A stretch of 64,000 nt of DNA, from positions 13,858,687 to 13,922,686 of the forward strand of contig NW_025062475.1 of NCBI RefSeq assembly GCF_000002995.4, given 5' to 3'. How positions within the stretch are numbered: the stretch's first letter is position 1; every line of letters starts with the position of its first letter. A model generated the notes under the pieces. That model was not told the DNA's origin, ran no database searches, and saw only the letters and a program-made list of their open reading frames with translations. This DNA is from Brugia malayi. Its lineage: Eukaryota; Nematoda; Chromadorea; Rhabditida; Onchocercidae. Made by a program: the position numbers and the translations under genes. Shown here piece by piece: positions 1 to 64,000 of this stretch.

Positions 1-433
1 TTTGGCGGCTTTGGCATGGCAATAGGTTATGATCCAATGCTACTATCCAACAATATGGGTATGAATTTGTTTGGTAATCCATATTTGTTAAACCCATATA
101 CACCATTTGCGCTCACAAATAATGGTAATTCGTTTGCCACAAGATATGGATCACCGATGTATTCAAGAAAGCGATTTATTCCAGGTATCATTTAAAAAAA
201 AAAATCATGTAGCAATTAATTAAGCATTACCTTTACAGAAATTAATTATGAAAAACGAATAGAACAATAGTCAGATTTAATTAATCATACTGTTTGAATT
301 AAAGACTAAAACAGAATTTTTCAGATTCGTTTAATTTTTTCAACTTTTGATTGAACTCAAACATTGCCAATTTATAGGTTTTGGTTGTTTGAATCGATCT
401 GGTTGTGGTATCGGCTTGCAAAAGAAGGAATAG
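1..433 (+). CDS. 3' end of Gly/Asn/Tyr-rich protein (partial)
   Basis: The frame is open from base 1. It gives about 61 residues rich in Gly, Asn, Tyr, Met and Pro, ending in a basic stretch (YSRKRFIPG). Read straight through, it stops at 193-195. A better model splices at CCAG/GTATCA (donor after 184) to the acceptor TTTATAG ending at 377. That adds an in-frame 18-residue tail with two cysteines (GFGCLNRSGCGIGLQKKE) and stops at 431-433. The 5' part of the gene is outside the window. I do not recognise the family. The composition resembles low-complexity secreted or cuticle-associated nematode proteins, but no function is claimed. The spliced ending is inferred from splice signals only. Confidence 0.6.
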
Positions 434-716
434 AGTTTAAATTTCAAACATTTCATAAATTTAATTTATAAATTATAGTATTATTTCATAATTTCCTTCA
501 TTGATTCATATGAAGAAATAATACAGCGAAAAAAAGAACGATAAATTTTCTGTAAATGAATATGAAATTTCATATTGTATCAGAATAATTCAACAATAAA
601 TTCATTATTTAATAATTTCATGACATTTGCACTCCTACTTTTCATTTTATTTACGAAGATGAACAATGAAAATTTGAATTATTTCAAATTAGAAATATAA
701 ATGTGACAAATAAAGT

Positions 717-1408
717 TTATCTTCCATCTTCCAACGAAAGAGCCATTGGCTTACCATATAAATGATATAAAAAAGTGAATAAATCGGATGATCTAATATT
801 TTTGATTGTCATTTTACCATTATACCATTTGATACGATCACCAAATTCCTCTCGCTGAAATGTCTTCTTCATTGATTGATCCGTTACAAATACGGAAAGC
901 ATAAAATGATTTCATGAAATATAATAAATTAGTTTTCAGATTTTATTATTCCTGTCAGGCAATTTTTTTTAAAAAGAATCATTTTACATATTTACTGAAT
1001 GATCGTTATATGACATTTGAAATTTTCAGTGATTCTAGAATCAATAAATGCATTATTACTTTGTATATATGCAATTCTAATTTAGGAATAATATCAATTT
1101 CTTATTAATCTATAATTTATTTTAATTCTTATTAATCTAAAATTTTCATAATTTTAATCGAATTTCTCGAAAAAAAAAATTTTTTTGATAAGGTAAAAAA
1201 AATGACAAACCGCAAAATCAGTCAATTTATCATCCTTTACAATCATTTTTTCAGTTTTAACTTCTTTAACACTGTCACCAAAATGAATATCCACAGTGTT
1301 ACCTAATTTGACCAACATAGTAACTGTTGCGCTATTTGTTTCTTGAAATAATATTAGCAAACTTACTGATAACAATGATAATATTTTGCCCGTAAATGCT
1401 ACCATCAT
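717..1408 (-). CDS. Small secreted Cys-free protein A (paralog of 9770-10425)
   Basis: Two exons, 1211-1408 and 717-854, joined in phase 0, give 111 residues. Residues 1 to about 27 are a hydrophobic signal peptide starting MMVAF. The mature part has no cysteine and shows alternating hydrophobic/polar strands suggestive of a small beta-sandwich. The second exon carries the motif FGDRIKWYNGKMTIKN, close to YGDRLSFKNGILAIKD in the second gene of this family in the window. The intron lies at the same place and phase in both, just before an Arg. The donor (GCG/GTTTGT) is weak; the acceptor (TTTCAG) is good. A TTTTTCAG ending at base 1430 on this strand, 21 bases before the start codon, is a plausible spliced-leader acceptor. 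The Ig-like fold is my inference; the function is unknown. Confidence 0.75.
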
Positions 1409-3152
1409 TTTATGATGTAATAGGATCTGAAAAATGGATAATATTGAGAAATGTCTAAAATACAATGCAAAAAGTAATGGTGAAATTATGATAATTTGCT
1501 AAAATATCATATCAAAATTTTCCGATCGTTATTCACTCATAGTAACACAGCTACTGATAATACAATTGAGTACTTGATAAGAAGCTAAATATCAAATTGA
1601 TGAAGTTATTTACTGATAAATTTTGCTAAAGCTATCAATTATTTAATTTCAATTAGCCGTATAAGGTGTGAAATGTTGCAGAATGTCTTTTTCCTAATAT
1701 GAACATCTCATGAACACTTATCTGAAGTAATCTATTGGCTTAATAAGAAAACTGTTATCAGCATTATCAGCAAAAAAGAAAAATTAGTTAAGTTTACTGC
1801 TTGTAAAAAATTACAGTAAAAATTAAAAAATGAATTGATATGTGTGAAGTGTGTTTTTATACAATAAAAGAAGGAAAAGATGCACATTGCACTGGTAATT
1901 TAATTTTTTCTTTTTTTTTATGCGAAGACCTAATCGGTAACCATATCGAAAAAAAGCTAAAAATTACAAATGATTTGTTATCAATTTCATTTCAACTCAA
2001 AAACACGCTTCTTTTAGACTAACTAACTTCTCAACATGCAATATAATAAACAACTTCCCTTTCACATTTTTTTTTTTTTTTTCTACTTCGATAGTTGTTT
2101 TCAAAGTTCCATCCAAATTATCTAAACTGTGATTAATTTTTTCTTCCTTTTGCTTCGTGCTTTATTTTACATTATCATTTATCAGTATCTATATTAACAC
2201 AAAAACGAAAACGCTTTATCAAAATTTTCAAATTAAAATTTTTAAACTTTGATAATATTTGTGAGGACAATTAAATTGATCATTTTATAATTATGTTAAT
2301 AAGTTTAGTGATATTGCATAGATTTCTCATTTTTATTTACAAAATCATACAAACATTAATATTACTGATCACTGGATAAATTACATTTATATATTTACAT
2401 ACTTCACCAAATATCACGTGTATTTCTGTACCCGTTCCAAAATAAAATGGGAAATTTGAAATGATATATAACATAAGCAATTCAATCTTCATTTAAACAA
2501 AGCTAGCTAGATAAGAGTAAAGCAAGGAAGATAGTCATAAAATTTGTCATTGGTAAAATGGAGTTGTTTCAAGATTTAATATTATAACTGAATTACAGAG
2601 CAGAATATCGCATTCATATTTACCATTCATTATAAAAATACGAAATATCAGAAACATTTGCTTTATTTAAGATATAAATTACACGAAAATACTAAACAAC
2701 ATAATAAGTCAAATTGTTGTAACTTGGTATTTTTTGTAAAAACTTAGTATGGTACTTTTTTTAAATTACAAATGATTAACTTTGTTCCGCTTAGTGAATA
2801 TTTACTTAATCTTTCGTAATGTAAACTATTTCTAATTGAAAAATAATAAATTGGGAATATATCAATATCTTTTGAAATTTTATTATTTACATAAATCCAT
2901 CAATTTCAATAACATTCTGCATTATCAAATTAAGTCAGTGAATTGTAAATCTTACCAAAGTACATCACCGTATATCAGTCTTTTAGAAACAATGAAGTAA
3001 TTATACAATATTAACTATTTTTAGCATATTTGACAGAAGAAAAGGTAGATAGCAACGAATATATCTCAGCAAAGGAATACCTGGATTATTTCGACCAATG
3101 TGATAATTTAATGATTTAGAAAAAAGGCATTCTTCATGTTGAAATATTGTGG
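1409..3152. other. Intergenic, no gene seen
   Basis: AT-rich sequence with homopolymer runs. It holds the upstream region of secreted gene A and the downstream side of the phosphatase gene. Short open frames here have no coding character, and I see no RNA gene or clear repeat. Confidence 0.6.
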
Positions 3153-5484
3153 TTATTTACCGACATCATTCTCGGATTGTAATTTCATTTCATATCTCAT
3201 CAACTGCTGCATGAAACCCGGATTTGGGTTAACTGAAAACAAAACAAGTTTGAATATTGAGTTAATATAAAAGAAACCAGAAATTACTTGAGTTTCATTT
3301 GTAAAATATTGCATAATATATCTTTCCAGTTCAAAATAGAAAGACAAAATTTCTCAAATCGAAATTTATTTTCAACAACTTTCCGGTAAGGAAAAATTAT
3401 GAATAAAGCTAATCACTTTAATTATCAAAAAAGAATAAATCACTCTCCACATAACTACCATAAGAAGATTCTTCATATGTGAAAAGATTAGATTTACATG
3501 TAAAAATCAATGAATGAAACGGTCGTTCATGTTACTAAAATATTAATGATTCTAAGTTTCAAACAGTCTTTTTCGCTCAATATCTGTTATAATTGGAAAG
3601 ATGAAATTAAGTTACCTTTTCTAATTGTATTGACGTGTTCCAGAGCTTCACGTAACGTCATTTTGTTATATCGCATTATGTATGATAAAACAATAGTGGG
3701 TGATCGAGAGACACCAGCATTACAATGTACAAGAACCTGGAAAATCTTCTTAAGAAACTTAAGCAAAGCTAATTAATTACCGCTCTAAAAGCTCTATTAG
3801 TTTAAAAAAAAAAAGACATATTACTTCGTTAATGATTACAATATTCAATGTTAGAATCAACATGCTTCCTAAACAAAATCTTTTAAAAAAAAAACAACTA
3901 CTTACCTAAGAAGCAGAATATTCATAATTTTAAATTTAAGCTGTTGCTTGAATCACAATCATATTGTTATTTAAAACTAACCCACATATTAACCCACATT
4001 TTCAAGAAAAAAAAAAAAATAAATAAATAAAATAACTCACATTTCCACCATTTTCTACTGCATTCTTCATGAATTCATGACATTTATCAAAATATTGCTC
4101 CATATTACTCCACGGTAAATCCAGCACATCAAATGTAAGATATTTAATTGCACCCAAAAAAATATTCTCTACACCAGTTGCACAGTTGATAATATGTGTA
4201 ACATTATGTGCCATGAGGATGTCATAATCGTGTGCTACATCCTGACTTCCTATAATGATACCAATTAATTTATCATTGTAGAAAAGTATAGTGCTATAAT
4301 GAAAATTAAGCAGCAAATTTTGTGGACGAATAATAACAAAAACAACGATAGTAATGTAAATAAAATAGTAATAAGAGGTAAAAAGTTTTTTAATCCTCGA
4401 TCTTAAACAAAAATAAACTTTTTTAATTGAGTGAAATGAAGATCGGCAAACTTCAGCGACATACATGTAAGATGCCTATTAACTGAAACAATACTTCATG
4501 TCTTTCCTACTTCTGTCTTCACCATTCATTTATTTCCATTTATCCATTAGGAAGAGAATTTTTTGTTATTTCTTAGATAGCAAGAGAGAGAGAGAGAGAA
4601 TGTAATAATGTTTTAAAACCTCCACCAGACATACAATAGACTAAGCAAAACTACGCCAACAATAATTATAATAATAGTACAGTACCTTTCAAATGATTTT
4701 TGTCAATTTTTGCTCAAATATTAGTATTAAACTCTACCGAATGAATGAAAATTACAAGGAATAATATTCTAGATTGTTGTCCCTACCAAGGTAAATTCCT
4801 TTCGCCACATTCGCCATCTGTAGATCAGGTTTTAAATCCACTATATAACCCAAAGCTTGCCGATATAATCGGTTTTTCATCTGTCGATTTGAAATATGAC
4901 TTGTAGAATATGCTTTCTGTGAATCGTCCAAACCACTTTCCTTTTTGAAAGTAACTTCAAGCTCTTGCACCTCTTTTTCGCTACCACTATTATCAGTTTG
5001 ACCTCTCTCATCACCTGTACACACAAAATCACCTCCACTTGAACGTTTTTCTTTCACTACTGTACCATCTTCCATTGTTACTCTGAAAATATATAAATAA
5101 CACAAAAAAAAAAATGCCTGTAAATAAGGTACGATTAACAAAACGAATACTAAGCAAATACATAATTTAATTTTGTACAATAGCGCTCCGACTTCACCAA
5201 TAAATAAAACCGCCAAAGCCAAGCCAACAAATGATTAAAATAATTTGAAAGAGAATGGTTCGATAATTAAATAATTTGAATTACTCAAATTTTTCGAAAA
5301 AAAAAAACTCATATCAGTGTCAAATTGTTTTCATAATCATTAAGAATTCGATAATTTCCTTTACTAAAAACTATATTGTTTAAGATAAACTTATGACATG
5401 ATAAAACAAGAAATGAGAAATTTACGTAGTTTCAACAGCTCGCAAATTTTCTCGTGCTTTACGTATCTTCTCTAGTATAGACAT
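3153..5484 (-). CDS. DUSP19: DUSP19-like dual-specificity protein phosphatase
   Basis: Five exons on the minus strand (5426-5484, 4787-5082, 4041-4249, 3616-3736, 3153-3232) join in frame to 254 residues. The N-terminus (MSILEKIRKARENLR) matches the start of DUSP19-type proteins, followed by a longer Ser/Glu-rich linker. The catalytic domain starts at about residue 100 (YIVDLKPDLQ, then GSQDVAHD). The likely general acid is Asp162 (VLDLPWSN). The active-site loop is HCNAGVSRS, with Cys193 and Arg199. A conserved C-terminal helix follows (NPGFMQQLMRYE). Such enzymes remove phosphate from Tyr and Ser/Thr and are linked to MAPK/JNK signalling. The stop codon overlaps a possible donor (GTCG/GTAAAT), so a further 3' exon is conceivable. 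A TTTCAG acceptor 41 bases upstream of the start, at 5526, fits spliced-leader trans-splicing. All catalytic residues are present, so the gene looks functional. Confidence 0.92.
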
Positions 5485-5525
5485 TTCTTTTAATGATATT
5501 CTTTCGCTTAGATTTTGACAATAAT

Positions 5526-5531
5526 CTGAAA
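5526..5531 (-). promoter_or_regulatory. Probable spliced-leader acceptor of the phosphatase gene
   Basis: TTTCAG on the minus strand, 41 bases before the chosen ATG. No upstream coding exon is apparent, so the site is better explained as a trans-splice acceptor than as a cis intron end. Inference only. Confidence 0.4.
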
Positions 5532-8500
5532 CTATAATAATTCCAAACAACGAAAAAAAAAAGACATATAAACAAACAAACTGCACAAAATGAAAGAAAA
5601 TGCGTAAATGGCACGAAAATAAATGAAAAGAAAAAAATCACAAATTGTACTAAAGTGAAAGCCATATTCGAATATAATTTTAAACAATCACCATTACTAT
5701 CTTACTTAATGTATCATAATTTAATTTATAGTTTTGCTTAGTTATATAAAATAATAACAACATTCATCTGTCGCGCAAAATGTCTCTAAAATAATGATAA
5801 AAACAAAAAAAGAAAATTCATCGTTTGCTTTTTTTTTTTTTCACTTCATCTATTCAATCAGAGTAAATCACTTCATCACTGAATGACCTATAATGAATAA
5901 ATTGTCACCACAACTGTCACTAAACGATCTATAATGACAAAATTGTCACCACAACTGTCACAATTGTTTTAAACTTCAAAAAAAAAAAAAAAAAATTGCC
6001 CCAATTAAACACGGCCCATGAATATTAAGTTCCATCTATTTATGACATATCTAAATGGACGATAGGATAATTACTAAAATGTAAAAGTGAAAAAGATAAA
6101 ACTATTTGGATTGTTAGAAGTTTTATTTTAAATTTTAAGTTAAATTAAAATTTTTAAATGATTGAAAGAACTATCTTATCTTTATGTTATTAAATGATTT
6201 TAGTATTGATTGTATGCGCGTCAATGTGTATCTTTTTACCATCAGCGCTAAATCACTTCTCATTTCTCTCTTCCTCAATCTCTTCTTTTTCAAAAATATT
6301 TTTGAACGGATGCAATGTTACTCTCTCAGTATACGATGAATCATAATTGATCGATTTTTTTTTTGTTAATAGGTTTGAATTTTCTAGAATAACTTTTTTT
6401 AGAAAAAAAAAAAAAAAAAAAACAAACAAACAATTGATCGTCGATTCATCGTTGTTCGTAAATATTGCAGTAAATTTCATTTAAATTTTTAATTACAAAG
6501 TTATTTCTTAAAATTTCTTATTTCAAATTTACTATAAAATTTGCTTTCTTTGCTTAACAAATTTTGCTGTAATCGTTTTTATTATTATTATTATTTTAAC
6601 AACTATCTAATTTAATTTGTTATTATTAAAATTAAAAAAAGCAAAAATACATCCATTTTTCTACACATTTCCTTTAAAAAATGACTTTTAAAAAAAAAAA
6701 AAAAAAAAAAGAAAAACAAATCCTTAAAAATGAAACGAAAAGTTAAAAAAGTTAAAACAAGAAGGAATGATAAAGGAATATTATTTAAAAAAAATACGCA
6801 TTAAGTAGAAATAATTAAAAGCAGATTATGATTTGTTGACTGTCAAAATTAAATTTAACTAAAAAATGAAAGAGAAATTTATAAATTTCAATTAACATAT
6901 GTTATTGATTAATAAATTATACTATCAATGATACAAATATTACACTTTCATATTTTCTAATTGCTAAATTAAATCATTTTGAAATTTTTTACTCTTTACT
7001 TTTTAACAATAAAACATTTTGCTTTTTCTCTTGAATTTTTATGAATTTTCAAAAACTTTGATCATTTATTTCAAATTTTTAAACTTTTACTATTTATTTT
7101 AAATTATGCATATGAATTGTAACGCTTCAAAATATTAGTTTTTATTTAATTTATCAAAATTTAACAAGTAAACAAAGTTATATTTTGCAATGAATTCGTG
7201 TTTGAATGGAAAGAAAAAATATATAAAATGCTAACGAGCTTTTATTAGCTTTTACTAAAAAAAAAAAAAAAAGTAAATTTAAAAAAAAAAAAAAAAGTTT
7301 AGAAATAAACTTTTGGATGAATTACTTCGATTCAGCTCTACTGTGACCTTGTTAAATTTTTTTTTTTTTTTTTTTTTGTCCCACTCTTATTTCATTGTTA
7401 TATTTGCAATTTCATTTGTCAAAGTGTCATCAACAAATAAATCATTATAATGGATCATTGTTATAACTTTCCAATAAATATTAGTTAAATAAAAAATTAA
7501 AAAAAAAAAAAAATTATTATTTATTTGTTTATTGATTTTTTTATTCAATATTTCTTTTATTATTGTTTTTATTTAAATGCAGTTTATTGTCATTTTTTTT
7601 TCTTTGCTTTAATTTATTAAAATTTTTAAAATGTTTAAAGAATAAAAAATTTCAAATATTGTTTCATGTATTTAAACTCAGCATACATACACACACACAC
7701 AGACACACGTATAAATGATATTCAAATTCAAAGAAAAAGTTACTAAATTATTTGTCGATAATTTTTTATAGGAAAAAAAAAAACTTTTTGAACTTCAATA
7801 TTAGTACTAATAAAAAAAAAATTCAAATGGAATTAACAAAAATTTCTTCAACAAAATTTATTTTGTTATCATTAAAAAACTTTCTTATCATACTTTGTTA
7901 TCATTAAAAAACATTGTTATCAAATTTCGTTATCATTAAAAAACTTTGTTATCAAACTTTGTTATTATTTAAAAACTTTATCATTAAAAAACATTGTTAT
8001 CAAACTTCGTTATCATTAAAAAACTTTGTTATCATTAAAAAACATTGTTATCAAACTTTGTTATCATTAAAAAACTTTGTTATCATTAAAAAACATTGTT
8101 ATCATTAAAAAACATTGTTATCAAACTTCGTTATCATTAAAAAACTTTGTTATCATTAAAAAACTTGAAATTACACACACAGACACAACACTAATAGAAA
8201 TGTTTAAAGTTTAGATGAATGATTTAATGTGAAACGCAACAGCTGCGCAATTTAGTCGAATGAGAAATTTTTCTTTTTTCTTTTTTTCGCAATTAGTTAA
8301 GAAAAAAAAAAATTTTGAGCAGATGAAAATTACATTTTCTTCAACAAAATTAGCTTTTTTTTTATCTTTTATCTTTTTTTTTTTGCTAAAATTTGCAAAA
8401 ATTTTAGTCATTGTTTTCAACATTTTTTGAATTTATTTTATCAACAAAAAAGAACAAACAATTTTGTTATCTTTTCTCGATTGATAATATATCACATTGA

Positions 8501-9769
8501 TCTCATCTCAATTTGATAGCATTTTTTTTTCTTTTATCGCTTCTCAATTAATAATATTTCTTTTATTTCTTCTCTGTAGATAGTATCTTCTGATAATATC
8601 TCCACTGATAATATCTTATTTTGCACAAAAATTTCATTCTAAATATAACTTCGTTAAATTTCTTTTGAAAAATGCTAAAAGTAAAAGTAAGATTTTTGGA
8701 AGTGTTCAAAGTTTTTGTATAAAATTGGATTATTATTTTAAAGAGATATTGAAGAGTAAGATTAAGTTAAATTGAAGAGTAAGATTAAGTTAAAAAAAAA
8801 TTTTTTTTCTTTTTTTATCTGATTGATAATCAACATTTTATCTTTTATTCATCTACTTTATTTACATCATTCCAAAATGAAATTTAAGTTAATCCTATCC
8901 AGTTTACTTATTCAACTCTCGAATTATTGCCAAAAGATTTGACAAAAAAAGCAGCCGAAAGTAAAAATTAATAGATTTAAAACAAAAAAAATTTTTCGAG
9001 AAACTGTTTTTACAAGAAATTTTAATCAACGTTGATAATAAATAAGTAAATAGTTTCATTTGACCTTTGCACTGTCTAAATATCCTTTAATGTCTTTTCT
9101 CTTATCATTGTCACAAATCATAAAAGTTTTGATAGTTATCCATCATTCTTGCAAGTCTGTTTATTTTCTTATGTCATTCATCTGCCAGTAGTTTTAAAAC
9201 GATCTGAAATATGAAGAAAAGACAGGTTCCTTCAATAGGAAAGGCAATATTTAATTTCGTTTGGAATGTAATTAACTTTTTATCGATGATTCAACATTTT
9301 AGAATTATTTTTACAAAATAAAATTTTTTATTTTTCTTTTTCTATTTTTTTTATTTTCTATATTTGATGAGTTTTACAAAATTTTTTTCAGGAAAATCAT
9401 TACTAAATCTTTCAGGTAACGATTAAAGATCTCCGATATTCTCGCGAATATCTTCCAAAAAATAATGGAATTGATATGCCATAATTAAATTAACATTTAA
9501 ATTGCCGAGAAAAAACTTTTTTTTTCTTTTTTGTTTGATCTCTGATTTTAGTATAATAGAAAGTTTTATCAGTATTATGCACACTTATAATTTCTCTTTT
9601 AAAATTTTTGAATTTTAATGATAAATTTTATTAAATGCATTTGAATGAATATTTTATACGAATTGATATGATTAAAAAATGAAATGCATCAAAAACATTT
9701 GCCATTTTTTTTTTTTTTTTTTTTTTTGGATTTCGACGAAAAAAAGCGAAAAGAAAAGAAAGAATCAAT
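5532..9769. other. Long AT-rich intergenic stretch with poly-A/T runs
   Basis: More than 4 kb with very many A and T homopolymers. It contains an imperfect duplication of a block with the words ATTGTCACCACAACTGTCAC (near 5898-5960), a GAAGAGTAAGATTAAGTTAA doublet near 8753-8792, and the tandem array listed separately at 7866-8166. I see no gene. Confidence 0.6.
7866..8166. repeat. Tandem 18-19 bp minisatellite (TTGTTATCATTAAAAAAC)
   Basis: About 300 bases made of the unit TTTGTTATCATTAAAAAAC and its variants (ACATTGTTATCAAACTTCG and similar), in alternating higher-order pairs. Open frames through it translate to simple repeats and are not genes. There are no spacers, so this is not a CRISPR array. 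Confidence 0.9.
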
Positions 9770-10425
9770 ATGGAAATTTTTCTATTTGCTCTTACTGCAA
9801 CATTACTGTTTGCGCAAAGTTCAAGTTCAGTTCTGGTACAAGAAGAAAAACTTGGTGAAACTATCAAATTAGAACTTGGCACAGGTGTGATGGATGTTCA
9901 AGCTGAAATTCCAACAGCTAAAGATGGTCAAATAGATCGTATGGATATTCTGAAAAATGGAAAGATTACTGATTATGGTGTAAGTTTTACTTGATAAAAA
10001 AAAAAGAAAGTTAATTAATTAAAATTAAAATTAAAAAAAAAAAGTTTTTTCTTTTGTAAAAAATTTAATGAAAAAAAAATTTTTTTTATAAATTTGTAAT
10101 ATATCATTATTTTATTGATAACAATAAAAGATATTATCATTATTTCATTTATCCTTCCAATTTTTACTTTCAATCATTTGATATTCTTTACAATTAAAAT
10201 TTAATTTTTTCCATTTATCTAATTTAAAATGAAATTATCAGATATCAGAAACATATCATATAATAATAGCAATTATTTCAGCGCAAAAGATACGGTGATC
10301 GATTATCATTTAAAAATGGTATATTAGCAATTAAAGATTCAACTGCAAATGATGCAGTTTCATATTTCTACTTTTTAAATGGTGATCCAAAAAAGCCAGC
10401 AGCAATTGATATTGTAATTAAATAA
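9770..10425 (+). CDS. Small secreted Cys-free protein B (paralog of 717-1408)
   Basis: Two exons (9770-9979 and 10282-10425, phase 0) give 117 residues. The signal peptide is residues 1 to about 20 (MEIFLFALTATLLFAQSSSS). The mature chain has no cysteine. It keeps the family pattern: a LGETIKLELG strand, then DILKNGKITDYG before the intron, then YGDRLSFKNGILAIKD after it. The donor is GGT/GTAAGT and the acceptor TTTCAG, both good. AATAAA at 10481-10486 is a plausible polyadenylation signal. Relative to secreted gene A it lies on the opposite strand about 8 kb away, with the phosphatase gene between them. The strand pattern resembles small one-domain Ig-like secreted proteins of nematodes, but I cannot name the family. 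Function unknown. Confidence 0.85.
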
Positions 10426-11124
10426 AAATATTTCGGGATTTTTCTTTCTCTTTTTTTTTTTTTTTTCTTATCACAGAAAGAATAAAATGTTGAATTAGCA
10501 TAAACAGTGTATCACATTGTTAATTAAATTTGCATAAAAATTTACATATTTGGGTGATAATTTAAATTATAAAACTGAAATAAGTTTACATTAGTAAAAT
10601 GAAATAGCATTTATAATAATAAATAATAAAAATTATAAATTTTAATAAATTTCTTTTGTGAAAATTTGTAAAAGAAAAAAACTAATTCTTCATGCTATTC
10701 TCATCTTAGATGGAATTTTTCTTTCAAAAGAATTGTTTTTGCTCTCAGATTAATTTATTATTTAATCATTTATAGAATATTTTAACAAAAATATATAGGA
10801 TAGCTAATTATTGTTATATTAAAAGATAAATTAATTATCAGTAATTAGTAATTGAAACATTGCAAATTATAAGATATTTCATTAAAAGTTTGTTATCAAA
10901 CTTTTTCATCAAAAATTATTTTCAAAAAAAAAAAAAAAAAAAAGGAAGGAAAAAAACGGTAAAACATAGAAACACCAAATTATAAGTTTTTTTTTCGCAT
11001 TTCTTACTTTATACGAAAAAAAAAAATAAATAAATAAAATATTAAATGAAATGCTAACATCAAAATGTTAAATTTTTTTTCTTTTTTTATTAAATTCATT
11101 TATTTTCATATTGAGCGGTCTGTG
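10426..11124. other. Intergenic, no gene seen
   Basis: 3' flank of secreted gene B and 5' flank of the kringle gene. AT-rich with poly-A runs; nothing else is supported. Confidence 0.6.
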
Positions 11125-14100
11125 ATGGCATTAAGAGTTTTAATTTTGTTATTTGTTTGGCTTTCACATTTGCATACTGTAATAGCTTTATGGAATCTTT
11201 CGGCTATGCCATGGTACTGTAATCAACATTGCTACAGTAGGATAAGTAAGCCTAAAATTAGCAGTACCAATTGTTTGGAACGGTTAGTGACAGTAAATAT
11301 TACTTTGTAAAGTAACTTATTAAAAGTTATACTTTTGTTTTTCATTTTTTCTCATACAACACCTTATAGGTTAATTTTTTTTTTAATTTTAACTCAAAAA
11401 GTGTTAAAAATAAAAGTAAACGTCAAAAGTTCAGCTTTGTAAAGGATGGAATACTGTACTTTGAGTTCATTTTTCATTTTTTAGAAAAAATTAATTTATT
11501 ATTTTGTTTCAGGAAGCTAATAGCATAATATTATCTCAATTATTGTAAATAGTTACAAATAGCTCTTCTTTTACTTTTTTTTTTTACTCATTAAACTCAA
11601 ATAGACAAAATTATTTGACGCAATAATTTAAAAAATTTGTTCAGCTTTTTTAAAATTTTATCTCTATGTAAACTTCAATTGTTACTTATTTTATCTTACC
11701 TGAATAAAGTAGCGTTCTATTTAGAGTAAAATAATTTGTAAGTAAATCTATTATGCAAAATAATTCTGATAACATAGTTTTGAACAAATTAATTTTACAT
11801 TATATTTTCTTTTGCTTAGGAATGCTACTACCGAGCATATTTTCAAAATGTTTAATATTGATATTAATAAATCAATTTGCTACAAAGATTCAAAATTTCG
11901 ACAAAATGTTTGCTTGAAATTAGTAAAAGGGAAATATTTCATTGGTACGTGTAACGTGCACGTCATTGATTATCGAATAAGCTGTAGGAGATCAAATGAT
12001 CGAATGTCTTGGTATCGTGGAATGCAATCTGTTTCATTTTCGTTAGTTTCAATTTCACATATTAAAATTATAAATCAATTAGTATAATAATTAAAATTTT
12101 TACAGATGAAAAATTTGAAAAAGAAAAAAAAAAAGAAAAACTAATGTAATTAATTAGATAAATTATTTATTCTAAATTTACATTGTCACTTTTTTTTTTT
12201 TCAGTGGAAAAAGTTGTTTACGTTGGGATGAAGTAAATTCAACGTTTCAATCGACTGATTTCAGTAATTATCTTGGTCCATCCATAAGATATGCATCAAC
12301 TCGAATACATTCATTGGAAAATTATTGTCGTAATCCGGATGATTGGTATATGGGACCATGGTGTTTTATAATGGTTTCAAATTTTATAAATTTAATAGTT
12401 CAAAAATCCAAACTTTAGTATTTAAAAAAAAAAAAGTTAACTTGCGACAAAAAGAACACAAATAATATAATACTAAAAAAAAGAAAATAATAGATTAATT
12501 ATTGCTAATGCTTTTGAGCGCTGCAATTAAAGAAAAGTTAAAGATCAAAATTAATTATGACTAATACTAATTAAAGAAAAGTCAAAGGTTGAAATTAGTT
12601 ATGATTAGTACTAAATGAAGGAAGGTCAAAGACCAAAATTAATTAATTATTAATTTACTTCTATTTTAGGATGAATCACGAATTCGACGTGAAGCATGTT
12701 TTAAGCAATGTGAAGCATATAATCAACCAGAATTTTGCCTTGCAAAAATGTTTTTTCCATATATGTTACCAACAATGTCATTGTTTAATGGTGCACCAAT
12801 TGTTGAAACAAAGAGTGAATCGATCAAAGGTGCAATTTAAGATGCTAATAAATAAGGCTATATTGTCGTCTGGTCAATTGCGCCCTTCATTAAACTTATT
12901 ATGCATCTTTTTTTCTTTTTTTTCGATACATTTTAATTTTTTTTTTGTTCTTTTATACTTTTGCTTTTTGTTGTGCATTTTCTTTAATAGCATAAATTTT
13001 ACCTTTCTCTTTTGATATTTAAAGTTTATTTTAACTTTGAAATTAAAATTCAACGTTGTATTTTTCATCCAATAATTCAATTAATGCTTATTTAGCATAT
13101 ACTTTGTTTAAAAAAAAGTAAGCAGTATGTGTATTAGATTAAAATAAAAATTTATATAACTCTATTTTATCTGATTATATTTGTTCACATTCTTATTGTT
13201 CCTTAAATATTTTTAGATTTAAGTGATATCATTGATGTGCTAAGTGTCGTACGTATTAATTCACTAATTAGACCAATGTTCATTCCAACTTACTTTAATG
13301 ATTACATTCGAAATTATCCGGCTGATATTTCCACACGTTTACGTTGCTATCAAACAGGACCACAAACACGTATCGCTGGTCCGTGGACATATTCCGATGC
13401 TGATGAACCATTTCCGGAACGAAGATACTGGTAAGTAAACAATTATTGAATTTTCATTGTAATTATCTGTAATTTTTTTTTTAAAAAAATGTTACCTATC
13501 AAATTTTACACTTCTACTTTCTTATTTATTAAGTTTGAAATGCTATGATAAAATTCTTAACTCAATTAGTTAATGAAAAGTCAAATTTGCTGACAAATTT
13601 AGGTATTGATAAATTTTAAGAAAAAAAAAAAAAGAGTAAATTTTAAAGATAACACAAAGTCATTTATATATTTTTTGGATTTAAAAAAAAAAATAAATAA
13701 ATTTTAAAATAAAAGTTCTCATGCAGGCTATCTGATTTATTCAAAGATGTCGGTGTCGATCAAATGGATCGTGAACGGACGTTCCGTGGTGATGGCGGAC
13801 CACGTTTCACACGTTGGAGGCCTTGTTTTTTAGCATGTGAAGATAACAATGTCAGTTTTATACTTCAAAATTTCTTTAAATAGAGAAAGGATTATAAGAG
13901 AAATTTTACGTAATATTCCAAATATGCGTTTTAATCTCTTTTAGATACCGTGTTGGCCGCTTGCGCAAACAAGCCCTACACGTAAACGCTTTCCATATTA
14001 TGGACCACGTGATCACAATGCGCAGGGTGAAAGTTGCGTGTCGCCTTTTTTTGCTTATGAAATTCTCTTACATCTGGAAAAAACAACAGAACTAAAAGAA

Positions 14101-15904
14101 GTTTAATTTTTGTTGAAAAACAATCTCCAAATTTTGTTTTTTTATCAAAAATAATCATTTCCTAAAAAAATTTTCAATCTGAAATCAAATATTAAAAAAA
14201 ATTTTTTTTTTTTTTTCCAGAATGAAACGATATATTTGAAAATATTACGTGATGAAGTATTATATGATAGAAGCAATAAGCCCAGAATACGAAATATTTT
14301 TGCACATTCAAAAGGTCGCTTAATGGTTAGGTAAATAATTAAAAGTATAAATGAGGTATTACTATAGCATAATTAATTTATTGAAAGTAAGATATGCAAA
14401 TATTCTCATACAATATTAAATTACTTGATATTTACTAATTTATATTTAATACTGTTATACCCAAATAAATTTAAGTATTTAATTATTTAAGAACTTTAGT
14501 AACAAGTAATTGTACTATATTTTATAATTTGTTGACACAAAAAAAAAAAAAAAATAATAATAATTTAATTAAGTAATCGTTGTTTTACTCTTGGTGATTT
14601 CCTGCATAGTATGGATAAGACAGCTCGTATCGAAATGGCAATACAATATTCACTTTATTATCATATATTTAAAATTGGTGCTGGTTGTTTTATTGAGGTT
14701 GAATATCGAAAAAAGGTTGTATTAAATTTTATTCAAGGAAAAATTAAATTAATTAGATTAAAAATTATTTTAAAATTAAAAAAAAAAAAAAAAAAAAAAA
14801 ACAAAAATTATTGTATAATTTTTAAATCTGTTAATTTGTTTACATTTGATCATTCGATGTAGTTTTTTTTTTTTTTATGATTTAAAATTTGACATTATCA
14901 TAATATTTTTCTTTTTACTAATCATTTGCATTCAATTTTTATTTGCAATTAAGATGAATATTTGGTTGAGGAGAATTTTTTTTTTTGTTTTGAAGTTTTT
15001 TTGAAATTGAAATTTAAACAAATTTTAATGTTGATGCTTACTTAGGTAGAGTATCAAGCATGCTTTATTGATTGTCGATGTAATCGATCATTAAATGAAC
15101 CGGTGATCTTTGAAGAAAATCATTGTGGTTTGGAAGGAAAATGTAGTGGAAGTAAAATTGTTGAAGTATAATTTTGTTTTGTTTTTGTTTTTGTTTTTGT
15201 TTTTGTTTTTTTTTTTTCTTTTCTATTAAGGTGTAAATGGAGAGATGAAAAAACAAAGAACTATTATTTGAATTTTAAATTTTTATTTTCATTTTGATTT
15301 AATTACATTTAATCAAATTACAATTAATATTTTGCTTCTCTTTCTAATTAATTTTATTTTATTAAAATGATGAAAAATAGAATTTAATTACTTGATTTAA
15401 TTAAATTTATTGACTGAATTTTTTAAAATTATTTTAGAAATAGCAAAAAATATTCAATGCGATATTTTTTTTTCCTTTTTTTCCTTTTTTCCTTTTTTTT
15501 TTTGCAGGAAAATGATGATTACAATGAGCATATAGATGTTTTTAAAAATATCACTGAAATTGATCAAATAAAACCTTCAAATAATATAATGATTGCTTCA
15601 TTATTACTATTAGGCATTACTTTATTATCTTCCGTTTCCGGTTAGTTTTTTTTTTTTTTTTTAAAGTTGAAATTATTTATTTCTGTTATTTCATTATTTT
15701 CATTAATAATTTATTGTCATTGCAGGTTTTTATAAATAGTTTTTCATTGATTAACTTATCTTTTTTTTTTTGTTTGTTTGTTTCAAATACTTTTGTTTAT
15801 TTTTAAAAACAATTTAATCTTTTTCAGTGATTCTAATAATTGTTTTGTCAAATAAAGATCGATGGTTTGCTAACTTTTGGCCTTATCAACGTAAGAAATC
15901 ATAA
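11125..15904 (+). CDS. Kringle-domain type I transmembrane protein
   Basis: Twelve exons join in frame to about 582 residues: 11125-11282, 11820-12041, 12205-12373, 12670-12829, 13217-13430, 13727-13850, 13945-14100, 14221-14330, 14610-14715, 15046-15165, 15508-15640, 15828-15904. Residues 1 to about 21 are a signal peptide. A kringle spans about 108-197, with six cysteines (108, 131, 168, 180, 193, 197) and the hallmark NYCRNPDDWYMGPWCF. Further Cys-rich segments follow (RWRPCFLACED, YQACFIDCRCNRS). A transmembrane helix lies at about 541-564, and the tail is short and basic (NKDRWFANFWPYQRKKS). No kinase or protease domain is seen, so it is neither ROR-like nor plasminogen-like. The end of exon 7 is the least certain: I use GAA/GTTTAA, but TGC/GTGTCG at 14037 also keeps frame. 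An in-frame ATG at 11065 is possible, but 11125 gives the cleaner signal peptide. Function unknown; probably a surface receptor or adhesion-type protein. Confidence 0.85.
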
Positions 15905-18900
15905 CTTTTAGCAGAGCCGAAAACTTACCTTTGTTATTATCATTGTTGTTTTGATAATTTTTATTTATTATTGTTAGATGTTATTAAATAATTCTAATGA
16001 AAAGAAAAAAAAAATTCCTTCTTTTACAAAATATTTTTCTTTTTTTGCAAAAGATATCTCGAAAAGTACAATGTTAATTATTATTAAGTGCAAATTATCA
16101 GTTATCATTACTGATAAGCAAACAACTGATCTGTACTATCATTTATATTCATTCTAAACGAACACATTACAATTTGTTGAAGTTGAAATTGAATTTTCAA
16201 AATTTCTCTTCACTTTCAGTTTTTAATCTCACCGGCAAACTAACCGTTAATTTTCAAAGAATTTCAAAAATGCAATCATTTAATTTACTTAATCTCAATC
16301 TAATCCTCAACTGTTATGATTTAAATAATTTTGAAAACAATATTTAAAAATTTTTTTTTTTGTTTTTTTAACTCACAACATTTTCTAAATCGATTATAAA
16401 ATGAAATGATCAAATTACTTCTAATCAAAATAAAATTTATTAATAAATAATAAAAAAAATAAGTGCTAATAATGCACAAAAATATTTTTTAATTTTTATT
16501 TTAAATCAAAACATCGTTACTCGTCTGAAATCATTAACTAATAAGGTAGATAGAAAAAAACAAAGAAATATTTTTTATAAAATTTATAATCTAAGCAATA
16601 TTATTTATAATTAAACGATTAATCAGTGATATACTTAATGAAATATGATAATTCATAAAAGTGCACGAAGAATTGAAATTGAAATTTAAATCAATAATTA
16701 ATGAACAAATACTTTAAGTAATTAAAACTGCTTAATAGAATCATAACAATAAATTGTATGTAAATACTGTTTATTTTTCATATTCGATGAGTGTTTTCTA
16801 TTTTCGCAAGAAATGACAACTTTTACGGAATTGATCATTCCGGCATAACATTTGATTTGAAGTATATTATTTTAATTTCTCTCAATTCGTAAGCTTAATG
16901 CTAGTTTATTATTTTTGTTTGAGATAAGTTTGCAATTAAGTTCAATTAAAAAATCACCGTTTAATTAAACTCAATTAGATAATACATCTATGAATTTGAT
17001 TGATTAGAATATTTATTGATTCATTAATTTCTTTTTTGATCTTTTTTGTTTGGATAGCTGCTCAAAATTTTTGTATTTTTAAGATAACACATACCTTTAA
17101 AATACAAATTGATAATTAATTTGGATAGTAATAATTGGTAATTGTAATTATATTCAATTATAGTAAAATATTCATTTTAAAAAATAATATCACCGCAACG
17201 ATTTTATCAGAAATATCCATTTGTAAATAAAAAAAAAGACAAATAGAATTTATACCTGTGAAGGTTTAAAGATAAACAGCTAACATAGCTTATCAAATCT
17301 ATCAATGATAATATGATAAATATGAAAAAAGAAAGTCGTTCAATTTTTATTTTCTTCTTAAAATAAATACTTTTTTGCTTTCCTTTTTCTCCCTCTTTCT
17401 CTTTGCCTCTCTCTCCCTGTCTCTTATCTTTATAAATTTGTCAATTTCTGATAATTTGTTGAAATGTTAAAACATTCATATGACGATAAAGTGATTAGTA
17501 AATAATTTTGCTTTAAATCATTTAATTATATTTAATTTTTATCAAAATTAATCGTAAATAAATGATTAACTTTTATTCATTAAATTTATCGAAAAAAAAT
17601 TGTAATAAATATTCATAAGTTCCATTCATTCTATCAAAAAAAAAAAAAAAAAAAATCAGATATATTATTTTTTAATTGAAATAACTTCGATCAGTAATAA
17701 TCAATGAATGTGATAGACATTTTTTTGTTTTTTTTTTAACTCTCAAGTCACGTATAAGTTAAAAAAAATAGGAAATAATGAATTAAATTTACAAATTAGA
17801 AATTGAAAAAAAAATTATGAAAATTAAAAATTAAAGAAAAAATATAAATTAAGAAAAAAATCATTAATTTTAAATATTTCATTCTGTAATTATTATTACA
17901 AAAATCTTCAAAATTCATTGTGAATTTATTTTTCACATAATAAATATCTTTTTTTTTTATTGTGAAAACAATTTTACATTGTAAAAAAATATTTTACGAC
18001 AAAAAATGTATAAAAATTTTTATTTCAACATCTTTTTTTTTCGAATTTACATTAAAATATTTATTTATATTTATATTCTGTGTAATTTGCAAATGAAAAA
18101 TGCTAAGCATCGGAAAAATATTCAATTTCTATAAGCAAAACAGAAAAAAAAAAAAAAAAAAAGTAAAAACGTTTGGAAAAAACTTTTTAGAATTCATCGT
18201 TAAATAGGAAAAACTTTTTAGAAAGCAATATGAAATGAATATATTTGTTATTTCAGACCTAAAATATTTTTCTGACTATTCGCATACGTCGTTTTTGGAA
18301 TTAATCATAAAGATTGAAATTTTTATCAAATCAAACTAAAATTTATCTTTAAAAGTAAATTCAAATCTTAGCTTTTTAAGTTGTAACTATTTAACATTTA
18401 TTATTAATATTATTGCAAATAAAATTTAATAAATTTTATAAAATTTCATTTTCCTGATATCTATTATTTGTCAACTAGAATATTTTCCATGCAGCATCTG
18501 TTTTCACTTGTAAAAGTTTTGAGGCTTAAATTGAAGATAATTTAACACTCAGATTTTAAGATAAAGTTCAACTGATTCTTTATTAGATTGTAATTTCCGG
18601 ATAGGAATAGACCAGAAGAATTAAATATTTTAAAATAGAATTTTTTTGTTTCATATTTATTCAGTTTTATTTTTAGATGAATTGCTAATCAATAGGATTA
18701 TTTTAACATTAATCCTCAACGAATTGCATTATTTAATAATAAATTTGCATATTATTTTAATGCTTTAAAAATTTAACTTAAATATTGATTGGAACATTGT
18801 GTGATCAGTGTATGCTGGTGAAAGTATTCCGGTTGGTTGCTTGATTTAATAAGTGATCAATTCAGTTCTTAATTGTAACTGATCAGGAAATTTTATTTCA

Positions 18901-18936
18901 ACGTTGAATTGATCGATATTAAAACTCAACAAGAAT
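15905..18936. other. Intergenic, no gene seen
   Basis: Three kilobases of AT-rich DNA with poly-A/T runs and a CT-rich patch near 17380-17425. I see no exon with splice signals and no RNA gene. Confidence 0.6.
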
Positions 18937-19362
18937 ATGTTGAATACAACAAAATTGCTCGTTTTAATTGTTATCATTGTCATCGCTATGCCTAATGCAA
19001 TGGGACGAAGGTTTTTTTTAATAATTTAAAATTAATTTAAAAACAAAAAAAAAAGTTTGATAACTATGCATCTGTCCGATTTTATGTCTTATAAGTCTGA
19101 TTCCATATCAAAAAATAAAATAAAATAAATAAATTATATAAATATGCAAATGATTAATTGGATATTATATTTTTTTTTAAAATTTCAATGTTTAAATTTA
19201 TTTTGTAAGTATTAAATATAAAAGAATTTAAATTGTTAACCATTTTACAGAGTGTCATTATGCAATCAAAAATGCAAGAAATTTTGGCATTGCTTATTGG
19301 AAGGTGAGCCAGACTGTGACAATTATAAAGGACAATGCGAATGTAAAACGGAACCAACTTAA
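18937..19362 (+). CDS. Secreted six-cysteine micro-protein
   Basis: Two exons (18937-19010, donor GAAG/GTTTTT; 19251-19362, acceptor TTTACAG) give 61 residues. The N-terminus is a strong signal peptide (MLNTTKLLVLIVIIVIAM, likely cleaved near residue 22 after NA or MG). The mature peptide is about 37 residues with six cysteines spaced C-x3-C-x5-C-x7-C-x6-C-x-C. A first C-x3-C and a final C-x-C recall defensin-like (CS-alpha-beta) peptides. The order is not the canonical one, because no cysteine precedes the C-x3-C, so I do not assign it to that family. AATAAA at 19469-19474 is a good polyadenylation signal. It stands alone between the kringle gene and the U1 gene. An antimicrobial or host-interaction role would be a guess. 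Confidence 0.75.
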
Positions 19363-20320
19363 TTTCAATGATAAAAGATCGAATCGATGAAGAAAAGATC
19401 ATTAATGATCTGATCAATCTTTTTTAGATTATTATTTCATCGTTTCATCATTTTAATGTATTCGCAATAATAAATTTTATTTGAATTTTGGAAATAATTA
19501 TTGTAACAATTAAATGATTCAAATCATTCTTGCAAATCAAACGATTATGGCAAGAATATTTCAGGAAAACCTGATATAACTTATATGATTGATTGATTGA
19601 TTGATGCATTTCTGCAATAGCATTAAATATTTTCCTTCTAAATTATCAAATGTGTATTAATTTTGAAATAAGATAGAATAACACAGAAATCTTAGAAACA
19701 TAATTTGTCATTATGATTGATTTCAGATAGATAAATCATCATTATAGGGTTAAAGGTCAAAAAATAGAATAACTTAGTAATATAATGAGAATGAATCATA
19801 CGCGAAATGTTAGAATGTTATTATTTTTTTTTCACTCACAGAAAATACAAACGGTTAATTTCTGCTAGATTAACAAAAATCCGGACTATAATCTATGATT
19901 ACGTAACAGGAGTTGTTTTGCATGGCTTCAAAATCATACTTTTCCTGGTCTTCATGATCCGGAAGAGTATAATGGCAATTTAAGTACTGAGAGCCTCAGG
20001 TTACAATGTTAATTCGAGTACTACGAGTCTTAACCTATCTAATTGATCTAATAATAATGCATTCTTGCTTGTACGAAATTTTTCGCAGTTCAAAGATCAA
20101 AATTTGTCGTTGTGTCGCAGTCATAAATCTTTGATTTTCTCTTGTGTATCCTTCAGTGGGTCAAATGAAGTATTTGAAATGTTTAACATTTTCTTGCAAC
20201 CAACTCGTCGTCTCCACGCTCTTCACAGATCGCATTGTCTTGTCAAATGCAAGTAACATTCAGCAAGCCATCTAATATTTGCAGCTTTTGCAAGAGGTAC
20301 CTCAGAAGTGGGGAGCTCAT
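19363..20320. other. Intergenic upstream of U1
   Basis: 3' flank of the six-Cys gene and 5' flank of U1. It is less AT-rich towards the U1 gene. The 10-mer ATTTGCAGCT at 20277-20286 lies 44 bases upstream of the U1 start and recurs at 28544-28553 upstream of the snRNA-like module. It may be part of a proximal element, but this is unproven. Confidence 0.45.
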
Positions 20321-20483
20321 AAACTTACCTGGCTGGGAGGGTCTCGCGATCAACAAGGCGGGACCTCCACGCTGAGGCTTGGCCATTGCACTCTGGGTCG
20401 GGTTGACGCGTGTGGCTATCCCGAGTTGGGATCAGCCAACAGCACAATTTTTGCGTTTGGGGTTGCGTACGCGCTCCCCCGCT
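20321..20483 (+). ncRNA. U1: U1 spliceosomal snRNA
   Basis: The 5' end AAACTTACCTGG is the U1 sequence that pairs with 5' splice sites. Loop I has GATCAACAAGG (20348-20358), the U1-70K-type binding loop. Loop II has CATTGCACT (20384-20392), the U1A-type loop. The Sm site is AATTTTTG (20446-20453), followed by the 3' terminal GC-rich hairpin ending near 20483. The length, about 163 bases, is right for U1. It closely resembles nematode U1 in the TTTGCGTTTGGGGTTGCG region. All hallmark elements are intact, so it is probably a functional gene rather than a decayed copy. Open frames on both strands here are shadows. Confidence 0.96.
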
Positions 20484-22131
20484 ATGTTTTTCTGTGACGG
20501 TGTCCAAGCACAGTGCAGCTATAGTTCTCTAACTAAAGAAGGGGGGGGGGACTGAGTCAGACATAAACTTTGACCTTTGAAACGTAGAGTACTGCTTATT
20601 GAGTGTTATATTCGCTTGTAAAGACACAAATATTCAATCATAAATTTTGAATGTACGCTTTCGTTTTTACTGGAACTGAGAGTAATCATTCTTTTTCTAT
20701 GATATCTGTTAATTAAATTTCTTAAAATATCTTTTTGAGTGGTTTCTTTCATCAGAGAATTACGTATGAGTCGAATATTCCATAGGGCTATAATATATCT
20801 TTAATGGGATAAATTTTGTTGGCTCATTCTAAGTCAATTAGTAAACTTTTTTATTGTGATTTTGATATGGATGATCAATATATTGACAAGATATTATAAG
20901 AGATAATTTTAATTATTTCATAAAAATCATAAAAACAAATTTAAAACAAATAAACTTTGTGACACGCATTTATTTTGTGCTATGACATACACCCATAAAT
21001 GAATGAATTTAGGCAAAATATAAGTGTTATATGTTAATAATATCGAAATGATCATGCTGAAATGCAAAAAAGACAGAATTTTTTTTTTTTTATTTTTTCT
21101 CTGCGCTTTCATTTATATCATTCAATTAAAGAAAAAGACAGAGAATAATCCTGCAAATGCATTATAATATTTCACTACTACTATCATAATCCCATACAAA
21201 AATCATTTAAGACACATATGGAGTCTGAATACCTTTGACTAATTGGTCAGAGTGTCGCCTCAACTTTATAAAACTATCGATGTTTTTTTTTGTTTTGATT
21301 CAATAATAGTGCGGGCAAAATTACAATAACTTTCTATATGAATTGCTTCTGACATTAACAAGATAACACAAGAAATTTAATAGGAAACAAATTTAGTGCT
21401 AAATTTTTAATCATATAAATTTTAAAACAATCGCAACAAGTGTCATTGGTAATTTAGTTAATTATTGCATTGTATCATAACAACAGCTACATTTAATTAT
21501 AGCTGAATTAAATGAACACTCGCTAATTTGTTGGAGTGGTGCATTATAATTGGTGTCCATACATTCTCGATATTTAGGAATATTGATTTTTTTGACGTGA
21601 AACGGTTCACCCCGATCAACAGTGCACATTTTAATTGGATATGCTTCCGATGCTTTAAGAATTTTCTTTTTCTGGAAGGAATTATTGTGAATTTCATGAT
21701 AATCATTTCATTTGTTATTTTAAATTAACTAGCATAATTAACTCTTAAGTAGTTTAAAAACAAATCCAGCAAAAAAAGGATCCTTTTTTATAAAATTGAA
21801 AATTGTTGACAAATTTGATAGAAAAACAAAAAAAAAAGACCATTGTTCCTAGTTGAATAATCATAATTTTATTATGTCTTACAATTCTACTTCTCAACAT
21901 TTCGTAAGATCGTAAGATAACAACAAATGAACACAAAAAAGATAACTATTATTCATTATTCAATTTTATGAATAAATAATTTTTTTGAGTGATATTTCGA
22001 TCAACAGTACACATTTTAATTGAGTATGCTAGCAATGCTTTGTGATCATCACAAATGCTCAAAAATATTAGCAATGAATGGGTGCTGTAGCCAATAATTA
22101 ATTTAATTTAACATTTCAAAATTGCATATAC
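20484..22131. other. Intergenic, short duplicated block
   Basis: Mostly AT-rich with no convincing gene. A block of about 45 bases around CGATCAACAGT.CACATTTTAATTG occurs twice (near 21615-21660 and 21998-22044), diverged by several bases. An open frame on both strands at 21497-21728 has no splice or family support. Confidence 0.5.
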
Positions 22132-25100
22132 CTGTATAGGTGCAATACTACATCGTATGAATCGTCGTGGATAGGCTTTCTGCGCTCGCACATAAACAAT
22201 TCTCTGTTGAGGACTCATATCAGCAACGTTTTTCATTATTGCAAAATGAAGACCGTGTGAAATTCGATACACAACATATTCCCAGTTCATATGCCATCGT
22301 TCAGCTGTTTGCATTTTCATTGGTTGAAGAATCGATTCATGCGATAGTCGGACTACTGTACGATGCCTTATCTGAAGTCGAACTACTGTACGATGCCTTG
22401 TCTGAAGTCGAACTACTGTATGGTGTTTTATCTGAAGTCGAATTACTGTACGATGCTTTATCTAAAGTCGAACTACTGTACGATGCCTTGTCTGAAGTCG
22501 AACTACTGTACGATGCTTTATCTAAAGTCGAACTACTGTACGATGCCTTATCTGAAGTAGGAGTACTGTACGATGCTTTATCTGAAGTCAAATTATATTT
22601 AGAACTGTGATCAAATTCGTTAAATAGTTTCGAATGTTTAATTTATCCTTTTTTGGAGTTGGCTTTTTGATCGAATAAGAGAGAACGTTTACATTCCTCT
22701 ATATTTAGAAGTAACTAATGTTATTATTGTAAATATTATTTCAAAATATTTTGCATATTTTCGTGTAAGCTTAAATTTACATAAATTCAAATTCATTCGA
22801 ATTTGAATTCAAATTAATAGATTCTAAAATAATGTCAAACTGAAATACATTTTTTTGAATTTTCTCAACAAAGCATACAAGCATATGAGAATTATTAGAG
22901 ATATTAAGAAGCTTGAAATTTTTTAAGTTGAAAATTTAAGATTTTTGTATTAACTATCAGAGTGCTAATACTTCTGGTTTAATATCATTTAGCAATAAAA
23001 CATTTATTTGCTTAATGTATTCAAGACTAGAATATCTACTAATTAATTACCTGTACTTCTTTACTCGGCGAAATGACATGCCAATGAATTGTATATATTG
23101 GTGAGGAACGAAGTTGAACATACGTTGAACGACCACTTAGGGAGGCAAAAATGTACCGTACAGGACATTCATCTGTTTCCAGAGATGGCACCAAGCGAAA
23201 CATTGATTGTGTCACCTATAATAGTGAATGACAAAAATAATTTTATTAAGAAAAGGAATGTCGCGAATTATAATTTCGCGAAAACATTTATCTAAAATAA
23301 TAATAATAATAATAAAAAATAATAATTTTTAATAAAAATTAATTAATCATTTTTAGTTTCATAGTATAATAAACTAACCTCTTATGATTTATTACTCATG
23401 AGATTTTGAGTAAAATTTATTGTAAACACTTCCAATTCTTAACGCACATGATTTTATCTCAGACACGTCCAATCCTCACTTATATAAATTCAACTCTAAT
23501 AAACAAAATGTTTCATAGTCATTATTGTCGACTACTTTCTGTTAACCAATATCAATTCCTCCGATCTTCCTTATTATAAGTTTCTTCTCTCCTTTTACTG
23601 CTCTGTTTATTAATACTACGTTTGCAAAAAATAAATTAATCCTTCTACTGTATTGCAAACAATTTGAATATCAACCAACAAACCCTTCACGACAACAAAA
23701 ATTTATTGGTGCCACGAGCCGGGAACATGTCAAGCCACATTATTGCGAGCTTTCAACCGGCAAAGGAAAGGTTAGTCAGTCTTCTTAAAGAAGTAAATCA
23801 ACTGGAGATCAAATCTCCAGAACCAAGTATGACAATAGATGAAAAAGAAGATTTTTATATAATAAGAAAAAGAGTGTTAGAAGATAAACTTCGAAGAATC
23901 CAATTATGCGTAACTACGCTTGAATCTATCAACGATAAATGGTTCACATATACTCAACAAATCGTCACGATGAAAAGAAGAGAAGAAGAGGAAGAAAAAT
24001 ACAAAACAGTAACAGAAGGTGACCAAGGAATATTTCAATTATTACACGAAGGAAAGGAAGCGGTAATAACACTGACAATGCACAAGGATGAAGTCGACCA
24101 AAACTTAAAGCAACTCTCAAAGGAGTTGACGAACAAACAAACAAAAGAAGAGGCAAAATTTACTCCTTCTTCAAATATTAATGTAAATCTTCCTCATTTA
24201 TCGCTCCCCACTTTCGATGGAGACCCTAGACAATGGCAACAATTTTGGAGCAGTTTTAACGCAGCAGTCCACACACAAATTACTTATACTCATGTCTTAA
24301 AAGAAGGGCTCTACAAGGAATATCTGATGATATAGCTCCAGAGAATTATGAAGTCATCAGAAAACTGCTTAATGAAAAATATGGCGATCACTCAATAGTA
24401 ATAACATTACTATGCAACGAACTCCAATCAATTAAACGAAATGAAAGAGAATGGATTGGAACAATTGAAAATATAGAACGAGTATACGCCAGTTAGAAGC
24501 TTTAGGAGAAAGCCTCGAACATTCAAATATTGAAATCTTGATCGAGATTAATCTTGAAATCTTGATCGATGATCGAGATTACCATTATGGATATTACATA
24601 AAATATATAAACATAAGAAGAAGGACATGCCTTGGTCAATTCTCAAACTAAGAAACTTTTTAACAAGTTTAGTTAATGTGAATGAACAGATTAGAAACTG
24701 TCAACATTCACTCACTCAACTCAATATTAAATCTACAACTACCAAACCGGAACAAAAACAACGATACAATCCCGACTCGTGGCACCAATAAATTTTTGTT
24801 GTCGTGAAGGGTTTGTTGGTTGATATTCGAATTGTTTGCAATACAGTAGAAGGATTAATAAGCCTTTATTTTTCGCAAACGTAGTATTAATAAACAGAGC
24901 AGTAAAAGGAGAGAAGAAACTTATAATAAGGAAGATCGGAGGAATTGATATTGGTTAACAGAAAGTAGTCGACAATAATGACAATGAAACATTTTGTTTA
25001 TTAGAGTTGAATTTATATATGTGAGGATTGGGCGTGTCTAAGATAAAATCATGTGAGTTAAGAATTGGAAGTGTTTACAATAAATTTTACTCAAAATCTC

Positions 25101-25621
25101 ATGAGTAATAAATCATAAGGATTGGAAGTGTTTATAATAAATTTTACTCAAAATCTCATGAGTAATAAATCATAAGGATTGGAAGTGTTTATAATAAATT
25201 TTACTCAAAATCTCATGAGTAATAAATCATAAGGATTGGAAGTGTTTATAATAAATTTTACTCAAAATCTCATGAGTAATAAATCATGAGAGGTTAGTTT
25301 ATTATACTATGAAACTAAAAATGATTAATTAATTTTTATTAAAGATTATTTTTTTATTATTATTATTATTTTAGATAAATGTTTTCGCGAAATTATAATT
25401 CGCGACAAGGAATGCATTAATGTTAGAGTAAGTGCAAAAAAAAAAGAAAGGAAACTGTTGAGTTACCGCAGTGTGAAATTCGTGTAACACCGTGTAGATT
25501 TCAGATGTTCGTTGTAATGTATTTATTTGAACAAAATGTGTACGTTGTATGGCTGAGCATCGAAGTAAAATGGGTTCACGTTTTTTCACGTCTAATTCTT
25601 GTAATCGTTGTACCGGTTTAT
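22132..25621 (-). CDS. Unrecognised multi-exon gene (partial) with a retroelement in one intron
   Basis: Three minus-strand exons have coding character and compatible phase-0 junctions. They are 25467-25621 (includes KKREPILLRCSAIQRTHF), 23051-23215 (includes RSSPIYTIHWHVISPS) and 22132 to about 22320 (includes MNWEYVVYRISHGLHF). Donors are ACTGCG/GTAACT, GTACAG/GTAATT and ATACAG/GTATAT. The acceptor before 23215 is TTATAG. The acceptor of the last exon is unclear because that exon runs into a 30-bp minisatellite at 22345-22600. Neither the first nor the last exon of the gene is identified. I do not recognise the protein; no domain is evident. The intron between 25467 and 23215 holds a 2.1-kb BEL/Pao-derived insertion, which should be removed by splicing if the gene is active. 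Confidence 0.5.
22345..22600. repeat. 30-bp minisatellite, about 8.5 copies, open on both strands
   Basis: Direct tandem copies of CTACTGTACGATGCCTTATC + TGAAGTCGAA with few variants. Because the unit is 30 bp, frames without stops become 10-residue repeats: YDALSEVELL on plus, SDKASYSSST or QIRHRTVVRL on minus. It abuts the 3'-most recognised exon of the minus-strand gene. Whether any frame is translated is not known. Confidence 0.9.
23727..24770 (+). pseudogene. Decayed BEL/Pao gag fragment
   Basis: An ATG 19 bases after the PBS-like TGG opens a frame of about 200 residues with a charged coiled N-terminus and the BEL/Pao gag motif LSLPTFDGDPRQWQQFWSSF. The frame breaks near 24310. The next gag block continues in another frame (DDIAPENYEVIRKLL, then NEKYGDHS), followed by a stop near 24495 and further decay to about 24770. 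No protease, reverse transcriptase or integrase is present. The element is therefore non-autonomous and the gene is dead. Confidence 0.85.
25060..25290. repeat. 57-bp unit amplified four times inside the right LTR
   Basis: Units begin near 25060, 25117, 25174 and 25231 (AAGGATTGGAAGTGTTTATA and onward). The left LTR has one copy. The three extra copies explain the length difference between the two LTRs. Confidence 0.92.
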
Positions 25622-27597
25622 CTCAAATGAATCAAGATTTAAGAGTTGAAGTAATGCTTTCATCTAACTTTTTTCTTTACTATTTAATCAGTACGATATC
25701 TTAATCTTATCACTTAATCATTTGTTTTTTACATTTTAAATAGTAATTTATTTAAAAGAATTCTGCATTCAAATATGAAATATGAAACGAACCGACAAAA
25801 ACAGAAGCAGAAGAATGCGCGAAACGATTTGATTGTAGGTTACAGTGTACTGCCTTATGCTCAAGCGACCGCTGTCTAAGCATTTTTGAAATTGGAAATA
25901 ATTAAAATTAAAGAATGAAATTAAAATTCTTACATCTATCTATATGCTAATCAAATTTCGAATGTTGAGCTTTCGAATTCTAAATTGGAATTGAAAATTA
26001 AACACACATAATTGGACGTCCGGTGGATAAAAAGAGAAGAAAATGAAAGTAATATAATCTCATCGCATAAATCAACTCAAATAGGTATGAAAATGAATGG
26101 GGAAGTTCTAGAACTAATTATACTTGTTTTTTTTTTTTTTTCTTTTAGGCACAAATTATATTACTCTTTGTATCTTACAGAAGCAACATAATTCTCCATT
26201 ATTATTATTATTTATCTCATTTTTTGGTATATTTTTAATTCTAAATTAAGTTGTAACTTTAAATAGATTTTATATGCGACTACTCGTATTCAGCTATTCC
26301 CATGTTTCAAATAATGAAATTTCAAAATCGAATATCTGTAAAATCGAAAATTTTATCTGATAATAGGTAATTCCCACTTTCAGAATCGCTACTCACAATA
26401 ATTTTTCTGGTATTTACCATATGTGTATCGCTTATAAAACAGTAATATTGTACATAATCAAGCCATGTACCTATAACCATTTCAAGTAAAAATCTAATTC
26501 GAAATTTAAAAAATCTACGTAAGTTCACGCAATTACATCTTTTGGAAGAGGATAACAGCAAAGAGTTCAGTAAGTTGTTGAAAGTAAAAAAAAAAAAAAA
26601 AAAAAAATTCACAGATTATGTAAATTATAACATTATTAAATCATAACAATTACAAAGTGCCCAAATTGAGAAAAGGAAGAAAGGCAAATATTACGGATTA
26701 TTAAAAACACAATTCTAACGAAGTAAATTGCCACTCTTAGGCTTAGACTTTGGACTTTCAGGTGATGTGAGGATTACAGCAGTGAGTTCATGTGGTCATT
26801 TTATTTGAATGTAAAATTGAGGTATAATTTGTGCTTAACCAAATGATCTGATAATGCTTGTAACCATTCGAATTGATTAATTAAGTGTGAAATGAAATAT
26901 AATGCTTCTAGATGGCTAATTAATTTATCACTGACCAATTGAAGACTTTTCTATGATATAATTTTCGATTAATTATATCACAATTATATCGATTTTTTTT
27001 TCTTTTTAAGCGGTGGTTGATTAACATTATATCATATTATAAGCATAAGCATAACATCTTAAAAGCATAACATCTTAAACTAACATATGTGATTCTTAAT
27101 ATGCACCTTCTAGCTATAGCTTCTTTTTTTAAATTACTTTAAATAAAAAGCGAGGAAGAGTGAGAAATCTCTGAAACACAATCATACAAATTAACTAAGT
27201 ATTAAAGGTATTCAAGAAAGGTAGCGTAAGTTCATTTATATTGTTAAAAAAAGTTTCTCCACATTGTTACGAAAAAGGCGTCATCACATTAAATTTAGTA
27301 AATTAAAACTTGAAATTTCAAAAGTATTTGCGTAATTAGGCGAAGGAATTAATTATATGAATTTTGTAACTGTTATCAAACCCTTTGACATCACTTATAT
27401 TATCGATATTTTATTGAAGCTAGAAAAGATCTTTTAGCAAGTTTCTTCACTATTACAAAGTTTGAACTTTGCCAACCAAAATGCCTGAGTGGATTATCTG
27501 CTAAGTAGTATGTTTGGTAGTTTTCAACTCAGTAAACAAATATGAGAATTGACGATAGCCATTTACTTAATTCTTGAATGGCTCATTCCATCAAACG
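25622..27597. other. Intergenic or upstream intron sequence
   Basis: May include unrecognised 5' exons of the minus-strand gene; none is supported. A block of about 50 bases (26215-26266, with CTAAATTAAGTTGTAACTTT) recurs diverged at 44378-44429. Confidence 0.45.
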
Positions 27598-27648
27598 CGC
27601 ATTAAACTAACTGACAATAAAATGAAATCTATTTAAAACTGAAATTAA

Positions 27649-28443
27649 TAACTAATCTTTGCATTGCTCAAATTGTTAGAAAATCACATCAGACTTTCGA
27701 GATTCGAGCTGATAAGATTAAATAAATATTAAATCCATCATTATCTTCCGCATAATTTATCAAAGTTTCTCGAGAAATATCGCATTTGAGCAAAATTAAA
27801 ATTACATGAATAAATGCAAGATGCAAGAACAGTTAGCATGCATTACATTCACACTGCATGTGCAGTTAGCAGTCTGCATGCATTACATACACTTTGCATG
27901 TGCAGTTAGCAGTCTGCATGCATTACATGCACGTTGCATGTGCAGTTAGCAGTTAGCATGCATTACATTCACACTGCATGTGCAGTTAGCAGTTAGCATG
28001 CATTACATGCACACTGCATGTTGGTAAATATATTTTTAATGCAAGATGCAAGAACAGTTAGCATGCATTACATTCACACTGCATGTGCAGTTAGCAGTTA
28101 GCATGCATTACATTCACACTGATATCAAACAAATTAATATTAACTAATCTTTGCATTGCTCAAATTGTTAGAAAATCACATCAGACTTTCGAGATTCGAG
28201 CTGATAAGATTAAATAAATATTAAATCCATCATTATCTTCCGCATAATTTATCAAAGTTTCTCGAGAAATATCGCATTTGAGCAAAATTAAAATTACATG
28301 AATAAATGCAAGATGCAAGAACAGTTAGCATGCATTACATTCACACTGCATGTGCAGTTAGCAGTTAGCATGCATTACATGCACGTTGCATGTGCAGCTA
28401 GCAGTTAGCATGCATTACATGCACACTGCATGTTGGTAAATAT
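27649..28443. repeat. 490-bp tandem duplication with TGCATGCATTACATGCAC minisatellite
   Basis: The sequence from TAACTAATCTTTGCATTGCT occurs twice, at 27649 and 28139. Each copy ends in several units of roughly 33-40 bp built on GTTAGCATGCATTACATTCA. Only one copy exists in the right arm, so this duplication arose after the arms formed, or was lost on one side. Confidence 0.88.
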
Positions 28444-28582
28444 ATTTTTGCCCTAATCATTCTTTCTTATCACTAATTATAATCTGTCTATCATTGTCAT
28501 CACCATGATATTAAAGTGAAGAAAAATACGATATAAACGGATAATTTGCAGCTACTCCTTGGTTTGTTTAACCCTTCTCAAC

Positions 28583-28697
28583 GAATGATTGGCCCGATTG
28601 TTAGGTAAGTATGTTCGTCCGTATCTAAGAGTAGCAAAATTTCTGGCGGTTATCCGCTCCATCATTTTTTGGGAAAGTTGCCCTCAACGGGCAACAG
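28583..28697 (+). ncRNA. Candidate snRNA / spliced-leader-like RNA (module a)
   Basis: The layout matches a spliced-leader or SmY-class RNA. A splice-donor-like TTAG/GTAAGT falls after 28604. Hairpin I pairs TTAG (28601-28604) with CTAA (28625-28628) and GTATG (28609-28613) with CGTAT (28620-28624), so the donor is within a stem. Hairpin II is GCGG-TTAT-CCGC (28646-28657). The Sm-like site is ATTTTTTGG (28664-28672). Hairpin III is GTTGCCC-TCAAC-GGGCAAC (28677-28695). If the RNA begins near 28583 the part before the donor is 22 bases, the usual length of a nematode leader; that start is inferred. It does not match the SL1 leader. No expression evidence; it could also be an SmY-like RNA or a structured repeat. 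Confidence 0.45.
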
Positions 28698-29879
28698 AAT
28701 GTTTCGATCAATTATGCCAACATTGAATCTAAAGTAGACTCATTCTTTAGACCTATAAATCTCATTTTTTAATAAATTTGACAAATTTCTAATTAGTAAT
28801 TGCAATAATGAATTACCTGAAAATATTGTAAACATTATTTTCTGCAACAAACCTTCCACACTATTTAGCCAACCGATTCACCGCTCTGCAAGAAGAATTC
28901 ATTCCAAGAAATATCCAGAAAATATGGCGAAAAATTACGAAAAGAGTATAAATTTGGAAATATGGTTTTAATTCAATAAATTAAGAACGAACGATTGGAT
29001 GGTTTAAAATTTTCACTTGTAATGTTATATTTTACTAAATAATTAATTTGTTTATTTACTGTAAAGTAATTAGATTGTAAAGCTATTAAATCATTTTGAT
29101 AAAGCAAAAATTATAAATATTGGATAGAAATGTTCAAAATATTTGTTCAAAGTACCATTCCGATGCATTCAATTTGCTGTTTGCTCAAAGCTATAAGATC
29201 ATTTCGGTAAAATACAAATTATTTTTTACTCGCTCAATGTTGCACTGATCATAAACACTATTATCGAATTATCAAAATCAAATGATAATATCAATGATAA
29301 ATACTATTTTAGTTCTAAGAACATTTGTTTTCAATGAAAAATAAACAAGTGATTAAGTCTGTTTTATAAAATTAGATAAATAAGTCGAGATTCCATATGA
29401 CTACTTAATAACTGTACAATTGATATGCAGTTTAATAGATTTCGAGATTTTGATAGGAATTGAGGTGAAAAATTAAATAAGAGGTAAAAAAATGTGATAA
29501 AAAATAAATTTAAGAGAGGTATATAAAAACACTTTTTTTTTCATCTTTTTCTGTCTTTTTTCCTAATACTACTGAAACAAAAGCAATATTAGATGGAATA
29601 GTTAGAAATTTTGATAATTATTAATAATTCAAAGAAATCAGATCAACAAAATGAGCTGATAATTTGAAATTGTTCAAATAGCAGCACTCAATTCTTCATC
29701 ATTTCCTGTATTAATTTGCAATAGAAGATTTACTGACAAAACTGAAACTGCAAGATGAGAATGCATCGTGCAGTCAGCACAGTTAGCGTGCATTGAAAGT
29801 GCATGAAATATTTTTCCTTTATCTCTCTGATCATCATTGATTAGTAACTTGTCTATTACTCACATCTTTTTCAAAATAA

Positions 29880-30055
29880 GATTTGGGAGAATTTGCGGGG
29901 GGGGGGGCAACATTCAACCTTTAAATGGTTATCTGGGTTATTTGTCACTTTGTTAGTGACAACTCTTACCTGCAGTCAGTATAATGTGGCACTTGTCATG
30001 TCATTTTTTGGGTCGTCGTTGTTTAAAAGCGACAGTAATATGTCAACATTGAAAA
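29880..30055 (+). repeat. snRNA-like module copy b
   Basis: Diverged copy: a possible TGGC-ACTT-GTCA hairpin, ATTTTTTGG at 30003-30011, then a GTCG...CGAC hairpin (30012-30033) and the conserved trailing word CAACATTGA. Mirrored as module f in the other arm. Confidence 0.6.
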
Positions 30056-31079
30056 GATCAATTGTTTAAAATTTTTTTTTTATAAATTTTATCATTTCTA
30101 AGTATTATAAAGTGAAATTTTTGTGGATTTTTTGCATTAATTTTAAAAGTGACATCACTAAAATGTGGGCAGGTCAGATCGGATGATTTGCCTACATATC
30201 TGATGAAAATGGATTCATAGGAAAAATTTCAAACAAATTCAAAATTCGTTTATAATATTAATTAATTTTAATTTTTAACACTGAAAAAACATATTTTAGT
30301 AAAAGCTTATAGTCTAATTAATGGGAAGTAATGTTAGCCAGAATTGTTGAAAAATTTTTTGCATCAGTGAAAACTTTCAATTAATTAATTTCAATACAAA
30401 GTTTTATGTAATGAATGATCAAATTAATATCTTACATCCATTTTTTTTTTTTTTTTGAAATCATATATAATCTCTTAAGAGTATTAGAAAGTGAGAAAGA
30501 AAGGTGCATACTTCAAAGACAAATATTTTTTCTTATATTTTCTACTTACCAATCCGTTCATTACTTACATCACTAACAATTGAATATAAATGACTTCTAG
30601 GAAGAAATTGATTATTCCCGGGAAGCAAATTAAAAGTGATAATGGGTGATTACATGGATATCAGTTAGCTTGATTTTTCCTTCGTTAATTTGAAATGATA
30701 AGCGTTTATTTTTTGCACTTATCACTGCAAGATGACACACTGCTAGCAACGGCATATAGTTTTCATTGATGTTATTTACGACCAATCCAAAATTGAGCAA
30801 ACAGCAAAATGACCTTATATATATTTCAATGAAAACCAATGATTCATGATTTAGAAGGAGAAAGCTTAGATGATATTCAGGTTTGCAATAGGTAATGTAT
30901 TGACAGAATTGAAACTGCATGAATAAATGCAAGATGAGAATGCATCGTGCAGTCAGCAGTCGGCATGCATTGAAAGTGCATAAAATATTTTTCCTTTATC
31001 TCTCTGATCATCATTGATCAGTAACTTGGCTATTACTTACATCTTTTTCAAGCTTATAAAAGGTCGAAGCGAATTTTTA

Positions 31080-31290
31080 AATGACTGGACCCCGGTGTTA
31101 CTACCTGTCTGGCTTGTTTGTAATGTAGTATTGATTGATTGGTTTGATTTGATTGTTGATTGTATGAGTTTGTCTGTTTCCATAGGTAGTAACCGATGGT
31201 CATGTGACACTGATGTGTTATGTTATTTTTTGGAAAGTCGTTTTTTTAAAAGCGACAATTGTTTTCAATGTTGATTTTTAAATTTTATCA
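31080..31290 (+). repeat. snRNA-like module copy c
   Basis: Hairpin ACAC-TGAT-GTGT (31207-31218), ATTTTTTGG (31225-31233), hairpin GTCG...CGAC (31237-31256). Stem II differs from copies a and e but stays paired. Confidence 0.6.
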
Positions 31291-32489
31291 TTTCTAAGTT
31301 ATTGTAAAGTGAAATTTTTAATAAATTTTTTGCATCAATTTTAAAAACAATCGTTGCAGGAAGAGGCTGCGATGTACATGGAAGGGTTGCAATGGGTTAT
31401 ATATTTACATATTATTAATAATTAAAATGTTTATTTTATTATTAATAGTTAAAATGTTTATTTTATTATTAATAATTAAAATGTTTATTTTGCCTGCGTA
31501 AATTATCATTACTCCATTTACTTACAATTTCATCTTTTTGTAGTAAAAGTATGCAATCTGTTATTAGTTACATGCTAATCAAGAAAAACAACAATGTAAA
31601 CATGAATAATCATAAATTAATTCAATTCCATCACTATACAATACGAACCCAAAACCCAATAATGCGAAGTGAGCAAGCAAATTCTAAATTACTTCATAAA
31701 TTTTTTTGAAAATTTTTTGCATTGGTTTGAATATTTATTATATTATATTACAAATTAATTCTGAACTTATTTAATGCTTTTTCTAGGTTTGCATTTTTAT
31801 CAAATATGATCTATCTATATTCCAGCGATGTTGTTTTTAAAATTGTTGTAATAAAAAAAAAAAATCCAGATGAAGTTTAGAAATGATAAAAATTTGAATT
31901 CAATGAAAACGGTTGATGTTTTCAAATAAATTTTAACATCGAAATTATTTTTTCTCATTCATTCATGCTTTGAAATTATCGCACTTCTCATTAATTGGTT
32001 TATTCTGAGACGTCACTTTTCGTTAACTCGTTAAATTAAAAAAAGTGGTTACTTAATTTTAGAAAAGTTAAGTTTTAAGTTTCAAAGTTAAGTTTTTTTT
32101 TAGGTTTAAGTTTTTTTAAGTTTCAAGATAAATAAACTTTTAGAGAGTCAAAAAACATCTGAAAGTATATTGATAACCGATAGAACGCCAAAAGTACTGC
32201 TAATGTAATCATAGAAAATTCCCTACTGCTGTTTTTATCGCAAAGCAATTTGATTGCGTTTATTAAAATTCTCGAATTCCGAATGTGAAATATTTCACAA
32301 AATCAAGCTTTATGCATATCTGATAATAATCTTATATGATTATTTACATATACTAAACATTTTAGCTAGTTTTAATCATAGATGATGTTGTATACATTTT
32401 GATAACTAAATGACTCTATACTTTTTTTAGAAGAATCAAAATATTGTTTAAATCCAATCATAATATCCTTATGCTCTATTCAGCGTGAT

Positions 32490-32770
32490 CATTAATTGAA
32501 AGTGCATAAAATATTTTTCTTTTGTCTTTCTGATTATCACTGATTAGTAATCTGTCTACCACTCACATCTTTCTCATCTAAAGTTGAAGCAAATTTTGAC
32601 TGAAGAAGGAAAGACTTCGCATTTGCTACCCCTTTGGGTTGTTCTGTCGTGATTATATGGGCTTGACCGTTTCGTTTGGTAGTAATTGTTGAAATAACAG
32701 TTATGTTATATTATTTTTTGGGTAGTCGTCGCCTATTTACCGACGCACTATAAATTAACATTGATGAATT
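32490..32770 (+). repeat. snRNA-like module copy d
   Basis: AACA-GTTA-TGTT hairpin, ATTTTTTGG (32713-32721), hairpin CGTCG...CGACG (32727-32745), then AACATTGA. The upstream segment AAAGTGCATAAAATATTTTT is shared with the other copies. Confidence 0.6.
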
Positions 32771-33239
32771 TGAATATCAAAATTTAACTGATTTTCGACC
32801 AATTTGATGATTTCCTGACTAATCACTGTATAAATCTATCAATCACTTGAAAATAAATATGATAAATAATTTTTTTTGTTAAAATATTTCTTTTAAAATG
32901 AAGCATGGAATTATAGTTATAATTTGCAAAGATTTCATTATTGCGTTAATTGATTTTCGCTTAATCTATAAAAAGAATTCACTATGTAACTGTTTCTCTT
33001 ATTTTATCTGACTGCAACTATTAATGCATTAGTCTCGACAATCTTAGTCTAGAGAATGCTAATTGAGGTCACAGCCGCACCGCTAGTATATGTAGTTCAT
33101 TTAAATGAATGATTGTTTCGATTATTATTAGATAAATTGGTATATATATGTATTGTATCGCAGAATCTTAAAGTTAATATCAGAAATGTATAAAAATTTA
33201 AATTAGAATAACTTAGAAATGATATAATATAAGAAATCA

Positions 33240-33560
33240 TGAAGACAGTTATTGTTTCCAATGTTAATTTATATTGTCGCCCTTAAACAGACGACTTCTC
33301 CAAAAAATAACATAACAGATAACTGTCACTTGACAAGTATTACTACCAATGGAAACGGACAAAATAAACAATCAAACCAATCATTCAACACTACATGACA
33401 AACAAGCCAGACAGGTAGTAATTAGTTACTGTTTGGTCACTAAAGCTAAAGTAAAGGGTCGCTTCGACCTTTTATCTTAGCTTGAAAAAGATGTGAGTAA
33501 TAGACAAGTTACTAATCAATGATGATCAGAGAGATAAAGGAAAAATATTTCATGCACTTT
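33240..33560 (-). repeat. snRNA-like module copy e
   Basis: On the minus strand: hairpin ACAG-TTAT-CTGT (33315-33326), ATTTTTTGG (33300-33308), hairpin closed by GTCG...CGAC (33276-33295). It aligns with module a through GAATGATTGG...GATTGTT. Confidence 0.6.
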
Positions 33561-34589
33561 CAATGCTGTACGAGGCAATTTTATAAGCTTGAAAAAGATG
33601 TAAGTAATAGCCAAGTTACTGATCAATGATGATCAGAGAGATAAAGGAAAAATATTTTATGCACTTTCAATGCATGCCGACTGCTGACTGCACGATGCAT
33701 TCTCATCTTGCATTTATTCATGCAGTTTCAATTCTGTCAATACATTACCTATTGCAAACCTGAATATCATCTAAGCTTTCTCCTTCTAAATCATGAATCA
33801 TTGGTTTTCATTGAAATATATATAAGGTCATTTTGCTGTTTGCTCAATTTTGGATTGGTCGTAAATAACATCAATGAAAACTATATGTCGTTGCTAGCAG
33901 TGTGTCATCTTGCAGTGATAAGTGCAAAAAATAAACGCTTATCACTTCAAATTAAAGAAGGAAAAATCAAGCTAACTGATATCCATGTAATCACCCATTA
34001 TCACTTGTAATTTGCTTCCCGGGAATAATCAATTTCTTCCTAGAAGTCATTTATATTCAATTGTTAGTGATGTAAGTAATGAACGGATTGGTAAGTAGAA
34101 AATATAAGAAAAAATATTTGTCTTTGAAGTATGCACCTTTCTTTCTCACTTTCTAATACTCTTAAGAGATTATATATGATTTCAAAAAAAAAAATGGATG
34201 TAAGATATTAATTTGATCATTCATTACATAAAACTTTGTATTGAAATTAATTAATTGAAAGTTTTCACTGATGCAAAAAATTTTTCAACAATTCTGGCTA
34301 ACATTACTTCCCATTAATTAGACTATAAGCTTTTACTAAAATATGTTTTTTCAGTGTTAAAAATTAAAATTAATTAATATTATAAACGAATTTTGAATTT
34401 GTTTGAAATTTTTCCTATGAATCCATTTTCATCAGATATGTAGGCAAATCATCCGATCTGACCTGCCCACATTTTAGTGATGTCACTTTTAAAATTAATG
34501 CAAAAAATCCACAAAAATTTCACTTTATAATACTTAGAAATGATAAAATTTATAAAAAAAAAAAATTTTAAACAATTGATCTTTTCCAT

Positions 34590-34760
34590 GTTGACATATT
34601 ACTGTCGCTTTTAAACAACGGCGACCCAAAAAATGACATGACAAGTGCCACATTATACTGACTGCAGGTAAGAGTTGTCACTAACAAAGTGACAAATAAC
34701 CCAGATAACCATTTAAAGGTTGAATGTTGCCCCCCCAAATTCTCCCAAATCTTATTTTGA
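34590..34760 (-). repeat. snRNA-like module copy f (mirror of b)
   Basis: Near-exact reverse complement of 29880-30055, including the Sm-like site and hairpin. The G run of copy b is shorter here. Confidence 0.6.
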
Positions 34761-35937
34761 AAAAGATGTGAGTAATAGACAAGTTACTAATCAATGATGA
34801 TCAGAGAGATAAAGGAAAAATATTTCATGCACTTTCAATGCACGCTAACTGTGCTGACTGCACGATGCATTCTCATCTTGCAGTTTCAGTTTTGTCAGTA
34901 AATCTTCTATTGCAAATTAATACAGGAAATGATGAAGAATTGAGTGCTGCTATTTGAACAATTTCAAATTATCAGCTCATTTTGTTGATCTGATTTCTTT
35001 GAATTATTAATAATTATCAAAATTTCTAACTATTCCATCTAATATTGCTTTTGTTTCAGTAGTATTAGGAAAAAAGACAGAAAAAGATGAAAAAAAAAGT
35101 GTTTTTATATACCTCTCTTAAATTTATTTTTTATCACATTTTTTTACCTCTTATTTAATTTTTCACCTCAATTCCTATCAAAATCTCGAAACCTGTTAAA
35201 CTGCATATCAATTGTACAGCTATTAAGTAGTCATATGGAATCTCGACTTATTTATCTAATTTTATAAAACAGACTTAATCACTTGTTTATTTTTCATTGA
35301 AAACAAATGTTCTTAGAACTAAAATAGTATTTATCATTGATATTATCATTTGATTTTGATAATTCGATAATAGTGTTTATGATCAGTGCAACATTGAGCG
35401 AGTAAAAAATAATTTGTATTTTACCGAAATGATCTTATAGCTTTGAGCAAACAGCAAATTGAATGCATCGGAATGGTACTTTGAACAAATATTTTGAACA
35501 TTTCTATCCAATATTTATAATTTTTGCTTTATCAAAATGATTTAATTGCTTTACAATCTAATTACTTTACAGTAAATAAACAAATTAATTATTTAGTAAA
35601 ATATAACATTACAAGTGAAAATTTTAAACCATCCAATCGTTCGTTCTTAATTTATTGAATTAAAACCATATTTCCAAATTTATACTCTTTTCGTAATTTT
35701 TCGCCATATTTTCTGGATATTTCTTGGAATGAATTCTTCTTGCAGAGCGGTGAATCGGTTGGCTAAATAGTGTGGAAGGTTTGTTGCAGAAAATAATGTT
35801 TACAATATTTTCAGGTAATTCATTATTGCAATTACTAATTAGAAATTTGTCAAATTTATTAAAAAATGAGATTTATAGGTCTAAAGAATGAGTCTACTTT
35901 AGATTCAATGTTGGCATAATTGATCGAAACATTCTGT

Positions 35938-36048
35938 TGCCCGTTGAGGGCAACTTTCCCAAAAAATGATGGAGCGGATAACCGCCAGAAATTTTGCTAC
36001 TCTTAGATACGGACGAACATACTTACCTAACAATCGGGCCAATCATTC
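35938..36048 (-). ncRNA. Candidate snRNA / spliced-leader-like RNA (module g, mirror of a)
   Basis: Exact reverse complement of module a over the whole core, extending to GGTTTGTTTAACCC at about 36070. All three hairpins, the donor-like AG/GTAAGT and ATTTTTTGG are kept. Two identical copies could reflect function or simply the recent inverted duplication. Confidence 0.42.
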
Positions 36049-36541
36049 GTTGAGAAGGGTTAAACAAACCAAGGAGTAGCTGCAAATTATCCGTTTATAT
36101 CGTATTTTTCTTCACTTTAATATCATGGTGATGACAATGATAGACAGATTATAATTAGTGATAAGAAAGAATGATTAGGGCAAAAATATATTTACCAACA
36201 TGCAGTGTGCATGTAATGCATGCTAACTGCTAACTGCACATGCAACGTGCATGTAATGCATGCAGACTGCTAACTGCACATGCAGTGTGAATGTAATGCA
36301 TGCTAACTGTTCTTGCATCTTGCATTTATTCATGTAATTTTAATTTTGCTCAAATGCGATATTTCTCGAGAAACTTTGATAAATTATGCGGAAGATAATG
36401 ATGGATTTAATATTTATTTAATCTTATCAGCTCGAATCTCGAAAGTCTGATGTGATTTTCTAACAATTTGAGCAATGCAAAGATTAGTTATTAATTTCAG
36501 TTTTAAATAGATTTCATTTTATTGTCAGTTAGTTTAATGCG

Positions 36542-37703
36542 ATAATTATATAAAGTTTTCATTGTTTTCTATTATTTCTTACTTAATTTATAAATAATAA
36601 TTTCTTTTTTCTAGCTGGAACATTCCACTATCTGTGTTGATCAAATTAATTTAGATCAAATTAATTGATAATTTATTCAATGCATGCAAAAAAAAAAGAA
36701 CGAAATAATGTAGTGGAGGAAAATGATAATTAAATAAATACAAAAGTTTTCGATTCAAAATGGGGAACTCTGATTGTTTAAACTATTACTAATACAATTT
36801 CTTTGCCAGCAATAAATATAATTAAATAATTATGTTATCAAAATAATTAAAAGGAATCAAATTGACCTTTGATAAAAAGGTCTCGAAATGAATGAAATTT
36901 ATCAATTTTGTTTTTTTATTTTAATCCTAAAATAATTTTCGAAATCCAGATTTAAATTTGATTCTTGAAAAATTGTTATTTGCTATTTTAGAATTTTTTG
37001 AAACACAAAAAAAAGCATTTCAAATAAATGAAACAATCAATTGTTTTCAAAATGCCTATAGCGAAAATATTCTAACAGCAAAATTAGCAGCGAATGTATC
37101 AAATCAAAGTGGGTATTTGAAATTTTTCATAAAATTAACATTAAAATCAAGCAGATACATCATTGATAGCAATGGAATTTCGCTTTGTCGTTTTTTTCGT
37201 TTTTTTAAAACATTTTGTTTGATATCAGTGCAATTCCTAATAAAAAATTCATTTTCCATTAGTGTTATTTGCCTTATATATTTTCATAAATATATTTTGA
37301 ATGTCGCAAATCCATTTATTTATTTCATTCTTTAAAATTATTTTGGTTGTTCATTCATGTAATCCCTATATTTATTTCTCGTATGTTATTAATTTTGTTA
37401 TTAAACTATTAATTCCATTAAACTGAATAGGCAAATTTAATAAATATTCTAGCGTCAAAAAACCATCATTAATAAATCAAAAATAATTATGAGTACAGAG
37501 AACAGTATGTCAATTCATCAGTCAATAAATAATTTTTATAATAATGAAATAACAATTATCTCACTTAAAACTTGTTATTTTTTTTCCAATTAATTAACTT
37601 GTTTTTAAATGAACTGTAATTAGTCTTCTTTTTTGCTTAATTAAACTTCTGTTAATTTTATCTATATTTTAATTTCAGTGTCATTTTGCAATTATTGTTC
37701 AAT
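36542..37703. other. Intergenic, one AT-rich open frame
   Basis: Contains a 125-codon open frame (36958-37335) of low-complexity hydrophobic composition, without splice or family support. TTTCAG ending at 37678, 25 bases before the next start codon, may be a spliced-leader acceptor. Confidence 0.5.
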
Positions 37704-38150
37704 ATGAGAGTGAGCAGTTGTCACATTTGGTTGATGATAATCGTATCATGGCTAACATTGTCTTCTAGTGATGTATGTTTATTCAAAATCTTTTTTCAAT
37801 TGTTAATTTTATTCTTAATTTCAACTGTTAGTAAATTGAAATTATGTTAATAGTTATCATTTTAACAAAATTTCATTTGTTATTGAATTTTATTAGAATA
37901 AGATTAAAATGGAATTTTTGGAAATTTTTTTAAAAAAAAAAACAAATTTAAACTTTAGTGGAAATATTTCTAGGAAATTGAATCGATTCATCTTAAAACG
38001 CCTTCATTAGATAGAAAAATTTATGAGGTGCGCACAATGGTTGTAACAAACAGTAGTGAAGGAACTGGTGAAAATAAAGTATTTATTCAACGTACTAACA
38101 AAAAGTTAAAAAAAATATCTGTGAGTATTTTGAATGCCACATTTGGTTGA
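37704..38150 (+). CDS. Small secreted protein (possibly 5' exons of a longer gene)
   Basis: Exon 1 (37704-37772) encodes a signal peptide (MRVSSCHIWLMIIVSWLTLS) and ends GAT/GTATGT. Exon 2 starts at 37974 after TTCTAG and adds 49 residues of polar sequence (EIESIHLKTPSLDRKIYEVR and onward) with an N-glycosylation-type NSS. The frame then either stops at 38148-38150 (82 residues) or splices at ATATCT/GTGAGT (donor after 38120) to an exon I could not find. The stop lies inside a copy of a 21-bp word that also occurs in exon 1. I do not recognise the family. Confidence 0.55.
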
Positions 38151-39084
38151 TGATAATCAATAATTCAGTCATTTGAATTTGACAAAAAATTTTGCATTGC
38201 ATTTATTATTTCCATTCTTTTTTTTTTTTCTCATTTTACATAATGATAAAAATATTTACTTCAGTTTAATATTTGTTGAATTGTTCGTTGATTGTTAACA
38301 CTTTTAAGTCATCTGAAATCTAATGAAGATAATTACAAAGTATTCTGAAATTTGAAATGTTTGAATCTCTGAAAATAGTAATTAATATGCAAAAAAAAAA
38401 AAAATGGAAAATGATAAAATTAATCCTAAATGTAATAAAAATGCACAACCGATCTTATCTTTGAACTAAAAATATTAATTATTTGTAAATACAAAACGAA
38501 TAACTGTTAACAAATGATTTTAGCAGAGATCATTTCTTAAATTTAATGGTAGGACATGGTGTATGCCGATAATGTTAAATGAAGGATATTGCAATTATCA
38601 TCTTACTAATTTGTAAAAATATTAAGGAAAAATCTTATAAAATTGTACTATAATTCGCCATGTAAGTCAAATGTAAGAAAAATATAGAATTGCTTGTGAA
38701 AACATAAAATCTAATTCTAAAATTTTGGTTCCCACTTGCAAAATTATGAATTACTCATTAATTAAAATATGATTGTTTCAAAATTTATGTTTAAAATTAT
38801 ATTTAAACCTTTCTATGTCTGTTTTAATCTAATCTTATAGTGATGGGCATTCAGGATTTTATCATTTATCATTAATTTTACCATGAAATAACTGGAAATT
38901 ACTTTTTCCTATTTAAGCAATTTGTTATCAACAATAAAAATTTGTGATATTTTTGCAGTTACTTTTCAGATCATAGCAATTGTTTTCAAAACAACAGAGA
39001 GCATTCAAAATAAAAATGAGCTTCTAACAGTTTTTTATAAAGTTAAATTTAATAAATGAAATAATTCTCCATTAGTAATATAAT
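38151..39084. other. Intergenic, no gene seen
   Basis: AT-rich; could contain a missing downstream exon of the small secreted gene, but none is supported. Confidence 0.5.
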
Positions 39085-39600
39085 TAAGTTTATGTTATTT
39101 TAATATGCGAATCCTTTCTTCTGCTCAGTTCACGGATACATATTTTATTGAAATTAAAACTTAAAACTAGTATTATTTGAAATACATAATGCTTTTTGGG
39201 CGGCAAAATGATAATTTTAATGCCAATTTATATTCAAACTTGAACAAATTGAAATTCCACATGACTACTGCATGCATTTAGCAATCATTTCTCACATAAA
39301 AAAAAAAAAACCTTTTTTCTGTAGAGGAGTATAAAATGTTAAAATTACGAATTATCAAAATTATTACAACGAAAACACTGGTTTCTTCTTATGTATTAAC
39401 TGTTTTCGATGAAATTTATTTTATGTCTTATTAATCACATTTTGAAATAATAATAATTAATAATAATGACAACCTATTATTATTGCGTGTCTTATTAATC
39501 TTTCATATTTCTTATAATCAATTATTAATGAGAAAAAAGAGACAAAAACAATTTTACAGTGTTCTGTCCACCATTTGCTTAACTCATTTTATTCTCGAAA
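39085..39600 (+). pseudogene. Decayed duplicate of the 5' end of the sushi gene
   Basis: This segment aligns over about 500 bases with 47822-48385, the upstream region, first exon and start of exon 2 of the intact CCP gene. Exon 1 is recognisable (MLKLRIIKIITTKTLVSSYV at 39336) but lacks the splice donor. The exon 2 start (TTTTACAGTGTTCTGTCCAC near 39553) runs into a stop after seven codons. The remaining CCP exons are absent. It is a truncated segmental duplication, not a gene. Confidence 0.75.
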
Positions 39601-41143
39601 AGAAGTGTTTGACAGGAAATCTCAGCGCTCCGTCAATGATTGCTGCATTTAATTTTTAATAGGCAATAGAACATCACATACAGAAGATATTTCGACCGAA
39701 TTTTTTTCCTAAAAATTTTACTTTCTTTGTAGAAATATTTAAAATATGAGAAAATAAACAAAGATGAATTCTTGTAATAACTGACCAAGAGATAGCTTTA
39801 TCTGATTACTTGTCTAAATGAGATCGAAAGAATTTCAGTTTCTGCTGCATCATCATTGAATTTCATAAGCCAGATCGAATAATTGCTTGAATAGCTTCAC
39901 GGATTCATACAAAGTCTGGCTGATTTGAGAGAATATCTATTTGTCTGGAACGAATTCAATTGATCCTTTCGATAAATTTTCACAAAAGAATATTAAATAA
40001 TTATGAGTAAGCTGAAGAACATTAGATAAGGTTTGTTGGCTATGAAGTTTCTGAAAATCCTGATTCTTTTCAGTAATATTAACAGAAATCAAGAAATCAG
40101 ATTAGCTATATAAGGATGATTTCGAGATTGTGATATGATAAGTGGCATATATTTCAGTCATTAATATTACCGTTACTGTCATAAATTGAAAGACAAAAAA
40201 AGAAATATGTACCCATTTAAAATTTTATTAAAATTTTGTTAGTAGTAAAAATAATTTACTGACAATGACGGCAATAATAAAGGTTGAAAAGAATATAGGC
40301 ATCTTGAATATTAAATAGACAAATGGAAATGGGTAAGGCAACATGGAAAAAGCAAAGTATATTCAAAATTTCTTGCTTTCTTAGATATACTAATATTTCA
40401 AAATTTAGAATTGAGATAACATAGGAATATCATAGGCAAGTAACAAATAATAGCTGAATTAAGAAATAAAAAATCAATGTATTAATAATTATCAGCGGAT
40501 TTAAAAGTAATTTAAGTTGCTTTCAGCATAACAGTGAATACTTGGTTGCATATTTGGTCTAAAATAAAAATTGATAGTAGCAGACTCACCGGGATAATTG
40601 CTAATACCGAAATAAGTAAAACTCCACGCAGAATCATTTTGGACTACAAACCATAAGCGAAATTAATTATTGAAATCGTTGAACGCTTCTCACCATATGA
40701 ACAGCTTGCAGCTAAGCACATCATAATGCCTAAATTCGAAACCCAACAATATTTGAATATCAATTCTTATATGCTGGAATACGGACCAACAAAAATCAAC
40801 AATAAATAAGAGGTTAGAAATGCTTCAAACATTGAGTGGTTTTATTTTCGATCTAACTCTAAAAGAATGCTGAAAAAGAGAAAGAGAGAAAAAAGCTTTT
40901 TTTGTATAGAAGAGTGCTCATATAGATTACTTAGTTATACAGATTACTTGACAGTCTGTGTAGATCGTTGTCAGAGCTCTCATAAGTCATAACTCTCTCT
41001 CTAAGGATCAAACGAATGATAGAATCATCATTGATGTATTTGCATATTTGCACTTAACCCTTTTCCTATGATGTTCTTTTCTATCGCATTATTATTATTT
41101 TTTGTTTAATTAATGAACTTTGACTAATTATTGCTTATTTCAG
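39601..41143. other. Intergenic, no gene seen
   Basis: AT-rich sequence without supported features. It ends at TTTCAG (41143), a probable spliced-leader acceptor 13 bases before the zinc-finger gene start codon. Confidence 0.5.
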
Positions 41144-41156
41144 ATTGCTTTCAAGA

Positions 41157-42705
41157 ATGCTTGCTGCGAATGGAGATGGCCCGGCAATGCCGGGAATATC
41201 TGACGTTCTCCGCTATTTGGAGAACGAACCTGTAATGCTCCATGCATTACAGGAGTTTATAAATATGACGCAGCAGGTAAGTATCTCATTTTTCATTTTA
41301 TTTATTTATTCATTTTTCACAAATTGATTTATGGTCTTTATCCTTGATGTTGATACTTTATTGCAGTAGCGATATCATCATCTGTGTTTATAAGTACTGG
41401 AAATAATGATAATAATAATCATTGTATGTTTTTTCAGCGTGATAGCCTGCTGAATGCCCGCTTGACCGAGGTAGAAAGACGACTGGCGGGATATGAAGGG
41501 CGAAACGCCCAACAAGAAGTGGAAGTAGAAGAAATGGAGGAGGGACCGGCACCTCAGGAGCCGGAATTTAATATAGAAGAAGCAGAGTGGGCACCTCTGC
41601 CGGAAAGTGACGATGAAGCCGATTGGCTAGCGGAAGCAGAGCGTGCCCCTCTGCCAGATAGCAGCGAAGAAAGCCCTGAGGTGCCGGTGGCACCGGTGGA
41701 GGCAAGTGGTGTTGAGGAACCGGAAGAGGAAATTCGAGAGATCGTCCTGTAAGCTTTAATTTAATATATTGAAAAGAAATTAAAGCAAAATTAATTTTGC
41801 CAGTCATACAAAATGGATAAATCAGATTAAATTAAAATTTTTTTTAGAAGATCAAGGACGATAAGAATTGCGGTTCCAGCCACGAACACGGCGTTGGCTG
41901 CGGCGATACCGGAAGCATTCCGCCCCGCAGATCTAGGGGACCTTCCGGTACAGCTCCGAAGAGAGCTGGAAACACCGCAGGCGGAGCCGTACACGGTGAT
42001 TCGGGCAGAAGGAAGTACCAACATCGGTAATTTTTTTATCAATGAAATAAATACAAAAATTCTATACTGATGGATAATCAGCTCTGTCTATGCAAATAAT
42101 TTTTTTCTATTTTCAGTGTGTGGCATCTGCAACAGGCAGTTTGGGTCACTGAAAGGGTGGCGCATCCACACGTCGAGGATGCATAAGCAGGATGGTAAGT
42201 ACTTTACCGCAATATTCTTAGTTATACATTTGGCTTGGTAAAAAAAATATCAAATTCATTAACTATGTATATTACAGGTTTCTGTGCCCGTTGTGGGCAT
42301 TATCTCCTGCTTCCACCCAACTTTACGGCTGCGCAGAAGACTGCAGCATTGGAATTACATGCCCTTGACTGGTGCCCAAGGGCATGCGCAGCCGTAATGA
42401 AGGAAAGGCAGGTGAAACGCCGCCGTCTTAATCTTGTGGGGAGAGAAGAGGACACTCATCACCTCTTCGTTCCAGGTGAGAAATTTTTGACAAATTCATG
42501 AAGTAAAAATTGAAAAGTTTGAAAAAAAAAAAAGGAACTTTGAATGATTATAAAAAACAAACCATTAAACTCATAACAAACCAATGAATTTTTTAATCAA
42601 TGAATTTCAGGCCAGTAACATCTTCTGGCATCCCCCATGCGGTCAACCTGTCGCTGCCTGTTCCGACAATTTCTCCACCTCCATCCAGCGAAGCCGGTCA
42701 AGCGG
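41157..42705 (+). CDS. GC-rich zinc-finger gene, retroelement-like N-terminal region
   Basis: Exons 41157-41276, 41438-41748, 41848-42026, 42117-42194 and 42278-42475 join in frame with good donors and TTTCAG/TTTTAG acceptors. Order: a short helical start; an acidic Pro/Glu-rich region with repeats (EWAPLPESDDEAD, ERAPLPDSSEE); an Arg/Ala-rich block; a C2H2 finger (CGICNRQFGSLKGWRIHTSR, then MH); and a second Cys/His cluster (CARCGHYLL...HALDWCPRAC). At the last acceptor, TTTCAG (42610) gives a quick stop (297 residues). The AG five bases downstream (42615) keeps an open GC-rich Pro/Ser-rich exon to 42705, donor GCGG/GTTAGT. Composition and codon use differ sharply from every other gene here. 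The finger resembles those at the N-terminus of R2/NeSL-type LINE proteins, but no reverse transcriptase follows. Confidence 0.72.
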
Positions 42706-44339
42706 GTTAGTAGGCTTTAAATAAAATAGAAAATTAAAAAATAAAAAAAAATTGAAAGATGAAAATAAATAAAAAAAAAAAAAAAAAAAAAAACAAAAAA
42801 ATAAAAAAAATACAAAAAAATAAAAAAATAAAAATAAAAAAAAAAACAAAAAAAATTAAAAAAGAATAAAAAATGAATAAAAAAAAGAAAAAATAAAAAT
42901 AAAAAAAAAAAAAATCAAAACAAGTTTTTTTTCAACTAATATTGTTTATGAAAGCAGTTGAATTTTAAATTTGCTTAATGAAGTAGGAATCTGTAGAATT
43001 TTGGTAGACTAGTTTTAGATAATATAGAATTTTGGTTGCTAGTTTAGATAATATATACTATTACCCCTAGTTGGAATGATCAGAACTTGAAAAATGATTT
43101 TCATACCCCATCTCGAATTCAACTGCTTTTTTTATTTTTGAGTTTTGGTAGCCCTTATTTAGGCAATTAACATTTGTTGAATGTTTTTCTTTAACTTTTT
43201 GCTTTTGTTAAATTTGTTTCTTTTTTTAATAATGCTACTTTTTTTTGTTGAAATTTAATGTTTTCATAATTTTTTTTGTTTTATAGTTAAGTTTATAATA
43301 TTAATTTTAGTGTTTGTTTTTTTTAACTTTTTTTTTTTTTTTTTTAAACTAAGATTTATTAATAGTTATTAGTAATGTTGAAATATTGTATTCTAAATAT
43401 GAATAAGAATCTAAATATAGCTATGTTAATATTTTTTGATAATTTTTTGATGATACTGTTGTCAAAATTTCAAATTTGTAGGGAAATTTTTGTTCTATTT
43501 AAACGCAATTTCCATTTTTATTTTCAATTTCGACATTATTTTATTTTCACCTTTTTTTTTCAAGTTGGTTGTTTTCCCGATGCTTATATTTACTTTTTAC
43601 TGAACCTTCTTTTATTGATGGGGTACCAACTCGCGTTCTAGTTAAGTTTTTAATATTTCATGTTTAAATGTATTTTGAATATTTGACAACATTTTTGTTA
43701 TGTAGTTGTAATTCAACTGATATTTAATATTTATTTAGTTTTATTTATAATATTTAATTTTTTTGCGCGCTTTTTTTACATGTACTACGAGTTGGTACCC
43801 AATTTGGGATTTAGGTAGCCATTTATAGCTCGATACTTATTTTTTGGCACTAAAATTAATTGAAATTAAGCATAATTTTAAGCCAGGAACATTCTTTTAA
43901 GCTGAAATTTCAAATGTTTAAATTGTAGACTTATCTAACTTTTTAGCCTTCTTGAATTCTTCTATTTTCATTTGTCAAATTCCAAATTTTCTGAATGAGT
44001 TATTAGATTTTCCAATTTTTAGTTCAATTTCCAAACATTAGAAAAACGAAGTTTTTGTTTTAATTTCCTAATTTTCCAATAATGATTTTTGGATTTTTAG
44101 AATTTTTTTGAAATGCAAATTATCTTCGATTATTCTTACATTTTTAACTTTTTGTTGCTTTTTTTAATTTCGATACTGTTTTCGTTTTTCATTTTTTCCA
44201 ATTTATCCCAATCATTTTGGGCATTGGAATATTTTTGTATTTTTTTAACCCCTCTTTAAGTTCTTTACCGATTTTCAATTTTTCTTTTCCTCAATTTTTT
44301 TCCGGACTTTTTTGTTGCATATTTTCTGATACTACATTT
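42706..44339. other. AT-rich low-complexity stretch
   Basis: Long A-rich block (42720-42920) followed by T-rich sequence. It could hold late exons of the zinc-finger gene, but none with GC-rich composition is seen. Confidence 0.6.
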
Positions 44340-45760
44340 TGTTAACTGCATGCTTTCTGCTAGCTCCATTAAATTGATCTCATTTTTTGGCATATTTTTA
44401 TTTTTAAATCAAGTTGTAACTTTAAATAGCTCCTTTCTTGCATGTTTTTTAAATATTTAATTTCACTAACTGCATGTCTTTTAATAGCCTCACCTATTTC
44501 TCCTCAGCATTTTTGACTGATATTTAGTTAACTTCATATTTGCATGCATTTTATTTTTTTCTAATTGCTGCATGGTTTTCGCTAATTTCACTTACATTTT
44601 CAAATTATATTTTAAATTGCTTGCATTAAATTAATTAATTCATTTCCCTTTTCCCTTACTTTTTCTGCATTTTTGAGTTGCCTTTACTAACTGCATGCTT
44701 TTGCTCGTTACTTACTATTAATGCATAAGTTTTATGTGATTTAACTATGAGCTTTTTTTTGTTTTATTGACGTCGCGTGTATTTTACGTGACTTAATTAA
44801 GTGCATTTTACGTTTTTTCAACTAATTGCATCCTTTTGTTTGTTACTTACGGTTCATGAGATCATTTTAGTTTTTTTAAGTAACTGCATGTTTTTGTTAG
44901 GCTTCTGTTTATTACTTATCGTTGCCGCATGTTCAACTAACTGCATACTTCTGTTTTTTTCTTTTCTTTTTTACTTATTAATATTGCATGAACGCGGTTC
45001 GACTAACTGCATATTTTTATTTATTATTATATTTTATTTATTTATATATTATATTTTATTTATATATTTTATTATTTTATTTATTTTATGCGTTACTAAC
45101 TGCATGCTTTTTTATTGCTTATTGCTATCGCAAGTATTTACGCGATTTGATTAATTGCATGCTTTTATTTGTTACTTATTTTTGATGCTTCATTTTATAT
45201 GTCTAACTAATTGCATGCTATTGTTTCTTACTGTTATTGCATGAATTTTACGTGATTTAACTAACTGCATGCTTTTGTTGGTTTTTTATATTTATATATG
45301 TTATTTATATTTATATATGTATGATTGCATGTTTTTGTTTTGTTACTTATGCATGCTGCATGTTTAACTAACCGCATGCTTTGCATGCCTTTGTTAAGTA
45401 CTTATATTGGTGCATGTACTAAATGCATGTTTTTCGTTTGCTATTTATCCATGTTGCATGTTTAACTGATTGCATGCTTTTATTCGTTATTTAATGTTCA
45501 TCCGTTCTTTTACTTTTTTTTAATTAATTGCATACCTTTGTTAAGTACTTATATTTATGCATGTACCAACTGCATGTTTTTGTTTGTTTGTTGTTCATGC
45601 TGCATGTTTAACTAACTGCATGCTTTAATCCTACTTATTGCTACTGCATTTATTTTATGTTGTTCAATTAACTGCATGCTTTTAGTTGGTATTTCTTATT
45701 GATGCATGAATTTTACGTGTTCAATTAACTGTATTTTCTTGTCTGTTACTTGTTCTTATT
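44340..45760. repeat. Degenerate TGCATGC-containing tandem repeat field
   Basis: The phrase TAACTAACTGCATGCTTTTG followed by TTACTTAT and a GCATGAATTTTACGTG segment recurs irregularly about every 50-100 bases, some twenty times. Unit length and sequence vary. The open frames in it are Leu/Phe/Tyr-rich by-products. The GCATGC core is shared with the minisatellite in the 28-kb region. Confidence 0.75.
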
Positions 45761-46029
45761 GCATGAATTTTACGTAGTTCAGTTGGCTCACCTTATTTGA
45801 AATTAACTGTTCGTGTATTTCAGATTCAATTAGTTCATTTTAATCGTACATTCAGGAAAAGAAGAAGAAACGGAAATGTGCAGAATGCAAGAAGTCGGTG
45901 TGCATTTTCAATTCGATCCCGATATTGTTAGTTTACCACGAACTTTTCTGAGATTCCTGAGATTGCGCACATTCCTGCAACTATAAAAATTTTACTTAGG
46001 AACGATAACATTTAAAAATTTATGAAAAT

Positions 46030-46380
46030 CAATTAATTTTTTCAATATTGATATATGCTGTCACTTTTAAATAAAACGACTTTCCCAAAAAATAACATAA
46101 CAGATAACTTTCACACAACAAATGTTTACTACCGATGGAAACGAACAAACTCACACAATCAACAATCAAACCAATCATTCATTACGACACGACAAACAAG
46201 CCAAACAGGTAGTAATCATTTATTTGGCTATCGTAAACTAAATTCTCTTCGATCTTCTATCTTAGCATGGAAAAGCTGTGAGTATTAGATAGGTTACTGA
46301 ATTTTATGCACTTTCAATGCATGTTAACTGCTGACTGCATGATGCACTCTCATGTTGCACTTATTCATGCAGTTTCAGTT
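46030..46380 (-). repeat. snRNA-like module copy h, outside the palindrome
   Basis: On the minus strand: ATTTTTTGG at 46085-46093, a terminal hairpin starting GTCGTTTT (46060-46080), GAATGATTGG upstream, and the shared flank AAAGTGCATAAAA...GCATGAATAAGTGCAACATG. It shows the family is dispersed, not confined to the palindrome. Confidence 0.65.
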
Positions 46381-48064
46381 TACATAATACATGCCAATAC
46401 AAATAAATTCCATTAATAATTTTATTATTCATTGCAATATTTTTAAAAAATGATTTTTGCAGTCTTAATTTTTAGAAAATCTTTTACAGAAAACAAAACT
46501 ATTCGTTAATAGTTGTATCTTTTTCATACATTTTATATCACACCAAGCATTTATGTAATTATGTGCTTTACTCGTAATACTCATCAGTTTCAATTTCTTA
46601 AGACAAATTTATATATGTAATTATTAAAACTGCGTGAGGAAAGTAAAGCTATAAAAAAAATTTATTGGGAATTTAATTTTTACCATTAGAAATTGAATTT
46701 ATAAAAATTTTTAATTAGTTTCTTTTTTTTTCAAATTTTCGTATCCATTTTATAATCAATAAGCTATTGAAGAAAATTAGTACTTTGTTTTTATTTGAAA
46801 ACCTTTTAAATTTATTTTTCAATGGGACACAAAATTAAGACTTGCTTCAAAGGATTTAGAGTGTCAAACTTTACCGAATGAAATCGACAAAATTTATAGA
46901 AAAAAAAGGCAAATAACGTTCACAAATGAATTTATTATTATCATCAAAATTTTGCCAAACATAAGTAAATTTTTTCTTGAATAGTAAAAGATTTTGCCAA
47001 ATTTTATTTCTCAAAATTTGTCTTAAGAAATTAAAAAAAAAATTTCATGATTAATAGTTCATTCTAGAGCTATTAAGTTTAATTTTGTTGTTGAAGATAT
47101 TTACTTCCATTCTAGAAAATTTCAAAAATTCTAATTTTTTCAATTGTATTTTTTGGTATAGTATATTAAGGTTTTATCATACTTTTAAAAATAAAAATAA
47201 GTTTCAGGACGAGTTTCTTTTTGTTTTTACAAAAATTACTGGTATTTTATTTTTTTATTGATAAAATGCGGTCTTACTTCTGGTCTTTAAGTATTGTTAA
47301 TTAAGTATTTTTTTCTGTAATTTTTTTTTAATTTATTTGTTTTTTTTTTTTTTTTTTTTTGTTCTTTAATTTTTGAACTTGATTTATTGCTAATTAAAAC
47401 TTAGATTTTCATATGAAATTATCTTCTGCTATGTTTTATATCATTTAATATTATTAAGATTTGGTTTTGAATATTTAAATAATAATAGTAATAATTGCTT
47501 TTCAATACATAATATAATTTAGTTTTTCCCCGCTCTTTCAAATGTTTCAGTAATCAATAATATGAGAAATAACAATATTAATTGTTCCTTTCTAGATTGT
47601 CGTCTTTTGTACATGTTTTTAGATTCAAATAAATAATCATTCAATGAATCATCAATTATTAATCGATGTGAGATACAATACAGTTTTCATCATCATCGAT
47701 CATTTCTGCTTATTTTATATCAAAACAACGATAATCACAATTTTGCATAATTAAATAACATTTTAACTGCCACTCACATTATACTAACAACATCATACAT
47801 CACTCAGTAACATAATTTAGTTTGTGTCATTTTGAATATGCGAATTATTTTTTCTACTTAATTCATAGATGCATTATTTTATTTTAAATTTAAAACTTAA
47901 AACTTATTATTTGAAGTGGATAATGGCTTGTGAATGGTGAAAATATTTTAGATAATGCCAATAATTTTAAGGACTAATTTATATTCAAACTTGAGCAAAT
48001 TGAAGTCTCATTTCAACATTTAGCAATCATTTCTCTCATTTTTTTCCCTATAGAAGATTATAGA
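46381..48064. other. Intergenic, upstream of the CCP gene
   Basis: AT-rich. From 47822 it is the intact partner of the duplicated segment at 39085-39600. No further gene seen. Confidence 0.5.
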
Positions 48065-49745
<1,681 letters not shown>

Positions 49746-51271
49746 ATTATGAGTCATTCTTTCTATTAACTATTTTGCTTATCACTGAAATGTTAATTTT
49801 TTATCATTTTAAAAATGATTTTTCCTTTTCTTTAACTATTAGTTATATAATTTTGGGAGTAACCTTCATGATAAAGTAATTTATCTAATTTATCTAAAAG
49901 TAATTTATCCAATGTTATTTTATGATATCAATTTCATATCAGTCATTTCTTTTTCTTTCCTTTTTTTTTTCCTTCTTCTGATATAGCTATTCTGCGGTAG
50001 TAATTGGGTAAATTTTGAAAGAAATTATCAAATGCAATGCAATCTGTATCTAATTTTTCAATTTAAAAATTTGTAATTACTATATAAATGTGATAATTAT
50101 GGTACTAAGAAAATGAAATCTGAAAACAGTGGATGGTAATAACTAACAATAGAGTATTAAAAATTAACAACATATAATTTAACAAAATATTTAAAAAAAA
50201 AAATTAACAAAATAATTAAATATAAAAGATGGAAAGATTTGATTTTATAATAAGAATATATCTTTAACAATTTTGTGTAATAAATTCATTAAAAATTTAT
50301 TTATGACTACACATTTGATTCAGTTCATTAATTTATTAATTCATTTATAAAATAGTCGAACATTTTGCTTTTTGGAATTGTCTCATCAATTTTATTATTG
50401 ATTTTTAAATTTCAAAATCAAATTCAACTATTTCGATTAAATTTGTTACTAAATGCAACATTAAGATTTAAACGCAATGGTAAATAATCCGAAAGATATT
50501 CGTAACTATCACAACTTATCACTTTTCAGGTATTCTACATGACACATTTGCTGGTAACTTTTCATCCTTTTTTTTAAATTATAGTCAATATAGAAGATAT
50601 AAATTGAATTTTAAGCTAAATGAAAATAAAACATTGACTGATGTTGTTCTATTACAATCATACCTAACACTTCATTTACGTTGTAACACGTGAATGACGT
50701 GATCAAGAAACAATACGTAATATTAGACCATTAAACTTTCAATAGCACTAAATTATGAAAAAAAAAAAAAAATTGTTTAGTTATTTTTGACTATTAAAAT
50801 AACAAATGTTAGAAGAAAATGAGTTATATAGTATGAAATTTGGAGAGAATTAGTGATTGATAAGAACAAAAAAAAAAGAAATAAATCTTAAGATTGGAAC
50901 TATGATAAGATTTATTAAAGTTTTTACAGAGTTATATTAATTGGAATTTAGCATTTTCACTCATTAAATATCCGAAATGAAGAAAGCACTGTAAGAAAGG
51001 AGGGAGCAGAGATAGATAAGATTAGCGGAAAAACGAAATTGTAAATAATTTCAAAAATAAAGAAAAAAGGAGGGAATATTAGTAAAAGGTAAGAATGATG
51101 AAGGCTTTTTTATCATAAATTAGAGTTTCTTTTTTATTTTTTTTCTTCTGTTTTTCAGTTTAGTTTGATTCATTCTGTTAATGTAATTATTCCTATTATA
51201 ATAATTTTTTATAACTTAAATGGTAATTTATTTAAATAAACAGTTTCTTTTTTTTTTTTTCAGTTTAAAAA
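49746..51271. other. Intergenic between CCP gene and ced-4
   Basis: AT-rich with no gene seen. It ends in a T-run and CAG at 51261-51263, eight bases before the ced-4 start codon, which looks like a spliced-leader acceptor. Confidence 0.55.
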
Positions 51272-54200
51272 ATGTTATTAGAAAAAGATAATCGAATATT
51301 AACGATAGCTACGGAAGCATTGATGCAGGATTTCGAACCACGTGATGCTATTCCGTTTATGTGTTCGGAGGAAATCTTTACTGATGATCAACAAGAAGTT
51401 ATCCTTAGCATGGTTGGTTGTTTTTTGTTCTTTTTCTCTTCCATAACAAATTTAATATTTTACATTTTTTAAAATGATTGTTTTATTTGTTCGGATTCTT
51501 TTTTGTTTTTTTCATATTTTACATGGTTCATTGTCTTTTTTTCCTAATTTGGTTGTTCTATCACGTTTTTCACAAATTCTCCAAATATACAATAATGGCA
51601 AAATAGAATAGGATTTGTTTAAATTTCGTAGTTTTTAAATTGATGAAGTAAATTATGTAAAACATAGAATATGCTTCAGTGGTTGATGCAAAATTTTGTA
51701 ATTATTTCAGTTGGACTGACGCATATCGGTTATTATTGTCACATAATTTTTTGAATCATTTCATATATTCATATAGTATTTCTCATATATCTTTTTATGT
51801 AATACATTCAAATGTAAGAAAGACATGTCAGATGGAAGTAACTTATTCTTAGTATTAAAAAATAGTTAAAAATTATTGGTAGTGAATATGATGGGTTGGA
51901 TGAGTACATAATTTGTTTGGTAGAAGATACGAGTAATTAGGACACATTATAAAAAACGGATCCTCCATGAAAGTGATGCACAGTGATCATTTTGTTCTGA
52001 AGTTAAATCAGTGTAGAAGAATCTTGTAAAAATTTCTGAGATTCAGTTTTCTCCTATTCTTGCTTCCTAGTTGTTCACTTTTATTTGCAGCGTAAATTTC
52101 TATTAATCTTGTTCGAATTCATATTCACTTACAGACAAGACGTGCTCTACGTGTGATGGAATTTATTCGGCAATATCGGAAATCAGCGAATGCCCTTGAT
52201 CCATTAATAGCATATTTTGAAAAATATGGACAGAAACATTTGGCACATCTTTTATCGAAAAATTACCTACCTGATGAGCGGACTTTATTAACGCCTACTG
52301 CGCTAGAAGATCGACTTTTCCGAGAAGGAAATGTACCGAGATTACCTTTTTATCGCGTGTTACGAGTAAATCTGTTGGAAAAATTGGAGAGTTTACTAGT
52401 CAATCTATCATCGCAAGGTTTTAAAATTTCAAATCCATAAAAATCCAGATTTTACTTTTTCAAATAGGTTAGGAGATAACAAAGTATTTTTCTTTTTTAT
52501 GCATGTATCGACATCGTAGATCGAAATTTCTTTATGCGATTTTTTAAGAACAGTACGATATTTAAAGTGAGAATGAGAATACGAACACTAAAAAAGCATA
52601 AACGGAACAGAAGAGAAAGGAATAAAGAAAAGATTGGCTAGCAAAATGAAAATTATAATTAGTGCGGGATGTAAATGTCTTGAATTACGATTTTTAATCT
52701 ATTGTCTGAGTTCTTGTTGTATTCCCTGCAGTTTTTGATTTGAGAGATTTAGTTTACGTTTATTTTTAATGTACCATTATGAGTGTTGTGGAATTCATCA
52801 CCTATTAATATTGCTTGACTTTGCAATTTTCCCATTTTACTTTTTTTTCGTCAATTCAAACTCCGATTTAAAACTATTTTCATGGTGTATATTTTTTCAC
52901 TGTGCTTCCCTAATCCAGATTTTGAATCATTTAATTTCATTTCTGTAAAACTTTTCCATAACTTATCCATCTCTCTTGCTTTATTAATCAGCAGCAATTT
53001 GCATTGCAGATCAGTTTTGGCTTGTCATTCATGGGTTTCCTGGTTGCGGCAAAACTTTTTTAGCTGCTACTGTTTTACATTCTCATCCAATATTACTAAG
53101 TCGGTAAGGTTTATAGTAATTACCATTTTACTTACTTTTGTTTCATTTTGTTGAAAAGCCGATTGCATTAGGTAATTTTGGTTTTGTGAAAATTTCTGAA
53201 TTATCTCCTAAAAAAAAAATTTTTTCTTTCTTAAAAGATAATTTAAAAATGATTTTTTTCTAAAAAGAAAAAAAATTCTAAAAAATGATTCTAAATTATC
53301 CCGAAATCATTTGCCTATTTCACCCCTATTTGCTTCATTTGTTACTTTTTTTTTTCAAATCAGACTAAATCGAAATCGATTTACAGCTTTCTGAATTATT
53401 TGATTTTATAGATATTATGAACACGTTATATGGGTTGAGGATGGTCGTACCAATATTAATCAGCTACCTGAAGTTTTTTCAAATTTCCTATTTTTAGCAA
53501 CTGATGCATTGGTTTTAACTGGAAAAGAAACTCCTGTACAATTCTTACCACTGGTGAGTTTTTAGGGAAATAATTTTTTAGAATCATTTTCGCTACTAGG
53601 ATATTGCTGTTTATCATTTTTATTATAATTATAAACAATGAATTTCAATATAATATACATCACAGAGTCTTGATAAGTTGTAGAGATGTTACTGTAAGGT
53701 GCTGTTTTTCATTTTCATATTAAAAAGGTATGACACATTCATAATTGTTTATTTTAGGCCAAAACTGCCTTGCGAGAAAAGCCAAATACATTAGTAGTTC
53801 TGAATGATGTTTATCTTCAAGAAAGTGTGCGTTGGTTCGACCAGCTAAATGTTAGTTTCTCTTTTTAGAAATTAATTGACCAAATAACCTGCAAATTTCA
53901 TTTGCTTTTAATTATTTTGCAATAAAAGCCTTCCTCATCTTTTCTCATAATTTTGGGCGTAAATAAGTTGTCTAATATATATTCACCCGACGATGAACAT
54001 AGCTTAGAAGATATGTTATGTATTTATGTTGCGCAACTGTACAATATTAAATTTGTTTTATATTATCTTGATAATATCTTTCTGAATAACTCAATTTCAG
54101 TGCCGTATTCTTGCAACAAGCCGTAATTTGGAACTATTCCAAGTATCCTCTTCAAATCCCATACTTTTTGCAGTTGATCCACCTGGTTTTTCTTTCACCG

Positions 54201-56277
54201 AAACGGAGGTTTTGTTCCAGCAAATGCGTTCTTCTACTACGATAACTTCATCTTCTTTTCATGATCATCTTTTTCATATTCATAAAAAAACAATGGGCCT
54301 ACCTGCACTTCTTGGTATAGTGAGACAACAAGCATGCGACAGTAATAATGAGTATATTTTTGGATTGTTTGATTAAATCACAAAAAATCTTATTTTTGAT
54401 TACTTTTTTTTTTTTGCTACAGAAGGAAATAAATTGTTTTTTGTTTTCAGCTTCTATAATTTACGTTACTTATTGGATTATTACTCTGTCACAACTATAT
54501 CAAATTTTACTTATTATAAATACAAAAATATGGTTGATGCCATTATGGAATCCTATAAAACTGTGAGTTCTTTATCATGTTTTCTTCAGTGCTTAACAAA
54601 TGTCTAATTAGTTATGAATTTGGATTTTTTTGTTCAGAAAATCCTTCTTTAATTTTAATTCTAGAGTATTTTAGTGTTTAATCTTATCAAGTTATAGTGC
54701 TAATTTCTGGTCGTTAAAATAAAATTTAATAAGAAGTATGTTTTTTATCTCGTTCCATTTAGATTTTTTAGAAGATGCTCAATAGTATACGTATTTTTCT
54801 GTACTACAGAGCAGAAAAAAAAAGTAATATTCAATAAAGGATTTCTGATGTCACCAACAAAAACTTAAGTTATTGGAAGATTCTGATTTTAAAATGTAGA
54901 AATTTCAATCCATATTTACTTAATTGCAATCACTTCTTTAATAGTTTATTTGGTATTGCTAATTTGTTCATAAAATGTAACGTCCTTCTTTATACCTTTC
55001 TTTCTCCAGCTTTCCAAAACTGTTGACTAAGTTCCTGAAAAGAATATTTCAATTAAATTAAACTAATGACAGCATTTTTCTATATCTAAAACCATCTAGT
55101 GCAAAGGCAGTTATAACTTTTATACAAAATATATTCATGCCAAATGTTTTGTTTGTGACATTTCATTTTTGATGAGTGAAGTGTTCCTGCGTCATATCTA
55201 AGAGTTATTTTGACAAACTTAGCCAAATGCGTATTATTTCAGTTAACTAGACGTCAAAAAATAATTATGGAAACATTTATCATTTTTGGCTATGATCAAT
55301 GGATACCGCTAGAGGTAATTCTTTAAAGAATTATTTGTCAAGAATGCTTGTATGATTCATGCCTAGATCATATTAAGACATCCTGTCTTCATATTTCTCC
55401 TGATAATTTGTTGATTATGCGCTTAGTTGATTTTTGCATATGATTTCTTTTATTTCAGATCGTTTCATTATGTATTCCGTTTGATATATCTGGAAACCAA
55501 AATATTTTGTATACTGCGTTGCAAGAATTAGAACCATTAGTAAAATCATCATTATTGGGTAAAAGAATTGCTGATTTGGATGGTAAAGTTGATAATGATA
55601 TGCCATTCATGTATGATTTCCACATTAATCGTATCATGTATTCATTTCTTTGTGTCACGGTTAATCATCAAGCGATTGAGGTGGAGTACCTTTTTTTTTT
55701 ATAAATTATCCAGCTTTTTCTGGTGAAAGCATATTGTAAAATCTTTTTCAAGCATTATATGGAATAAATGAATATACAATTCATACACTGCATAATTAAA
55801 GAGTGATAAACAGTTTGATATTAAATTTTAAATGACTGAACTTCAAATTCAATGTGATTACACTTTAGTAATTGATGAATGACGCTGTGACAATGTTTAT
55901 CAGTGAATGTAATACAAATGAGAATTGCAGTAATTTGTAAATATTCTAGAATTAATTATTACTTTATCTTATTTCAGGATCGCCTTCGCTTATTCATTCG
56001 TCCAAATGTTTCTTCATTTTTGTTAGGCAATCAACGTATGGACTCGAATTTCATGCAGCGTATTCACTCTTACATAGATCTTCGTCCATATTTATTCCAA
56101 AAAATAACTTACGAGGAATGCAGTTTACAAAATGGACTAACTGTACAGTATATTGAGAGTGGCTTACATAATAGCAGTAATAGTTGCTATATCAATGAAT
56201 CCGATAATGGTGTAATTGTCCGGAAGGAATCAAACAATGCTACTAAAAATTGGACTGATAGCTGTATTTTCATGTGA
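51272..56277 (+). CDS. ced-4: CED-4, Apaf-1-type apoptosome ATPase
   Basis: Ten exons join in frame to 575 residues, close to C. elegans CED-4: 51272-51412, 52135-52417, 52992-53103, 53412-53553, 53758-53850, 54101-54351, 54451-54562, 55243-55314, 55459-55680, 55978-56277. An N-terminal CARD (about 1-91) is followed by an NB-ARC ATPase. The P-loop is GFPGCGKT, with Lys162 near the position of CED-4 Lys165. Walker B is TLVVLNDV (Asn242-Asp243, normally Asp-Asp). Sensor I is ATSR (262-265) and the GxP motif GLP (323-325). Winged-helix regions follow and there is no WD40 part, as in CED-4. The protein assembles to activate the CED-3 caspase and is held by CED-9. Exon 3 has a tandem CAGCAG acceptor, so isoforms differing by one codon are possible. 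The first start follows a T-rich AG by 8 bases. Confidence 0.95.
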
Positions 56278-59106
56278 AAACTCAAAATTTCAGTATGTTT
56301 TCTTTGATATTAAAGTATATATACCAGAATACCTTTAGTACAGTTATGAATATTTCACAATTGAAATCTTGAAAATTCATAATCGCAAACTTATTCTTAT
56401 TTAGTTCTTGAATTGCTTTAATTTCTCTATAAATGTTGCCTTCATGTATTTTAACTGCAGTTACATACTCTGCTATTGCTAATAATTACTCTGTATTCAG
56501 GTTTTAAATCAAATATTCTTTTGAACTCAGTGATGGAGACTATTTATTATTATATAATGCCCAAACATATTTGCATTTTTTAATCTATATTTCATTTCTC
56601 ATTTTTTTTTTTTATTATCTTTGTTACAATGATTTCCTTATCAGACGTGTTCTTTGATATTTTTTTGTGACGTGTTTGATGCATTTCTTGCAAATTTCTC
56701 ACTTAAATGGTGCTTTTTATACTCATGTTTTCAATTGAACATTTTGTTTGATCTATTGCTTCCGGATGTGTAAATCCGAAAATAATAGATCAGAAAACAT
56801 TCCAATTTTTATTTCAACTGATTCTCATTTACACCTTGCCTTTTCTACTCCCGCCAAATACTGCTAAATCATTTTCTCATTGACTCTCATTGATCCGTAT
56901 GTTCTAATTCATATCAATTATTTTCATTAGTTATCTGTCATTAATCTTATCGCTTTCTATTTTTAATGTTGAATTTTATCTTTTCTAATGTCGACGTTTT
57001 TCACATGTTTGCTCACGTAATACTTATTTTTTTTTTTTTAAATTTCGGTTCTGGTTTGCTCATTTCACTTAGATTCAATCGTTACCACTCATTTTTTGAT
57101 TCCAGTGAATTTGATTATGATCGCTTTTTTAAAATTTTACTAAAGCCACTTTTTTGCTAAATAGTCCGATCGTTAATAGTATAAGATTTTGTAAATATTC
57201 GTGTTGCAAATTTCAGATATCGCAAACCTCGAAATAACTTATAATAATAAAATAATTTTATGTAAAAATTAGTACATAAAATTATTTTTTTATTTTTTCA
57301 ATTTGTATTACGACTAATCATTTAACTAATTTCTCATCTTCCATTCCTCATCTGTGCTAGTTTCTCATGCTTTTTCTTTTGTTCATCTTGAATCTTAATA
57401 AATTCCCATCTTTTCCTATTCATATTTGCTCATTATGATTGATATATTGCAGGTCAGTATCAGTCATATCAGATATTTCTTAACATTCCTATAGCTATCT
57501 TTGTATCCGATAGAATGTTTATCAAAATAGGAAGCATTCTTATTTTGATAAGTGTGTTTATACATTATGTAAACCTAAACAATTAATCATTTTCCAAAAA
57601 AAACTAATTCTACTTCCTCATTAATTCTCGTTTGCATTTCGTTATAATAAGTTATTTATTATATTGCTGTAATGTTTGATAAAAAAATTTTGATATTTCT
57701 ATGTAATTTCACTATCAGTAACTGTATGAAACAACTTACTACAAGATCATAAGATAGCGAATCTTTTTATAAAAAAGAAAAAAAAGTTAACCTATTTTGA
57801 TTGGGAAGCCATTTCGATCATGCCAAAACCATAAAATTAATATAAATTCTTCACTCACATCCTATACCTTTGTGTCTTAATCTAAAACTCATTTGTATAT
57901 CAAGTATTTTCTACCACAACGAAATTTCATTTTTCTAACGATCATAAAATTTGAATAATGAAAGTACCTGAAATAAATGAATTGGTATTTTGGTACGTGA
58001 AGATAGAAAAGCTTAAAATAATCGAAAATACTGAAAATTATTTTCTAATAACTGAGGTTTGAAAATTTTTTAACGTTTGCATATTGTTTCTGTATAACAA
58101 AGTTATTATTACTGTACGGTAAAGTTTGACAAATAGCAAATCAAAAATAACTTTTTTTGGATAATTACAATGTAAAACATATGAAAAATCACTAAAAAGA
58201 TAAATTTTAAATATTTTTATTCCTTATCAACTCTTATCAATGAAAAGATAAACATACATTTTCATCCACTTATCAACTCCTATCACTTGAATACATGGAA
58301 GTACCTTATCAACTTTTAAAGTAAAGGTAAACATATATTTCTGTTGACTTATCAACTCTTATCAATGAAAAGATAAACATACATTTTTATCCACTTATCA
58401 ACTCCTATCACTTGAATACATGGAAGTACCTTATCAACTTTTAAAGTAAAGGTAAACATATATTTCTGTTCACTTATCAACTCTTATCACTGAAAGGATA
58501 AACATATATTTTTATTTCTTATCAACTTTTAACAAAAATCCATTTTTCTAATTGAAAAATTTTTTAGTATTTAGATAAACTGGCAGGAAAAATAAATTGT
58601 GTAAAGCAATCAAATTTTGTTAAATGACAAATCCATTAGAAAGTTATTATAGATTTAGGTGTCGTCACGGTTTTTTTGCAATGCAAAAATTAAATCTTTC
58701 TTAAATTTTTGTAAAATATAAAAAACTCTTAAATTTACATACTGCGAATAAAAAAAATTTTTTTTTTGTCTGACTTATAAAAATAAATTTTTTTTTTTTG
58801 TATAATTACGATTATTGTTTATCGTTATTTAATCGCAGACGGTATTTGTTTTTAATCTTTCAATTTATAAATTTTTATTTCGATTTCATTTGAAATTGTT
58901 CGCTTTCATCTAAAACTTTACTAAAAAAAAAATTATTAAATTTATTGCGCAAATTTATTCAGTGCATAACCGTGTAGGATTCGTCCGGAAATTTTCCTGA
59001 AATAGTAAATTCATTTTTTTGTCACAACAAATTACAGTAAGTAATGGTAAAAATTTCATTAAATTTTAGCCTTTTTTCCTGAGTGATTTTGAAAAACAAA
59101 CAAAGA
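56278..59106. other. Intergenic with one tandem repeat
   Basis: AT-rich 3' flank of ced-4. A 64-codon open frame at 56966-57160 has no support. The 58224-58510 repeat is listed separately. Confidence 0.55.
58224..58510. repeat. 125-bp tandem repeat, about 2.3 copies
   Basis: Copies start at 58224, 58349 and 58474 (TTATCAACTCTTATCA and onward). Each unit has internal TTATCAACTC sub-repeats. The first two copies are almost identical. Confidence 0.93.
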
Positions 59107-60700
59107 ATGCGATTAAAAGATGATGAACGACCATTACTATATGATAGGTTAATGTTTCCATAAGGATTTTCAAATTAAGCAAAAATTTGAATTTTCAAAA
59201 GTTTCACTTTTATTTTTTTTATTTCTTGCGCTTACTTCTTTTGATCAACAATAAAAGTAAAGAGTAAAAGTTGAAAGAAATAAAAATTGATTGATCTATT
59301 TTCAATTTTCATTCAAATTATTTCACTTCTAAATTTTCACTTTAATATCTCTCAAAAATAGTTTCTCCTTTGTTTGTTTGTTTTTCTTTTTTTTTTTTTT
59401 TTTTTTTATCTCTTTTAGTGATTAATTTAAAGTTTTTTTTTTTTTCTTTCAGAGTAATCTCGACAAAATTTTTGCCTGTTATTGATATACCTAATGCAGC
59501 TCGTGTAAAACTTATTTTGTATAATGTAAATGATCGACCAATTATATACAAATTTAAATGTGAAACAAAAGCATTAATTACAGTAATTTTTTATTTTTTT
59601 TTTATTCTTTGCTTTCAAATTTTAATTCTATTTGCATGTTACTACATTCAGTAATTAAATTTCTACAAATTTTAGTTTATTTTAGGCTGAACCACATGCT
59701 TCTGGTACAATACCAGCACACGGATTTAATTGTTGTTTACTAACATGGCGACGAGCACCTGAAATAAACAATTGGAAAGATATGAAATCAACTTCATTGT
59801 TAATGATTACAGAATTTGAAGGTTCTGATGATCCAAATATAAACGAGCATACAGTTACAAGAATTAAATGTACGATAATAGCTTTTAAATTATTTCAAAA
59901 ATTTCATTTAATAATTTAAATCAACCAAAAAAAATAAAAACAAAAAAATGGTACAACAATTTTATTGTATAGTAATTTAAAAATTAATAAATTAGTGTGA
60001 TGATTGCGTCATAAATTAAATTTATTTAATGCATGAAAAAAAAAATATTATTTCGAGTTCAATTTGTTACTTAATAATCGTACATAAATTAATTAACCTT
60101 ATACCATACTACAATTTTTATAAAATATATTTCAGTAAGAAATACTACTGCTAAATGATAATCTATTTGAAATGAATTTTAGAGATGAAATATATTTGAT
60201 TTAAAAAAATTAACAAATAATACAAAAGTTAAAGTGTTTTTTTTTTTTTTTTTTTTTTTTAATTCAGGTCGCATATCATCATCAGCAATGTGTAATAGTA
60301 CGAAACCACCTGAAGAACATATTACCTTTAAAAGTTCTCTTGATTCAGTGGTACCTCGAAGTTCAGGTGTAGAATCGAGAATAATTGCTCCAATTACAGG
60401 ATTAAAACATTTATCAAATACATCTCAAATATCATCAAAAAATCTTATGACGTAAATTTACCTGTAATTATTTCAAATATTTGCTTTCGTCGTCGATTAA
60501 ATGTTTATCATTAGCAATCATTTGTTTAAATTAAAATGAAAACTTTAAAATTTCAAAAAAAAAAAATCAAACAAAATAGAAAATTAAATTATTACAAATT
60601 GTATCGCTGATTAGAATTCATTCAAAAATATTAAGCAAATATTAAAATGTATTTTATCAGATTATCATACTGTTTATTTAGCATTATTCTCATAATAATA

Positions 60701-60746
<46 letters not shown>

Positions 60747-61037
60747 TAACAATAATTTTAAAAAGCTGGTTGCAGAAAAATAATTAATGATTGTAGCTAA
60801 CAAATTGATAATATTATTAATTATTAATATTAATTAATTAATTAATGTTTTTTTATTTTGAATAAATTTAAATTTTATAGTGTAAATAAGCGTCAACTAT
60901 CATCGACCAGTAGTACTTCGGAACGTTCAACAGGATTTTATATGGAAGCTAAGGGTACAATTATTATTGCATTAATTATTGTAATTCTTATTTTATGTAT
61001 TCAAGTATTTCTGGAAACTAAATCTGATGCTGAATAG
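59107..61037 (+). CDS. Tail-anchored MSP-domain (VAP-like) protein
   Basis: Five exons (59107-59147, 59453-59582, 59686-59869, 60268-60451, 60881-61037) give 231 residues. After a short charged start (MRLKDDERPLLYD) comes an MSP-type beta domain (about 15-105): ARVKLILYNVNDRPIIYKFK, then SGTIPAHG and LTWRRAPEIN. A Ser/Thr-rich linker (about 110-200) follows, then one hydrophobic helix (about 206-224) and a short acidic end (ETKSDAE). MSP domain, linker and C-terminal anchor are the VAP/MSPD layout, which predicts a cytosolic domain on the ER or another membrane. It is shorter than typical VAPs, and I see no coiled coil, so a nematode-specific MSP-domain family is equally likely. All splice junctions keep frame. 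Confidence 0.82.
60692..60755. repeat. AAT microsatellite
   Basis: About 60 bases of AAT/AAC repeats in the last intron of the MSP-domain gene. Confidence 0.95.
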
Positions 61038-61317
61038 AAGTATAAATAAATGTTTGTTTTATGAAAATTTAAAAAAAAAAACAAATTGATTAATATATTT
61101 TTTCTGTGTGATAATAAAATTTATAATAATTTGCATTCGTTTCACACATAATTACTACATTAAAAGCAAAAAAAAAAAAAAAATTATTCCACAAAATTTA
61201 CTTCTATAATTTAAAAATTTTTGTTATAAAAAAGTTACCCAAAAATTAAATTTTTTTTTTTCATTTTATATTTATAATTAAAATTTTATTAAATTATTAT
61301 CACTTTATATAATTTGA

Positions 61318-63956
61318 ATGTTTTCGTGCGGTTTATTTGTATTGCTGTTTGTTTGTTCAATTGATGTTATAGCAGAAGAATTATTGGTTGAACAATTTTT
61401 TTTTTTTTTAATTTTTTCTTTCAAAATTTTCAAATATTTTTCAAAAAAAAAAAAAAATTAAAAATTAACATTTAAATATATCTGGAGCTATAATAAGAAA
61501 TGTAATATTAGAGGAATTATTTAAAAAAATTTTTTTCTAATTTCATTTAAAATTAAAATTTAGACATCAATTTTTCAACTTAATCTTAAATTACTATCAC
61601 CTTATTTTATTTAATTTGCTAAAACTGATATTTCTTTAAATTTGTACTTAAATTTTTAAAATTTCATTAATTCATTTTTTTCAATTTTAATTAAAAAAAA
61701 AAAAAGAACTTTTTATAGAGTAATATAAATGAAACAAATTTGCTAATGCGAAATATACTTGCATTTCGACGTATGAAATATGGCTTTTATAAATTTCCAG
61801 TAATAATAATTCTTTCTTTCCTTCCTTCCTTCTTTTCTTTTCTTTTTTTTTAAATTTAAATTTAAATTTTAAAAATTTAAAAAGAAATTTTAATTTTAAA
61901 GTACAAAATAATGTCAAAATTTTTTTTTTTTTTTTTTTTTGTTTTCAGAAACTATTGAAAATTATAAGTGATAGACAGATATTGAATACATATATTGATG
62001 ATGAATCAAATTTTGATGAGGTTAAAATTTAATTTTAACAAATTTCTGAAGAGTAATTTTTTGAAAATGTCAAAAGTTACCAGACTGAAAAGATTACAAG
62101 TTTATTTATTTTTTTTTTTATGATAATTGTTTAACAAAAATATTGGTAGTTAATTGTACAACTAAGTGGAACTAATAAATTTTGATATTTGATATCTGGT
62201 AATTAAGTATCTAGCAATTAATATCTAGTAATTAAGTTCTTGCTTAAATTTTCTGACTAATATTTTAATAAATTTTTGTTAATAAAGATTAAATTTGTGA
62301 TATTTTATGATAAATGTTGTTTATTACTAATAGAGCAAAATAATATTTTATTAATAAATTTATGCTTTTTTGCTTAATGCGAAATTTTTTTGTCAAATTT
62401 TCAAATATTAAAATTTTTACTTATTTCTCACTTTCTTTCTCAGAATTTTCAATCCTTCATTTTTTTTTTCTTTTTTTAATTTCATAAATCTATTTTACAA
62501 TGTATTACCCTATATTTCTTTTATTATTTCAAGGAAAATCATTTTTCAATATGATGTTTATAGGAAGATATTGTTTTTTAATTATAAATTAAAAATGTTT
62601 ACTAATGGTAAATAAATGTAATTTATTCAAATTCAATTTTAAAATTTAATCTGAACAGTAAATTTGATTCCAAACTAAAGATAAATCTAATTTTAAAGAA
62701 AGATAAATATAATTTTAAGGATTAAAAATTGTTGTTTCATTTTTAATCTTAAAGTTCATAAAAAAAATTTGATTAAATTCAAATTAAAAATTAAATTTTT
62801 TTTAAGGTAATTGTTCCTGGAAATGAAATTGAGGAAAAAAATGCAGCAAATTTGATAAATATTGCTTGTTATGATCATGATGGAGTACCATTTCCAGGTT
62901 TTCTTTGTCCACTCATTAAAATTATGGCTCATGAATATGGAAATTGGCGAAGTAAGGTTTGAATTTTTCTTTTTTATTTTTAATTTAATTAATTTTATAT
63001 TAAAATATGCAGAATATGTGAAATTTCTTTTTAATTTTTTAATTTAATTAATTTTAAATTAAAATATGCAGAATATATGAAATTTCTTCTTAATTTAATT
63101 AATTTTAAATTAAAATATGCAGAATATATGAAATTTCTTTTTAATTTAATTAATTTTAAATTAAAATATTTCATTTCACTATTAGAATTTTCATTATCAA
63201 CAACCATTGAATACAACCAAAATTCTAAAAAAAAAAAAACTTGTTTAAAAATGAATTAGGCAAAAGTAGCATATAAAAGTTTATTCCATAAAAGTCATAA
63301 AAAGAAATACTTAAAAAACGACAAAAAAAGTAGAATCAAAAATTAAAAGAAAAGAACTAAAATTAATAATTAAATTTAAAAAAATTAATAATTAAATTTA
63401 ACAAAAAAAAAAAAAAAAACGATGAAAAAGTAGAAACAATAATTAAATAACATAAAACTAATAACAGTAATAAACAGAACACAAAGAATTAAAATAATTA
63501 AATTCATTTCAAATTTGAACATTTCAATTTTCTATAAATTATTTTAGATAATAGAAAATTTAACTTGTGAAGATTTAATGGATTTAAATACCCATCCATG
63601 CAATCATAACAATAGTTCGTGTGTTTTAATGGCACTGCCAAATAGTCATCTCATTTTGGGTTGTATGGACGATAGTGTTTGTCATTTTTATATTCTTTAA
63701 ATTATTATTAATATAATTTATTGACAATCTTTTTTTTTTAAATTATATTCTCACAAATTTAAGTTTTAATTTTTGTTTTGATTTCAATGAATACTCAAAT
63801 GTAAACATTTTATCGTAGAAAATAATTTTTCATTTATTCAAATATTTGTTTTTAATTTCTTTTTTTTTTTTTTTTTTCAGACAGGAAAATTTGTTGCACC
63901 ACAAAAATGGCTTGGAAATAATAAAAAATATGCGAATTATTTATTTGATTTTAGAG
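61318..63956 (+). CDS. Secreted Cys-containing protein, 5' part (runs off the window)
   Basis: Exons 61318-61386, 61949-62020, 62807-62956, 63548-63676 and 63881-63956 join in frame to about 165 residues, and the gene continues past the window end (donor AGAG/GTAATC). Residues 1-20 are a signal peptide (MFSCGLFVLLFVCSIDVIAE). Exon 3 has CYDHDGVPFPGFLCPL and exon 4 has four cysteines (LTCEDLM, HPCNHNNSSC, LGCMDDS). The last visible exon reads TGKFVAPQKWLGNNKKYANY. Several donors are GTTT- or GTTA-type, like those of neighbouring genes. Exon 4 could also read through to a stop at 63698-63700, which would end the protein early. It follows the MSP-domain gene by about 280 bases on the same strand. 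I do not recognise the family. Confidence 0.68.
62985..63165. repeat. About 50-bp AT-rich tandem repeat, three copies
   Basis: Units with TTAAATTAAAATATGCAGAA then TATATGAAATTTCTT repeat within intron 3 of the last gene. Each unit contains ATATGCAG, an acceptor-like word. Confidence 0.85.
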
Positions 63957-64000
63957 GTAATCATCTGCTCGCAATTTTTTTTTTTTTTTTTTGAAATTAA

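Follow-up and report, generated by a model that had tools for sequence, protein, structure and literature searches.

What kind of small RNA, if any, is encoded at positions 28544-28697 on the plus strand of this 64,000-nucleotide stretch of Brugia malayi DNA (the whole stretch analysed, hereafter the window)? An earlier note had suggested a spliced-leader or SmY-like snRNA, and the features that it described in the sequence are genuine: a donor-like TTAG/GTAAGT, the Sm-like site ATTTTTTGG, predicted hairpins and a 7-bp terminal stem. It saw a real feature but framed it too narrowly, as the candidate belongs to a diverged family of loci. The reading that we tentatively favor, and hold to fall slightly short of an even chance, is that the candidate is a diverged member of an undescribed small RNA gene family that resembles the Sm class and is clustered at this locus.

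Anatomy of the element and the surrounding palindrome

The Sm-like site of the candidate (28664-28672, plus strand, as are all parts of the element) has the same sequence in the other family loci. Hairpin P2 (GGCGG-TTAT-CCGCT, 28645-28658; GACAG-TTAT-CTGTT and similar in relatives) lies on its 5' side. On its 3' side lies the terminal hairpin P3 (GTTGCCC-TCAAC-GGGCAAC, 28677-28695), whose letters and predicted fold give a perfect 7-bp stem, GTTGCCC/GGGCAAC, with arms at 28677-28683 and 28689-28695. A closing stem, P1, is predicted by folding between GCTACTC (28551-28557) and GAGTAGC (28629-28635), and the donor-like TTAG/GTAAGT (TTAGGTAAGT, 28601-28610) is strong in the candidate and its exact copy only. 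The stretch at 28439-28568 resembles the upstream stretch of the relative p32 (68% over 138 positions). Folded from 28583, the candidate is unremarkable (z = -1.5; the SmY RNA of this worm gives -0.4 and SL1 -4.1); folded from 28562 it reaches z = -2.8, but the Sm-like site is then paired.

An Sm-like site followed by a stem of at least 7 bp with at least four G-C pairs occurs three times in the window itself; 60 first-order Markov simulations average 0.017 per window. The three matches are the candidate, its exact copy and a minus-strand site at 33308 (m33), later recognized as a relative. The pair AGGTAAG ... TTTTTGG taken alone is at chance level in the genome, with 40 matches vs. 55 for the reversed control.

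A second exact copy, which the earlier note had placed at 35938-36048, does exist, although that span is too short: the copy extends over 35934-36087 on the minus strand and is identical at 154 of 154 bases. The match is longer than had been noted because the copy sits in a palindrome whose outer arms (28138-29901 and 34730-36493) are 99% complementary, and it therefore provides no independent evidence of conservation. Pieces of the full arms (28138-31061 and 33579-36493) are 98-100% alike out to 31061 and 33579, and p31 and m33, the members just inside them, are alike at about 80% only. The outer arms look as if they had been homogenized by gene conversion. A 40-base tandem repeat of the GTTAGCATGCATTACATGCAC type adjoins the candidate at 27790-28489. 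An arrangement resembling the palindrome of the window is seen elsewhere in the genome, where U2 and U5 genes stand in divergent pairs that are repeated in inverted orientation (loci L015-L029, at C138:13267503-13290398 and 583750-584558).

A family of related loci

The family comprises at least 14 loci. Eight lie in the window: the candidate, its exact copy, p29 (29972-30062), p31 (31189-31282) and p32 (32679-32774) on the plus strand, and m33 (33248-33343), m34 (34575-34665, the palindrome partner of p29) and m46 (46032-46129) on the minus strand. Four are found elsewhere on contig C135 (two in L073/L074, plus L075 and L077) and two on C139 (L076 and L078). We take C135 to be the chromosome of the window and C139 (24.94 Mb) to be the X chromosome of Brugia malayi, which is given as 24.9 Mb in a passage of PMC7181701. 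The earlier note had named the copy number of an inert repeat as a point that would speak against it; with 14 loci found, as a lower bound, the candidate is not a high-copy repeat.

Members were gathered by similarity, except m33, which came from the site-plus-hairpin scan, and L078, which came from a motif pattern; both are BLAST matches as well. The m33 site prompted a sensitive comparison, in which the window proved to contain relatives of the candidate, alike at 66.7% over 126 positions and 63.3% over 120 positions. BLAST searches of the genome with m46 and with the X member L076 each returned at least eight matches, the query included. The motif pattern had 81 genome matches vs. 56 in the control; 11 of the 81 were known members, and one of the 20 fetched from the other 70 proved to be a member (L078). 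A covariance model built from 12 of the 14 loci (R1) detects p29, p31, p32, m33, m34 and m46, and gives 64 bits at 28628-28727 for the candidate, itself among its building rows. In the rest of the window it gives nothing better than E 0.32, and the count of 14 excludes a weak hit close to L077 (28 bits, E 0.003).

Hairpin P2 and the exact ATTTTTTGG are common to the family, as is the second hairpin except in the decayed L078. The site is identical in all 12 aligned members, in the exact copy and in L078. A 3' hairpin follows it in 11 of 12 minimum-energy folds (the exception is m46, and m34 has an open loop); it is absent in L078. P3 is irregular in p32, L077 and L076, which, like L078 without it, look decayed. 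The closing stem P1 is predicted in a subfamily of six (candidate, m46, m33, p31, L073a and p32; in m33 by the centroid fold only), with the sequence GCTACTC/GAGTAGC in the candidate and TTACTACC/GGTAGTAA in its other members. Other 5' domains are present in p29/m34, L074, L075, L076 and, in part, L077.

Mean pairwise identity was profiled over 12 rows, with gaps counted as differences, the L078 row shortened and positions numbered from the A of ATTTTTTGG. It reaches its maximum of 0.80 at the Sm-like site, with 0.59-0.71 over P2 and 0.62-0.65 over P3; it is 0.23-0.34 at -100 to -51, 0.43-0.57 at -130 to -91 and 0.09-0.20 around -160 to -121. Yet the core is not alone in being raised: an upstream block at -220 to -191 has 0.64-0.65, and the 3' flank 0.42-0.66 out to +99.

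That the conserved unit exceeds the core at both ends is what would be expected if the element were a structured piece of a longer transcript (a lncRNA, a UTR or a mobile element), its T-rich site and hairpins serving processing or the binding of a non-Sm protein. We consider this a distinctly improbable reading. In the X copies, likeness does not reach beyond the core and what lies close to it, spanning at most about 220 nt in L076, which retains the whole core, and 174 nt in L078, which retains P2 and the site. None of eight open frames tried with Pfam overlaps a family core; seven gave no match, and that at 4002-4475 on the minus strand resembles a dual-specificity phosphatase, weakly and at a score under the curated cut-off. 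An open frame at 23640-24335 looks by eye like a fragment of a Pao-type retroelement, and Pfam gave no match for it.

The C135 members, for their part, share several hundred bases of flanking sequence, a pattern of ordinary segmental duplication. Together with the palindrome and the tandem repeats around the candidate, and with the decayed members L078, p32, L077 and L076, this points to an old, locally duplicated repeat or to snRNA-derived pseudogenes, in which segmental duplication spread one ancestral Sm-class gene and its flanks, leaving few copies alive or none. This seems to us somewhat unlikely. Identity is uneven, being highest at the site and hairpins; the 9-base site is unchanged in the loci found; and the candidate, the most diverged copy in the window and the longest branch, keeps its pairing through paired changes.

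The paired changes were examined in an alignment of 12 members, for hairpins P2 and P3 that we had defined from these same sequences. Over the two hairpins, 90.6% of cells are paired and six of 14 pairs change on both sides. None of 500 column shuffles was as high on paired cells or double-changed pairs, and 262 of 500 were so for pair types; versions of the structure slid along the alignment were 30-59% paired. A tree-aware null of our own design, which preserves the tree and each column's number of changes, equaled or exceeded the observed pairing in one of 2000 runs, the double-changed pairs in 14 and the double-changed cells in two. The corresponding counts, out of 2000, were 1, 94 and 32 without the near-duplicate m34; 6, 9 and 21 with a tree from the longer unit; and 0, 160 and 18 for P2 alone. 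P3 alone is no better than this null (422, 584 and 802 of 2000). When both m34 and the candidate were removed, the counts rose to 76 for pairing, 1448 for double-changed pairs and 310 for double-changed cells, and such weak covariation without the candidate again suits an explanation by duplicated, dead copies. P1 was assessed in six sequences, where 214 of 500 shuffles did as well, and the arm of the candidate is misplaced in the alignment. RNAalifold on its own finds P2 only in the aligned members. These tests thus back a structural constraint for P2, where compensatory changes give support mainly through the candidate itself, and do not establish one for P3 or P1. The existence of a family, its invariant site, the identity maximum at that site and the paired changes in P2 make an Sm-class RNA family the best explanation.

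The splice donor and known RNA classes

The consensus of a splice donor is MAG/GTRAGT. GTRAGT was sought within the 125 bases before the site in 13 members, and matches were scored against the nine positions of the consensus. Three of the 13 members contain it, 1.63 being expected from composition, and the remaining ten have none. The donor of the candidate, at -59 (TAGGTAAGT), agrees at 8 of 9 positions. Those of m46 (GTGAGT at -61, TGTGTGAGT) and L073a (GTAAGT at -61, TGTGTAAGT) agree at 6 of 9, have no AG before the GT and sit in a GT-rich stretch within a few bases of the candidate's place; a score of 6 is also reached elsewhere in the members. That these donors nearly coincide in position counts against a non-leader reading, and the absence of a donor in 10 of 13 members counts for it.

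We judge it very improbable that the candidate, alone or with its subfamily, acts as a spliced-leader RNA whose 5'-domain donor gives up the bases before it. The TTAG/GTAAGT is paired in the predicted fold, and the Sm site and terminal hairpin follow in the order of an SL RNA. Thirty of the 40 donor-plus-site genome matches, with their sequences, were compared for a 7-bp stem with at least four G-C pairs after the site and for TTTGCAGC before the donor; the combination is found in the two copies of the candidate only, the stems of L054 and L064 having 7 bp with three G-C pairs and L045 a shorter TTTGCTG upstream. Against these points stand the chance level of donor-plus-site pairs, the ten members without a donor and the silence of the Rfam SL models. 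SL1, moreover, is named as the Brugia leader in passages of three papers (PMC1657053; PMC12410068; PMC7181701), one of which also reports Brugia SL1 variants without a matching gene, termed SL1-like (PMC1657053). The start at 28583 with a 22-base leader, as proposed in the earlier note, finds no comparative support across the family. With a donor strong in the candidate only and a shared upstream 10-mer unlike the promoter element (see below), a spliced leader is poorly supported. The stretch 28562-28583 (GGTTT...AACCC), which we took to resemble the SL2 consensus, was considered and set aside; no donor directly follows it.

Comparison with covariance models, as the earlier note had proposed, yielded, for the candidate, m33 and m46, no Rfam hit at E up to 10 among the SL, SmY, U and Y RNA families. 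The SmY model, run on the whole genome, listed none of the family loci among the 56 of 16844 candidates scored, and conversely the family model missed the SmY RNA of this worm. Applied to 42 sources that included SmY, SL1, U1, U2, U4, U5 and U6 loci, the family model found none of those RNAs significant; its best non-family match (21 bits, E 0.1) falls between SL1 genes in their array, and SL1 RNA itself scores 18 bits (E 0.5).

The SmY-like identification survives for layout, not for membership. As in SmY RNA (Rfam RF01844), an Sm-type site is predicted here between two hairpins. The worm has, however, a single SmY locus above the cut-off for SmY (L009, C136:7583828-7583906), which carries a promoter-like element and differs from the family, the sequence of the first hairpin included. 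Nematode SL1 RNA (Rfam RF00198) likewise has an Sm site followed by a hairpin, but its genes lie in large arrays, unlike the family loci, and the family has no conserved donor or leader and an unrelated 5' domain. In the X member L076, TTTTGGAACGTCCT is shared with the SL1 RNA of the worm, the 3' context agreeing over 14 bases, and the letters that follow the site are similar in U4 and U5; we claim no significance for this likeness, which fits a possible snRNA origin. U1, U2, U4 and U5, but not U6, carry an Sm site and a terminal hairpin, as the family does; the family differs from all five snRNAs in having no Rfam match and no clear copy of the promoter element. SmX of Ascaris is reportedly a second Sm-bound RNA of obscure role, found with SmY in that related worm, and would resemble the family in this respect; the open-licence literature searched yielded no paper on SmX and no mention of a family like the present one.

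Two other origins were considered and rejected. The UUAUC loop of P2, presumably reminiscent of Y RNA or stem-bulge RNA, has no Rfam match to go with it and is absent in six of the 12 aligned members (p31, p29, m34, p32, L074 and L075). As to a foreign origin, the one match to a 20-mer of hairpin I lay within an apparent reading frame of a bacterial contig assembled from a metagenome, about 0.5 match being expected by chance on our estimate; a 19-mer matched no viral contig.

Proposed function and promoter

Judged by predicted folds, the family would offer what an Sm-type site requires, a single-stranded A-U(4-6)-G(G) beside a 3' hairpin. The putative transcript would begin with a 5' domain that varies among members, followed by a short hairpin, the unpaired site for Sm proteins, AUUUUUUGG, and a hairpin on the 3' side. 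Sm proteins would assemble as a ring on AUUUUUUGG, to give a stable nuclear RNP. These worms use spliced-leader trans-splicing, which their human host does not, and to our knowledge few of its RNAs have been described. SmY RNA associates with the proteins SNA-3 and SUT-1, and the SmY snRNP was recently reported to be essential for nematode viability (PMC11229312). By analogy with SmY, the RNA may work with the trans-splicing machinery of this SL1-using worm and not donate a leader. In its full form, this proposal is of a new nematode Sm-class snRNA family, distinct from SmY and SL RNAs, with another type of promoter and acting as an snRNP in filarial SL1 trans-splicing, and as such we regard it as unlikely. 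If true, it could add a new component of the Sm class to the trans-splicing machinery known from filarial parasites.

Six U1 loci in the genome exceed the cut-off, the U1 snRNA gene of the window (20321-20482, 125 bits) being one of them, and the earlier note had suggested that a 10-mer shared with the upstream region of that gene may mark a common proximal element. The 10-mer, ATTTGCAGCT, occurs three times in the window vs. 0.24 expected, once upstream of U1 and twice at the duplicated element; three of its bases fall in the 5' arm of the predicted stem P1. Known snRNA genes of this genome have upstream a 20-base element, which starts at -54 to -56 in U1, U2 and U4, at -65 in U6 and at -43/-44 in U5. 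A matrix was made from 12 sites of this genome, with the U1 locus L038 left out; it is moderately strong only (leave-one-out scores -0.3 to 26.7), and SmY, outside the training set, scores 12.6. A common promoter with U1 was rejected: the 10-mer corresponds to the 3' half only of the element, and its place at the candidate scores 2.1, below the 3.7 that marks the 95% level of random 60-nt stretches, or, with another pseudocount, -1.4, which ranks 385th in the window.

Over 330 nt in each of 11 members, the best matrix scores are 2.1-10.0, against a random median of 1.8 and a 95% level of 9.3. The median is exceeded in every one of the 11, but these members are related to one another, and their best sites differ in position, several of them falling in a shared upstream repeat. 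We read this as the usual snRNA promoter element not being found in the family, and the lack of a clear element in these members again speaks for duplicated, dead copies. For an Sm-class RNA family, the sole promoter candidate is perhaps the conserved upstream block, and transcription may start from there, about 190-220 bases before the site. The best matrix match of the window (18.4) lies at 40840 on the minus strand; it was rejected as an snRNA gene, Rfam giving nothing better than E 0.41, and by eye it lies before a protein start, possibly that of a signal-peptide gene rather than an RNA gene.
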